DNA of 44,138 bases from an uncultured Flavobacteriales bacterium (GTDB lineage: Bacteria > Bacteroidota > Bacteroidia > Flavobacteriales_G > Salibacteraceae): assembly GCA_937899835.1 (NCBI GenBank), contig CALCCE010000208.1:1-44138 (forward strand), written 5' to 3'. Both the position numbers and the translations under genes were made by a program. Of the stretch, positions 1-44,138 are shown one piece after another (positions within the stretch are counted from its first letter, which is position 1; the number at the start of each line of letters is the position of its first letter). The notes beneath the pieces were generated by a model, which made no database searches, was not told where the DNA came from, and was given only the letters and a program-made list of their open reading frames with translations.

Positions 1-55
1 TTGTGGCGACTACAAAGTAGTGCTCGAGCCAGACGGCATCATTCTGTACCAATAA
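1..55 (+). CDS. C-terminal tail of a small secreted Cys-containing protein (partial)
   Basis: Frame 2 is open from the window edge to a TAA at 53-55. The 17 residues visible (CGDYK...GIILYQ) match the end of the next gene (CNDYK...GIYLHY) at about 9 of 17 positions: C, D, Y, K, L, P, G, I and L are shared. This is therefore most likely the end of a tandem paralogue of that secreted protein. A terminator-like hairpin follows directly. Only the tail is seen, so length and signal peptide are unknown. Confidence 0.6.
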   Translation, partial: CGDYKVVLEPDGIILYQ

Positions 56-67
56 GAAATGTATTTA

Positions 68-103
68 AAGCCTGCTGATCGTTGAATCAGCGGGCTTCCT
101 TTT
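68..103 (+). terminator. Rho-independent-type terminator
   Basis: Arms at 68-79 (AAGCCTGCTGAT) and 86-97 pair over 12 bp with one G-T wobble. The loop is 6 nt and is followed by CCTTTTC. It lies 12 bp after the upstream stop codon and 27 bp before the next start, so it probably separates the two paralogous genes. Confidence 0.6.
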
Positions 104-124
104 CATCAAATCAAACCATCTGCT

Positions 125-502
125 ATGAAAAATATGCTTCTTCTTGCTGTGTTGGTTGGATTGTTTGCTGTGGTTAGCACCAACGTTCAGGCACAACAAG
201 GCATTAAAAATGCTACCAATTGTGCTATGCTGGTAAAATTTGCCCACGGTAACCCATTCACTTGTACCACCACCGGAACCCAAACTTATACCCTTGCTCC
301 GATGTCATCGATCTTTCCGCTGCCCATTCCGGCCGGAGAGCAAATCGTTGTAGCTAAAGGAGCCGATGTGGGCTTTACTTGCCCCATCTGGTATATCGGT
401 TTTCCGTGTAGCGGTTATTCTTTCGGTCAAGGAATTGTTTGCCCTACGTGCAACGACTACAAAGCCGAACTTATCCCTTACGGGATATATCTCCACTATT
501 AA
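125..502 (+). CDS. Small secreted cysteine-rich protein, function unknown
   Basis: 125 residues. An N-terminal signal peptide (about residues 1-24, hydrophobic LLLAVLVGLFAVV, likely cleavage after VQA) directs export. The mature part has six cysteines (C33, C47, C86, C95, C106, C109), an even number that would suit three disulfides in the periplasm or outside the cell. The chain is rich in Gly, Pro, Thr and aromatic residues. I recognise no enzyme motif and no T9SS C-terminal domain. The last 17 residues resemble the truncated gene at the left edge, so this is one member of a tandem family. A clear terminator follows at 513-550. The real function cannot be read from the sequence. Confidence 0.8.
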   Translation: MKNMLLLAVLVGLFAVVSTNVQAQQGIKNATNCAMLVKFAHGNPFTCTTTGTQTYTLAPMSSIFPLPIPAGEQIVVAKGADVGFTCPIWYIGFPCSGYSFGQGIVCPTCNDYKAELIPYGIYLHY

Positions 503-512
503 AATATGCCAG

Positions 513-550
513 GGAGCGGTTAGTCGATCTTCGAGTGGCCGCTCCTTTTT
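513..550 (+). terminator. Rho-independent terminator
   Basis: A perfect 7-bp stem, GGAGCGG (513-519) with CCGCTCC (539-545), is followed immediately by TTTTT (546-550). It starts 10 bp after the stop of the secreted Cys-rich protein. The loop is 19 nt and partly self-complementary (TCGATCTTCGA). Confidence 0.75.
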
Positions 551-682
551 GTTTCTCAACTTTCGAAAAGTGGGTAAAGAATTTGACTTTGCCATTAGGA
601 CTTTAACTTTTACCCCATTACTTTAGCACCTACCCTTCTACCCGAAGAAATATGCCCCAGGTGTATTAAAGTTTGGACCACC

Positions 683-919
683 ATGAGCTTTACCACCTAC
701 CTGAACCGAATGGAGGCTATTGATCGAATGATCCGCCTCAAATGTACCGGAACGCCCAGTGAACTTTCCTACAAGCTCGGCATCTCTCCTAGCTCTCTCT
801 ACGAGCTCATTAAGCTAATGAAAGGCCTCGGAGGACCTATCTATTATTGCCGCAAAAAGAGGAGCTATTGCTACCACGAAGAGGTTCGTCTGGAACTGAT
901 GTTTCGACCCACCGGCTAA
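683..919 (+). CDS. Small helix-turn-helix DNA-binding protein
   Basis: 78 residues. Residues 8-47 (IDRMIRLKCTGTPSELSYKLGISPSSLYELIKLMKGLG) have the layout of a winged-helix/HTH domain: one helix, then A-x-LG-IS-turn-recognition helix. The C-terminal part (PIYYCRKKRSYCY) looks like a wing strand with basic residues. Small stand-alone HTH proteins of this kind are common in Bacteroidota and their targets are mostly unknown. The start ATG at 683 has no Shine-Dalgarno sequence. A weak promoter (TTG 583-585, 18 bp, TAACTTTT 604-611) can be drawn upstream. A regulatory role is inferred from the fold only. Confidence 0.75.
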   Translation: MSFTTYLNRMEAIDRMIRLKCTGTPSELSYKLGISPSSLYELIKLMKGLGGPIYYCRKKRSYCYHEEVRLELMFRPTG

Positions 920-938
920 AATTAGTTTTCTAAAGATA

Positions 939-969
939 TTGGAACGCAAGACTTTTACCCTTATGTTTG
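939..969 (+). promoter_or_regulatory. Bacteroidota-type promoter of the MarR-DoxX operon
   Basis: TTG at 939-941 and TATGTTTG at 962-969 match the -33 (TTG) and -7 (TAnnTTTG) elements of Bacteroidota primary-sigma promoters, with a 20-bp spacer in the normal 17-23 range. Transcription would begin near 974, leaving a leader of about 23 nt before the ATG at 997. Confidence 0.65.
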
Positions 970-991
970 TTTAAACAACTATCGTTTAAAC
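969..991. promoter_or_regulatory. Candidate MarR autoregulatory operator
   Basis: The 8-bp palindrome GTTTAAAC occurs twice, at 969-976 and 984-991, with 15 bp between repeat starts. The first copy overlaps the last base of the -7 box and the predicted transcription start. Binding of the downstream MarR protein here would block initiation, the usual MarR autorepression layout. The binding itself is inferred. Confidence 0.55.
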
Positions 992-996
992 ACACT

Positions 997-1446
997 ATGC
1001 GTTTAGAAGATGAACTAAAAATGAAGCAGTTCAGCCATCCCTTTCAAAAGGCGATGCTCAACATTGGCTTTACTGGCAACTGGATCCGACAAAAGATTCG
1101 CCCCACAATGGAAGGTTTTGGGCTTACTGCCCAGCAATACAACGTATTACGGATTTTGCGCGGCCGGCACCCTGAGGCTGCTTTTCCCGGTGAAGTGAAA
1201 GCGGTGATGATCGATAAAACCCCGGATTTGACCCGGCTGATAGATCGCTTACTTAAAAAAGAACTGGTTACTCGAAATACCTGTGCGGAGAACCGCCGTA
1301 AGGTGGCTTTGCACATTACCAAAAAGGGCCTGCTGTTGTTGGAGGAGATGGAGCCGGTACTGAAAGCAAAAATGAAAGACTTACAAAAAATCACGGACGA
1401 GGAGGCGGAAATGCTAAGTGCTCTTTTGGACAAATTACGAGCATAA
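997..1446 (+). CDS. MarR-family transcriptional regulator
   Basis: 149 residues from the ATG at 997. The winged-helix core is clear: GLTAQQYNVLRILRG (helices leading into the HTH), a DKTPDLTRLIDRLLKKELVTR recognition segment, the wing CAENRRKVALHITKKG, and a long C-terminal dimerisation helix. Frame also opens at a TTG at 967, but that lies at the predicted transcription start and inside the operator, so ATG 997 is preferred. MarR proteins usually repress a neighbouring gene and release DNA on ligand binding or oxidation. The next gene, a DoxX-like membrane protein, begins 37 bp downstream and is the obvious co-regulated target. The single cysteine sits at the start of the wing (NTCAENRR), so redox sensing is possible but unproven. 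Confidence 0.88.
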   Translation: MRLEDELKMKQFSHPFQKAMLNIGFTGNWIRQKIRPTMEGFGLTAQQYNVLRILRGRHPEAAFPGEVKAVMIDKTPDLTRLIDRLLKKELVTRNTCAENRRKVALHITKKGLLLLEEMEPVLKAKMKDLQKITDEEAEMLSALLDKLRA

Positions 1447-1483
1447 TTTCCCTTTACACATTATCAAATCAACCCAACATTCT

Positions 1484-1864
1484 ATGAATCCGAAAACCAA
1501 AAACATCATCGCCTGGATCGTTACCGTGCTAATCATTCCGCTGTTGGCCTCGGGAGTGGCCAAAATGGTCGACTTTGAAAACCCAGAAACCAGCCTTACC
1601 ATGTCTGCTCAATTTGCGGCCTACGGCTACCCGATTTGGTTCATGTATTTTATTGGTGTAGCCGAAATTGCAGGAGTAATTGGACTTTTCATACCAAAGT
1701 TGAGGATACTGGCTGCCTCAGGTCTACTGGTCATCATGGTAGGTGCCTTCGTCACCCATTTGATTGCCGGTGATGGCGACATTGGCGGAAGCCTAACGTT
1801 TACCGTCTTGTTGGTGGCCTTCATCTTGCTTCGAAAAGGCAGTCGGCTAGCTACTTCTTCTTAA
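1484..1864 (+). CDS. DoxX-like integral membrane protein
   Basis: 126 residues with four predicted membrane segments (about 10-27, 45-68, 74-95, 100-118). The segment YFIGVAEIAGVIGLFIPKLRILAA is typical of the DoxX/DoxX-like superfamily, whose members are small quinone- or thiol-redox-associated membrane proteins of mostly unknown biochemistry. ATG 1484 is chosen over upstream in-frame options because it removes overlap with marR and puts the start just before the first helix. It is probably co-transcribed with the MarR gene. Its stop codon TAA (1862-1864) overlaps the stop of the convergent CHAT gene within the sequence TTAA. Confidence 0.82.
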   Translation: MNPKTKNIIAWIVTVLIIPLLASGVAKMVDFENPETSLTMSAQFAAYGYPIWFMYFIGVAEIAGVIGLFIPKLRILAASGLLVIMVGAFVTHLIAGDGDIGGSLTFTVLLVAFILLRKGSRLATSS

Positions 1865-4578
1865 TGACGGGCGAACCTGCCCCGCATTAGAAAAAACAAC
1901 AAGACCAATCCAAAAAGCGCCACTATCCATCCAGCAGAAAATGGATTTGCGACAGCAGCTGATGGTAAATCGTGCAGGGCTTCTCCCCCGCCTAGTACCA
2001 CCAACCCTGCCCAGAAACTGGGATGGGCCGACCACGAATCGGTAGTGGGAGCGTTGAGGTAGGCACGCTTGGCCTCGCTGAGGCTCTGATTGATTCGTTT
2101 ACCACTTTGTAGATGTCGGTAGAACTCCAACAATATTTGGTCGGTGCTCTGCGGATTGATTTTCCAAGGACTGGCTACCGTGTTGCGACATCCAGAAAAG
2201 GCAAAGCTTTGCGAGAGGCTACGGGTTCCTACACCTTTAAAGTATACGCCTTTGGCGGTTTCGCACGCACCCAACACCAACAATTCTGCTTTTAAGCGCA
2301 AGGAGAACAACTGGGCCAGGTAAAGTTTTCGCAAGTCACACGTACTGCTATCGGCTTGTAAAGCCAACCAACTGCGGTTGGGGTTCTCTAAGGCAGCCAA
2401 TGCATGGGTTTGCAGGTGCAATACCCTGCTGGTGGGGGCTTCTTCAAGAAAAGTGGCCCAGCTGGCCTGTGGCCCCTGCTTCCAGGAGCCTTCGAATTCT
2501 TGGGCCAAGGCAGCCCAATCTTCGGTGAGGGTAGGCAAGGTGGCTAGATCGGGCGCACACGAAAAATCGGGCGCCCATCCGCTAAAGGTTTTCGGAGCAA
2601 TGGTTTCAGACTTACGAAGCAACTGCTTGATGGAAGGCGCATAGGCAACACTCCAACGTCTGGCAAGAAAGGGCCATTCCCGATAATCCGAAGCGGTGGT
2701 TGATGCCGTTAAAAGGGTTTCGAATTGAGTTCGCGACAAAAGCCGATCGGTTACCGCTAAAAATTGATCACATTGTGATATTTCGGCGTTGAATGGCTCC
2801 AGTATACGTTGATAAATTCGATGGGCACGATCTGCAGCTGCGCGATCGGGTGCTGCTGGTGCCTGCAACCAGTTGGCATGTGCTTCAAGGTCCGATTTTA
2901 AAGATGCAGTAATGGCAACTTCCTCTAACTTAAGTGCATCTGCACTTAGCCAAAAAAGATACAGTCGGCCTTCAGTCTCCAAGCTGGTAAACACAGGGCA
3001 TTTTTCATGCTCGATCCATTTTTGAAGCTGAGGTAGGTTCACCGCCACCTCCTCTGATATGGATTGAGGCAAGCCCGAATAATAGCGGGTAAGTTGGTCG
3101 CGCAAGTGGGCCCGTTCTTGCTCCAATTGCACCCAGGCTGAATCTTTAGGGCTTTGCCCATCCCATAAAATAAGATGCTGAGCGCGTTGTTCCTCCACTG
3201 ACTTTAATGCCTGAAGCGTTGTATTGCCCGAATCTTCGGCCATGCTCCGCCACACCGTTTGAAGCTTTTCGGTGAGCAACAATCCTTTGGTTCGTTCGGC
3301 ATACTGAAAAGCGGTTGCCAGCCACTGCTGATCGCCACTACTTTTCCAAAGCTGTAGTGCAGCCGCAACTGCCCGTTCCCCATCCTCATGCAACTCTTCT
3401 AAATGCTGAAACTTGGCTTGCTCAGACAACAAGAGTGAACGTACTTCCAATTCTTGTTGAAAACGAAAATTAGTGTGGGCCAAATAAGCTTTTAAGTACT
3501 GATCTTGAGCAGGATTTCGCTCGTGTAGCGCCATTAAACTGGCCATTTTACCTTGAATCACATCAATAATGAAGGGTTCTACCAAACCGCTGGCCGTTGC
3601 CGGAACTTCCAATAAAGACTGACTTTCAAAACCCGGAAAGGACATGTTCAATGCCTGATGAAAAAATTGAAGGGCTTTTTCCGGATAACCCGATTTGAGC
3701 CACACCGTACCGGTGACGGTTCTGGATTTTACTCTTTTCCGGTGGTATTGGTCGCCGTAAGCTTCCTGCTCCATGAGTTGCAGTTGTTGCCACTGTTGTT
3801 CAATCTGGTTCGAATCCAACAAATCGGAACCGGTATGCATCATCATTTGCAGCGCACCGAGAATATAAGCTTCCCTTCCCGGAAATGGATCATCGGATTT
3901 TAGAATGGCTACAGCATTTTGAGCGATTTCGAAAGCCACCTGAGGGTCGGATAGAGCGTTGATGTCCGCCATGTTGGAGAGCAAGATGCCCTGCGTTTTG
4001 GCCGAAAGGTTGGGCACTTGCAAGCCTGCCTCAAACTGCTGGGCAGCCTCTTCCATCATGTTCCGATTGGAATAAGCTAAGCCCAAGTCGTTGTAGCCTT
4101 CGGCCAGGGCCATGTTTTGTTCAGCGGCCCGACAATGCTCCACCATGCGGGTCAACAGATCAATCGCCGTAAGATTTTCTCCAAAACGAGTGTAGATATT
4201 GGCCAGTGGCTCCAATACGAATCGGGCAGTCCAAAAATTATCGTTGCCGGCCTTGGTGTGCCACTTTAAAGAGAGTTGGTAGGCTTCGCGCGCCTCTAAA
4301 AAGCGTCCTTGCATATCCCCTAAGAGATACCCCTGGTTGGCGTAGAGCCATGCCAGTTGGGTCATTTCCGATGTAGTTTGGGGAGCGGAAGGCAGGAAGC
4401 GCAGCGCGCTATCGATCACCACTTCGGCTCGGTCTAACTCACCCGAATCTCGAAGTAAGCCTGCTCGAGTTTTGTGGCTTTTTATCCATTGCTCCAATAT
4501 CGAAGGTGATTCTTCAACACGCTGAGCAAACAGTTGACTACATCCCAACAGCAGACAACAAATAAAAAATTGGCGCAT
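1861..4578 (-). CDS. Exported TPR-CHAT (caspase-like) protein with C-terminal membrane anchor
   Basis: 905 residues from ATG 4578. Order: signal peptide (1-19, ending LFA-Q; the internal LLLGC could alternatively be a lipobox), about 400 residues of TPR-like helical repeats (for example AEGYNDLGLAYSNRNMMEEAAQQFEAGL), a helical linker, then a CHAT domain at about 510-865. The caspase-type dyad is intact: His725 in HLQTHA and Cys772 in LGACETA. The conserved tail SAHPSFWAGLVVLGG is also present. A final hydrophobic helix (about 881-898) with RGRFARH is a likely membrane anchor, placing TPR and protease domains in the periplasm. The gene follows the PKD/DUF7619-like gene and lies opposite a sigma/anti-sigma pair. 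The substrate is unknown. The longer frame start upstream would lie across the terminator hairpin and is rejected. Confidence 0.88.
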   Translation of the reverse strand: MRQFFICCLLLGCSQLFAQRVEESPSILEQWIKSHKTRAGLLRDSGELDRAEVVIDSALRFLPSAPQTTSEMTQLAWLYANQGYLLGDMQGRFLEAREAYQLSLKWHTKAGNDNFWTARFVLEPLANIYTRFGENLTAIDLLTRMVEHCRAAEQNMALAEGYNDLGLAYSNRNMMEEAAQQFEAGLQVPNLSAKTQGILLSNMADINALSDPQVAFEIAQNAVAILKSDDPFPGREAYILGALQMMMHTGSDLLDSNQIEQQWQQLQLMEQEAYGDQYHRKRVKSRTVTGTVWLKSGYPEKALQFFHQALNMSFPGFESQSLLEVPATASGLVEPFIIDVIQGKMASLMALHERNPAQDQYLKAYLAHTNFRFQQELEVRSLLLSEQAKFQHLEELHEDGERAVAAALQLWKSSGDQQWLATAFQYAERTKGLLLTEKLQTVWRSMAEDSGNTTLQALKSVEEQRAQHLILWDGQSPKDSAWVQLEQERAHLRDQLTRYYSGLPQSISEEVAVNLPQLQKWIEHEKCPVFTSLETEGRLYLFWLSADALKLEEVAITASLKSDLEAHANWLQAPAAPDRAAADRAHRIYQRILEPFNAEISQCDQFLAVTDRLLSRTQFETLLTASTTASDYREWPFLARRWSVAYAPSIKQLLRKSETIAPKTFSGWAPDFSCAPDLATLPTLTEDWAALAQEFEGSWKQGPQASWATFLEEAPTSRVLHLQTHALAALENPNRSWLALQADSSTCDLRKLYLAQLFSLRLKAELLVLGACETAKGVYFKGVGTRSLSQSFAFSGCRNTVASPWKINPQSTDQILLEFYRHLQSGKRINQSLSEAKRAYLNAPTTDSWSAHPSFWAGLVVLGGGEALHDLPSAAVANPFSAGWIVALFGLVLLFFLMRGRFARH

Positions 4579-4609
4579 CCTGTCCAAAAATAAGACAGGA
4601 TGCGCCAAT
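4569..4609 (-). terminator. Terminator hairpin containing the next gene's start codon
   Basis: A perfect 16-bp inverted repeat pairs 4569-4584 with 4594-4609 around a 9-nt loop. On the minus strand the stem is followed by T6-A-TT (4568 downward), so it reads as an intrinsic terminator 12 bp after the stop of the PKD/DUF7619-like gene. The ATG (4578-4576) of the CHAT gene is inside the 3' arm, and the T-tract is read as Phe-Phe-Ile codons of its signal peptide. Confidence 0.75.
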
Positions 4610-4614
4610 AACAA
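4585..4614 (-). promoter_or_regulatory. Candidate promoter of the CHAT gene, inside the terminator loop
   Basis: On the minus strand, TTG (4614-4612), a 19-bp spacer and TATTTTTG (4592-4585) match the Bacteroidota -33/-7 consensus exactly. The -7 box occupies the hairpin loop. The predicted start of transcription (about 4579-4582) would be 0-5 nt before the ATG, giving a leaderless or nearly leaderless mRNA. Chance occurrence cannot be excluded. Confidence 0.45.
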
Positions 4615-4620
4615 CAGTTT

Positions 4621-6081
4621 TTACTTTGACTTCGAAAGGCGTTTGCGCTTGCCACGCTCCATGAGCCAAAGCAACAGGAGAAGCAAGGACAGGAGTCCAA
4701 ATACAATCGCCCAAAAACAGCAATTGAGCCAGATGGGAACCCCGTTTGAAGGTTTAACCGTTCCTCCTCCTCCGTTTGATTGATCGCAGGTGGTGACCGC
4801 TTCGTTGGTGGACACCGGAGCATTGATATCAAAGAAAATGTCGGTTTTACAAACAATGTCGTTGCTCATCGAATATCCTCCGTTCACCGTTACATCAAAC
4901 TCAACCCATCCCCGGGTTTGCTCAATGTCTTTGGTAAGGGGCGACCCAAGGGGCAGCAGGTGTAAATTTTGAAACTCAATGTAGAGTTTACGATTAGCTG
5001 CGTCCAGGTAATTGCACCATCCCGTCTGCATGCCCAAATTGGGGAGGTTAGTCCCTAAGGTATTGGTGTTGATATCATAAATCAGGTTGGGGTAGGTCAA
5101 ATTGACCGGGGTATGAAAATCAAAATTTCGGATGGAGTTCAAATCCAGGTTGGGATCAAGGAGTACCTCCAGGCGTACATAATTGGTTTGCATCGAACCG
5201 GTATTTTGAAAACGCACCTTGTAGCGGATGGTTTTGCCGCCCATGTCACAGTCGTTGGCTGCGCCAATAGAGGGTGTCATATCATTGGGATCACGCGAGG
5301 CCCGAACGGCTACATTTAAATGATCAACTGAGTTGGAATTGATGCTCCGGCGTTTGAACGTTACGTTCACTGGTAATTCCATATCAACGTAATCGGCGGC
5401 AGCATCCATCACCCGAAAAGCGGCTAAAAAACTTCGTTCGTCATTCAACCGCATGGTGGGGTAGGTCCAAACCATTTCTGAGGGTATGGTTTGAGGTTTT
5501 TCTGTCTCACCAAAAGGCAAGGTGGCAATATTGTTCCAACTGGCATCGGGTATGTACTCTAAGGTGCTGGCAATGTCTGGATCTCCGAACTCCAGCAAGA
5601 TATCATCAGCATCCATCCGGTCTGCATCATAGTTGGCATAGGTGATGATGAAATAGACCGTATCGCGTGGAACAATGTTGTTGAAATGTTGAATACGGAT
5701 TCTTTGCGATCCCCCCGAAAGGGTATTGGGCATGGAGGCATCAGTTGGCGTTTTACCACGAAAAGCCATGGGAGGAGGTCCTCCTGAGCCGTAGTTTCCG
5801 GTGACAAAACTCGCGCCTTCTGCCACTGTGGAGGATGCACTGTTGAGAATGTAATATTCGTGGATCGGAGCATCCACGAAACTGTAATTCCCTTCACCAA
5901 ACCACCATAAATAGGTATAGAAATGAGGAGCACCGTAAGTAGGCAGGTTGATGACCTCATGGGTAAATGGCGGTGTTTGTCCACCTGGAGAAATTTGTAC
6001 AGTAGGAGGGGAAACGGCTGTCTGTGCCAGGGTAAATGTGCCAATCAGCAAAAGGCTGAGCGAAAAAAATAATTGTTTCAT
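4621..6081 (-). CDS. Exported PKD/DUF7619-like protein with C-terminal transmembrane anchor
   Basis: 486 residues. Signal peptide 1-19 (LLLIGTFTLAQ). Near residues 55-75 a PKD-like signature appears (YLWWFGEGNYS...PIHEY). The C-terminal half carries the pattern IRYKVRFQNTGSMQTNYVRL...DIFFDINAPVSTNEAVT, which resembles the DUF7619/conserved-repeat module usually found just before type IX secretion tails. Here no T9SS tail follows: there is a Gly-rich linker, a hydrophobic helix (about 452-474) and a basic end (RGKRKRLSKSK), predicting a periplasmic protein anchored in the inner membrane with a short cytoplasmic tail. It is divergent from the ECF sigma gene and upstream of the CHAT gene, so a role as ligand-binding or scaffold partner of that cluster is inferred. 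Confidence 0.75.
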   Translation of the reverse strand: MKQLFFSLSLLLIGTFTLAQTAVSPPTVQISPGGQTPPFTHEVINLPTYGAPHFYTYLWWFGEGNYSFVDAPIHEYYILNSASSTVAEGASFVTGNYGSGGPPPMAFRGKTPTDASMPNTLSGGSQRIRIQHFNNIVPRDTVYFIITYANYDADRMDADDILLEFGDPDIASTLEYIPDASWNNIATLPFGETEKPQTIPSEMVWTYPTMRLNDERSFLAAFRVMDAAADYVDMELPVNVTFKRRSINSNSVDHLNVAVRASRDPNDMTPSIGAANDCDMGGKTIRYKVRFQNTGSMQTNYVRLEVLLDPNLDLNSIRNFDFHTPVNLTYPNLIYDINTNTLGTNLPNLGMQTGWCNYLDAANRKLYIEFQNLHLLPLGSPLTKDIEQTRGWVEFDVTVNGGYSMSNDIVCKTDIFFDINAPVSTNEAVTTCDQSNGGGGTVKPSNGVPIWLNCCFWAIVFGLLSLLLLLLWLMERGKRKRLSKSK

Positions 6082-6187
6082 TGTGCTTTGGTTTTATGAC
6101 AGAAGCTGGGGCACCTGTCTGTTTCTTCCCGTTGGTGTCCCTACCGCGGAAAAATATAACCACCGGATGAAAAAAACTTGGATTGGG

Positions 6188-6200
6188 AAGGAATTTCCTT
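6188..6200. promoter_or_regulatory. Palindrome upstream of the ECF sigma gene
   Basis: AAGGAA and TTCCTT flank a single central T (6188-6200), within the 152-bp divergent region between the exported PKD protein and the sigma gene. It lies 17 bp upstream of an imperfect -7-like TTTCTTTG (6218-6225). It could be an operator or an alternative-sigma promoter element, but a single copy is weak evidence. Confidence 0.25.
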
Positions 6201-6233
6201 AAAACGGTTAGGTTTTCTTTCTTTGTGGTACTT

Positions 6234-6836
6234 ATGATCAAAAGGCTTTTTGCCAGCGAATCGGCTTTGATTAAAGGGCTACGCCAAGGAGGTGTAGCCG
6301 AAGACCAGGCCATTAAAAAATTGCTGTCCAAACACCGGGATATGATATTTCGGTTGGTGACTCAAAAACAAGGGTCGGAAGAAGATGCTGCCGACGTGTT
6401 GTATGAAAGCCTTACCACTTTGGTGCTGCATGTGCGCGAAGGAAAGTTTAGAGAAGAAAGCAGCTTGAGCACTTATTGGTATGCCATTGCCAAAGGAGTG
6501 TGGTACAAGCGATTGCGCAAGCGCATCCGGGAGGAAAACCTGGAGGACCAATTGGCTTTTGAAGAGGACGAGGTGATCGACCCGGAGAAAGCACTGGAAG
6601 ACCAGGAAGCACGCTTCAAGGTTCAGGCACTTTTAGGTCGCCTACGCCCCAAATGCCGGGAAGTGTTGCTGCTTTGGGGGCAGCATTATTCCATGGACGA
6701 GATTGCTCAAAAAGTGGGATTTAAAACTGCTCAAAATGCGATGAACAAAAAAAGCAAATGCCTCTCTGAATTGAAGGGGCTTTTGAAACAAGAACCCGAA
6801 CTACGTGGGCAATTGCGCCTGCTGTTTCAAGCATGA
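6234..6836 (+). CDS. ECF-type RNA polymerase sigma factor
   Basis: 200 residues from ATG 6234. The sigma-70 region 2 fold is visible at about 20-90 (AIKKLLSKHRDMIFRLVTQKQGSEEDAADVLYE...FREESSLSTYWYAIAKGVWYKRLRK), and region 4 at about 130-185 (LLGRLRPKCREVLLLWGQHYSMDEIAQKVGFKTAQNAMNKKSKCLSELK). An upstream GTG/TTG extension (from 6183) would add non-conserved residues, so ATG 6234 is used. The stop overlaps the start of the anti-sigma-like gene by 4 bp (ATGA), indicating translational coupling. The likely role is switching on a regulon, perhaps including the divergent PKD and CHAT genes, on release by its membrane partner. Confidence 0.88.
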   Translation: MIKRLFASESALIKGLRQGGVAEDQAIKKLLSKHRDMIFRLVTQKQGSEEDAADVLYESLTTLVLHVREGKFREESSLSTYWYAIAKGVWYKRLRKRIREENLEDQLAFEEDEVIDPEKALEDQEARFKVQALLGRLRPKCREVLLLWGQHYSMDEIAQKVGFKTAQNAMNKKSKCLSELKGLLKQEPELRGQLRLLFQA

Positions 6837-7540
6837 ACGAAGCTGAAGATCAGATTTCTGCCTATGTCGAAGGACGAATGGATGCTGCCGAGCAGGCTTC
6901 CTTCGAAACACGAATGGCCAACGACCCAAACCTCGCCGATGCGGTGGCGCTTCATCAAGAGGCCACAGCTGCCGTACAGGCAGTAGCGCGCGAGGCACTT
7001 AAAAATCGCATTCAATCCCTGGATGAAAAGGCGCCTTCCTCCAACGCTAGGCTCTGGATAGGAATAGCCGCCTCGGTGGCTCTTTTGGTAGTAGCTACCT
7101 GGTGGTGGAGTTCCAATAGCAGCGCGCCCCCCAGTGAACTCTACGCCACCTATTACGAAAACTACCCCGACCGGCTCAGCACACTCTCGTCTTCGGATGC
7201 TTTGCTCAAAAAAGCCATGGCGTTTTACCAAAATCAGCAATTTGATAGTTCGATTGTTTACTTGCTACAACTAAAGCCAACTTTTCAGCCCCCCGAAGCC
7301 ATTGATTTGTATTTGGGTTTAAGTGAATTAGGCGCCAAGCGTCCTGAAAAAGCCCTTCTCTATTTTCATTCCGTTAAGGACCAACAGGCAGCTTTCGCCG
7401 AAGTAGCACATTGGTATGAGGTGCTGGCCTTGCTGGCCAACCAAAAAAACGATGCGGCTCTGGCCTCGCTACAAGCCTATCGGAAACAATGGACCTATCA
7501 AGCGGAGAAAGCCGCAGCACTCGAAAAAGACTTGCAGTGA
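6833..7540 (+). CDS. Anti-sigma-like single-pass membrane protein with periplasmic TPR-like domain
   Basis: 235 residues. The N-terminal 50 residues (ISAYVEGRMDAAEQASFETRMANDPNLADAVALHQE) match the helical 'E-x-Y-x-x-G-x-L' type N-terminus of Bacteroidota anti-sigma factors. The zinc ligands (HxxxCxxC) of ZAS proteins are absent. One transmembrane helix spans about 71-90 (LWIGIAASVALLVVATWWW). The periplasmic part (about 100-235) has TPR-like helical pairs (KKAMAFYQNQQFDSSIVYLLQL; LYLGLSELGAKRPEKALLYF). The 4-bp overlap with the sigma gene supports a cognate pair. TPRs on the periplasmic side suggest protein-protein sensing, possibly with the TPR-rich CHAT protein. Confidence 0.78.
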   Translation: MNEAEDQISAYVEGRMDAAEQASFETRMANDPNLADAVALHQEATAAVQAVAREALKNRIQSLDEKAPSSNARLWIGIAASVALLVVATWWWSSNSSAPPSELYATYYENYPDRLSTLSSSDALLKKAMAFYQNQQFDSSIVYLLQLKPTFQPPEAIDLYLGLSELGAKRPEKALLYFHSVKDQQAAFAEVAHWYEVLALLANQKNDAALASLQAYRKQWTYQAEKAAALEKDLQ

Positions 7541-7759
7541 GCCACAAGCCAGCGTTGTGGATAGTTGGCCAGCTTTCTAAGGGGAACAATGGTTGAATAT
7601 ACCGATTGCAATACCTATTTTGTCTTCCATGGCCCCATGGAGTGCCTGATGAAGAGGCTTAAAATTTCAGCCGAGGCAATCTCTTGAAGCTTGTGCGGGA
7701 AATCGCAGCTTCTTTCCTAATTTTACCCTCTCCGAAAACCTACTTTCGGAATAATCATA

Positions 7760-8353
7760 ATGCGAAACCACATGTTGGGAGACGACAACGAAAAAGACGA
7801 CAAAAAGAAAGAAAAATCCTCTGGAAAAATCGGGGAGAAATTTCTGAAGGAGCGCAAAGTGTTTCTTTGGGGTCCCGTACACGATAAATCTGCCGAAAAG
7901 ATCATCAATCAACTGATGTATCTCGAACTGGAAGAACCAGGAAAAGAGATCACCTTTTTCATCAACAGTCCGGGTGGAATGGTGACTTCAGGGATGGCCA
8001 TCATGGATACTATGAACCTTATTTCCTCACCGGTAACTACCGTTTGTATGGGCTTGGCCGCCTCTATGGGCTCCATTTTGCTCTCAGCAGGCGAAAAAGG
8101 GAAACGTCTGATTTTTCCTCACGGTCGGGTAATGATTCACCAACCGTCTATCGGAGGTTTTCAAGGCACGGCTTCTGATCTTGAGATCACCGTTACGGAG
8201 ATCAACAAAACCAAGCAGTTGAGCGCTGAAATTTTAGCCGTTAACTGTGGCCAAAGTGTAGAAAAAGTGCTGGCTGATTTCAACCGCGACTATTGGATGA
8301 GTGCCGACGAATCCGTGGAATACGGCATTGTTGACGGCCATTACAAGAGCTAA
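7760..8353 (+). CDS. clpP: ClpP-family serine protease (stand-alone paralogue)
   Basis: 197 residues. The ClpP catalytic triad is present: Ser102 in GLAASMGS, His127 in VMIHQPS, Asp177 in NRDYWMSADE. FINSPGGMVTSG forms the oxyanion and strand region. Compared with housekeeping ClpP, it starts with a highly charged extension (DDNEKDDKKKEKSSGK) instead of a short propeptide. The gene has no clpX, clpA or tig neighbour. Many Bacteroidota carry such a second ClpP. Translation may begin at Met5 (7772), since homologues I know start just before the acidic stretch. The preceding 219 bp (7541-7759) hold no gene. Its ATPase partner and substrates cannot be inferred from context. Confidence 0.88.
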   Translation: MRNHMLGDDNEKDDKKKEKSSGKIGEKFLKERKVFLWGPVHDKSAEKIINQLMYLELEEPGKEITFFINSPGGMVTSGMAIMDTMNLISSPVTTVCMGLAASMGSILLSAGEKGKRLIFPHGRVMIHQPSIGGFQGTASDLEITVTEINKTKQLSAEILAVNCGQSVEKVLADFNRDYWMSADESVEYGIVDGHYKS

Positions 8354-8360
8354 ATACCTT

Positions 8361-8387
8361 CCGGTGGGGGAGCTATTCCCTCACCGG
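8361..8387. terminator. Shared hairpin between convergent clpP and sensor-kinase genes
   Basis: Arms 8361-8371 and 8377-8387 pair over 11 bp with one G-T wobble, around a 5-nt loop (8372-8376). The loop carries the TAG stop (8373-8375) of the minus-strand kinase, and the stop of clpP is 8 bp to the left. No clear T-tract follows on either strand, so it could act as a weak bidirectional terminator or as a 3' end stabiliser. Confidence 0.5.
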
Positions 8388-9977
8388 CTCCACATTCGAT
8401 TGTGTCACTTCTTGCTGCTTAGGAACCGGCAAGCGGATGGTAAAAACGGAACCGACTCCCAGTTCGCTTTCTACAATCACTTCCCCCTGTAGCCTTCTTA
8501 CGCCCTTTCTCACAAGGTACAATCCCAAACCACTACCATCCGACTCGCGGGTACCCCGGTAGAACATCTCAAAAACTTTTTCTTTCACCTCTTGCGACAA
8601 GCCAATTCCATTGTCTTTGGCTTCAATCATTAGGTTAGCGCCTTTGGTGTATACTTTGAGGTCTAAATAGGGATGCTCCTCCTTGGGTTTTTGATACTTC
8701 ACCGCATTGAGGATAAGGTTTTGTAGAATGGTGAGCAGGATACTACGGTCGCTCCGAAACGCATTTTCTAACTGCACCGAGTAGTGAATGTCGATCGCTC
8801 CAAAGTTGGGCACATGTTCGATACTCGTGAGAATCTCCTTGATGATGGCATCAAAATTCACCTCTGACATTTCCAAGCGTCCCTGACGGATACGGGACAC
8901 ATTGGTGAGCTTGCCCAGAATAATATCTAAGTGCAGCAAGCGCTCTTCGATCAGGTCACAGTATTTGATAATGGAATTTTCGTCGTGAGTATCGATGCGC
9001 GCCAGGTTCACTAACCCCAGCACAGAGGTGAGCGGTCCACGGATGTCGTGGGAGATTTTATAGATAAAAGTGCTCAGCTCATCATTGATCTGCTTGAGCT
9101 CTTCTTCGGTGAGAATACGGTCTTCAATTTCTTTGCGCAGTTCCAGGTTGATATTGGCCAATTCCTGGGTGCGTTGCTCTACTTTCTGCTCTAGACGCTC
9201 GTTGTAGGCTTTTAGGTTCTCTTCGGCTTCTACCTGTGCAGTTACATCGTGAAAAATTGATCGCGTGGTGCGGACACCATCTTCCTCAATCACCACGGCA
9301 TTGCCACGTACATGGAGAATGCGCTGATCTTTGGTCACAAACTTTACCTCCATGTTTTGTGTACCACCGTCGTGCATCAGTTTCTCTAAAATTCCTTCAC
9401 AATGCGCTCTATAATCTTCGTGAATAATGTCGAACAAATGCAACTTCGGAATCTCTAACTCTGAGTATCCTAAAGCATTTCGCCATGCACGGTTGACGTG
9501 CATCAACTGCCCATTTTCGTTTACACTCTGAATGAGATCGGTAGTGCCTTCAAACAAATCGCGGTATCGGGTTTCCGATCTGCGCAGGTTAATTTTCGAT
9601 TCGTGCAGGTTGAGGGCGTTGGCTACCGTGATGGGAAGTAACCGTAGGTAATTATGCTCGGAGTCTTTGATCAAATAATCGTGGGCTCCTGCTTTCATCA
9701 CATTTACCGCCAGCTCTTCATCTCCACCACCGGTCACAAAAATGATAGGGATTTCTAACCCATCGGCAATCAAATCAAAAGCAGTACCGTCTCCTAAATG
9801 ATAATCGGTGATCACCAGGTGAAAGGTTCCGGTGTCCAACAATTCCTGGGCTTCTCTTACAGAACCTGCAATCTCAAAATCGAATTGAAAGTGTCCGGCC
9901 TTGGCAGCTCGTTTAAACGCCATCTGGTCAATCAAGTCGTCTTCAACCAGCAGCACTCTATATCTTCTTTTCGTCAT
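8373..9977 (-). CDS. Receiver-PAS-histidine kinase hybrid (cytoplasmic)
   Basis: 534 residues, no membrane segment. An N-terminal receiver domain (1-120) has the acidic pocket (VEDD at 11-14), phospho-acceptor Asp58 in VITDYHLGDG and Lys104 in YLIKD. A PAS domain (about 137-255) follows, then a coiled coil (255-300), then HisKA with His310 in KISHDIRGP. The HATPase_c domain has N box (LQNLILNAVKYQ), G1 (DNGIGL) and G2 (GSGLGLYLV). In this arrangement the kinase activity is likely gated by phosphorylation of its own receiver. It is the last gene of a minus-strand run (17822 to 8373), 61 bp after a single-domain receiver. No output domain is present. Confidence 0.88.
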   Translation of the reverse strand: MTKRRYRVLLVEDDLIDQMAFKRAAKAGHFQFDFEIAGSVREAQELLDTGTFHLVITDYHLGDGTAFDLIADGLEIPIIFVTGGGDEELAVNVMKAGAHDYLIKDSEHNYLRLLPITVANALNLHESKINLRRSETRYRDLFEGTTDLIQSVNENGQLMHVNRAWRNALGYSELEIPKLHLFDIIHEDYRAHCEGILEKLMHDGGTQNMEVKFVTKDQRILHVRGNAVVIEEDGVRTTRSIFHDVTAQVEAEENLKAYNERLEQKVEQRTQELANINLELRKEIEDRILTEEELKQINDELSTFIYKISHDIRGPLTSVLGLVNLARIDTHDENSIIKYCDLIEERLLHLDIILGKLTNVSRIRQGRLEMSEVNFDAIIKEILTSIEHVPNFGAIDIHYSVQLENAFRSDRSILLTILQNLILNAVKYQKPKEEHPYLDLKVYTKGANLMIEAKDNGIGLSQEVKEKVFEMFYRGTRESDGSGLGLYLVRKGVRRLQGEVIVESELGVGSVFTIRLPVPKQQEVTQSNVEPVRE

Positions 9978-10038
9978 GGATGGTTCGGCGAAATTTGTTT
10001 GGGGTTTTTCGTAAAAGGATCAGGAGACATCACGGCCT

Positions 10039-10458
10039 CTACTGGGGTTCAGCATACTCACTTTTAGACCAGTAGGTTGTGAGTGTTCGCATGAGGTCTA
10101 CAAATTCTTTAAAGTCAATGGGTTTCACCATGTATCCGGCAATGCCAAGCTTATAACTTTCAAGCTTATCGTAGTTGTCCTTCGAGGTGGTAAGTACAAT
10201 GGTGGGCACCAGCCTCAGCCGCTCGTGTTTAAGCCGCTCTCGAAGAAACTCGATCCCGTTCATTTTAGGCATATTAAGGTCGAGCAACGTGATGCAAGGG
10301 GTCTCGTTGTTTTCTTCGAGCAAGTGATGGAGTGCTTCTTCTCCGTTTTTCACGTGAACTACGTCGTTTTCGACTTGGATTTCTCGCAGGGCCCGGTTCA
10401 CCGTCATGGCGTCAACCAGATCATCTTCTACAAGAAGGATAGGATTTTTATGAGACAT
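10039..10458 (-). CDS. Single-domain response regulator (CheY/Rcp1-like receiver)
   Basis: 139 residues, one receiver domain only. Acidic pocket LVEDDLVD at 9-16, phospho-acceptor Asp60 in LLDLNMPKMNG, Thr in VLTTS and Lys in MVKPIDF are all present. The ATG at 10458 begins MSHKNPILLVEDD. An upstream TTG start would add unlikely residues directly after the kinase stop. It lies 27 bp after the upstream PAS kinase and is preceded by that kinase in the same operon, so it is probably that kinase's phospho-acceptor and passes the signal by protein contact, perhaps to the hybrid kinase downstream. Confidence 0.88.
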   Translation of the reverse strand: MSHKNPILLVEDDLVDAMTVNRALREIQVENDVVHVKNGEEALHHLLEENNETPCITLLDLNMPKMNGIEFLRERLKHERLRLVPTIVLTTSKDNYDKLESYKLGIAGYMVKPIDFKEFVDLMRTLTTYWSKSEYAEPQ

Positions 10459-10485
10459 AAGTGTGACCATTGCTTTTGTAAACAA

Positions 10486-12477
10486 TTAGTTCGCAACCGT
10501 TTTAAACGGCTGATTTTCAGTAATTTGAGAAGAGCCTGCCTTTTTAGGAAGTGTAAATATAAAATCTGTGCCCAAACCAGGGCGCGATTCTAAATAAATC
10601 TTTCCTCCATAAAGCTCAATAATCTTTTTAACCACAGCAAGTCCAATACCTGAACTCTCACGATTGCTACGCACCTCGAGGGTTTGAAACATACCAAAAA
10701 CCTTTTCATGGTATTTCTTGTCGATTCCAGGACCATTATCGGAAATGGTAAATCTCCAAAAGTCATCAGCACTTTCCAGTTCGAGCTCCACGCGCGGCAC
10801 TTCTTTGTCGTTGTATTTGATGGCGTTCCCAATTAAGTTTTGAAAAACTTGCTGGAGTCGAACCTCTCCAATGGGCAGAGAGGGTAGATCATTAGGTATT
10901 ACCAAGGTAACCGAAGGGTCTGGTGCGAGCAAGTCGACTACGACTTCCAACAGCTTGTTGAGGTCGCAGCTTTCTACCAACGCTTTTTCACGGCCAATTT
11001 TCGAGTATTCCAGAATGCCATCAATGAACGAATACATGCGCTCCACCCTCCGATTGAGCTGTTCTAAGTTGGCTTTTCCCTGATCGTCGAACACATCAGC
11101 GTAATCTACCGTTATCCACTGAGCTAAGGCACCAATGCCTCGCAAAGGTGCTTTTAGGTCGTGGGATACGATGTGTGCATATTGCCTCAGGTCGATGTTG
11201 GCCGCCTTCAAATCCGACATTAGTTCTAACTGCCGCTTCTCTTGCTCTTTTCGATATGTAATGTCGCGCAGCGCTGCTGTAAAAAATTTTGTGCCACCAA
11301 TCAGGGTTTCAGAAATCACAATTTCCAGTGGAAACTCTTCGCCATTTTTTCGCATGCCGAAGAGTTCCATGCGCTTGCCCAACACCCTGGCTTCGCCAGT
11401 TAGCAAGTAACGTTGCATCCCATTTCGGTGGAAGTTATGAAAACGATCGTGCATCAAAATGGTCACCTCTTTGAACATCAGCTCCTCAGCGGTATAGCCC
11501 CAGATTTGATTGACGGATTGGTTGACCATTTGAATTATGCCCTCTTCATTGATCACCACAATGGCTTCCCCTACCGTTTGGAGTACCGACTCTAACTGTA
11601 GTGCGGTTTGCGCGGTTTCTTGCCGCGCTTTTTCCAGTTCCGCCCTCGCTTCTTCTAAGTCGCGGTTTTTTCGGTTCAACTTGGCATTGATAGACTGTAA
11701 GGAATCTACTTTGCCAAAAAGCACTTGCCGCAGCTGACCATGGCTGAGGATTTGTAATTTTTCTTCATCAATCAATTTGTCCGGCAACATGCCCACCACT
11801 ACCGGAAAGTTGAGTAAGCTGCGATAAGCTGCACTCATCGATTGGTAGTTCTGCTCAAATATTCTTCCTGGCATCGATGTGCCCATGTTGTCTTCAAACT
11901 TTCGATACAGCAAACTACTCACCTCACGTAGCGTTTGCCCCCACTCCAATTCTGATTTTGGCACGGAAGCATCTCGCATTTCTTCGAATGGCGGAGGATG
12001 AGGAGTATCAGGCACTTCTTTTAACCACTCATCAAGGTTTTTCCAGGTGCTTTGTCCTGCGGCTCCCATTAGGTTAATGCTTTGCTGTACAATCCCCGTT
12101 AAAAGCATTTGACAAAGCATTCTTTGTTGCCGATCTTCGGTTTCGAAAATCACACCAAAGCGGGGATTATTTAGGAGTGAACCAAACTGAAGGCGCACTT
12201 CTCGCCGAAGCTGGTCACGTTCTATCCGATGCTTCCCTACTTCTGCCAGCAACTGTTCGATAAAAAGGTAAATGGAGGGAAGATGCTCCTCCTGCTTTTG
12301 TTGTTTTTGATTCTTAAATTGGCTTATATCGGCTTTGGCTTTCTGGGTCAGTTGATCTTCAGACAATTTTGCCTGCAAGTAGTCAACCAACTCACCAGGG
12401 GTGGAGCTTCGAGAAGATGAGCTACCACTTTGAGGTAGCTCATCACCCAGAATTTTTTGTTTCCAACGCCGTAGCAC
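10486..12477 (-). CDS. Soluble PAS histidine kinase with an unassigned N-terminal helical domain
   Basis: 663 residues starting at GTG 12477, since no ATG occurs in the first 100 codons. Residues 25-250 form an all-helical region I cannot assign (LRREVRLQFGSLLNN, FEDNMGTSMPG, LLNFPVVVGMLPDKL). A coiled coil (about 255-298) leads into a PAS domain (about 298-408, ending TAALRDITYRKEQE). HisKA carries His439 in HIVSHDLKAPLRG. HATPase_c has N box (QVFQNLIGNAIKYN), G1 (SDNGPGI) and G2 (SSGIGLAVV). No membrane segment is present, although the gene directly follows a four-helix membrane protein with an 8-bp gap. The small membrane protein may therefore provide the input. Confidence 0.85.
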   Translation of the reverse strand: MLRRWKQKILGDELPQSGSSSSRSSTPGELVDYLQAKLSEDQLTQKAKADISQFKNQKQQKQEEHLPSIYLFIEQLLAEVGKHRIERDQLRREVRLQFGSLLNNPRFGVIFETEDRQQRMLCQMLLTGIVQQSINLMGAAGQSTWKNLDEWLKEVPDTPHPPPFEEMRDASVPKSELEWGQTLREVSSLLYRKFEDNMGTSMPGRIFEQNYQSMSAAYRSLLNFPVVVGMLPDKLIDEEKLQILSHGQLRQVLFGKVDSLQSINAKLNRKNRDLEEARAELEKARQETAQTALQLESVLQTVGEAIVVINEEGIIQMVNQSVNQIWGYTAEELMFKEVTILMHDRFHNFHRNGMQRYLLTGEARVLGKRMELFGMRKNGEEFPLEIVISETLIGGTKFFTAALRDITYRKEQEKRQLELMSDLKAANIDLRQYAHIVSHDLKAPLRGIGALAQWITVDYADVFDDQGKANLEQLNRRVERMYSFIDGILEYSKIGREKALVESCDLNKLLEVVVDLLAPDPSVTLVIPNDLPSLPIGEVRLQQVFQNLIGNAIKYNDKEVPRVELELESADDFWRFTISDNGPGIDKKYHEKVFGMFQTLEVRSNRESSGIGLAVVKKIIELYGGKIYLESRPGLGTDFIFTLPKKAGSSQITENQPFKTVAN

Positions 12478-12485
12478 GTTTACTT

Positions 12486-12962
12486 TTATCCGTTTGTAGC
12501 TGCTTTATAGATGCGGTAAAATCCAAGACCAGAAAGTGACCAAGTTGCCACCAAGGCAACAAACCATGCTACTTTACCAGCTGTTTCTCCTAACAAAACA
12601 TAAAACAAATTAAAATCGAAAAAGTGTTCAGCCTGCATATTTAGGTGACCAACACCCATCACCAGAAACCCCCAGCTCATCAGCATCATACCCTGACCGA
12701 AAACTCCTCCCTTCATAGCATTAGCAGTTACAAAGGCAAAATACATACATAAAAAGAGGAAAGGAAGTTCAAGCACACCAAACCAAACCGCAATGCTCCA
12801 ATCTCCTGAACCACTGTGGTCGTGCGGTTCATATCCCTGGCCCATTGCAAAGTTCGAGAATAGCATTTGTGATACTAAGAATAATGCTCCCATTACCAAA
12901 AAGGCTTTCATGGCGTTATTCTTTCCAGTTTTAGAAGCTTTCGAAATGTACTTATTTAACAT
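12486..12962 (-). CDS. Four-helix membrane protein with paired histidines, function unknown
   Basis: 158 residues. Predicted membrane helices are at about 18-41, 57-82, 90-108 and 126-150. The first loop is Gly/His/Asp rich with His47 and His49 (EPHDHSGSGDW). The third helix region ends GHLNMQAEHFF, giving His106 and His113 close to the membrane surface. Such histidine pairs could bind metal or haem, but no known motif is met. It sits between the giant propeller kinase (69 bp upstream) and a soluble PAS kinase (8 bp downstream), so a sensory or anchoring role for the kinase is the simplest reading. I do not recognise the family. Confidence 0.7.
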   Translation of the reverse strand: MLNKYISKASKTGKNNAMKAFLVMGALFLVSQMLFSNFAMGQGYEPHDHSGSGDWSIAVWFGVLELPFLFLCMYFAFVTANAMKGGVFGQGMMLMSWGFLVMGVGHLNMQAEHFFDFNLFYVLLGETAGKVAWFVALVATWSLSGLGFYRIYKAATNG

Positions 12963-13031
12963 AGTTGATGATTTAGGGTTCTACATTAGTTACAAGTCAT
13001 GGATGGTTTGTGGACAATATACAATTATGAC

Positions 13032-16000
13032 TTATTTGTTAAGGGTAAAATAAAAGGTAGTTCCGGTTCCGGGTTCACTTTCTAACCATATTTTACCTCC
13101 GTGCTGCTCCACAATTTTTTTCACAATACTGAGTCCAACACCAGTGCTTTCACGGTCGTCTCGCGATTGAAGGGTTTGAAAAATTTGGAAAATCTTTTCG
13201 TGATAGCGGTTATCAATACCAGGCCCGTTGTCTTGCACATAAAATTGCCATTGCCCTGGCTCTTCATTCACCCCAATTTTCACCCATCCTTCTTCCTTAT
13301 CCATGTATTTCACGGCATTGCCGACCAGGTTTTGAAAGAGTTGCAAAATCCTGGTGGGTTGTCCTTGTATTACGGGTAAGTTGCCTTCTACTAAAATATT
13401 GGTTTTCCCAGAACCAGTGAAGTTAGGCATTAAGTCGCCCACGAGGTCATTGAGGTTAATTTCGGTTATCAACTCCCGCTTTTGACCCAATTTGGAGTAA
13501 GCCAGAATGCCTTCAATTAGAGAATTCATGCGTTTTACACGCCCCATAAGCATCTCCATCTGTCCTAAACCATCCTCAGTCAAGTTTTCTTGGTTGTCTT
13601 CCAAAATCCAGTTGGCCAATGAACCGATGGCTCGCAAGGGTGCTTTCAAATCGTGAGAAACCACGTGGGCAAACTGGCGCAATTCATTATTAATGTTTTC
13701 GATATCTCTATTCCTTCTCTCCAGAGCCACATTACTTCGACGGATCGTTTCCTGTAGTCTCGACTGCACCACTGAGGCGGCCAATTGTCCAACTACTTCT
13801 TCCACCAGCTCTACTTCTTCGTCGGTGATCTCTTCCCCAGGAGCCCTTTGCAGCAGCAAAAAGCCAATACTTTCTCTGTTGAAAACGAGTGGACAGAAAA
13901 CACCTCCGTCCAACTGCACTTGATTCCAAAAGGGATGACTGCCATCCAAACCGACCTCAATCGGATCTCTAAATCGCAGTGCTTTGTTAAAATCCAGTCG
14001 GTTCAAGTCGATGATCGAGCCAAGACGAATATCCTGCTCAATCACCACCTGTGAATTGGGGGTTTGAATGGAAACTAACTGACCATTTTTCTGTTGTTGA
14101 TCAAACAAAAAGAGCCCCACTCGTTTTGCTCTAAGGTGTTGAAATAACCGCCAATTGATTTTATGAATCATGTCCAATGAGGATCCTGCTTCAAGAATAA
14201 TACGGTCAACCGAATGAATGAACGAAAGACGCTCAGCGTAATACTTCAGCTGCTCTTCCGACCGTTTTCGATCGGTAATATCGCTACCGATAGTGATGTA
14301 TTTCTCGAGATTTCCATAGGCATCCAACACCGGAGTAACGTTGAGTGACAACCAAACGGGAGTGCCGTCTTTTCGATAGTTCAGTACTTCCTCGCGAAAG
14401 GGTAGCCCTTTGGCCACTAAATCGTTAATGGCTTGTGCTTGCTCCTGGGTAGTTTTCGGGCCCCTCAACAACTTAGAAGGCAATTCTCCAATCACCTCTT
14501 CCATCTCATAGCCCGTAATGGCTGTAAACCCCCGGTTTACCCATGAAATACGATCATCCGCTCCGGTAATGATCACATAGTTATCGGTTTTACTGGCAAC
14601 AAGTGAAAGCTCATGCAGCTCTTTTCGTGCTTTTTTGAGGCTGGTAATGTCTTGGCCAAGTCCGATTACCGTGCGGTCTGGCAAGCGCGAATAGACCCAA
14701 TAAATGGTTCTGATGGTGCCATCCTTGGCCAGGATTTCACTTTCTCGCGCCAATTCTCCGGTCCATTGATTGGAAGCAATTTCCATCGTGGCCCGTAACT
14801 CATCAGCATTTGCATTCGCATTGTTGCTGCGTACTTCCCACCAGCCCATGCCCAATACCTCATCTACTTCATAGCCAAGTAACTCCTTAATCCCAGGATT
14901 AGCGAACACCACTTCTCCGCTTGGATTGACAGCCAACACCAGGTTGTTGGGCTGGTTGACAATCTTATCAGAAAAAGTAAGCCGATTAAAAAGGTTCAAA
15001 CGCGAAATGATAACCACAAAAGCGATGGTGATGCTAATGGACAAAGCTCCGATGAACAGGAAATTGCTAATGCCCGAAGTATTTTCTGTAGTAAGCACAA
15101 CAATGCAAGCACCAGTAAATAGAAAAACAGCAAAAATTATAGTATCTCGAATCGAGCGCAGGGCAATGGTGATCCCACTAACGACCACAAACAAACCGAT
15201 GATGTGGTTGGGATGAAACTGCGTGTAATGAACCATGAAGAGGATGTGGATTAAGACACCCATAAAACCAATTTTCAGCAGCTGAGGCACCTTTTTTGCC
15301 AATGGACGATAGACATAGGTGGACAGCAGCATCAGACCAATTAGAGCACCAATGGCAAAATGCCCTGCCATATCCTCAAACTTTACAGGTTCGTTTACGG
15401 CAAACAAATAACCCGATACAGGGTAGGCAAATATGGCGATGAAGCCTACCAGGCGACCTGTAAAAGCTTCCTGTCTGGCTCCAGAGAAACGAATATGGCT
15501 GTTGGAGCGACTGCGATTAATGGTGAATATTCCACCCAGGCCTGCGAAAAATACCGTCAGCAAAGAAAGGTACAAGAGCCAATAAGAGCTGGATACACCG
15601 TGTCTAACATTGAATGAAAATCGATTGACTTCACTTAGCGATTCGCCAACCCGCGCACGTGCTTCGATAGTATAACTTCCTTCACCAGGTTCAAATTCAA
15701 TGGTGTTGGTAAGATTATCAATTACCACCCAAGTGCTGTCAATACCCAAAATTCGGTATTCAGTAATGACTTCTTGATCTTTGCGGAAAATAAGGTTGGT
15801 CAATTGAAAACTGAGCTTAGACTTCTCCTCAAGGAACGAAAACTCAAACGGTGCCCCCGACCGGATGGAATCCTGAAAAGTATTGATGTCCATCGGCAAA
15901 CCATTGATTTGGATAGCGGTAAGCTCCGCTTTGGGTGGCACAAAATCGTCCGTCCTAAACTCAGGATGATAACAAATGGCTCCAAGGTTAGACCCGAACC

Positions 16001-17822
16001 AAATGTTGCCCATAGCATCGGCCGCTATAGAATTGGGATTGTATTCTACACCTCCAAGGCCTTCTGCCCGTCCAAAATGGCGATAATAAGCTTCTCCCTT
16101 GCCCCAGAAAGTCTCAAGATCGACCTCCGTAATGCCTGAAAGGTTGGCCAAATAGAGCTTTTCTTTGAAAATGAGTACCCCGAAAATGTGTGCACTGGTT
16201 TCTCCATCAACATCTTTGAAGTAACGAAAACTTTGCTTTTCAGGCTCTAAGGCTACCATTCCAGCACCATTTGTACCAACGTAAAGCCGTTTTTGGTCAT
16301 CGCTGGTGATGCTATTGATCCGGAATCTTTTCAGCTCAGGATCAAGATTATAAGGCTCTAAAGCCTCGTCTTTCTTTCTAAAAATACCTTGTTCAGTTCC
16401 GATGTAAAAATCACCTCCGGCAACTTCATGAAAACACCAGATGGCTTCATTCAAGTACTCATCTTGACCATAGAGTTTTGGCAACCACCCGTTTTTATAA
16501 CGAAAAAGCCCACCTCGGTAGGTACCAACCCACAATACTCCACTACTATCAAGGTAAAGAGACAGTATCTCAGTGAGCCCTTTTTCAGGTTTACTCAGCT
16601 TTGTGAGTTTAGCATCTTTGTAATAGTAAATCTCACCAAAATAAGTGGCGAAATAAACGCCACCTTCAGGATCAGTAACCACCGACCCCACCCTTGGTTT
16701 AGCATTGCTGGTGTTCTCAAGAGCAGTCTCAAGGCGCGCTTCTTTCATCACAGAGAGCCCTCCCAGGGTAGCGATCCAGAGATTTCCGTCAGGGCCTAAG
16801 GCGATGCTGCGAACATTGTTGCCCGCAAGACCATGATCGGTCTTGAATTTCTTTACTGATTCTCCAAGAAAAATCGAAAAACCGGAAGCGAATGTTCCTA
16901 CCCATACATTGCCTTCCCGATCACAAAAAAGACTTTTAATCGTATTCTCGGGCAAGCCATTTTCTACCTTCCAACTGCTTACTTTCCCAATATTTACACG
17001 CACAATGCCACCACCCCACGAACCAAACCAGAGTTCCGTATCGCTAACCTTAGTACCTGCTGTAATAAAGGGATTGTAGTTTTGGCCTTCGATGGTGTAA
17101 GGAGCAAATAAAAAGCGGCCAGCTTCTTGTCGAAACAAACCTTTACCGGAAGTTCCGACCCAAAGTCGACCTTCCCCGTCCCGAATCAAGGCCCTGATTT
17201 TTTTACCTCCCAGGCCTCTGCCCTCACCTACTGGATTAACTTTCCACCAGTTTTCATTGCCCTTCACTACAAACAACCCCTGACGAAAAGTGCCTACCCA
17301 TAAACTATCACCTTCGGCTTTGAGGACTCGAATTTCTGCATTATCAAGTCCTGTGCGGGTTTCAATTTTTTCTAAGCGTCCGTCTACAAAGCGCGCCAAA
17401 CCACTGCGAGTACCCACCCAGAGATTTTCCTCCGTTGTAGCCATTGCAGTAATATCCAGCTCCAAACCGAGGTTTGAATCCGCTGGATTCCAGCTCCCTC
17501 GGTTAAATTGGAAAAGACCTGCGGTGGTGCCGCACCATACAGTTTGATTCCATTCAACAATAGAGGAAACAATACCAGAACCAAGGCCCTCAGAAGTACT
17601 GTAGTTTCGAAAAACATTGCCGTCGAAACGGCTGATGCCGGCCCCTTGAGTGGCCAACCAGACATATCCCCGGTAATCTTGGTGAATGTCATTTACCTGT
17701 GACTGTGGTAACCCATCGGCGACAGAATAATTCCGAAAATTACATTCTTGTCCTTGATTCCTCAAAGGGATCAAGGCAAACAGCCATACAATACAAAAAC
17801 AGACGCGTAGGTTTTTAGCCAT
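13032..17822 (-). CDS. Giant propeller-type sensor histidine kinase (Reg_prop/Y_Y_Y/polytopic/PAS-PAS-GAF/HK)
   Basis: 1596 residues from ATG 17822, which places a signal peptide (1-24) at the start. About residues 30-630 are regulator-propeller blades (repeated LWVGT-x-x-GL). Residues about 690-745 form a Y_Y_Y-like Ig domain, followed by one membrane helix (about 748-768). A second membrane block of about seven helices (785-945) precedes PAS1 (about 960-1065), PAS2 (1075-1190), GAF (1205-1360) and HisKA with His1390 (VVSHDLKAPLR). HATPase_c has FQNLVGNAVKY, DNGPGI and STGVGLSIV. Unlike classical hybrid two-component systems there is no receiver or AraC domain. It heads a minus-strand run of five signalling genes. 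The ligand is unknown. Confidence 0.87.
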   Translation of the reverse strand: MAKNLRVCFCIVWLFALIPLRNQGQECNFRNYSVADGLPQSQVNDIHQDYRGYVWLATQGAGISRFDGNVFRNYSTSEGLGSGIVSSIVEWNQTVWCGTTAGLFQFNRGSWNPADSNLGLELDITAMATTEENLWVGTRSGLARFVDGRLEKIETRTGLDNAEIRVLKAEGDSLWVGTFRQGLFVVKGNENWWKVNPVGEGRGLGGKKIRALIRDGEGRLWVGTSGKGLFRQEAGRFLFAPYTIEGQNYNPFITAGTKVSDTELWFGSWGGGIVRVNIGKVSSWKVENGLPENTIKSLFCDREGNVWVGTFASGFSIFLGESVKKFKTDHGLAGNNVRSIALGPDGNLWIATLGGLSVMKEARLETALENTSNAKPRVGSVVTDPEGGVYFATYFGEIYYYKDAKLTKLSKPEKGLTEILSLYLDSSGVLWVGTYRGGLFRYKNGWLPKLYGQDEYLNEAIWCFHEVAGGDFYIGTEQGIFRKKDEALEPYNLDPELKRFRINSITSDDQKRLYVGTNGAGMVALEPEKQSFRYFKDVDGETSAHIFGVLIFKEKLYLANLSGITEVDLETFWGKGEAYYRHFGRAEGLGGVEYNPNSIAADAMGNIWFGSNLGAICYHPEFRTDDFVPPKAELTAIQINGLPMDINTFQDSIRSGAPFEFSFLEEKSKLSFQLTNLIFRKDQEVITEYRILGIDSTWVVIDNLTNTIEFEPGEGSYTIEARARVGESLSEVNRFSFNVRHGVSSSYWLLYLSLLTVFFAGLGGIFTINRSRSNSHIRFSGARQEAFTGRLVGFIAIFAYPVSGYLFAVNEPVKFEDMAGHFAIGALIGLMLLSTYVYRPLAKKVPQLLKIGFMGVLIHILFMVHYTQFHPNHIIGLFVVVSGITIALRSIRDTIIFAVFLFTGACIVVLTTENTSGISNFLFIGALSISITIAFVVIISRLNLFNRLTFSDKIVNQPNNLVLAVNPSGEVVFANPGIKELLGYEVDEVLGMGWWEVRSNNANANADELRATMEIASNQWTGELARESEILAKDGTIRTIYWVYSRLPDRTVIGLGQDITSLKKARKELHELSLVASKTDNYVIITGADDRISWVNRGFTAITGYEMEEVIGELPSKLLRGPKTTQEQAQAINDLVAKGLPFREEVLNYRKDGTPVWLSLNVTPVLDAYGNLEKYITIGSDITDRKRSEEQLKYYAERLSFIHSVDRIILEAGSSLDMIHKINWRLFQHLRAKRVGLFLFDQQQKNGQLVSIQTPNSQVVIEQDIRLGSIIDLNRLDFNKALRFRDPIEVGLDGSHPFWNQVQLDGGVFCPLVFNRESIGFLLLQRAPGEEITDEEVELVEEVVGQLAASVVQSRLQETIRRSNVALERRNRDIENINNELRQFAHVVSHDLKAPLRAIGSLANWILEDNQENLTEDGLGQMEMLMGRVKRMNSLIEGILAYSKLGQKRELITEINLNDLVGDLMPNFTGSGKTNILVEGNLPVIQGQPTRILQLFQNLVGNAVKYMDKEEGWVKIGVNEEPGQWQFYVQDNGPGIDNRYHEKIFQIFQTLQSRDDRESTGVGLSIVKKIVEQHGGKIWLESEPGTGTTFYFTLNK

Positions 17823-18143
17823 AGGCAGACATGTCACAGGGTATGGTGAATAAAAAAACAGGAAGAAAGATTGCTGAGAACCAACAACCATCATTTAAAA
17901 AACAACACTAAAGCTTCCCTGTATGTATTTCCGTCACCAGTAATGTTAGAGTTTCACTGCTAAAATCCCAATCCTTCCAAGGTAACTGCAATTTGCGTTG
18001 GCAACCTTGGAATTGTCCTATTACGAGTGGATTAGAAAAAGGTTCACTAAACTATACTAGTAGTTACCCTGGCCATTGCAAGGGTAAACACGGACCGTAC
18101 AAATCCGTTATTCGCTGGTTCGTTGGAAAGACATCCGGCTTGG
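17823..18143. other. Gene-free interval with two inverted repeats
   Basis: About 320 bp between the M1 peptidase (-) and the giant kinase (-) hold no credible gene. Two perfect inverted repeats are present: TTCCAAGGT (17975-17983) with ACCTTGGAA (18004-18012), and TTACCCT (18064-18070) with AGGGTAA (18081-18087). Neither has a T-tract on the minus strand. They may be operator dyads for the kinase or weak terminators of the peptidase gene. I found no TAnnTTTG box here. Confidence 0.5.
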
Positions 18144-20468
18144 TTAATTTTCAGCCTTTTTATCGTTGCGTTGCTTGCGCTGCATGGGGTTTTCGGGCCG
18201 ATAAGCGCGGTTCTTATAAATGGTAAAACGCGAGGGTTGTACCTGCCTTGGCCATGCGTTGTCATTGGTATTGATGTCTGCCGTTTCGCGATTAGGATCA
18301 AGTGTAACCCCTACCACTTCTTTTTCGAAGAAGAAAATTTTAGAAATGGTCTTTTCATCCATACGCCAAATCTCGGCCGGAATGTGTTCCATAGCAAAGG
18401 TACCATCGGCAAACTCAAAACGAAGAATCAGGGGCATCACCAATCCACCTTTGTTGGTAAACTGCAATTCGTAATAGTGGTAACCAGCGTTGATCAAAGC
18501 CAACTGAGCACTGTCCATACCCTCCAAATAGCGCTGATAGTCTTCTTTGTCTACTTCCAGCACTTCAAAGGGGTCGTTGAGGTTGTAAAAGTCGTTCAAC
18601 TCTGGCTGAGCTTCCAACACGGTTTTAGGGGTCGATTCCAGGTTTCGCTGGGCGCTGATGTCAGGAATCTCGGCTGCCTCAGCAGCCTTTTGAAAGGGCT
18701 TTTCTATTTCAGGGTTTCGTGTATCAATTTGAAACCAACGTACTGCATCCAGTGAAATATCCACCGGATTGGTAGTGTAGAACCAGCCCCGCCAAAACCA
18801 ATCCAGGTCTACTCCGGAGGCATCTTCCATGGTCCTGAAAAAATCGGCTGGTGTAGGGTGCTTAAATTGCCAACGTTGAGCGTATTGCTTGAAGGCAAAA
18901 TCGAAGAGTTCCCGTCCCATGATGGTCTCCCGAAGGATATTGAGTCCGGCAGCGGGCTTTCCGTAAGCATTATTTCCAAACTGGTAGATGCTTTCAGAGT
19001 TGGTCATGATAGGCACCATTTTGCCCTGCTCTCCACTCATGTAACTCACAATTTTTGGGGCAGGCCCACGACGACTGGGGTAGTTTCGGTCCCACTCCTG
19101 CTCAGTGAGGTACTGTAAAAAGGTATTCAGTCCCTCATCCATCCAGGTCCATTGGCGCTCATCAGAATTCACAATCATCGGAAAATAATTGTGCCCTACT
19201 TCGTGAATGATCACGCTGATCATACCGTATTTAGTACGCGCGGTGTAAGTTCCATCTGATTCCGGCCGACCGCCATTGAAGCAAATCATTGGATATTCCA
19301 TCCCTATGGAATTGGCATGCACTGAAATGGCCACAGGGTAAGGATAGGGAAAGGTATAGTGCGAATAGGTTTTCAAAGTGTGTGCTACCACACGGGTACT
19401 GTACTTCTCCCACAATGGATTGCCTTCTTTCGGATAGTAGGACATGGCCATCACTGTGCGATTCCCAAACGTTACTCCTTGTGCATCCCAGATGAACTTC
19501 CGGCTACTGGCAAAACCAAAATCACGCACATTCTCTGCCTGAAACACCCAGGTTTTGGTGCCTTTGGCTTTCTTTTTCTCATTTTCGAGGGCTTCTTCCG
19601 GCGTAACGATCATCACCGGCTCATCCGATTTTTTGGCTTTATCGTAACGAGAACGCTGCTCGGATGAAAGTACTTTAGAGGCATTTTGCAAAGTACCAGT
19701 AGCCGCCACTATGTGGTCAGCAGGCACCGTAATCTGCACTTTATAATTACCAAAAGTGAGTGCAAACTCGCCTCTGCCCAAAAACTGCTTGTGTTGCCAG
19801 CCTTCCACTTCGCTGTAAACAGCCATGCGAGGAAAAAACTGCGCAATGGTATAGAGATAATTGTCTTCGTCTGCAAAGTACTCATAACCTGACCGGCCTC
19901 CGATTTTCATCCGGTCGTTGATGTTGTAGCTCCATTTGATTTTGAAGGTAAAACTGCCTTTGGGTTTAAGGGTCTGCGGCAAATCGATCCGCATCATGGT
20001 TTTATTAACCGTGTAGGGCAAGTCTTTTCCAGAAGCATCCTTTACGTAACCCAACTTGAAACCTCCATCGAAATCAATGTGTAGGCGGTTGAGCAGATAA
20101 GGGGAAAAATCGTCGGAAATGGTTCCGCTTTGAATCTTGTAAGTATCCGAATCTTTGGCCCGACGGTTTTGATCCAGTTGTAACCAGAGGTACTTGAGGG
20201 GGTCGGGCGAATTGTTGTAATACGTGACTGTTTCTACCCCTTCAATGCGCTGTTTCTCGTCGTCGAGGGTGATCTGCATGTCATAATCTGCGCGCTGTTG
20301 CCAATACTGGTGGCCAGGAGCTCCACTGGCGGTCCGGTACACGTTGGGAGTAGCCAGTTCTTGTTTGAGTTGCCGAAAATTATTCTGGTTGGTATTTTCC
20401 TGCCCTTGAACTAAAGATAAACAGGCCAACATCATTAAACCTGTAAAGGCAATTTTGCGAAACGTCAT
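18144..20468 (-). CDS. M1-family (gluzincin) metallopeptidase, exported
   Basis: 774 residues. Signal peptide 1-22 (FTGLMMLACLSLVQGQ). The catalytic zinc site is complete: HEVGH at 422-426 and the third ligand Glu445 in MDEGLNTF, 18 residues after HExxH. The GAMEN exopeptidase loop of M1 aminopeptidases is replaced by SIGMEYP (387-393), as in the Bacteroidota branch of this family, so true aminopeptidase specificity is uncertain. The C-terminal 200 residues (after WFYTTNPVDI) are a long family-specific region. It acts in the periplasm or outside. The gene stands alone, with about 320 bp of gene-free DNA downstream. Confidence 0.88.
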   Translation of the reverse strand: MTFRKIAFTGLMMLACLSLVQGQENTNQNNFRQLKQELATPNVYRTASGAPGHQYWQQRADYDMQITLDDEKQRIEGVETVTYYNNSPDPLKYLWLQLDQNRRAKDSDTYKIQSGTISDDFSPYLLNRLHIDFDGGFKLGYVKDASGKDLPYTVNKTMMRIDLPQTLKPKGSFTFKIKWSYNINDRMKIGGRSGYEYFADEDNYLYTIAQFFPRMAVYSEVEGWQHKQFLGRGEFALTFGNYKVQITVPADHIVAATGTLQNASKVLSSEQRSRYDKAKKSDEPVMIVTPEEALENEKKKAKGTKTWVFQAENVRDFGFASSRKFIWDAQGVTFGNRTVMAMSYYPKEGNPLWEKYSTRVVAHTLKTYSHYTFPYPYPVAISVHANSIGMEYPMICFNGGRPESDGTYTARTKYGMISVIIHEVGHNYFPMIVNSDERQWTWMDEGLNTFLQYLTEQEWDRNYPSRRGPAPKIVSYMSGEQGKMVPIMTNSESIYQFGNNAYGKPAAGLNILRETIMGRELFDFAFKQYAQRWQFKHPTPADFFRTMEDASGVDLDWFWRGWFYTTNPVDISLDAVRWFQIDTRNPEIEKPFQKAAEAAEIPDISAQRNLESTPKTVLEAQPELNDFYNLNDPFEVLEVDKEDYQRYLEGMDSAQLALINAGYHYYELQFTNKGGLVMPLILRFEFADGTFAMEHIPAEIWRMDEKTISKIFFFEKEVVGVTLDPNRETADINTNDNAWPRQVQPSRFTIYKNRAYRPENPMQRKQRNDKKAEN

Positions 20469-20606
20469 TTGAGTCGGATTGTGCGAAAGAGGCGCTAAAG
20501 TAGGGATTTTCTACTGCTCTACAGCAGCACTATATCCACTGAAAACGGGTGTATTTTCTGGCGAAGTATTCATTTTAACCGCTATGAGTTATCTTTTTAC
20601 CTTCGC

Positions 20607-20614
20607 TAATTTTG
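20607..20614 (+). promoter_or_regulatory. -7 promoter element of the DUF6702 gene
   Basis: TAATTTTG matches TAnnTTTG exactly and lies 27 bp before the ATG at 20642. No TTG occurs at the expected -33 distance, so this is half a promoter by consensus. Confidence 0.45.
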
Positions 20615-20641
20615 TTCCTTAGCCAATCACAACACGTAATC

Positions 20642-21148
20642 ATGGGCCATCGTTTTTGGATTTTATCGACCTCAGGCTTACTGCTGCTGCCTATTTTATT
20701 GGCTTTTTCGCATAAGTTCTACCTTTCCACTACCACCATCGAGCACAACCCCAGCACACAAAGCCTGGAGATTACAGTTCAAACTTTCACGCACGATTTA
20801 GAGAAGGCAGTAGAAGCCGGCGAAACGCATAAATTACACCTTGGCTCACTAAAGGAATGGATATCGGCAAACGAAAAAGTGACTGAATACCTGCGCAAAC
20901 ACCTCAAAATCTTGGTCAATGGCAAAGCCGCCAACTTCGAATACATCGGCAAGGAAGTAGAGGTACACGACTGCTACGTTTACTTAGAAATTAAAGGAGT
21001 AAAACAGGTAAATGCTCTTTCGGTAGAGAACACATTGCTGATCGGCACTTTTCCCAAGCAGGTAAACAATGTGAACCTTAAAGCGGGAGGCAAAGTGTCT
21101 CAACTGGCTTTATCTGCCAGAAAAACCAGCGGCTCGTTCGACCTCTGA
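20642..21148 (+). CDS. DUF6702 family protein
   Basis: 168 residues from ATG 20642; the longer frame begins at a TTG inside the -7 box and is rejected. A hydrophobic N-terminus (FWILSTSGLLLLPILLAFSHK) is a signal peptide or anchor. The family signature HKFYLSTTTIEHNPSTQSLEITVQTFTHDLEKAVE starts right after it, followed by HLGSLKEWISANEKVTEYLRKHL and GKEVEVHDCYVYLEIKGV. This is a widespread Bacteroidota envelope family of unknown role, often found beside M1 peptidases. Here the divergent neighbour is an M1-type peptidase, so a shared function is plausible. It ends one base before the convergent cytochrome c gene. Confidence 0.82.
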   Translation: MGHRFWILSTSGLLLLPILLAFSHKFYLSTTTIEHNPSTQSLEITVQTFTHDLEKAVEAGETHKLHLGSLKEWISANEKVTEYLRKHLKILVNGKAANFEYIGKEVEVHDCYVYLEIKGVKQVNALSVENTLLIGTFPKQVNNVNLKAGGKVSQLALSARKTSGSFDL

Positions 21149-21149
21149 T

Positions 21150-21554
21150 TTAATTGCAACCGTCTGCCCAGGCTTTGAGGTCTTTTGGTGTAGGAGCGGG
21201 CCGCGAAGGCACCCATTGGCGCACGACATAATTGGTAATGTTGGCAATCTGTGCATCCGAAAGCTCGGGATGCCCCAACATCTGCTGGTTATAGCTTACC
21301 CCATTCACCAAAATTTCTCCCTCTATCCCATTGAGAATGATACATGGAAGTTCTGTAGCATGGGCCTCTAAATAATCAGAATTGGCCAGCGGTGGGTAGA
21401 GTTGCGCCAACCCCTGCCCTTCTTCACCGTGACAATTGGCACAGTGAACCTCGTAGAGTCGTTTACCTTTTTTAGAAGGGTCGGTGCAGCGATAGGCCAT
21501 CGCTCCCAATAAAATTACCGAAGCGACAAGTATTAAAACATTATTAAGCCGCAT
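21150..21554 (-). CDS. c-type cytochrome, membrane-anchored, monohaem
   Basis: 134 residues. A hydrophobic N-terminal helix (6-20) anchors or exports it. The haem c motif CANCH is at 38-42 (Cys38, Cys41, His42), and the distal ligand is probably Met92 in NQQMLGHPELSD. The order fits a class I cytochrome c: GKRLYEVHCANCHGEEGQGL...YPPLANSDYL...IANITNYVVRQW. Two further cysteines (71 and 133) are unusual and might form a disulfide. The start overlaps the end of the SCO gene by 11 bp. It probably carries electrons to or from a respiratory enzyme not encoded here. Confidence 0.9.
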   Translation of the reverse strand: MRLNNVLILVASVILLGAMAYRCTDPSKKGKRLYEVHCANCHGEEGQGLAQLYPPLANSDYLEAHATELPCIILNGIEGEILVNGVSYNQQMLGHPELSDAQIANITNYVVRQWVPSRPAPTPKDLKAWADGCN

Positions 21555-22182
21555 TCAAAAGCAATTCCATATCTCTCATCATCTTCTCCACTTCACCTTC
21601 CTCCGTACCGTCATAAATGCCGCGTATTCGCCGATTTTGATCGAGTAACAAAAATGCACCACTGTGCAGAAAACCGCCAGGTGCCCTACTATCTTGCTCC
21701 GCTGGAACCATGTAAGCTTCGGCAATCTTGAAAATATCTTTCATCGGCCCGGTGAGCAATTGCCAGCGTTCTGAAGAAATCCCGAGCCGGTCGGCGTAAT
21801 CTTTAAGTGCTGCAATGGTATCGCGCTCAGGATCAATAGAATGGGACAAAATCAACACATTGGGGTTGTCCTTATACTTGGCATACACGTTGAGCATGTT
21901 GGCTTTCATGATGGGACAAATCGTAGGGCAGTTGATGAAAAACATGTCCACTACATGTACTTTCCCCTCCACAATCGTTTCGTCTACCAATTCTCCTTCC
22001 TGGTTGTGCAATGCGAAGATTGGCATTTCCCGAACCAAGGTGTCGTATACCGTTTTACCACCTTCCGATCGGGATTCGGTTTTAATATCGAGGTAAGGCA
22101 ATTCTTTGGGTTCAGTTTGGCAACCAATCAGTCCAATTGTTCCAACTATCCATACCCAGATCACCAATTTCCAGTTCAACAT
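21544..22182 (-). CDS. SCO1/SenC-family copper chaperone or thiol-redox lipoprotein
   Basis: 212 residues from ATG 22182, which overlaps the upstream stop by one base (TGATG). A lipobox-like GLIGC places the lipid-modified Cys at 21. The thioredoxin-like fold carries the SCO copper site: Cys85 and Cys89 in NCPTICP, and His173 in GFLHSGAFLLLD. SCO proteins deliver copper to the CuA site of cytochrome oxidase or keep its cysteines reduced. Location between an unknown lipoprotein and a c-type cytochrome, in an overlapping operon, supports a respiratory role. The oxidase itself is not in the window. Confidence 0.9.
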   Translation of the reverse strand: MLNWKLVIWVWIVGTIGLIGCQTEPKELPYLDIKTESRSEGGKTVYDTLVREMPIFALHNQEGELVDETIVEGKVHVVDMFFINCPTICPIMKANMLNVYAKYKDNPNVLILSHSIDPERDTIAALKDYADRLGISSERWQLLTGPMKDIFKIAEAYMVPAEQDSRAPGGFLHSGAFLLLDQNRRIRGIYDGTEEGEVEKMMRDMELLLNAA

Positions 22183-22610
22183 CACTTCAATAAGTCTTTC
22201 ACGTGTTCAATATTTCGATCCAAATTCGAATGATGACGGTTACCTGACACCAACACAGTATCTAAGTAACCCTCAGCCTGGTCGAGGTGTTCATTCACTT
22301 TGTCTTCAGGAATTCCGCGCATGTTGGGCATCCTTAGCCTTCCAGCCCACAAAACGGTAGAGTCTACAGCCATTTCGAGGCTGTCTACCCAACTCAAATA
22401 ATCAACTTTCGCCTGATTTTCTTCAGACCGGCTACGCTGATAAAGCAGTTGAATCAATCCGTAAGCCCGGTCTACTTTGGCCTCAGTTTGCTTTTGTAGT
22501 TGCTGCGCCTCAGCCATTTTATTGCCGATGGCTTCGATTTGCTGATCAGGGTTCGAACAACCTACAGCTATTCCTAACAGGAACAAGAGTGGCAAGAATA
22601 GTTTCTTCAT
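22182..22610 (-). CDS. Small helical lipoprotein of unknown function in the SCO-cytochrome c operon
   Basis: 142 residues. Lipoprotein signal peptide ends at LGIAVGC (Cys18). The rest is mainly helical, with coiled-coil heptads (IEAIGNKMAEAQQLQKQTEAKVDRAYGLIQLLYQ) and a C-terminal HLDQAEGYLDTVLVSGNRHHSNLDRNIEHVKDLL. The HH pair (124-125 region) could bind metal, but this is speculation. It is the first gene of the operon and its stop overlaps the SCO start. A perfect -7 box (22619-22626) lies only 8 bp before its ATG. I do not recognise a named family. Confidence 0.75.
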   Translation of the reverse strand: MKKLFLPLLFLLGIAVGCSNPDQQIEAIGNKMAEAQQLQKQTEAKVDRAYGLIQLLYQRSRSEENQAKVDYLSWVDSLEMAVDSTVLWAGRLRMPNMRGIPEDKVNEHLDQAEGYLDTVLVSGNRHHSNLDRNIEHVKDLLK

Positions 22611-22618
22611 TGCGGATA

Positions 22619-22626
22619 CAAAAATA
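22619..22626 (-). promoter_or_regulatory. -7 promoter element of the lipoprotein-SCO-cytochrome c operon
   Basis: TATTTTTG on the minus strand matches TAnnTTTG exactly. Only 8 bp separate it from the ATG at 22610, predicting a leader of about 0-5 nt. No TTG is found at 17-23 bp upstream. Confidence 0.45.
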
Positions 22627-22659
22627 ACAAGCTAAGGGCGTTCTACCTTAAGAAACGGA

Positions 22660-23853
22660 TCAATTCCGAAGTTCTTCCAGGGCCAACCATGCCATGAGCC
22701 CAATACTGGTTTCGAGTGCTTTTTCGTCGATGTCAAAAGTAGGAGTATGCAAACCTGAAGTAATGCCTTTGGCCTCGTTGCGGACCCCCAATCGGTAGAA
22801 ACAACTGGGAACAACCTGAGAGTAATAGGCAAAGTCTTCTGCGGTCATTCGCAAATCCAAATCGATTACATTTTCCGCTCCCAAATAATGGATGGCACGT
22901 GACTTTGCCAGTTGGGTAGTAGCTTCATCGTTCACCAGAAAAGGGTAGCCTTTACGAATGTCTAATTCGCATTTACCCCCCATGGATTCTACCAGGCCAA
23001 TGGCCAATTGGCTAAGCTTTTGGAGGGCATCCTGTCGCCAAACTTCATCGAATGTGCGAAAAGTGCCCATGAGCATCACCTCGTTGGGAATGATGTTGGT
23101 CGCCCCCTTGCCTTCTATCCAACCAAAACTCAACACAGTAGGTAAATCGGGTTGCGAATTTCGGCTCACCAATTGTTGGAGGGCCACCACCAAATGGGAG
23201 GCAATGAGAATGGGATCTACCACCAGATGTGGCAAAGCGGCATGTCCTCCTTTTCCAATAACCTTAATTCGAATTTCATCGGAGGAGGCCATGTACATTC
23301 CGGAGCGAAAGCCAACTTTTCCCGCTTCCATATCTGGATAAACGTGTTGACCAAACATCCGCTGAGGTTTCGGATTTTGCAAAACCCCCTCTTCTATCAT
23401 CAATTTAGCTCCTCCCGGCAACAACTCTTCGCCAGGCTGAAAAACACAAGAAATACTACCCTCGAATTCGGTGCGCAAATCGTTTAAAATGCGCATAGAT
23501 CCCAGCAACGAAGCGGTGTGGACATCGTGACCACAAGCATGCATCACTCCTTCGTTGGTAGACCTGTAAGGCACCTCGTTGGTTTCAGCAATTGGAAGAG
23601 CATCTAAATCGGCCCGCAAAGCAATGACCTTTGCACTCGGATTTTTCCCGGAGATGGTGGCTCGGAGGCCCGTTTTTACCAAGCCAGATTCGTAAGGAAT
23701 ACCTAGCTGATCAAGGTATGCGGCTACATACTGTGAAGTTTCCACTTCTTCAAATGAGAGTTCTGGGTGCTGGTGTAAGTGCCTCCGTACCTTAATGGTG
23801 TCGGCCACATAGGCTTCGGCCAGCGCTTTTACCCGTGCGCTTAAGTCGGTCAT
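22660..23853 (-). CDS. M20-family amidohydrolase (M20D, hippurate/IAA-amino-acid hydrolase type)
   Basis: 397 residues, no signal peptide. The M20D metal-site motifs are in order: Cys107 and His109 in HACGHDVH, Glu142-Glu143 in PGEELLPGG, His170 in MFGQHV and a late His in GLHTPTFDID. The lid and dimerisation domain contains GKGGHAALPH. Enzymes of this group hydrolyse N-acyl or amide-linked amino acids, in the cytoplasm, with a bimetal centre; the substrate cannot be set from sequence. Its start overlaps the stop of the half-TauE gene by one base (TGATG), so export or uptake of an anion could be linked to the hydrolysis. Confidence 0.9.
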   Translation of the reverse strand: MTDLSARVKALAEAYVADTIKVRRHLHQHPELSFEEVETSQYVAAYLDQLGIPYESGLVKTGLRATISGKNPSAKVIALRADLDALPIAETNEVPYRSTNEGVMHACGHDVHTASLLGSMRILNDLRTEFEGSISCVFQPGEELLPGGAKLMIEEGVLQNPKPQRMFGQHVYPDMEAGKVGFRSGMYMASSDEIRIKVIGKGGHAALPHLVVDPILIASHLVVALQQLVSRNSQPDLPTVLSFGWIEGKGATNIIPNEVMLMGTFRTFDEVWRQDALQKLSQLAIGLVESMGGKCELDIRKGYPFLVNDEATTQLAKSRAIHYLGAENVIDLDLRMTAEDFAYYSQVVPSCFYRLGVRNEAKGITSGLHTPTFDIDEKALETSIGLMAWLALEELRN

Positions 23854-24227
23854 CAGCTTTTGCTAAAAAAGATCATTTTAACGGCTACCACCAAGAGCAA
23901 TCCTCCAAAAGCTTTTTTAAGCAGTGCGCCATCCAGGTTGAGGGCAATTTTAGAGCCCACGTACCCGCCAAGCATAAAGGTGCCAGCAATAATAATGGCA
24001 TAGGTGTAGTCGATGCTTTTTTGCTGGTGATAGTTGTAAGCTGCCAGGATGCCGATCGGTAACAGTAAAGTGGCAACACTGGTTCCCTGGGCCTGATGTT
24101 GGGTAAAACCCATGAAAAAAACCAAAGCTGGCACAATCACAATTCCGCCTCCAATGCCGAGCATACCGCTCAACATTCCGGCTAACAAGCCGATTACAAC
24201 TAAGGTGATGATTTCTTGGGCGCCCAT
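23853..24227 (-). CDS. Half-size TauE/SafE-family membrane transporter
   Basis: 124 residues with four predicted helices. The family motif GMLSGMLGIGGGIVIVPALVFFMGFTQHQAQGTSVATLLL appears once. Full-length TauE/SafE permeases have two such repeats in about 250 residues, so this is a single-repeat version that would need to dimerise. Frame is intact on both sides, the upstream gene ends 6 bp before its start and the downstream gene overlaps its stop, so it is not a broken fragment. Known family members move sulfonates, sulfite or other small organic anions. Confidence 0.85.
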   Translation of the reverse strand: MGAQEIITLVVIGLLAGMLSGMLGIGGGIVIVPALVFFMGFTQHQAQGTSVATLLLPIGILAAYNYHQQKSIDYTYAIIIAGTFMLGGYVGSKIALNLDGALLKKAFGGLLLVVAVKMIFFSKS

Positions 24228-24233
24228 GGGGGA

Positions 24234-27200
24234 TTAAAAATCCAGCCCAAGGGAAAGGTGAGTTATCGGTTCGAGTACCTGTCTGTCCTCTACCCCCCAG
24301 GCGTAGTCAAATCTAACAAAATATCCCCACAGCTTGGTACGCAAGCCGATGCCGTAAGAGCCAATCAATGGGTCTTTCTGATTTTTGAGGGTGATGGTCA
24401 ACGGATTGTTGACGATCTCGTCAGTGTTGAATGAATTGTCTTCAGAGTAAGGACTATCACCGGTCCAGGCGGTACCAAGATCACCAAAGCCAATGAGCTG
24501 AAAGTTGGAAATCAGATCTGATTTGATGGGCTTGTTAAGGAAATACTTGAACACCGGCCAACGCAGCTCACTGTTGAGCACCGCAAAACTGTTTCCGTTA
24601 CGGGCATTCTGAATGAATCCGCGCATGTTGGTTGCGATGGTTTGGAAATAATAGTTTTGGTCTTGCGAGATTTGAGTATCAAAGTCGAAGCGCTCACGAT
24701 CGCCCAAGACAATCCAGTTGTCTACCGATCCCATGTAATAAACCAACCTACGGCTACCAAAAGAAGTACTGGCCGCAAAGCGGTTGGCCCAGATTAAACT
24801 CCGGTGAAGTTTTTGATAATGGCGAAAATCAGCACCCACCACGGTCATATCCGACTGGGCAGCCCCGATTTCTTGCTGATACTCGGCAAATAACTTGAAG
24901 CGCAAGCCATTGTACAGGTTTAAACCGCGGTCAAGGGTATTGTCGAAAATGTATTCCAGTTTGGCTCCACCCCAGTTGATGAAATCATCAGGAATTTCCA
25001 AACTCTGCCGATTAGTGGATAAGGTAATGAGTCGATCTCTGCGGCCCATAAACGAAAACCGAACTGCCGCTACCTCACTGAAGGGCCATTTATAAATGGC
25101 ACGCCCTTGATAAGTAATGTTACGGGTAAGATTTTGCTCGTTGACGTAGGTAATGGTTTGCCGGTTGAAAACGTATTGGCGGTCCAACCTGCGCGAACGG
25201 TTGAGGAAAGACAAAAGGTACTCTACGTTGTTGTTGTTAAAGGAGTAGCGAAACCCACCTTCCAACTTGTAGTCCTCAAAAAGGTCGATGATGCCCAATT
25301 TGGCAAATCCACCCATTCCTGGGTTGAAATAGGGACCTCCATTAAACCGTTGGTAAACATCGTTGGTAAAATCAAAATCGAACTGCGTAACAATGTCGGT
25401 AGAGACAAAATTGATGTTGTAATTCCGATTTTGTGGAAGGCGAAATTCCTCTGGCTCTTCCGCTAACGCTTCTTCCGCGGTTGCAGGTTCCGTTTTAGTA
25501 GAGTCATTTTCTTCCTTGTTTTTCTTGGCCTCTAACCGGATGAAGCGAGAGCCCTCTGAGGTTTTTTCCGATTCTACCGGCTCACTCTCAAACTTATAAT
25601 TGTCAATGTCAATCTCGCCCGAGTCACGGCTTACCGGCACATCTTCACTAAAAACATCGATGGTTTCATATTTCAAATCGCGGGAATCGCTCCTTTGCTC
25701 GTCTAAGGCAGACTGGCTGTCTTGCTGCTCAATGGCATCTTTGAGGTCGGTATTGCGAAATTCCAGGTCAAAGGTTTGCGGTTCACCCCCAAAATTACCT
25801 ACCATCAGGCGGTAGCGTCCATTGAGGTATACGATCTCCGCATACTTTGCCGATTCTACATCTACATCGTGTTCTAAAATGTTGCGGTAATAGTTGGTGA
25901 TCGGGTTGGTTTTGGTGAAGTACCGGTAGTTGAATGTGGTGTCGATGCTGGCAATCGCACTGTCAGGACGACCTATGTAACGGTTGATAATGCCATTTTC
26001 ATCCGCCAGAAACGTGTAAAGTTGCTGATCGTAAGGCTGCGCAAAGGTTTCCGAAATTCCAGGTGTTTCCGTCACCCGTCGAAGTTGCTTCGACTTGGTT
26101 TTAACATCATAAACGTACAAGTCGAGGTCGGCTGGTAGTAAAGGAACGCTCTTAGAATCTACGTCCAACATTTCGCTGTCGCGGTTAGAGCTAAACAAGA
26201 TGTATCTTCCTTTTTCTACGTAAGCAGGATACAGATCATCGTACAAGTCATCGGTGATCTTAGTTTGAGAATTGGACGAAACCCGGTATTCGTACAAATC
26301 CGTTTGGCCGTCTTTGAAGGCCGAAAAAATCATGCTTTTCCCATCAGGCGAATAGGTAAAGCTCGTGATTCTTTCCAGCCGGAAAATCGGCTTGGTGATC
26401 ATTTTCTTTTCCTCCAGAAGGTAGAGTGATAACTGCACCTCCCCTTTCTTCTCGTAGATAATGGCAAGGTTGTCTCCTCTTGGGCTCCAATCCAACAAAG
26501 GATACGACTCGTCATTGATGCGATCGAGCTTATGATTGCCCTTCATCAATTGTTTTTTCTTTCCGGTGCTCAAATCATACGTATACACCCGAAATTGCCC
26601 CATTTGATTGGTTACAAAAGCCACTTTGTCTCCATCAGGGTGAATCCTAAGCTGTGTATATTTTCGATTTTTCCGAATGCGAAAGTCCAGGTTTTCACCA
26701 CCTGGAGCCAATCGTGCATCTTCTTCTAGCTTGTACTTATTTTTGTAGTGGGTTTCACTCTCTGCCAAAAGGGTTTTGAGTGAGACGCCCAATACAAACA
26801 AAAATCCACTTTCTACATTGCGGCTTATGCGGGCCATGTATAGAATGTTGGGGATCACATTTTCGCCATACGTTTCTGCAACGTAAGCCCAAAGGCTGTG
26901 CCCTGCATCACGTGCGTCTTCACCGGTGAGGCGGTTAAACTTTTTGAAGCGATCATCGAGCATCCCATCCCGAAGTCGGTTGTCGATGACCAGGCTGCGG
27001 GAATCGGTAACATAGGAGATCAATCCTTCGGAATACCATTCAGGAAGATTGAGCAAGGTGGAGTTCTTCACCATGTCCTTCAGGTTGTTACCAAACATCA
27101 TTTTATTAAAGATGATGCGGGCCAACCCCGAACGGATTTGACGCTCTAATTTTTCATGATCTCCTTCAAAGTAGACGAATACTTTGTTGCCTGAAATACG

Positions 27201-27614
27201 CGTAACTCCACCAATGTTGTACTGCTCTCCATCTTCTAACCCGATGTTACTTTGACGAAAATGCTCTAACTTGTTGTACAGCAGGAAATATACTTTGTCT
27301 TCCAGGTAGTAATCAAAGGTTTTCTGAAGTTCATCAAGGGTTTTCTGAGCAGTTTTGGCAGTATAAATAGCGGTGTTCTTTCCACCAGAATAGAAATAGA
27401 GGTTGAAGCGATCAAACTTGTAATAACTCCAGATAAGGTCTTGGTGCTGTACCCGGTTTTTGCCGAAAGAAATATTGGATCCGTGGTAGAATTGCGCCCA
27501 GGCAGCATGGGATATACTGCCCAAAAGAAACACTCCTAAAATGGAGCATACCAGCTTTAAAGTACGCCTTGATCCCCGCATATGCCGTTTAAACAACTGG
27601 TAAAGGTAACTCAT
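24234..27614 (-). CDS. Large outer-membrane protein: peptidase-MA-like, PD40 propeller and beta-barrel
   Basis: 1126 residues; a start at 27581 (MRGSRRTLK...) would give a shorter signal peptide and is equally plausible. Cleavage is likely at WA-Q (40/41). About 50-270 resembles a gluzincin (peptidase MA-like) domain, with LPEWYSEGLISYVTD. However, where HExxH is expected the sequence reads QIRSGLARII, so the zinc site seems lost. About 310-540 has TolB-like PD40 blades (RIHPDGDKVAF, FTYSPDGKSMIF). An acidic linker (about 640-740) leads to a C-terminal outer-membrane barrel (750-1126) ending in Leu-Asp-Phe. Heads an operon with the half-TauE and M20 genes. The function is likely a surface or outer-membrane scaffold. 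Confidence 0.8.
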   Translation of the reverse strand: MSYLYQLFKRHMRGSRRTLKLVCSILGVFLLGSISHAAWAQFYHGSNISFGKNRVQHQDLIWSYYKFDRFNLYFYSGGKNTAIYTAKTAQKTLDELQKTFDYYLEDKVYFLLYNKLEHFRQSNIGLEDGEQYNIGGVTRISGNKVFVYFEGDHEKLERQIRSGLARIIFNKMMFGNNLKDMVKNSTLLNLPEWYSEGLISYVTDSRSLVIDNRLRDGMLDDRFKKFNRLTGEDARDAGHSLWAYVAETYGENVIPNILYMARISRNVESGFLFVLGVSLKTLLAESETHYKNKYKLEEDARLAPGGENLDFRIRKNRKYTQLRIHPDGDKVAFVTNQMGQFRVYTYDLSTGKKKQLMKGNHKLDRINDESYPLLDWSPRGDNLAIIYEKKGEVQLSLYLLEEKKMITKPIFRLERITSFTYSPDGKSMIFSAFKDGQTDLYEYRVSSNSQTKITDDLYDDLYPAYVEKGRYILFSSNRDSEMLDVDSKSVPLLPADLDLYVYDVKTKSKQLRRVTETPGISETFAQPYDQQLYTFLADENGIINRYIGRPDSAIASIDTTFNYRYFTKTNPITNYYRNILEHDVDVESAKYAEIVYLNGRYRLMVGNFGGEPQTFDLEFRNTDLKDAIEQQDSQSALDEQRSDSRDLKYETIDVFSEDVPVSRDSGEIDIDNYKFESEPVESEKTSEGSRFIRLEAKKNKEENDSTKTEPATAEEALAEEPEEFRLPQNRNYNINFVSTDIVTQFDFDFTNDVYQRFNGGPYFNPGMGGFAKLGIIDLFEDYKLEGGFRYSFNNNNVEYLLSFLNRSRRLDRQYVFNRQTITYVNEQNLTRNITYQGRAIYKWPFSEVAAVRFSFMGRRDRLITLSTNRQSLEIPDDFINWGGAKLEYIFDNTLDRGLNLYNGLRFKLFAEYQQEIGAAQSDMTVVGADFRHYQKLHRSLIWANRFAASTSFGSRRLVYYMGSVDNWIVLGDRERFDFDTQISQDQNYYFQTIATNMRGFIQNARNGNSFAVLNSELRWPVFKYFLNKPIKSDLISNFQLIGFGDLGTAWTGDSPYSEDNSFNTDEIVNNPLTITLKNQKDPLIGSYGIGLRTKLWGYFVRFDYAWGVEDRQVLEPITHLSLGLDF

Positions 27615-27629
27615 AAAGAGCAGTCTTAT

Positions 27630-27637
27630 TATTTTTG
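27630..27637 (+). promoter_or_regulatory. -7 promoter element of the metallo-beta-lactamase gene
   Basis: TATTTTTG fits TAnnTTTG exactly and lies 42 bp before the ATG at 27680, in the divergent gap after 27614. No TTG occurs at the -33 distance. Confidence 0.4.
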
Positions 27638-27679
27638 TTCCGCACTTTTTTCGGGTGCTTCAGGAAGCTCAACACAACC

Positions 27680-28324
27680 ATGATTCAAGTCCAACAATTC
27701 ACATTTAATCCTTTTCAGGAAAACACCTACATTCTTTATGACGAAACCAAGGCTTGTATCATCATCGACCCTGGTAATCATGTTCGTGAAGAAGATGCGG
27801 CCCTAACCGATTTCATTGCAAAGGAAGGTCTTGCTCCACAACGTTTGCTCAATACGCACTGCCACATCGATCATGTATTTGGCAATCGGTTTGTTGCACA
27901 AAAATGGCATCTTGACTTGGAAATGCACCGGCTAGACCTGCCTACCTTAACTATGGTGCCACTCTCTGCACAACTTTACGGCATTCGCACTTACCAAACT
28001 TCCCCGGAGCCTAAAAAGTTTTTAGAAGCCGGCGATATTGTTCGTTTTGGAACATCGGAATTGGAGGTGCGCTTTGTTCCCGGTCATGCTCCCGGACACA
28101 TTGCTTTTGTAGCCCATCCCGAAAAGCTGATTATTGGAGGGGATTTGTTGTTTCAGGGAAGCATCGGACGAACCGATTTGCCCGGAGGAGATTTTGATAC
28201 CTTGATCCAAAGTGTAGAAAGTCAAATCTTTTCACTGGACGATTCCTACACGGTTTTTCCAGGTCATGGTCCGGAAACCACTGTTGGTAGGGAAAAGAAA
28301 ACAAACCCCTTTTTCAATCGCTAA
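27680..28324 (+). CDS. Metallo-beta-lactamase-fold hydrolase (glyoxalase II-like)
   Basis: 214 residues from ATG 27680, beginning MIQVQQFTFNPFQENTYILYDE as in the YcbL/hydroxyacylglutathione-hydrolase-like branch. Metal ligands: His60, His62, Asp64, His65 in THCHIDHVFGN; His136/His140 in PGHAPGHIAF; Asp155 in GGDLLFQGSIGRTDLPGGD; and a late His in FPGHGPET. It lacks the C-terminal glutathione-binding helical domain of true GloB (about 250 residues), so the natural thioester may not be lactoylglutathione. Cytoplasmic. Stands alone between divergent and co-directional genes. Confidence 0.88.
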   Translation: MIQVQQFTFNPFQENTYILYDETKACIIIDPGNHVREEDAALTDFIAKEGLAPQRLLNTHCHIDHVFGNRFVAQKWHLDLEMHRLDLPTLTMVPLSAQLYGIRTYQTSPEPKKFLEAGDIVRFGTSELEVRFVPGHAPGHIAFVAHPEKLIIGGDLLFQGSIGRTDLPGGDFDTLIQSVESQIFSLDDSYTVFPGHGPETTVGREKKTNPFFNR

Positions 28325-28431
28325 GAAACCCTGCTAAAAGACTTGCCGCAATCGCCAATCAGCGGTAGGAGGTTTCATCGAAATGATTACTTTTATACAC
28401 CTTTAAATCTCTTTTTAAACGGGTAGGCTGA

Positions 28432-29133
28432 ATGAGCGTGATGAATTGCATTGTGGTTGACGACGATCCTATGTCGACCGAGGCGCTGAAGAAATGCATC
28501 GAGAACACCTATTTTCTGAAATTGGTAGATGAGTTTGCTTCAGCAGAAGATGCCCTTGAAGGTTTATCCGAACTTAGTGTAGATTTAATATTTCTGGATG
28601 TAGAGATGCCTGGTATGAGTGGCATCGAATTCATCCGCTCCCTTAAAGATGTTCCCCAAATAATTATTACTTCGGCAAAATCGAACTACGCTGCCGAAGC
28701 TTTTGACTACAACGTTACCGACTACATTGTTAAACCGGTTGACCTTGATCGCTTTCAGAAATCGATCGAAAGGGTCAGGCTGATGAATGAAAACTTTCAG
28801 GTGAGTGCCCGCAAACCTGGAAATGATGTCTTTTTTGTGAAAGAAGATACACGCCTTGTTAAAATCAACGCAAAAGACATCTCCTACATTGAAGCCAAAG
28901 CCGACTACGTAAGTATTAACACAACCAAGAAGCGGCACACCATCCTTTCTACCATGAAAGCCATTGAGAGCAAATTGGATCAGGGGGATTTTGTACGCAT
29001 CCATCGTTCTTTTATCGTACGGTTGGACAGTATCAATGAAATCGACAACAATGTGGTAAGTATCGGAGACAAGCTCCTCCCGGTAAGCCGATCGTATAAG
29101 GTGAACCTGATGGAGAAGCTGAACATGCTCTGA
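28432..29133 (+). CDS. LytTR-family response regulator
   Basis: 233 residues. Receiver domain (1-120) with DDDP at 10-13, Asp56 in LIFLDVEMPGMSG, and Lys in YIVKPVDL. The C-terminal LytTR DNA-binding domain (about 130-230) shows VFFVKEDTRLVKINAKDISYIEAKADYVSI...FVRIHRSFIV...LPVSRSYK. It is an orphan: no LytS-type kinase lies next to it. A strong terminator follows 18 bp downstream. Met4 (28441) is an alternative start that begins the receiver domain more tightly. Confidence 0.9.
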   Translation: MSVMNCIVVDDDPMSTEALKKCIENTYFLKLVDEFASAEDALEGLSELSVDLIFLDVEMPGMSGIEFIRSLKDVPQIIITSAKSNYAAEAFDYNVTDYIVKPVDLDRFQKSIERVRLMNENFQVSARKPGNDVFFVKEDTRLVKINAKDISYIEAKADYVSINTTKKRHTILSTMKAIESKLDQGDFVRIHRSFIVRLDSINEIDNNVVSIGDKLLPVSRSYKVNLMEKLNML

Positions 29134-29151
29134 TTTCCCAAAACTTCCACC

Positions 29152-29174
29152 GGTGGTTCGTCCACCTTTTTTTT
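29152..29174 (+). terminator. Rho-independent terminator of the LytTR regulator
   Basis: GGTGG (29152-29156), loop TTCGT, CCACC (29162-29166), then eight T residues (29167-29174). It lies 18 bp after the stop codon. Confidence 0.8.
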
Positions 29175-29192
29175 GCATTTGTCGAAGGTCTT

Positions 29193-29239
29193 GGACATTG
29201 ATCGAAATGTCCGAACAATTGCTGCTTCAATATTCGATC
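29193..29239. repeat. Nested inverted repeats upstream of the MscS pair
   Basis: GGACATT (29193-29199) pairs with AATGTCC (29206-29212) around 6 bp. In addition GATCGAA (29200-29206) is an inverted copy of TTCGATC (29233-29239). The two dyads share bases, so only one hairpin can form at a time. They lie 37-83 bp before the first MscS gene and after the terminator, a position suited to an operator or a leader switch. Confidence 0.35.
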
Positions 29240-29275
29240 ATTGCAACCTCTTAAATCAAACTATAATAACTCACT

Positions 29276-30094
29276 ATGGATAATCTGGATGACACGCTGG
29301 TAAAAATCAAAGAGATGATCATTCTCTATGGCATAGAACTGCTAACGGCTTTAGTGGTACTCGTAATTGGCCTTATGGTCATAGGTTTCATTACGAATAA
29401 CATCATGAAGCTCATGGAGAAGCGCAATGTAGATGCATCGCTCCGGCCGTTTCTTCGCACTTTAATTTCTGTGATCCTAAAAATTGCACTGGTCATTACA
29501 GTGCTGGGGATGTTGGAAGTGGAAACCACCTCTTTTGTGGCCATTTTGGGTGCCGCTGGTTTGGCAATTGGCATGGCCCTTTCAGGCACCTTGCAAAATT
29601 TCGCCGGTGGTGTCATGATCCTCATTTTCAAACCCTTCAAAGTGGGTGACGTGATCGATGCGCAAGGTTACATTGGAGCCGTCAATGAAATTCAGATTTT
29701 TAATACCATCCTTAAAACTCCCGATAACCGTACCATCATTATTCCAAATGGCGGATTGGCCACGGGAAGCATGGTCAACCTTTCTACGGAACCCCAACGC
29801 CGGGTAGACTGGACGGTTGGCATCGGCTATGGTGACGATGTGGATAAAGCGGAAGCGGTGATTCAAAAATTGATTGACGCCGACTCCCGCATTTTGAAAG
29901 ATCCTGCTCCCTTTATCGCGGTTTCTGAATTGGCCGATAGCTCTGTGAACTTTACGGTTCGTGCTTGGGTCAACTCGGCTGACTACTGGGGTGTCTTCTT
30001 CGACATGAACAAAGCAGTTTATAAAACTTTCGATCAGGAAGGGCTCAACATTCCATTCCCACAGATGGATGTGCATGTACACCAAAACAATTGA
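29276..30094 (+). CDS. mscS: MscS-family small-conductance mechanosensitive channel (first of two)
   Basis: 272 residues. TM helices at about 15-40, 60-85 and the pore-lining TM3 near 90-115 (FVAILGAAGLAIGMALSGTLQNFAGGVMILIFKPFKVGDVI), the Gly/Ala-rich motif of MscS. The beta domain (IFNTILKTPDNRTIIIPNGGL) and C-terminal alpha/beta domain with NIPFPQMDVH are complete. MscS channels open under osmotic downshock to release solutes. About 60% of positions match the next gene by eye, indicating a tandem duplication. The gap between them is 45 bp. Confidence 0.93.
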   Translation: MDNLDDTLVKIKEMIILYGIELLTALVVLVIGLMVIGFITNNIMKLMEKRNVDASLRPFLRTLISVILKIALVITVLGMLEVETTSFVAILGAAGLAIGMALSGTLQNFAGGVMILIFKPFKVGDVIDAQGYIGAVNEIQIFNTILKTPDNRTIIIPNGGLATGSMVNLSTEPQRRVDWTVGIGYGDDVDKAEAVIQKLIDADSRILKDPAPFIAVSELADSSVNFTVRAWVNSADYWGVFFDMNKAVYKTFDQEGLNIPFPQMDVHVHQNN

Positions 30095-30139
30095 ACCTCT
30101 TTCAAATAATGTTTAACTAACAAAAATTTGCAATTCGAT

Positions 30140-30952
30140 ATGGACATTGAAAAATACCTCGACAAAGCGATTGACGTCATTGTTAGTCACGGCCCTGGAA
30201 TTGTGGCTGCCCTTGTAGTTTTAATCATTGGTTTATGGATTGTTGGCAGAATTGTCAATGTGGCCAAAAAACTGATGGAAAAGCGCGGGGTCGACCCTTC
30301 CCTACGGCCTTTTCTCGGAAGCCTGATCTCGGTAGGCTTAAAAGCTATGCTGCTGATCAGCGTGGCCGAAATGGTAGGCATTGAGACCACTTCATTTGTT
30401 GCCCTGATTGGTGCCGCTGGTCTGGCCATTGGCCTGGCCCTGCAGGGTACCCTGGCCAACTTCGCCGGTGGTGTGCTCATTTTGTTGTTCAAACCCTACA
30501 AAGTGGGCAACCTCATCGAAGCGCAGGGCCACATTGGTGTGGTCAAAGAAATCCAAATTTTTGTCACCATCCTGCTGTCGCCCGAAAACAAAACCATCAT
30601 CATTCCCAATGGAGCGATTTCGAACGGAGACATTACCAACTACACTACTGCTGGTAAAATCCGGGTAGACCTCACCATGGGCATCGCCTACGATGCGGAT
30701 ATCAAAACGGCCAAAGAAACGCTGATCAAAATCATGGAAAACCACCCCAAGGTTTTGAAAGACCCGGCTCCTTTTGTAGGCGTAGCTGAACTGGCCGACA
30801 GTTCGGTGAACCTGGCGGTTCGCCCCTTCTGCGAACCTGAAAACTACTGGGATGTATATTTCGACATTTACGAACAAGGGAAAGAGGCTTTGGATGCTGC
30901 TAACATCACCATCCCGTTCCCACAGTTGGATGTTCACTTAGAAAAACAGTAA
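30140..30952 (+). CDS. mscS: MscS-family small-conductance mechanosensitive channel (second of two)
   Basis: 270 residues from ATG 30140; the in-frame TTG at 30128 is rejected. It has the same layout as the preceding gene, with TM3 FVALIGAAGLAIGLALQGTLANFAGGVLILLFKPYKVGNLI and the end NITIPFPQLDVHLEKQ. At the pore it reads GLALQG where the first copy has GMALSG, so gating may differ. It probably shares a transcript with its duplicate and with the DUF3078 and OmpA genes that follow, as no terminator is visible until 33153. Confidence 0.93.
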   Translation: MDIEKYLDKAIDVIVSHGPGIVAALVVLIIGLWIVGRIVNVAKKLMEKRGVDPSLRPFLGSLISVGLKAMLLISVAEMVGIETTSFVALIGAAGLAIGLALQGTLANFAGGVLILLFKPYKVGNLIEAQGHIGVVKEIQIFVTILLSPENKTIIIPNGAISNGDITNYTTAGKIRVDLTMGIAYDADIKTAKETLIKIMENHPKVLKDPAPFVGVAELADSSVNLAVRPFCEPENYWDVYFDIYEQGKEALDAANITIPFPQLDVHLEKQ

Positions 30953-30992
30953 AGTTTAAATCAACAACTTACTTAGAAGCAAATCTATATTC

Positions 30993-31955
30993 ATGAAACG
31001 AGGAATTTTGATACTTCTCTTAGGCGGGCTTTGGATTTCACAGTCCGCCATGGGGCAGTCAGATGACGATAAGGCATTTGTTGAAGATGCCACCCAAAAA
31101 ACCAAGGAAAACGTAGGAAGTGAAGAGGCCAAAGAACCCTCTTGGAAAAAAGGAGGAACGGCTTCACTCAATTTCAACCAGGTTTCCCTCATCAACTGGG
31201 CTGCCGGTGGACTCAATTCGGTTGCCGGTAGTGCCTTCTGCAACCTTTATGCGAATTACCGCAAGGGGAAAAGCACCTGGGACAATACCCTGGACCTGGG
31301 CTATGGTTTGATCAAACAGGGCAATCAGCGCTTTATCAAAAGCGATGATAAAATCGATTTCACTTCCAAATATGGCCAGGAGGCTTTTGGAAATCCGAAA
31401 TGGTTCTATTCCGGGCTGCTCAACTTCAAAACCCAGTTTGCTCCGGGTTATTCTGACCCACCGGCTAACCTGGACCGTATTTCCGACTTTCTTGCACCTG
31501 CCTATTTGCTGGGTGCCATCGGTATGGACCACAAACGAAACGACAACCTCTCGCTGTTTCTTTCTCCGGTAACCGGGAAGTTGACCATTGTGAACGATGA
31601 CTCTTTGTCGGCAGAAGGCGCTTATGGCGTAGATGCCGGAGAGACCACCCGTTTAGAGTTAGGGGGATATTTAAAGATTGCCTACAACCAGGAAGTTTTG
31701 AAGAACGTGAACCTCAACTCACGCATTGAACTGTTTTCTAATTACATCAACAACCCTGAGAACATCGATGTTTTTTGGGAAACGGTGGTGACCATGAAGG
31801 TGAACAAATACCTCAACGCCAACATGGGTTTCACCCTCATCTATGATGACGATATCGACATTCCGGTTGCTGATGAAAACGGCAACCAAGTAGCTATTGG
31901 TCCCAGAACGCAATACAAGCAAGTACTGGGCATTGGCCTTTCCTATCAATTTTAA
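30993..31955 (+). CDS. DUF3078 family protein (outer-membrane or surface)
   Basis: 320 residues. Signal peptide 1-21 (ILILLLGGLWISQSAMGQ). The family signature WKKGGTASLNFNQVSLINWAAGGLNSVAG...NYRKGKSTWDNTLDLGYGLIKQG identifies DUF3078, a Bacteroidota protein family predicted to form an outer-membrane barrel. The C-terminus alternates strands and ends in IGLSYQF, with the terminal Phe typical of barrels. Function unknown. It lies 40 bp after the second MscS gene and 23 bp before the OmpA start. Confidence 0.87.
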   Translation: MKRGILILLLGGLWISQSAMGQSDDDKAFVEDATQKTKENVGSEEAKEPSWKKGGTASLNFNQVSLINWAAGGLNSVAGSAFCNLYANYRKGKSTWDNTLDLGYGLIKQGNQRFIKSDDKIDFTSKYGQEAFGNPKWFYSGLLNFKTQFAPGYSDPPANLDRISDFLAPAYLLGAIGMDHKRNDNLSLFLSPVTGKLTIVNDDSLSAEGAYGVDAGETTRLELGGYLKIAYNQEVLKNVNLNSRIELFSNYINNPENIDVFWETVVTMKVNKYLNANMGFTLIYDDDIDIPVADENGNQVAIGPRTQYKQVLGIGLSYQF

Positions 31956-31978
31956 TGCACTGCGAAACTGACAGAATC

Positions 31979-33115
31979 ATGAAAAAAACGCTTCTGCTTT
32001 TGACCGCCTTCGGCTTCTGCTTTTCGCTGATGGCACAAAACGCCACCCGGACCTGGGGTCTTGGTGCGCACTTTGGAACCATGCAATATGCGGGTGATCT
32101 TGGAAACGAAATGTTTACCACTACCGACTTGCATGCTGCCGGTGGGTTATCGCTCAACCGCTACCTCACCAATTCTTTCGATGGACTGTTGATGGTCTCT
32201 CACGGCTTGTTGGATTACAAGGGAGACACCAGCGGGTTCAAGACGTTCACCACCAACTTCGATTTGATGGCACGGTACAAGTTCAACAACGGCTATTTGC
32301 TGAAGGAAGACTTTCCCATTGCCCCCTTTCTCCAAGCCGGGGTGGCTACCGCGCTAACCAAAGCCGGGCATTATGCCAACGACTTTGAAATGGATTTCAA
32401 CTTTCCAATGGGTGGTGGTATCAAATTTCAAGTTGCTGAGCCGCTGAGTGTGGTGCTACAAACCACCTACCACTACACTTTGTCCGATTTCTACGATGCA
32501 GACAGTAGGACCCAGGAGTTGGATAACACCCGGGACCAATTTTTGACCAGTACCGTTGGCATCGTTTACAATTTCAATATGCCGGTGGATACAGATGGTG
32601 ATGGCATCGTTGACGCTGCCGACCGTTGTCCTGAACAACCCGGTAGCAAAGAAGCGGGTGGATGCCCTGATGCCGACAAAGATGGCGTAGCTGATGCTGA
32701 CGACCGCTGCCCTAACGTAGCTGGAGTGGGTGAAAACGGTGGATGTCCTGCGATAAAGAACAAGGATAGAGCAGTGATGAAAGCAGCCATTAAAGGACTC
32801 TTGTTCGAAACCGGGTCAGCGAACATCAAAGAAGAATCCAACAAGGTGTTGGACAATGTAGCTACCGTGCTTAAAGCCAACCCTGCTTACAAGTTGACGA
32901 TCCACGGACACACAGACAACACCGGCAACGCAGACCGTAATTTAGAGCTCTCGAAGCAACGCGCCCAAGCCGCTAAAGAATATTTAGTAGCCAAAGGAGT
33001 TGACGCCAGCCGCATCACAGCAGAAGGTTTTGGCGATGCCAAACCAGTTGCTGGCAACGATACTGAAGAAGGTCGTGCAAAAAATAGGAGAGTTGAATTT
33101 AAAATTGTATTTTAG
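31979..33115 (+). CDS. OmpA-family outer-membrane protein with TSP3 repeats
   Basis: 378 residues from ATG 31979, giving a clean signal peptide (MKKTLLLLTAFGFCFSLMAQ). Residues about 20-200 form an 8-strand-like barrel. Two thrombospondin type 3 calcium-binding repeats follow (DTDGDGIVDAADRCPEQPG, DADKDGVADADDRCPNVAG). The C-terminal OmpA domain binds peptidoglycan through the signature IHGHTDNTG...NLELSKQRAQAAKEYL...GFGDAKPVA...NRRVEFKI. It ties the outer membrane to the wall. A strong terminator follows. Confidence 0.93.
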   Translation: MKKTLLLLTAFGFCFSLMAQNATRTWGLGAHFGTMQYAGDLGNEMFTTTDLHAAGGLSLNRYLTNSFDGLLMVSHGLLDYKGDTSGFKTFTTNFDLMARYKFNNGYLLKEDFPIAPFLQAGVATALTKAGHYANDFEMDFNFPMGGGIKFQVAEPLSVVLQTTYHYTLSDFYDADSRTQELDNTRDQFLTSTVGIVYNFNMPVDTDGDGIVDAADRCPEQPGSKEAGGCPDADKDGVADADDRCPNVAGVGENGGCPAIKNKDRAVMKAAIKGLLFETGSANIKEESNKVLDNVATVLKANPAYKLTIHGHTDNTGNADRNLELSKQRAQAAKEYLVAKGVDASRITAEGFGDAKPVAGNDTEEGRAKNRRVEFKIVF

Positions 33116-33152
33116 CCTCAGTAGTCGGGTTAATTTTGGAGTTAGTAAAGGT

Positions 33153-33186
33153 AAAAGCCCCGGGCGCGCAAGCCTCCGGGGCTTTT
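33153..33186 (+). terminator. Strong, probably bidirectional terminator
   Basis: AAAAGCCCCGG (33153-33163) pairs perfectly with CCGGGGCTTTT (33176-33186) around a 12-nt loop. T-rich sequence continues after it on the plus strand. It ends the OmpA transcript and, having A/T runs on both sides, could also stop minus-strand traffic. Confidence 0.88.
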
Positions 33187-33263
33187 CCTATTTTTAGCCC
33201 TTTGGTTCATCCTCCCCCAAATCGCTGACCATCCTTCGACTGCTATCGGCCAATCCCTTTGTA

Positions 33264-33317
33264 TTTCGTTTTAAGAAAACGAAAATAGCGCGCTCATAGT
33301 CATGCTATCTTGAGCGC
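33264..33317 (-). terminator. Candidate terminator and AT-rich palindrome after the outer-membrane protein gene
   Basis: GCGCTCA (33290-33296) pairs with TGAGCGC (33311-33317), extended by TAG/CTA with a 3-nt bulge. On the minus strand it is followed by ATTTTCGTTTTC. Within that T-rich stretch is a second dyad, TTTCGTTTT (33264-33272) with AAAACGAAA (33276-33284). The set lies about 70 bp beyond the stop of the minus-strand gene, consistent with its terminator. Confidence 0.45.
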
Positions 33318-33384
33318 AACTCCTTGGTTGGGTAAAGAAAGCCCAAGAGAACTATTGTAAAATTGTTGGAAAAAGGATAGGCGA

Positions 33385-34254
33385 TTAGCGAACGCCGTCC
33401 ATGTCGGTAGGCACAGTTTGTCCTCCGGGCACCTGCGGATTTTTTACTGGTACACAGTTTTTGAGCTTGTGAGGCCGTAAATGAAGGAAACGTACGCTCA
33501 ATATTACAGGACGATACCGACTGTTGAAATAGGTCATGGATGACCGGCCGTTGTCGAAGTTATAGGCGGTGAGAATGGGAGTTTCCAAAGTGGGAATCAC
33601 CATTAGCTTTTGAGAGACCTTGAAGCCATAGCCCAGCTTATAGTGCAAAGAAGCCACAATTGACCCAGGAAAGGTTTCCGCCACCAAACTACTTGACTCA
33701 CTCTTGCGAGAAGTAGAAAAGAAGTAGTTCCCGTCTACCCCAAGAGAATTTTGGATGAAGTTGTAGTCGGAAAGTTGCCAAACGTGGTTGAGGTTAAAAT
33801 GCACCGCTCCGAGATGGTCATAATACTTATTGATTCCTTCGGTTGAAGAGATCACCGTGTTGTCAGCGTTTTGAATGTTTTGTAAGGTAAACTTTTCACG
33901 ACCCGAGTAGCCTTTATAGGCAATGCCGTAGTCGATGTATTTTACCAATGAAGAATATTGGAGAATATGGTACCGACCGGCTTCCAGGTATAAGCCTGGA
34001 AAACGTCCGCGCGCCCGAAATTCACCATCAAGGCGGTTGGTCCCATCATCGGATAGTGTTTTGTTTTTAGGCCTGAAATCGGTGGCCATGTAGGTAAGAC
34101 CAGGCGCCCAATACCAACCGCTCTTTTTGAATTGCGGTGGACTGGGAAACAGTTGTTTGTTTTGGCGGGTATAGCCTTTGTTTCTGCGCTGTGCTTCAGC
34201 GCTTCCCACCACCAGCAGCAAGCCAATAACTAATAAATATAGTCTCATCCTCAT
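33385..34254 (-). CDS. Secreted, probably outer-membrane beta-barrel protein, unknown
   Basis: 289 residues; ATG at 34254 or 34248. Signal peptide to about 22 (LLVIGLLLVVGSAEAQ). The mature part opens basic (RRNKGYTRQNKQ), then alternates aromatic and polar residues in strand-like stretches (YWAPGLTYMATDF, GLYLEAGRYHILQYSSLV, HFNLNHVWQLSDYNFIQNSLGVDGNYFF). That fits an outer-membrane barrel, though it ends with a Pro-rich tail rather than Phe. It lies 14 bp after kmo and is probably co-transcribed with kynU-kmo, yet no metabolic link is evident. Family not recognised. Confidence 0.7.
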   Translation of the reverse strand: MRMRLYLLVIGLLLVVGSAEAQRRNKGYTRQNKQLFPSPPQFKKSGWYWAPGLTYMATDFRPKNKTLSDDGTNRLDGEFRARGRFPGLYLEAGRYHILQYSSLVKYIDYGIAYKGYSGREKFTLQNIQNADNTVISSTEGINKYYDHLGAVHFNLNHVWQLSDYNFIQNSLGVDGNYFFSTSRKSESSSLVAETFPGSIVASLHYKLGYGFKVSQKLMVIPTLETPILTAYNFDNGRSSMTYFNSRYRPVILSVRFLHLRPHKLKNCVPVKNPQVPGGQTVPTDMDGVR

Positions 34255-34268
34255 AATTAAGATAACGG

Positions 34269-35603
34269 TTAGAGCTGTTCCAATATTCTTTGCTCTACCT
34301 CATCGCTATCCCAGCGCTCTTTAATGTTTTCCATGGCCATGACTGAAGCCATGATTTTATCTTGCTTTTTACCTAAGGCCAATGCTTCACTGTATCGACG
34401 GTGGCTGAAAGTAACCATAGAATATAAGGGCACCCACTTTTCGGGATGTCGATCGTAAATGCGCTTTTCAATCTTCTTTTGCAGCAAAAAGCCTTCATCA
34501 CCGACCAGGTCGCGCATTTCAATAAAATTGCGCAAAGCCAGGTCAGAAATGGCATCGGCATCGGGCTTGCGATGGGCCGCAAATTCGGGAATGGTGGTAC
34601 TCCAATCGCCATTATTGCGGTCCAAAATATCGGTAAGCACGGTACAATCTTCAAATCCTGAATTCATGCCTTGGCCGTAGAACGGAACAATGGCATGAGA
34701 TGCATCTCCAATAATCAAGATACGGTCCTCGTAGTTCCAAGGTTCGGTTTTTACCGTTATTAAAGAAGCCGTAGGGTTAGAAAAGTATTCAGCTTCCAGT
34801 TTTGGCATGTAGGTAAGCGTATCTGGAAACACCTCTTCAAAGAAACTGCGAACTGCACGATCGTCTGTTAAACTGGCAAAAGAAGGAGCCCCTTCGTATG
34901 GGAAAAATAAAGTACAGGTAAAACTGCCGTCTAAATTGGGGAGTGCAATGAGCATGTATTGCCCTCTTGGCCAGATGTGTAAGGCATTTTTGTCAATTTG
35001 AAACGTCCCATTTGGTCCAGGTGGGATGGTCAGCTCCTTGTACCCATGAGGTAAATAATGTTGACTATAATTGAACCGGTCGGTGCGCATCAGCCGGTTG
35101 CGAATCGCCGAAAAGGCCCCATCGGTTCCAAAAATGCGGTCACCGCTAACTTCCATGGTTTCCCCGGTCTCACTGTTCTCGAAATGCAGGGTGTTTGTGT
35201 TCAAATCGAGATCGAGGCACCGTGCGTGAAAATGCATGGTCACATTTTCAAAACGGCCGGCCGCCAAAAGCAGTTGGCGGTTCAGTTCTCCTCTTGAAAC
35301 CGAATAAATGGCCTCATCCTCTTTGCCGTATTGCTGAAAAGTGAGCTCTCCGGAAACACTGTGCATGATCCGGCCTTTCATGGGGATAGCGATTTTCTCA
35401 ATGATATCGGTCACACCTGCCTCCTCAATGGCTTTCCATCCTCGGTTGGACAAGGCAAGGTTGATGGAGCGACCTGCAATGATCTCTGCGGTGCGCAGGT
35501 CTCCCCGCCGTTCAAACACTTCTACCTGATATCCTCTCCGGGCCATTTTAATGGCCAACAACGAACCGACCAAGCCGGCTCCAACTACAATAATCTTTTC
35601 CAT
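34269..35603 (-). CDS. kmo: Kynurenine 3-monooxygenase
   Basis: 444 residues. FAD-binding Rossmann motif VVGAGLVGSLLAIKMARRG at 5-23. The KMO signature RSINLALSNRGWKAIEEAG follows, then the second FAD motif LIIGDASHAIVPFYGQGMNSGFEDCTVL. It hydroxylates L-kynurenine to 3-hydroxykynurenine with NADPH and O2. It has no C-terminal membrane anchor of the eukaryotic type. It sits 25 bp downstream of kynU, which uses its product, so tryptophan-derived anthranilate/3-hydroxyanthranilate metabolism, and possibly NAD synthesis, is indicated. The tryptophan dioxygenase and HAAO genes are not in the window. Confidence 0.95.
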   Translation of the reverse strand: MEKIIVVGAGLVGSLLAIKMARRGYQVEVFERRGDLRTAEIIAGRSINLALSNRGWKAIEEAGVTDIIEKIAIPMKGRIMHSVSGELTFQQYGKEDEAIYSVSRGELNRQLLLAAGRFENVTMHFHARCLDLDLNTNTLHFENSETGETMEVSGDRIFGTDGAFSAIRNRLMRTDRFNYSQHYLPHGYKELTIPPGPNGTFQIDKNALHIWPRGQYMLIALPNLDGSFTCTLFFPYEGAPSFASLTDDRAVRSFFEEVFPDTLTYMPKLEAEYFSNPTASLITVKTEPWNYEDRILIIGDASHAIVPFYGQGMNSGFEDCTVLTDILDRNNGDWSTTIPEFAAHRKPDADAISDLALRNFIEMRDLVGDEGFLLQKKIEKRIYDRHPEKWVPLYSMVTFSHRRYSEALALGKKQDKIMASVMAMENIKERWDSDEVEQRILEQL

Positions 35604-35628
35604 GCGTGTTGGTTAGGTTGAAGCTGGA

Positions 35629-36912
35629 TCAGGCGATCGCCTTTTCCAGAATTTTCCCAAATCGATATGCGTCTTCAAATGAATTGTACAAAGGTACCGG
35701 AGCGATTCGAATTACGTTTGGCTCTCGCCAATCGGCCACGACTCCTTCCTGGGTAAGTTGATCAAAAAGTGGTTTGCCACTGCCGTGAGCCAAAATTGAT
35801 AGCTGGCAACCACGCCATTTTTTTTCTTTTGGTGTAATGACCTCAAGGTCTATCGAACTGGATTTTTTGGATACTTCTCCAATAACAAACTCCAGATAGC
35901 CCGTCAACTGCTCACTTTTGGTCCTTAGCGCTGGCATGCCTATTTCATCGAATAGTTCGAGCGAAGCTTTGTGCACTGCCATCGAAAAAACGGGAGCATT
36001 GCTCATTTGCCACGATTCTGCGGTGGGAATCGGTCGAAACCCCTTTTCCATCAAAAAACGGTCTTCTTTGTGGTGCCCCCACCAACCTGCCAATCGTGGT
36101 ACCTCCGGGTTCGATGCATGCCGCTCATGTACGTAAATTCCCGAAACACTACCCGGACCTGAATTAAGGTACTTGTAGGAACACCATGCAGCAAAGTCGA
36201 CATCCCAATCGTGCAGCGCCAGCGGCACGTTGCCCACACCATGCGCCAAATCAAATCCGACCAAAGCTCCTGCTTTGTGTCCCGCTTTGGTGATGGTTTC
36301 CATGTCGAACAATTGACCACTATAATAATTGACTCCACCGATCATGACGGTAGCCAATTCCGGACCATGTGTTTCAATGGCTTGTAAAATGTCTTCCGTG
36401 CGAATCAAATGTTCATCAGGCCGAGGCGCTACTTCTACCAACACTTCTTCCGGGTCGTAGCCGTGCCAGCGCAATTGGGTTTCCAGAGCATACTGATCAG
36501 AAGGAAAGGCTTTCGCTTCACAAAGAATTTTGAACCGCTCTTTGGTTGGGCGGTAAAAACTCACCAACAGGAGGTGAACGTTGACGGTCAATCCGTTCAT
36601 GGCGACAACCTCATTTTCACGAGCACCTACAATGCGGCTTAAAGGACCCGCAAACCACTCGTGGTAACTGACCCAAGGATTTTTTGCCCTAAAGTGGCCT
36701 TCAACTCCGTGAGCTGCCCAATCGTCTAATTCTTGCTGTAGCGCAGCTTTGGCTCCGACGGGCTGTAAACCCAAGGAGTTGCCGGTGAGGTAAACTACTT
36801 CACGGCCGTTGTGCTGCGGAAATAAAAACTGTTTGCGGTAAGCTGCCAAAGGATCGTTGGCATCTGCTTGTTTTGCAAATTCAAGGTCGAAAACAAAGGG
36901 TATTTGGCTCAT
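35629..36912 (-). CDS. kynU: Kynureninase
   Basis: 427 residues. PLP-dependent fold type I hydrolase that cleaves kynurenine or 3-hydroxykynurenine to (3-hydroxy)anthranilate and alanine. Signatures are YLTGNSLGLQPVGAKAAL near the start, DLAHGVGNVPLALHDWDVDFAAWCSYKYLNSGPGS with PLP-Lys247 in SYKYLN, and GWWGHHKEDRF. The length is normal for bacterial KynU. First gene of the kynU-kmo unit, divergent from hemL. A perfect -7 box is 22 bp upstream. Confidence 0.95.
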   Translation of the reverse strand: MSQIPFVFDLEFAKQADANDPLAAYRKQFLFPQHNGREVVYLTGNSLGLQPVGAKAALQQELDDWAAHGVEGHFRAKNPWVSYHEWFAGPLSRIVGARENEVVAMNGLTVNVHLLLVSFYRPTKERFKILCEAKAFPSDQYALETQLRWHGYDPEEVLVEVAPRPDEHLIRTEDILQAIETHGPELATVMIGGVNYYSGQLFDMETITKAGHKAGALVGFDLAHGVGNVPLALHDWDVDFAAWCSYKYLNSGPGSVSGIYVHERHASNPEVPRLAGWWGHHKEDRFLMEKGFRPIPTAESWQMSNAPVFSMAVHKASLELFDEIGMPALRTKSEQLTGYLEFVIGEVSKKSSSIDLEVITPKEKKWRGCQLSILAHGSGKPLFDQLTQEGVVADWREPNVIRIAPVPLYNSFEDAYRFGKILEKAIA

Positions 36913-36918
36913 TCGCGG

Positions 36919-36926
36919 TAATTTTG
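36919..36926 (+). promoter_or_regulatory. -7 promoter element for hemL
   Basis: TAATTTTG matches TAnnTTTG and lies 48 bp before the hemL ATG. A TTG is only 12 bp upstream (36904-36906), shorter than usual, so strength is doubtful. It is 8 bp from the kynU -7 box on the other strand. Confidence 0.4.
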
Positions 36927-36934
36927 CCGACTTC

Positions 36935-36942
36935 CAAAAGTA
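36935..36942 (-). promoter_or_regulatory. -7 promoter element for kynU
   Basis: On the minus strand TACTTTTG matches TAnnTTTG exactly, 22 bp before the kynU ATG. No TTG is at the right -33 spacing. Confidence 0.4.
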
Positions 36943-36974
36943 AGATTATTCAGCAACCTGAACTTAGAAAAGCA

Positions 36975-38270
36975 ATGAAACAGGACCACTCCCACCGCAT
37001 GTACGACGAAGCTTTGAAATACTTTCCCGGTGGAGTGAATTCTCCGGTAAGAGCTTTTCGCTCCGTACACGGCCAACCCGTCTTCATGGAAAGCGGTGAC
37101 GGTTGTCATGTTCGAGACATTGACGGAAACCGGTACATTGATTTTTGCTGTTCTTGGGGGCCGCTTATTCTTGGCCACAATCACCCTTCTGTGCGGCAAG
37201 GAATTTTGGATGCCGTTTACCGTGGCGTCACTTTCGGCACCCCTACTTTGGCCGAGAATCGCTTGGCACGGCTCATCATCCATCACCACAAATACGTTGA
37301 AAAAATTCGTTTTGTCAATTCAGGGACCGAAGCTGTAATGTCGGCCATTAGGTTAGCACGCGGATATACTGGGAGACCGAAAGTGTTAAAGTTCGAAGGC
37401 TGTTACCACGGCCATGTTGATAGCCTCATGGTCAATGCGGGTTCTGGTTTGGTCACTTTTGGCACTTCCTCTTCGGCAGGAATTCCCGAGGCCTTTGTAG
37501 GAGAGACTTTGGTCGCTCCCCTAAACGATAGGGCCGCTGTTGAAAAAGCGGTAGCCGATTATGGTTCGGAACTGGCTTGTATCATTATTGAGCCCATACC
37601 AGCCAACAATGGTTTGTTGCTGCAAAATCCTGAGTTTCTCCAATTTTTGCGCGAAATCTGCACTGCTAATAACATACTGCTCATTTTCGACGAAGTAATC
37701 TCCGGTTTTCGGGTAGGTTTTGAAGGTGCTGCCGGCTTGTTTGACATTCAACCCGATTTGATTACCTACGGTAAGGTGATGGGAGGCGGCATGCCGGTCG
37801 GTGCCTACGGTGGTCGTGCTGAAATCATGGGAGAGGTTGCCCCTGATGGGCCAGTTTACCAAGCGGGTACCCTTTCCGGAAATCCAGTGGCCATGAGTGC
37901 GGGGGCATCGCAATTGCGCGAATGCTTGCGACCTGGTTTTTATGAGAGCCTGGCTGAACGTACCTCTACTTTTGTGACAAAAGTACAAGGACATGCTGAC
38001 GATAAAGGATATCCGTTTCGGATTCATGCCATGGGCTCTATCTTCTGGATGGCCTTTGGTACAAAAGACGACATCCGCACCTCGGCTGCCATTGACCCGA
38101 ACAGCATGGAACAGTACAAAACGTTGCACCGTTACATGCTTTCAAACGGAGTCTATATCGCTCCTTCAGGATACGAGGTAGGTTTTGTTTCTGATGCTCA
38201 CACACCACACGATTTGGCAGAAGCAGCTACCATTATGTGTGCTGGCTTGGATGCTGCTTTCGCTGAATAA
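36975..38270 (+). CDS. hemL: Glutamate-1-semialdehyde 2,1-aminomutase
   Basis: 431 residues from ATG 36975; an upstream in-frame start would overlap kynU and add non-family residues. Motifs: FPGGVNSPVRAFRSV at the start, GTEAVMSAIRLARG, IFDEVISGFRVG, and PLP-Lys267 in TYGKVMGGGMPVGAYGG. It converts glutamate-1-semialdehyde to 5-aminolevulinate in C5-pathway tetrapyrrole synthesis, supplying haem for cytochromes such as the one at 21150. Length and motifs are normal. It ends 12 bp before a convergent gene. Confidence 0.96.
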   Translation: MKQDHSHRMYDEALKYFPGGVNSPVRAFRSVHGQPVFMESGDGCHVRDIDGNRYIDFCCSWGPLILGHNHPSVRQGILDAVYRGVTFGTPTLAENRLARLIIHHHKYVEKIRFVNSGTEAVMSAIRLARGYTGRPKVLKFEGCYHGHVDSLMVNAGSGLVTFGTSSSAGIPEAFVGETLVAPLNDRAAVEKAVADYGSELACIIIEPIPANNGLLLQNPEFLQFLREICTANNILLIFDEVISGFRVGFEGAAGLFDIQPDLITYGKVMGGGMPVGAYGGRAEIMGEVAPDGPVYQAGTLSGNPVAMSAGASQLRECLRPGFYESLAERTSTFVTKVQGHADDKGYPFRIHAMGSIFWMAFGTKDDIRTSAAIDPNSMEQYKTLHRYMLSNGVYIAPSGYEVGFVSDAHTPHDLAEAATIMCAGLDAAFAE

Positions 38271-38281
38271 GGTTCCACTGC

Positions 38282-40426
38282 TCAGCGCTGTCGGCGAAAC
38301 AAGGCTTTCAAATCACTCACCCGATCGTTGTTTTGCATGCGGGCGAGCACTTCTGATGCAATGGCATCTTGCGGATCAAGGCGATTCAAGAGCAGGGCAT
38401 ATTCTTGGGCTTGTGCATAATCTGCGGCTTCTAAAGCCAATTGCAGGCCCATGCGATACGCGCGCTTTGGATTGGGGTATCCGACCTTTATCAAAGGAAC
38501 TGCCGTTTCCAATGCACTTGAGTAATCTTTCAACAGGTAGTAGGTTTCCATCTCTAAAATTGCTCTTGAATTGGAAACCGGAAGAAAATAAGAAGCTTTA
38601 CGAAAGGCCAATAAAGCACTAGCATAATCCTTTTCCTCACGCAATTCTCTGCGCCCTGCATCAACCCATTTTTCCGACCGGGCACTGTCTTCTTTCGTAA
38701 ATGCATAGTCCATGGCAACCAACTGGCGGTTAATGGCGCGCATGGTCTGCCCCATCAGCCGATGGTTAGGATCATATGCATAAGCCTCCAACACGCGTTT
38801 TCGCGCTGCAACGGCCTGCTTGCGCTGCATCAATAAAAACAAGGCATCGTCCATCAACAGTTCGGCAAACTTGCCGTCCCGGCCCAAAAGCGCATAGGGC
38901 TGCAAATCAGCAACCATTGACTGTTTCTTTTCATAGTAAATATCCTGTGGTAATCCTTGGAGCGAATACAGCAAATAGGTGCCGCTGTGTTCGTAATAGG
39001 TTTTGAATACGTGGCGGCCAATCATTTCCATGCGCTGTTGCTGCCTACCAGAATCGGTAAACACCCAAAACGCGGGCAAGCCAAGCAATAAAGCACCCCA
39101 GGTAGCCAAATAGAGTCTACCTTTCTTAAGTTGGGGTTCTAACCGGTGTACAACCCTGAGGGAAAGCACCATTAGAAGCGTAGCCGGGTAGCAAAATAAA
39201 TCCCAATCCATGGGCATGGAAAGCAGTGGATTTACCATGAAGAGCATGGCCAAAAACAGCAGTAATGCAAAACTGATCAAACGAATACCAGAATCATTCC
39301 AAGGTATTTTCCCTTTGAAATGAATGCACAAGCTTCCCAACAAAAACAAGGCGGCAGGCGACCAAAAAAGCAGGGCGTTGGCAAAATCCAACAGGTGGTT
39401 CCAGCTCCAAAGGTTGTAACGGTCCAGTGGAGCTTCGGGAGAAATAATCGGCAAAAACAGACGATCGATGTCGCGGGTGTCCATCGTCAAAGCCCTGGGG
39501 TCTTGGTGGTCTTCAAACACAAAAAAGTATCCTATCAAACCCACTACAGCGATCGGCAAACCCATCCAAAGCAGTGTACCTCGAGTGGTCTTCAGTTTAA
39601 CTCCAATAGAAGTATTTCCTGAAAATTGAGCTATTCCGGCCAACAATACTGAAGGCATCAAAAGCACGGCCAGCGTGTGGAAACGCAAGCTGACAAGGTT
39701 GATGAGTAGTAAAACCAACCACCAGCGTTTATTTCGGGTTGAGATGGTGCGCTCCAGAGCCCAACACCAAACCACCAACAGAAAATACACCGGAGCATAG
39801 GCTTCGATGTGCCCAAAGAAAACCAATAAGAAAGGAGAGGCTCCTCCAATGAAAAGGAACAACAAGCGCCAAGGTGTACGCTGCAACTTTTTTAATACAA
39901 GCCGACTCCAAACCAACAGAAAACCCATGCCGAACAGGGTATTGACCCAACGAAAGGCCTGGTAATAATCCAGCTCCAGCAGGTAGCTGCATAGGATGAT
40001 CAACTGGTAAACACCCCAACGCCCGTTTCCGGGCTTAATGTCCAGCGAGAATACTTTTTGCCAGTAATCCTCCGGCAATTCGGTGGCGATCTTATCCAAA
40101 TCGGGCAGGAAGGAGCGGGCATTGCCGTAATAATCGTCGGCAATTGGAAATTGATAGCTCAACCAACCGAACAGCAATACCAGTCCAGCTGAAAGGATCC
40201 ACCAAACAGTGCTTGAAATGTTGGCAGTAGAAAGGAAAGTGAATTTGGAAGTTGGAAAAAAATAGCCACCCACGACAAGTGCAAACACCAAAAGCGCCAA
40301 ACCGTTGGAGAAAAAGGCAAGGCTATGTACGCCCCACATGGCTTCAGGGGACAACCACCCCCACCCAAACAGCAAGAGAAAAAAAGCGGCCCAAACCGAA
40401 ATACCGAAAGATGTTGAACGATTCAT
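38282..40426 (-). CDS. Polytopic membrane protein with GT-C-like N-terminus and C-terminal TPR-like helices
   Basis: 714 residues from ATG 40426, which starts 11 bp after the UbiA-like gene. About 12 hydrophobic helices fill residues 1-470. A short loop after the first helices carries an acidic patch (PIADDYYGN), and a later loop has FFGHIEAYAPVY, a motif seen in GT-C-type membrane glycosyltransferases and in related uncharacterised Bacteroidota proteins. The last 240 residues are soluble helical repeats (RRELREEKDYASALLAFRKAS, MGLQLALEAADYAQAQEYALLLNRLDP). Glycosyl transfer from a lipid-linked sugar is possible but the sequence alone does not prove it. Confidence 0.65.
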   Translation of the reverse strand: MNRSTSFGISVWAAFFLLLFGWGWLSPEAMWGVHSLAFFSNGLALLVFALVVGGYFFPTSKFTFLSTANISSTVWWILSAGLVLLFGWLSYQFPIADDYYGNARSFLPDLDKIATELPEDYWQKVFSLDIKPGNGRWGVYQLIILCSYLLELDYYQAFRWVNTLFGMGFLLVWSRLVLKKLQRTPWRLLFLFIGGASPFLLVFFGHIEAYAPVYFLLVVWCWALERTISTRNKRWWLVLLLINLVSLRFHTLAVLLMPSVLLAGIAQFSGNTSIGVKLKTTRGTLLWMGLPIAVVGLIGYFFVFEDHQDPRALTMDTRDIDRLFLPIISPEAPLDRYNLWSWNHLLDFANALLFWSPAALFLLGSLCIHFKGKIPWNDSGIRLISFALLLFLAMLFMVNPLLSMPMDWDLFCYPATLLMVLSLRVVHRLEPQLKKGRLYLATWGALLLGLPAFWVFTDSGRQQQRMEMIGRHVFKTYYEHSGTYLLYSLQGLPQDIYYEKKQSMVADLQPYALLGRDGKFAELLMDDALFLLMQRKQAVAARKRVLEAYAYDPNHRLMGQTMRAINRQLVAMDYAFTKEDSARSEKWVDAGRRELREEKDYASALLAFRKASYFLPVSNSRAILEMETYYLLKDYSSALETAVPLIKVGYPNPKRAYRMGLQLALEAADYAQAQEYALLLNRLDPQDAIASEVLARMQNNDRVSDLKALFRRQR

Positions 40427-40437
40427 TTTTGCCAGGA

Positions 40438-41301
40438 CTATCCAAGGGATAAGGCCAACCAAACGAGGCCCCATTGCAATACGATGGTTCCTTCCAGCAA
40501 CAAACTAAAATAAAATTCACTTTTCTTCGGATGGGCCAAAAGGATAAGTGGGAGTAACACTACCGCCGTGATGCTAAAGGGCCACCAAGGTAGCCCTTCA
40601 ACTAAGTCCCAGCTTTGCAGGCTAAAACCAATCAGGGCCACTAAGGCTGCAATACGGGCACCCCCAATGCCCAAAACCGTTGGAAATGTTTTCAATCCGG
40701 TGGTGCGATCGAGGTCAAAATCACGAATATCGAAAGGAATGGTGATGGCAATGATGTAGAGAAAACGATGCATCCACCAAGGGCCCATATTTTGAAAAAT
40801 AGCTATCCAATTCTCTCCGGAGCCAATCAGTGGCACAAAAACCGTAACATAGGCAATGACTGCTGCGATCAGAAACACTTTGGCGCCCGGTAAATCGCGC
40901 AAGCGTAGCCACCGATCTTTGCCGGGGATAAAAGGAATAGAATAGCCCATGGCTACCCCCCCAGCAGGCAACAGCAGTAAAACCGCTGATAAAGGTGCCC
41001 AAGCAGCTATGGTGAAACCCGCCATTGCCGCCACCAACGGTATACCACGACTGAGCAAACGGTGTTTTTTGGCCCAATTGTGCCTTTCACCCAGTTCTTC
41101 CTCCAATTGCTGCAACCCGACCACCCGATGGAGGCTGTAGAGAAAAACGGTGGCTACAAAAACCAGGGCCAACAACCACAAGTTGGCAGGTCGGCCTGCC
41201 ATCAGATAGGTTTGATGTGCCAATAAGGTGAAGGTAGCAGCAACATAGAGGTTGCTGAACACGAAGAACTGTAGCAATCGGTATGGCCAGGAGGACCTCA
41301 C
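40438..41301 (-). CDS. UbiA-like prenyltransferase-family membrane protein lacking the first Asp-rich motif
   Basis: 287 residues from GTG 41301; the frame opens at TTG 41346 but that would overlap the upstream gene by 26 bp. About eight helices. The second Asp-rich motif of UbiA enzymes is present, IPFDIRDFDLDRTTGLKTFPTVLG. The position of the first motif (NDxxD) instead reads FLYSLHRVVGLQQ, with no Asp pair. Bacteroidota have a UbiA subfamily with such changes. Canonical activity, transfer of prenyl diphosphate to an aromatic acceptor, may therefore be altered or absent. Downstream of a secreted protein and upstream of a GT-C-like protein. Confidence 0.75.
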   Translation of the reverse strand: MRSSWPYRLLQFFVFSNLYVAATFTLLAHQTYLMAGRPANLWLLALVFVATVFLYSLHRVVGLQQLEEELGERHNWAKKHRLLSRGIPLVAAMAGFTIAAWAPLSAVLLLLPAGGVAMGYSIPFIPGKDRWLRLRDLPGAKVFLIAAVIAYVTVFVPLIGSGENWIAIFQNMGPWWMHRFLYIIAITIPFDIRDFDLDRTTGLKTFPTVLGIGGARIAALVALIGFSLQSWDLVEGLPWWPFSITAVVLLPLILLAHPKKSEFYFSLLLEGTIVLQWGLVWLALSLG

Positions 41302-41320
41302 GGTTGCCCGAATTCGAAAT

Positions 41321-41977
41321 TTAGTTGGTGATGTTGTGTGTGGCAAGTCCCACTAAAGTACCCACTGTTGCCGCTTTCAGGGTAGTAAGAAAGCGTTTTC
41401 CGCGGATAACTCGTTTGAAGCCATCCCGATATTCGGGGTCATTGAGGTATTTAGGGTTTCGCACTGCTTTTTTAGGAATGGAACCCAAGAGCAATACCGG
41501 GATAGCAGGCAAAGGCGTAAAAGGCACCACCAAGATGCTACCGCTCACACCTCCCACATCATAGCCATTGTAGAATCCGGCGGCAAACCCGTAAAGTGCG
41601 TAGAAACTTCTCTTAAAATGATTCAGCGCATCCTGCTGTCCATAAACGAAGGAACGCGTTTCTTCAACCGTCCGGTAATTATCCGATTCCGGGTCGTGTT
41701 TGTAGGCAATAAACTCTGAGCCGTCACCGAATCGAATACAAAATACCCGGTAACTATCTATTTGTCTGATGTCGATTTTGTTCCGTTTCTCAACCCGGTA
41801 ATTGATCAAGGGTTTACCGTAGCCAATCACATCGACCACCAACTGCTGACCACTCATCAATAAGATCGTGTCGTTGAAGAGCGAATCTGTGGTTGTAGTG
41901 TCTTGGTCCTGGGCTTGAAGATTATCCACGGAAGTGAGTAATCCGAGGAAGACACCAATAAGAATTAGGGAGCGCAT
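41321..41977 (-). CDS. Secreted or membrane-associated protein, unknown
   Basis: 218 residues from ATG 41977, giving signal peptide MRSLILIGVFLGLLTSVDNLQAQ. The mature N-terminus is strand-rich (ILLMSGQQLVVDVIGYG, YRVEKRNKIDIRQIDSYRVFCIRF), resembling the small beta domain that precedes helices in many Bacteroidota envelope proteins. Two hydrophobic stretches follow (about 129-160), with a GY/Gly-rich region and LPAIPVLLLG. A basic segment (YRDGFKRVIRGKRFLTTLKAA) and a final hydrophobic helix end it. I recognise no family. It is the first gene of a three-gene minus operon and has a perfect -7 box 21 bp upstream. Confidence 0.65.
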   Translation of the reverse strand: MRSLILIGVFLGLLTSVDNLQAQDQDTTTTDSLFNDTILLMSGQQLVVDVIGYGKPLINYRVEKRNKIDIRQIDSYRVFCIRFGDGSEFIAYKHDPESDNYRTVEETRSFVYGQQDALNHFKRSFYALYGFAAGFYNGYDVGGVSGSILVVPFTPLPAIPVLLLGSIPKKAVRNPKYLNDPEYRDGFKRVIRGKRFLTTLKAATVGTLVGLATHNITN

Positions 41978-41998
41978 CACGATATCAATTCTGGGGGC

Positions 41999-42006
41999 CA
42001 AAGATA
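41999..42006 (-). promoter_or_regulatory. -7 promoter element of the three-gene minus operon
   Basis: TATCTTTG on the minus strand is an exact TAnnTTTG match, 21 bp before the ATG at 41977. No TTG lies at the usual -33 spacing. Confidence 0.45.
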
Positions 42007-42077
42007 AACATATATTTTGCCCACGAATGGGTAAAAAAGCTATGCGAAAAGAGCGTCATCAGATAGGGATTTGTCGT

Positions 42078-42085
42078 TATATTTG
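42078..42085 (+). promoter_or_regulatory. -7 promoter element of gcvP
   Basis: TATATTTG matches TAnnTTTG exactly, 34 bp before the gcvP ATG. A small dyad (AGCGC 42087-42091, loop TATTTT, GCGCT 42098-42102) sits at the predicted transcription start. There is no room for a glycine riboswitch. Confidence 0.5.
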
Positions 42086-42119
42086 CAGCGCTATTTTGCG
42101 CTAATAATCCTTTGTAGAC

Positions 42120-44138
42120 ATGAATAATCGGTCTTTTTTAGCCCGTCACCTGGGTCCTCGCCCAACAGATGCGGACCACATGTTAAATACGATCGGTGTT
42201 GCCTCGATCGATCAATTGATTAATGAAACCATTCCCGCAGGAATTCTCCTCTCTGAAGAACTGGATTTACCTGAAGGAATGACAGAGTACGAATACGCCG
42301 ACCACATCAGCGAATTGGCCAGTCAAAACAAGGTATTCCGTTCCTTTATCGGGCAGGGATATTACAACTGCATTGTTCCGGCCGTTATTCAACGAAACAT
42401 TCTCGAAAATCCGGGTTGGTATACCGCTTACACGCCATACCAGGCAGAAGTGGCCCAAGGCCGCTTGGAAGGACTACTCAATTTCCAAACCTTGGTTAGC
42501 GATCTTACGGGTATGGAAGTGGCCAATGCATCGCTGTTGGATGAGTCCACAGCTGCTGCTGAAGCGATGATTATGTTTTACAACACCCGATCGCGCAGCA
42601 TGGCCAAAGCTGGAGTGAATCGATTTTTTGCCGCCGAAACTTGTTTTCCACAAACCCTTGCGGTCCTCAAAACCCGTTCGGCTCACCTGGGCATTGACCT
42701 GGTGATCGGCAATCCTGCTGAGGTAGACCTGACACAAAATTTCTTTGGAGCGCTGTTGCAGTACCCCGACAACAATGGTCAAATCAACGACTACCGTGCC
42801 TGGGTGAACAACGCACAAAACGCAGACGTAAAAACTGCTGTAGCAGCAGATTTGCTTTCATTGGTCATGCTCACCCCTCCTGGGGAGTGGGGAGCCGATG
42901 CGGTGGTGGGAACTACCCAACGTTTCGGAATTCCAATGGGCTATGGCGGCCCGCATGCTGCATTTTTTGCCACGCGTGAAAATTACAAGCGCAACCTTCC
43001 CGGACGCATCATTGGTGTTTCCGTCGACCGCCAGGGGCGCAAAGCCCTACGGATGGCCCTGCAAACGCGTGAACAGCACATCCGCAGAGACAAAGCCACC
43101 TCCAACATTTGCACGGCACAGGCCCTCTTAGCCATTATGGCAGGGATGTATGGCGTTTACCACGGCCCCGACGGCTTGCGCAACATTGCAGAACAGGTAC
43201 ACCAACTGACGGCCACGCTGGCCAAAGAATTGATCCAACTTGGTGTGACGTTAAATAATGCACAGTACTTTGACACGCTGCACCTCAGCCTGCCAGCAGG
43301 AGTTAGCATCGAAGACCTCAAGGCCAAGGCTGAAGGGGTAAAATTCAATTTCTTCTACCCTGGCGACAACGCGGTGATGATTTCACTGGATGAAACTACC
43401 TCCCTGGAAAATGTAAATACTGTTTTGGCCGTATTTGCTGCTGCTTTAGGAAAGGACCGGGTAGTGGTAAGTGAACCCACTTCTACCACGATTAGCGAAG
43501 ACCACCTGCGCAAGACCGACTTTCTTACACACGAAGTATTTCATAAATACCGGAGCGAAACCGAAATGATGCGCTACCTCAAGCGCCTGGAAAACAAAGA
43601 CATTTCGCTCACTCACAGCATGATCTCGTTGGGAAGCTGCACCATGAAGCTCAATGCAGCTTCTGAGCTCTACCCGATTACCATGCCTGAGTTCGCTAAC
43701 ATTCACCCATTTGCACCGCTGGATCAAGCCAAAGGCTATCAGAAAATGCTGCACGAGTTGGAGAAAGATTTGTGCACCGTTACTGGTTTCGATGCCATCT
43801 CCCTGCAGCCCAACTCTGGTGCTCAAGGCGAGTACGCCGGTTTGTCGGTGATTCGTGCTTACCATGACGACCGTGGCGATCAGCACCGAAATATCGCTTT
43901 GATTCCTTCTTCTGCACACGGCACCAACCCCGCGAGTGCGGTAATGGCCGGCATGAAGGTAGTAGTGGTGAAAAGTGATGAGGAAGGAAAAATTGATGTT
44001 GCCGACCTTCGGGCCAAAGCAGAGCAGTACAGCGAAACCTTAGCAGCATTGATGGTAACCTATCCATCCACTCACGGGGTTTTTGAGGCAGACATCAAAG
44101 AAATCACACAAATCATTCACGACCACGGCGGTCAGGTG
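42120..44138 (+). CDS. gcvP: Glycine dehydrogenase (decarboxylating), P-protein of the glycine cleavage system (3' end outside the window)
   Basis: 673 codons are open from ATG 42120 to the window edge, out of about 950 in the family. It starts with MNNRSFLARHLGPRPTDADHML, the usual GcvP beginning. The N-terminal half has FIGQGYYNCIVPAVIQRNILENPGWYTAYTPYQAE, LLDESTAAAEAM and GYGGPHAAFFATRENYKRNLPGRIIGVSVDRQG. The second half has ISLGSCTMKLNAASE, QPNSGAQGEYAG and SSAHGTNPASA. P-protein decarboxylates glycine with PLP and passes the aminomethyl group to lipoylated H-protein. The PLP-binding lysine lies near residue 700 in family members, just beyond the edge, so it cannot be checked. Single long chain, not split into GcvPA/PB. 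Confidence 0.97.
   Translation, partial: MNNRSFLARHLGPRPTDADHMLNTIGVASIDQLINETIPAGILLSEELDLPEGMTEYEYADHISELASQNKVFRSFIGQGYYNCIVPAVIQRNILENPGWYTAYTPYQAEVAQGRLEGLLNFQTLVSDLTGMEVANASLLDESTAAAEAMIMFYNTRSRSMAKAGVNRFFAAETCFPQTLAVLKTRSAHLGIDLVIGNPAEVDLTQNFFGALLQYPDNNGQINDYRAWVNNAQNADVKTAVAADLLSLVMLTPPGEWGADAVVGTTQRFGIPMGYGGPHAAFFATRENYKRNLPGRIIGVSVDRQGRKALRMALQTREQHIRRDKATSNICTAQALLAIMAGMYGVYHGPDGLRNIAEQVHQLTATLAKELIQLGVTLNNAQYFDTLHLSLPAGVSIEDLKAKAEGVKFNFFYPGDNAVMISLDETTSLENVNTVLAVFAAALGKDRVVVSEPTSTTISEDHLRKTDFLTHEVFHKYRSETEMMRYLKRLENKDISLTHSMISLGSCTMKLNAASELYPITMPEFANIHPFAPLDQAKGYQKMLHELEKDLCTVTGFDAISLQPNSGAQGEYAGLSVIRAYHDDRGDQHRNIALIPSSAHGTNPASAVMAGMKVVVVKSDEEGKIDVADLRAKAEQYSETLAALMVTYPSTHGVFEADIKEITQIIHDHGGQV

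Follow-up and report, generated by a model that had tools for sequence, protein, structure and literature searches.

We analysed a 44,138-nucleotide stretch from an uncultured Flavobacteriales bacterium (hereafter the window), in which positions 1861–7540 carry an ECF sigma and anti-sigma gene pair divergent from genes for a DUF7619 protein and a TPR-CHAT protein (Table 1). An earlier note on this DNA had described the same four genes, and that observation is confirmed with corrections to a PKD assignment and to the sigma start. The sigma factor matches TIGR02937 (E 1e-15; 57.7 bits against a cut-off of 42.9) and Sigma70_r2 (PF04542; E 1.5e-6, above cut-off), while a sigma4 Pfam match lies below cut-off (18.5 against 25.7). 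The ECF assignment therefore stands, but the frame had been taken from TTG 6183, and it is the ATG at 6234 where the alignment with a relative from genome G003 (42% identity) begins. The 4-bp overlap reported between the sigma and anti-sigma genes is present, as ATGA.

Table 1. Features of the sigma/anti-sigma/CHAT locus (positions are those of the window)
Feature	Position	Strand	Basis or remark
ECF sigma factor, 200 aa	6234..6836	+	ATG start, TTG 6183 alternative; TIGR02937, PF04542
Putative anti-sigma factor, single-pass, 235 aa	6833..7540	+	Overlaps sigma by 4 bp; AlphaFold2 mean pLDDT 92.5
Predicted anti-sigma cytosolic domain, residues 3–65, three helices	6839..7027	+	Model
Anti-sigma transmembrane helix, residues 72–95, predicted N-in/C-out	7046..7117	+	TM prediction, charge bias, model
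Predicted extracytoplasmic juxtamembrane linker of anti-sigma, residues 96–122; candidate cleavage segment	7118..7198	+	R[GS] in relatives
R114 codon in anti-sigma linker	7172–7174	+	
Predicted extracytoplasmic TPR domain of anti-sigma, residues 123–234, three repeats	7199..7534	+	Model, fold matches
Intergenic region separating two divergent transcription units	6082..6233	.	ORF map
DUF7619 protein, putatively exported, 486 aa	4621..6081	-	PF24595 (E 3.8e-20); TM
TPR-CHAT protein (905 aa) ending in a TM and a basic tail; signal peptide called by eye	1861..4578	-	AlphaFold2 mean pLDDT 82.2, pTM 0.76
CHAT domain, residues 584–863	1990..2829	-	PF12770
H725 codon	2404–2406	-	Invariant in aligned proteins
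C772 codon	2263–2265	-	Invariant in aligned proteins

The protein encoded after the sigma factor fits the plan of a membrane anti-sigma factor on the ORF map, charge bias and model: it adjoins the sigma gene and comprises an N-terminal helical cytosolic domain, one transmembrane helix and an outer domain. It matches the NCBIfam 'antisigma' model at E 3e-6, with 27.3 bits far below the cut-off of 100, and its N-terminal profile gave weak matches only among PDB sequences (including 3hug, E 0.91). The TPRs fall below Pfam cut-offs and are clear in the AlphaFold2 model, where the domain's best folds include the YbgF TPR domain (2xev; Z 16.0, r.m.s.d. 1.5, 113 aligned) and BamD (2yhc; Z 15.2, r.m.s.d. 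1.9, 116 aligned). Matches listed by the A6 search were TPR chains, again so at a stricter E-value, and a PHROGs search with the anti-sigma and the DUF7619 partner found no matches. Charge bias places the N-terminus inside in 58 of 64 anti-sigmas (reversed in 3), and the structural model shows the TPR domain on the predicted extracytoplasmic side.

The linker between the membrane and this TPR domain is a candidate cleavage segment. An Arg-Gly/Ser motif (R[GS]) occurs within 40 residues beyond the transmembrane helix in 46 of 64 anti-sigma relatives (shuffles: mean 15, maximum 25) and in 34 of 51 after clustering at 40%, sitting 18–31 residues beyond the helix in 41 of the 46. Control slices beginning 40, 80 and 110 further on hold the motif in 9, 12 and 10 of the 64. 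It is absent from the linkers of 18 relatives, and the window's own linker reads PDR-L, with R114 followed by Leu and no exact R[GS]. We also assembled an extra set of 20 stretches, among which L255, L256 and L258 adjoin a CHAT gene and L248, L249 and L250 are partial matches, and checked the linker in 14 anti-sigmas without a CHAT within 5.5 kb in the fetched DNA. By the script's rule six of these 14 carry R[GS], one of them (L257) directly at the membrane, as do three of four others; the motif is therefore not exclusive to CHAT neighbours.

The CHAT domain is well above the cut-off for PF12770 (E 1e-36; 127.2 bits, cut-off 24). His725 and Cys772 are invariant in 17/17 and 30/30 aligned proteins, which bears out the intact His-Cys dyad proposed earlier, including its identification of Cys772, and both residues are kept in 170 of 172 CHATs, duplicates counted. 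Both minus-strand proteins end in a hydrophobic helix and a basic tail. Export signals were called by eye; a hydropathy rule picks up an N-terminal segment in the DUF7619 partner (hydrophobic, residues 4–23; this protein also has a C-terminal TM at 447–477 and a basic tail) but none in the window CHAT. For the C-terminal transmembrane helix of the CHATs, charge bias indicates a cytosolic C-terminus in 53 of 65 (reversed in 7). By charge bias, then, CHAT and the anti-sigma TPRs are both predicted to lie outside the membrane, and the earlier placement of the two in one compartment holds on this measure.

The exported partner had been called PKD/DUF7619-like. DUF7619 was the sole match in a Pfam search, with no PKD family at E ≤ 0.1, so by Pfam the PKD part of the call is unsupported. 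A DUF7619 partner with a C-terminal transmembrane helix is found in four divergent cassettes, including L033, L069 and L071; other cassettes have a T9SS-tail protein, an FGE-sulfatase-like protein, a DUF4412 protein or no partner. Because the partner type varies in this way, the sensing role previously given to this protein is a guess.

The earlier reading had been made to depend on the four genes being neighbours in related genomes also, and on checking, linkage recurs. We found 76 sigma-CHAT pairs in Bacteroidota with variable gene order: the two genes converge in 34 and diverge in 26, and 14 and 2 pairs are same-strand. In 66 of the 76 the sigma gene is immediately followed by a candidate anti-sigma gene. 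One cassette (L195) is from the cultured strain Draconibacterium orientale FH5T. What recurs is the sigma/anti-sigma/CHAT linkage, and not a fixed four-gene unit, as partner and orientation vary. In the window's own genome, a sigma gene lies near 8 of 11 CHATs. Among non-redundant C-anchored CHATs, 70 of 124 have a sigma gene within 5.5 kb against about 12% expected from the ECF density of six genomes, each with 18 to 77 ECF matches. No sigma was found near the other 54: 25 of them come from three genomes with multiple copies, and for 29 the DNA on one side falls short of 5.5 kb. Of 43 CHATs scored as having no C-terminal transmembrane helix, 11 lie near a sigma gene, at least two of these (L033 and L069) being anchored at the end by eye despite the score. 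Where 5.5 kb is available on both sides, the figures are 30 of 55 anchored against 3 of 11 other CHATs, a difference that is not significant (p 0.09). Unanchored CHATs are under-sampled here because stretches were fetched round only part of the CHAT matches, leaving out several CHATs of about 1,400 residues and the weak G032 matches. L052, L053 and several other stretches were picked for a sigma match, and none contains a counted CHAT.

At the level of whole genomes, 17 of 149 match the full-length anti-sigma profile at 100 bits or more, and 16 of those 17 belong to the 24 genomes with a CHAT match of at least 200 bits (Fisher p 9.6e-15); the anti-sigma is present in G100 and G084, where a CHAT match at 200 bits is absent. 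Across 66 cassettes the Mantel correlation is 0.59 for CHAT/anti-sigma, 0.55 for sigma/anti-sigma and 0.39 for CHAT/sigma. Within genomes, co-divergence is marginal for CHAT/anti-sigma (r 0.28, p 0.048) and not significant for CHAT/sigma (p 0.13) or TPR/anti-sigma (p 0.13).

CHAT proteases had been described earlier as known mainly from cytoplasmic systems, a premise that is incomplete since sigma-tied CHATs are already known (Csx29/Csx30, DdvA and ECF54). In PMC10028731, Craspase is described as a system in which Csx29 cleaves Csx30, an inhibitor of an ECF-like sigma, and the likeness lies in a TPR-CHAT protease acting on such an inhibitor. Craspase is also the top fold for the window CHAT model, tied among its entries (8eex_B; Z 27.6, r.m.s.d. 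9.1, 520 aligned). A phmmer search of PDB with the full-length window CHAT gave no match at E 0.01, and the CHAT domain alone reached Craspase at E 0.47–0.52. Craspase is cytosolic and RNA-guided, whereas the window CHAT is anchored and, by eye, exported. The protease region of separase, a eukaryotic cohesin protease and a fold relative only, matches the model as well (5fc2_B; Z 26.4, r.m.s.d. 3.0, 300 aligned).

The DdvA structures (PDB IDs: 8rot and 8rw5) were reached through fold comparison. DdvA of Myxococcus xanthus is a transmembrane anti-sigma with a CHAT within its own chain, and DdvS controls CBASS and CRISPR genes (PMC12288465). Both systems pair an ECF sigma with a transmembrane anti-sigma and involve a CHAT. 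Alignments of the window CHAT model to DdvA span TPR and CHAT (8rw5: Z 20.4, r.m.s.d. 13.4, 532 aligned; 8rot: Z 20.0, r.m.s.d. 14.1, 574 aligned), and the CHAT-domain profile finds its best PDB sequence match in DdvA (E 0.0019), with the His and Cys aligned. DdvA is one chain, whereas in the window the anti-sigma and CHAT are separate genes and CHAT has its own signal peptide (by eye) and C-terminal anchor; moreover, His721 is invariant in window-type CHATs and the aligned position in DdvA is Asp. The window cassette shares with DdvA a putative outer CHAT linked to an ECF sigma, but as a separate protein, and screening the fetched CHAT ORFs for TM segments turned up no DdvA-like fusions. The natural fusion in DdvA supports contact between CHAT and anti-sigma.

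ECF54 sigmas have conserved CHAT genes nearby, with proteolytic control proposed, and are described in PMC8999054 as working without an anti-sigma, beside CHAT, subtilase or carboxypeptidase genes; compared by description, the window cassette differs in having a candidate anti-sigma. Operons of metacaspase (C14) and sigma-70 genes in Myxococcus and others (PMC3501461, section 13) likewise tie a caspase-like gene to a sigma, but the protease is a metacaspase rather than a CHAT, and that section takes up neither an anti-sigma nor topology. A search of the open-access literature surfaced Craspase, ECF54, DdvA/DdvS and the metacaspase operons, but no account of cassettes in which an exported TPR-CHAT and an anti-sigma are separate proteins. 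Related arrangements are already known. None of the four window proteins had a PADLOC match; over seven proteins, the single match was a TPR one in L034.

We propose that this is a cassette, recurrent in Bacteroidota, whose TPR-CHAT is periplasmic, tethered to the membrane and controls an ECF sigma by cutting a single-pass anti-sigma, a reading we put at roughly 55%. It is supported, at the level of sequence, by linkage, charge-based topology, the intact dyad, the modelled outer TPR domain of the anti-sigma and the outer-linker Arg-Gly/Ser of most relatives. In its favour too, the one CHAT that has lost both dyad residues (L031) adjoins a degenerate sigma/anti-sigma frame whose linker is without R[GS]. 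At rest, the sigma would be held at the inner membrane by the anti-sigma; a signal, possibly received through the exported partner or the CHAT protein's TPR domain, would activate CHAT, which would cut the anti-sigma within its juxtamembrane linker (site 1), and an M50 protease would then cut inside the membrane (site 2) and free the sigma. The site-1 protease DegS is a PDZ serine protease, whereas the site-1 protease proposed for the window would be a caspase-like cysteine type. The order of outer-side cut, intramembrane cut and sigma release resembles that of RseA/DegS/RseP (mechanism as given in PMC10028731). An M50 protease is encoded in the genome, which says little because all 14 controls have one. 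On this proposal, the cassette would be a two-protein version of the single-chain DdvA and a periplasmic counterpart of Csx29/Csx30/CASP-sigma.

The same linkage might arise if CHAT were an output, with the sigma driving a periplasmic caspase-like protease and its partner for envelope remodelling or cell killing and the anti-sigma TPRs sensing something else. ECF sigma targets often include neighbouring and divergent genes, and both the range of partners (DUF7619, T9SS tail, FGE-sulfatase, DUF4412) and the 54 of 124 C-anchored CHATs with no sigma found nearby would suit such a role. We nevertheless consider it unlikely: the anti-sigma diverges with CHAT (0.59) more closely than CHAT does with sigma (0.39), the DdvA chain fuses CHAT with the anti-sigma itself, and the conserved linker Arg would need another reason. 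Alternatively, CHAT could act on the anti-sigma as a structural scaffold, through TPR-to-TPR binding without cutting, given that charge bias and the models place TPR domains of both proteins in one compartment and that the two can share a chain, as in DdvA. The His and Cys that 170 of 172 CHATs keep would not be needed if binding were all that was selected for, and this together with the linker Arg motif makes a purely binding role quite improbable. Chance adjacency was already disfavoured and is extremely unlikely: six genomes have 18 to 77 ECF matches each, and 11 of 43 CHATs scored without an anchor likewise lie near a sigma (at least L033 and L069 being anchored by eye), but 70 of 124 far exceeds the expected 12% or so, genome co-occurrence is strong (p 1e-14), and an anti-sigma with TM and TPRs stands beside the sigma in most pairs.

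If proteolytic control of the anti-sigma is correct, caspase-like proteolysis would be a widespread envelope-to-transcription route in these Gram-negative bacteria, with several paralogues in some genomes, and a common theme of TPR-CHAT acting on an anti-sigma would link Craspase, which is RNA-guided, with DdvA, a regulator of phage defence. The analysis also names a short candidate cleavage segment on the predicted outer side of the membrane, where little attention has been paid to CHAT proteases in the open literature searched. More tentatively, and in our view rather doubtfully, the cassettes may form an expanded Bacteroidota class, in which diverse exported modules feed paralogous periplasmic CHATs, every one matched to a TPR anti-sigma and an ECF sigma of its own and cleaving at a common Arg-Gly/Ser linker; in that case DdvA would be the fused and Craspase the cytosolic offshoot of one TPR-CHAT/anti-sigma partnership.

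Window positions 1861-7540 hold two divergent transcription units (see table), with the sigma factor and anti-sigma facing an exported DUF7619 protein (the partner) and a TPR-CHAT caspase-like protein. The signal peptides of the CHAT protein and the partner are putative, having been assigned by eye; a plain hydropathy rule flagged the N-terminus of the partner and left that of the CHAT protein unflagged, and across the family it flagged an N-terminal segment in 71 of the 119 C-terminally anchored CHAT proteins with an intact 5' end. The earlier note correctly named Cys772 as the catalytic residue of the window CHAT, while the PKD domain it placed in the partner found no support in Pfam. Beyond the cassette, positions 7760-12477 carry a ClpP gene and then three minus-strand genes that by eye resemble receiver and histidine-kinase proteins.

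Genes of the sigma/anti-sigma/CHAT cassette in the window
Feature	Position	Strand	Evidence
ECF sigma factor	6234-6836	+	TIGR02937, E 1e-15
Anti-sigma, 235 aa	6833-7540	+	4-bp overlap with the ECF sigma factor
DUF7619 protein (partner)	4621-6081	-	C-terminal hydrophobic helix and basic tail
TPR-CHAT	1861-4578	-	PF12770, E 1e-36; C-terminal hydrophobic helix and basic tail

The linkage of sigma factor, anti-sigma and CHAT is well supported. CHAT proteins were gathered through a profile search of 149 same-class genomes, from stretches around some of its matches and some of those of another search, from stretches of the window's own genome and from 80 named loci found via the CHAT alone, yielding 172 of at least 450 aa, or 167 once repeats were removed (retrieved stretches L129, L145, L169, L179 and L182). 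Under a rough rule for a C-terminal transmembrane (TM) helix, which missed the anchors of L033 and L069, a sigma factor lay within 5.5 kb of 70 of 124 CHATs with the helix versus 11 of the 43 that lack it (one-sided Fisher p 3.9e-4); restricted to CHATs flanked on each side by 5.5 kb of DNA or more, the counts were 30/55 versus 3/11 (p 0.09). From the ECF density in six of the surveyed genomes (8.5 per Mb), a sigma factor would be expected near ∼12% of CHATs. Carriers with a sigma factor nearby include Agaribacillus aureus, Draconibacterium orientale, Maribellus sediminis and several Saprospiraceae and Cyclobacteriaceae MAGs. Among the 54 anchored CHATs scored without one, 25 come from three genomes (G032, 10; MAG JAUIFR01, 10; G110, 5), for 29 the DNA on one side is shorter than 5.5 kb, and that in L039 actually has a divergent sigma factor. 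Genome G032 (L049-L053, L072-L088) has 29 PF12770 matches; an exported-looking gene precedes several of its 10 retrieved anchored TPR-CHATs that have no sigma factor within 5.5 kb.

Counting one CHAT per sigma factor and excluding the duplicates L129 and L145, we obtained 76 sigma-CHAT pairs, of which 34 were convergent and 26 divergent; the others lie on a single strand, with the sigma factor leading in 14 and the CHAT in two. The gene directly 3' of the sigma factor, taken as the anti-sigma, was present in 66 of the 76. The four-gene layout described in the earlier note recurs with a C-terminally anchored DUF7619 partner in the window, L033 (with one additional exported gene), L069 and L071, but the partner differs in other divergent cassettes, being a T9SS-tail protein in L073 and L076, an FGE-sulfatase-like protein in L075 and a DUF4412 protein in L079; L049 has none. 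The core is therefore the sigma factor, anti-sigma and CHAT, and the partner is variable.

Across the 149 genomes, a full-length anti-sigma match (starting at or before profile position 60, at least 100 bits) occurred in 17, 16 of which were among the 24 with a CHAT of at least 200 bits; the one-sided Fisher p of 9.6e-15 overstates this co-occurrence, because the cut-offs were chosen after the lists were seen, CHAT-linked anti-sigmas served to build the profile and the genomes are relatives of one another. The exception was G100; in G084 the match is weaker, at 88 bits, and neither genome has a CHAT at 200 bits. Three genomes (G075, G138 and G159) have CHATs without a nearby sigma factor and sigma/anti-sigma pairs elsewhere, an arrangement compatible with pairing between distant loci. 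In a comparison of 66 cassettes, tree distances were correlated for CHAT/anti-sigma (0.59), the TPR part of the CHAT protein/anti-sigma (0.58), sigma/anti-sigma (0.55), CHAT/sigma (0.39) and TPR part/sigma (0.36), all with p at the floor of 2000 permutations. When permuted within genomes (59 pairs of cassettes), sigma/anti-sigma stayed strong (0.62, p 4e-4) and CHAT/anti-sigma was marginal (0.28, p 0.048); significance was lost for CHAT/sigma (0.21, p 0.13) and for TPR/anti-sigma (0.31, p 0.13).

The window's own genome has PF12770 at 11 places, eight with a sigma factor nearby: the window, contigs C302, C61, C22, C206, C225 and C97, and C288:23155, whose sigma factor was overlooked by the sigma profile search (Sigma70_r4_2 at 2.9e-6). 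No sigma factor was found in the DNA retrieved around the C284 CHAT or the weak CHAT at C288:5551, and the C198 CHAT is interrupted by the contig end, its N-terminal part absent. The C22 cassette (L031:5740-8761) looks decayed, with a CHAT lacking His and Cys beside a sigma-like and anti-sigma sequence in one degenerate frame, its linker without the Arg-Gly/Ser motif R[GS]. C13 (L032:1-6777) may hold one more cassette: a sigma/anti-sigma pair there is divergent from a DUF7619 protein of 1092 aa and a TPR protein truncated where the contig ends, and the CHAT may lie on C198. The CHAT-linked anti-sigma of C302 (L029:3782-4534) has an outer part that, when aligned, does not appear to be TPR-like; it belongs to a run of sigma factor, anti-sigma and CHAT in which the CHAT has no C-terminal anchor.

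The window CHAT model (30 sequences, mean pLDDT 82.2, pTM 0.76) comprises a helical TPR region and a CHAT domain. Its best fold match was the Craspase TPR-CHAT (8eex_B; Z 27.6, rmsd 9.1, 520 aligned), with separase 5fc2_B at Z 26.4 (rmsd 3.0, 300 aligned), and lower-ranked folds comprised DdvA, a transmembrane anti-sigma (8rw5, Z 20.4, rmsd 13.4, 532 aligned; 8rot, Z 20.0, rmsd 14.1, 574 aligned), and TPR proteins. Foldseek placed 8rot fifth (E 1.2e-13), and a profile of 15 CHAT domains against PDB sequences returned DdvA first (E 0.0019, His and Cys aligned), followed by Craspase (E 0.0098). DdvA carries CHAT and anti-sigma on a single chain, whereas in the window they are two proteins; we take this natural fusion as support for a working contact between them. 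The CHAT of DdvA reportedly lies outside the membrane.

In its AlphaFold2 model (25 sequences, mean pLDDT 92.5, pTM 0.63), the window anti-sigma has inside helices at 3-12, 18-30 and 32-65, a TM helix at 72-95, a linker at 96-122 and six outer TPR helices within 123-234. The outer domain most resembles the solved TPR of YbgF (2xev; Z 16.0, rmsd 1.5, 113 aligned) and then BamD (2yhc; Z 15.2, rmsd 1.9, 116 aligned), both envelope proteins. Judged by positive charges, the N-terminus of the anti-sigma is inside in 58 of 64 (reversed in three), and so is the C-terminal tail of the CHAT in 53 of the 65 that show a clear helix (reversed in seven).

Regulated proteolysis of the anti-sigma is the best-supported mechanism for the cassette, in which we infer both that the CHAT controls the sigma factor and that it cuts the anti-sigma; its rivals make the CHAT an output of the sigma factor or a binder of the anti-sigma that does not cut it. 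As site-1 protease, the CHAT would cut the anti-sigma linker, an M50 protease would act at site 2, and the sigma factor would be set free. An M50 protease is present in the window's own genome, as in 14/14 controls. His and Cys are retained in 170 of 172 CHATs (duplicates included), the exceptions being L031 and L057:4117-7524, whose frame ends at the catalytic Cys position, either a pseudogene or a sequencing error. With two of the 66 anti-sigmas set aside for want of a clear TM helix (L123, L158), R[GS] lay within 40 residues outside the membrane in 46 of 64, at 18-31 residues in 41 of these; 1000 shuffles gave 15.0 on average and at most 25, and slices beginning 40, 80 and 110 farther along gave 9, 12 and 10 of 64. 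When the anti-sigmas were clustered at 40% identity, the motif was present in 34 of 51 (2000 shuffles: mean 11.6, maximum 22). The window linker has R114 and no R[GS]. Orthocaspases are described as cleaving after positively charged residues (PMC6426788), and a membrane-proximal linker Arg is a plausible place for a clan CD protease to cut. CHAT neighbours are not alone in having the motif: R[GS] also occurred in 6 of 14 anti-sigmas without a CHAT within 5.5 kb, in one of them immediately at the membrane, and in three of another four; L239 and L251, from genomes without a CHAT at 200 bits, had none.

Links between caspase-like proteins and sigma factors are already known. Published work describes Csx30, an inhibitor of CASP-sigma cleaved by Csx29 (PMC10028731); DdvS, which becomes active when DdvA is inactivated, the triggering signal being unknown (PMC4374960), and which controls an antiphage island (PMC12288465); CHAT genes within ECF54 neighbourhoods (PMC8999054); and metacaspase/sigma operons in Myxococcus and others (PMC3501461). 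In the open-access literature searched, we found no description of an exported TPR-CHAT that is a separate protein from its TPR anti-sigma. Draconibacterium-type anti-sigmas (L195:9065-10567, also L178, L181, L187 and L206) are ∼500 aa long and by eye seem to carry three anti-sigma-like modules in tandem ahead of the TM helix, with ERS just outside it.
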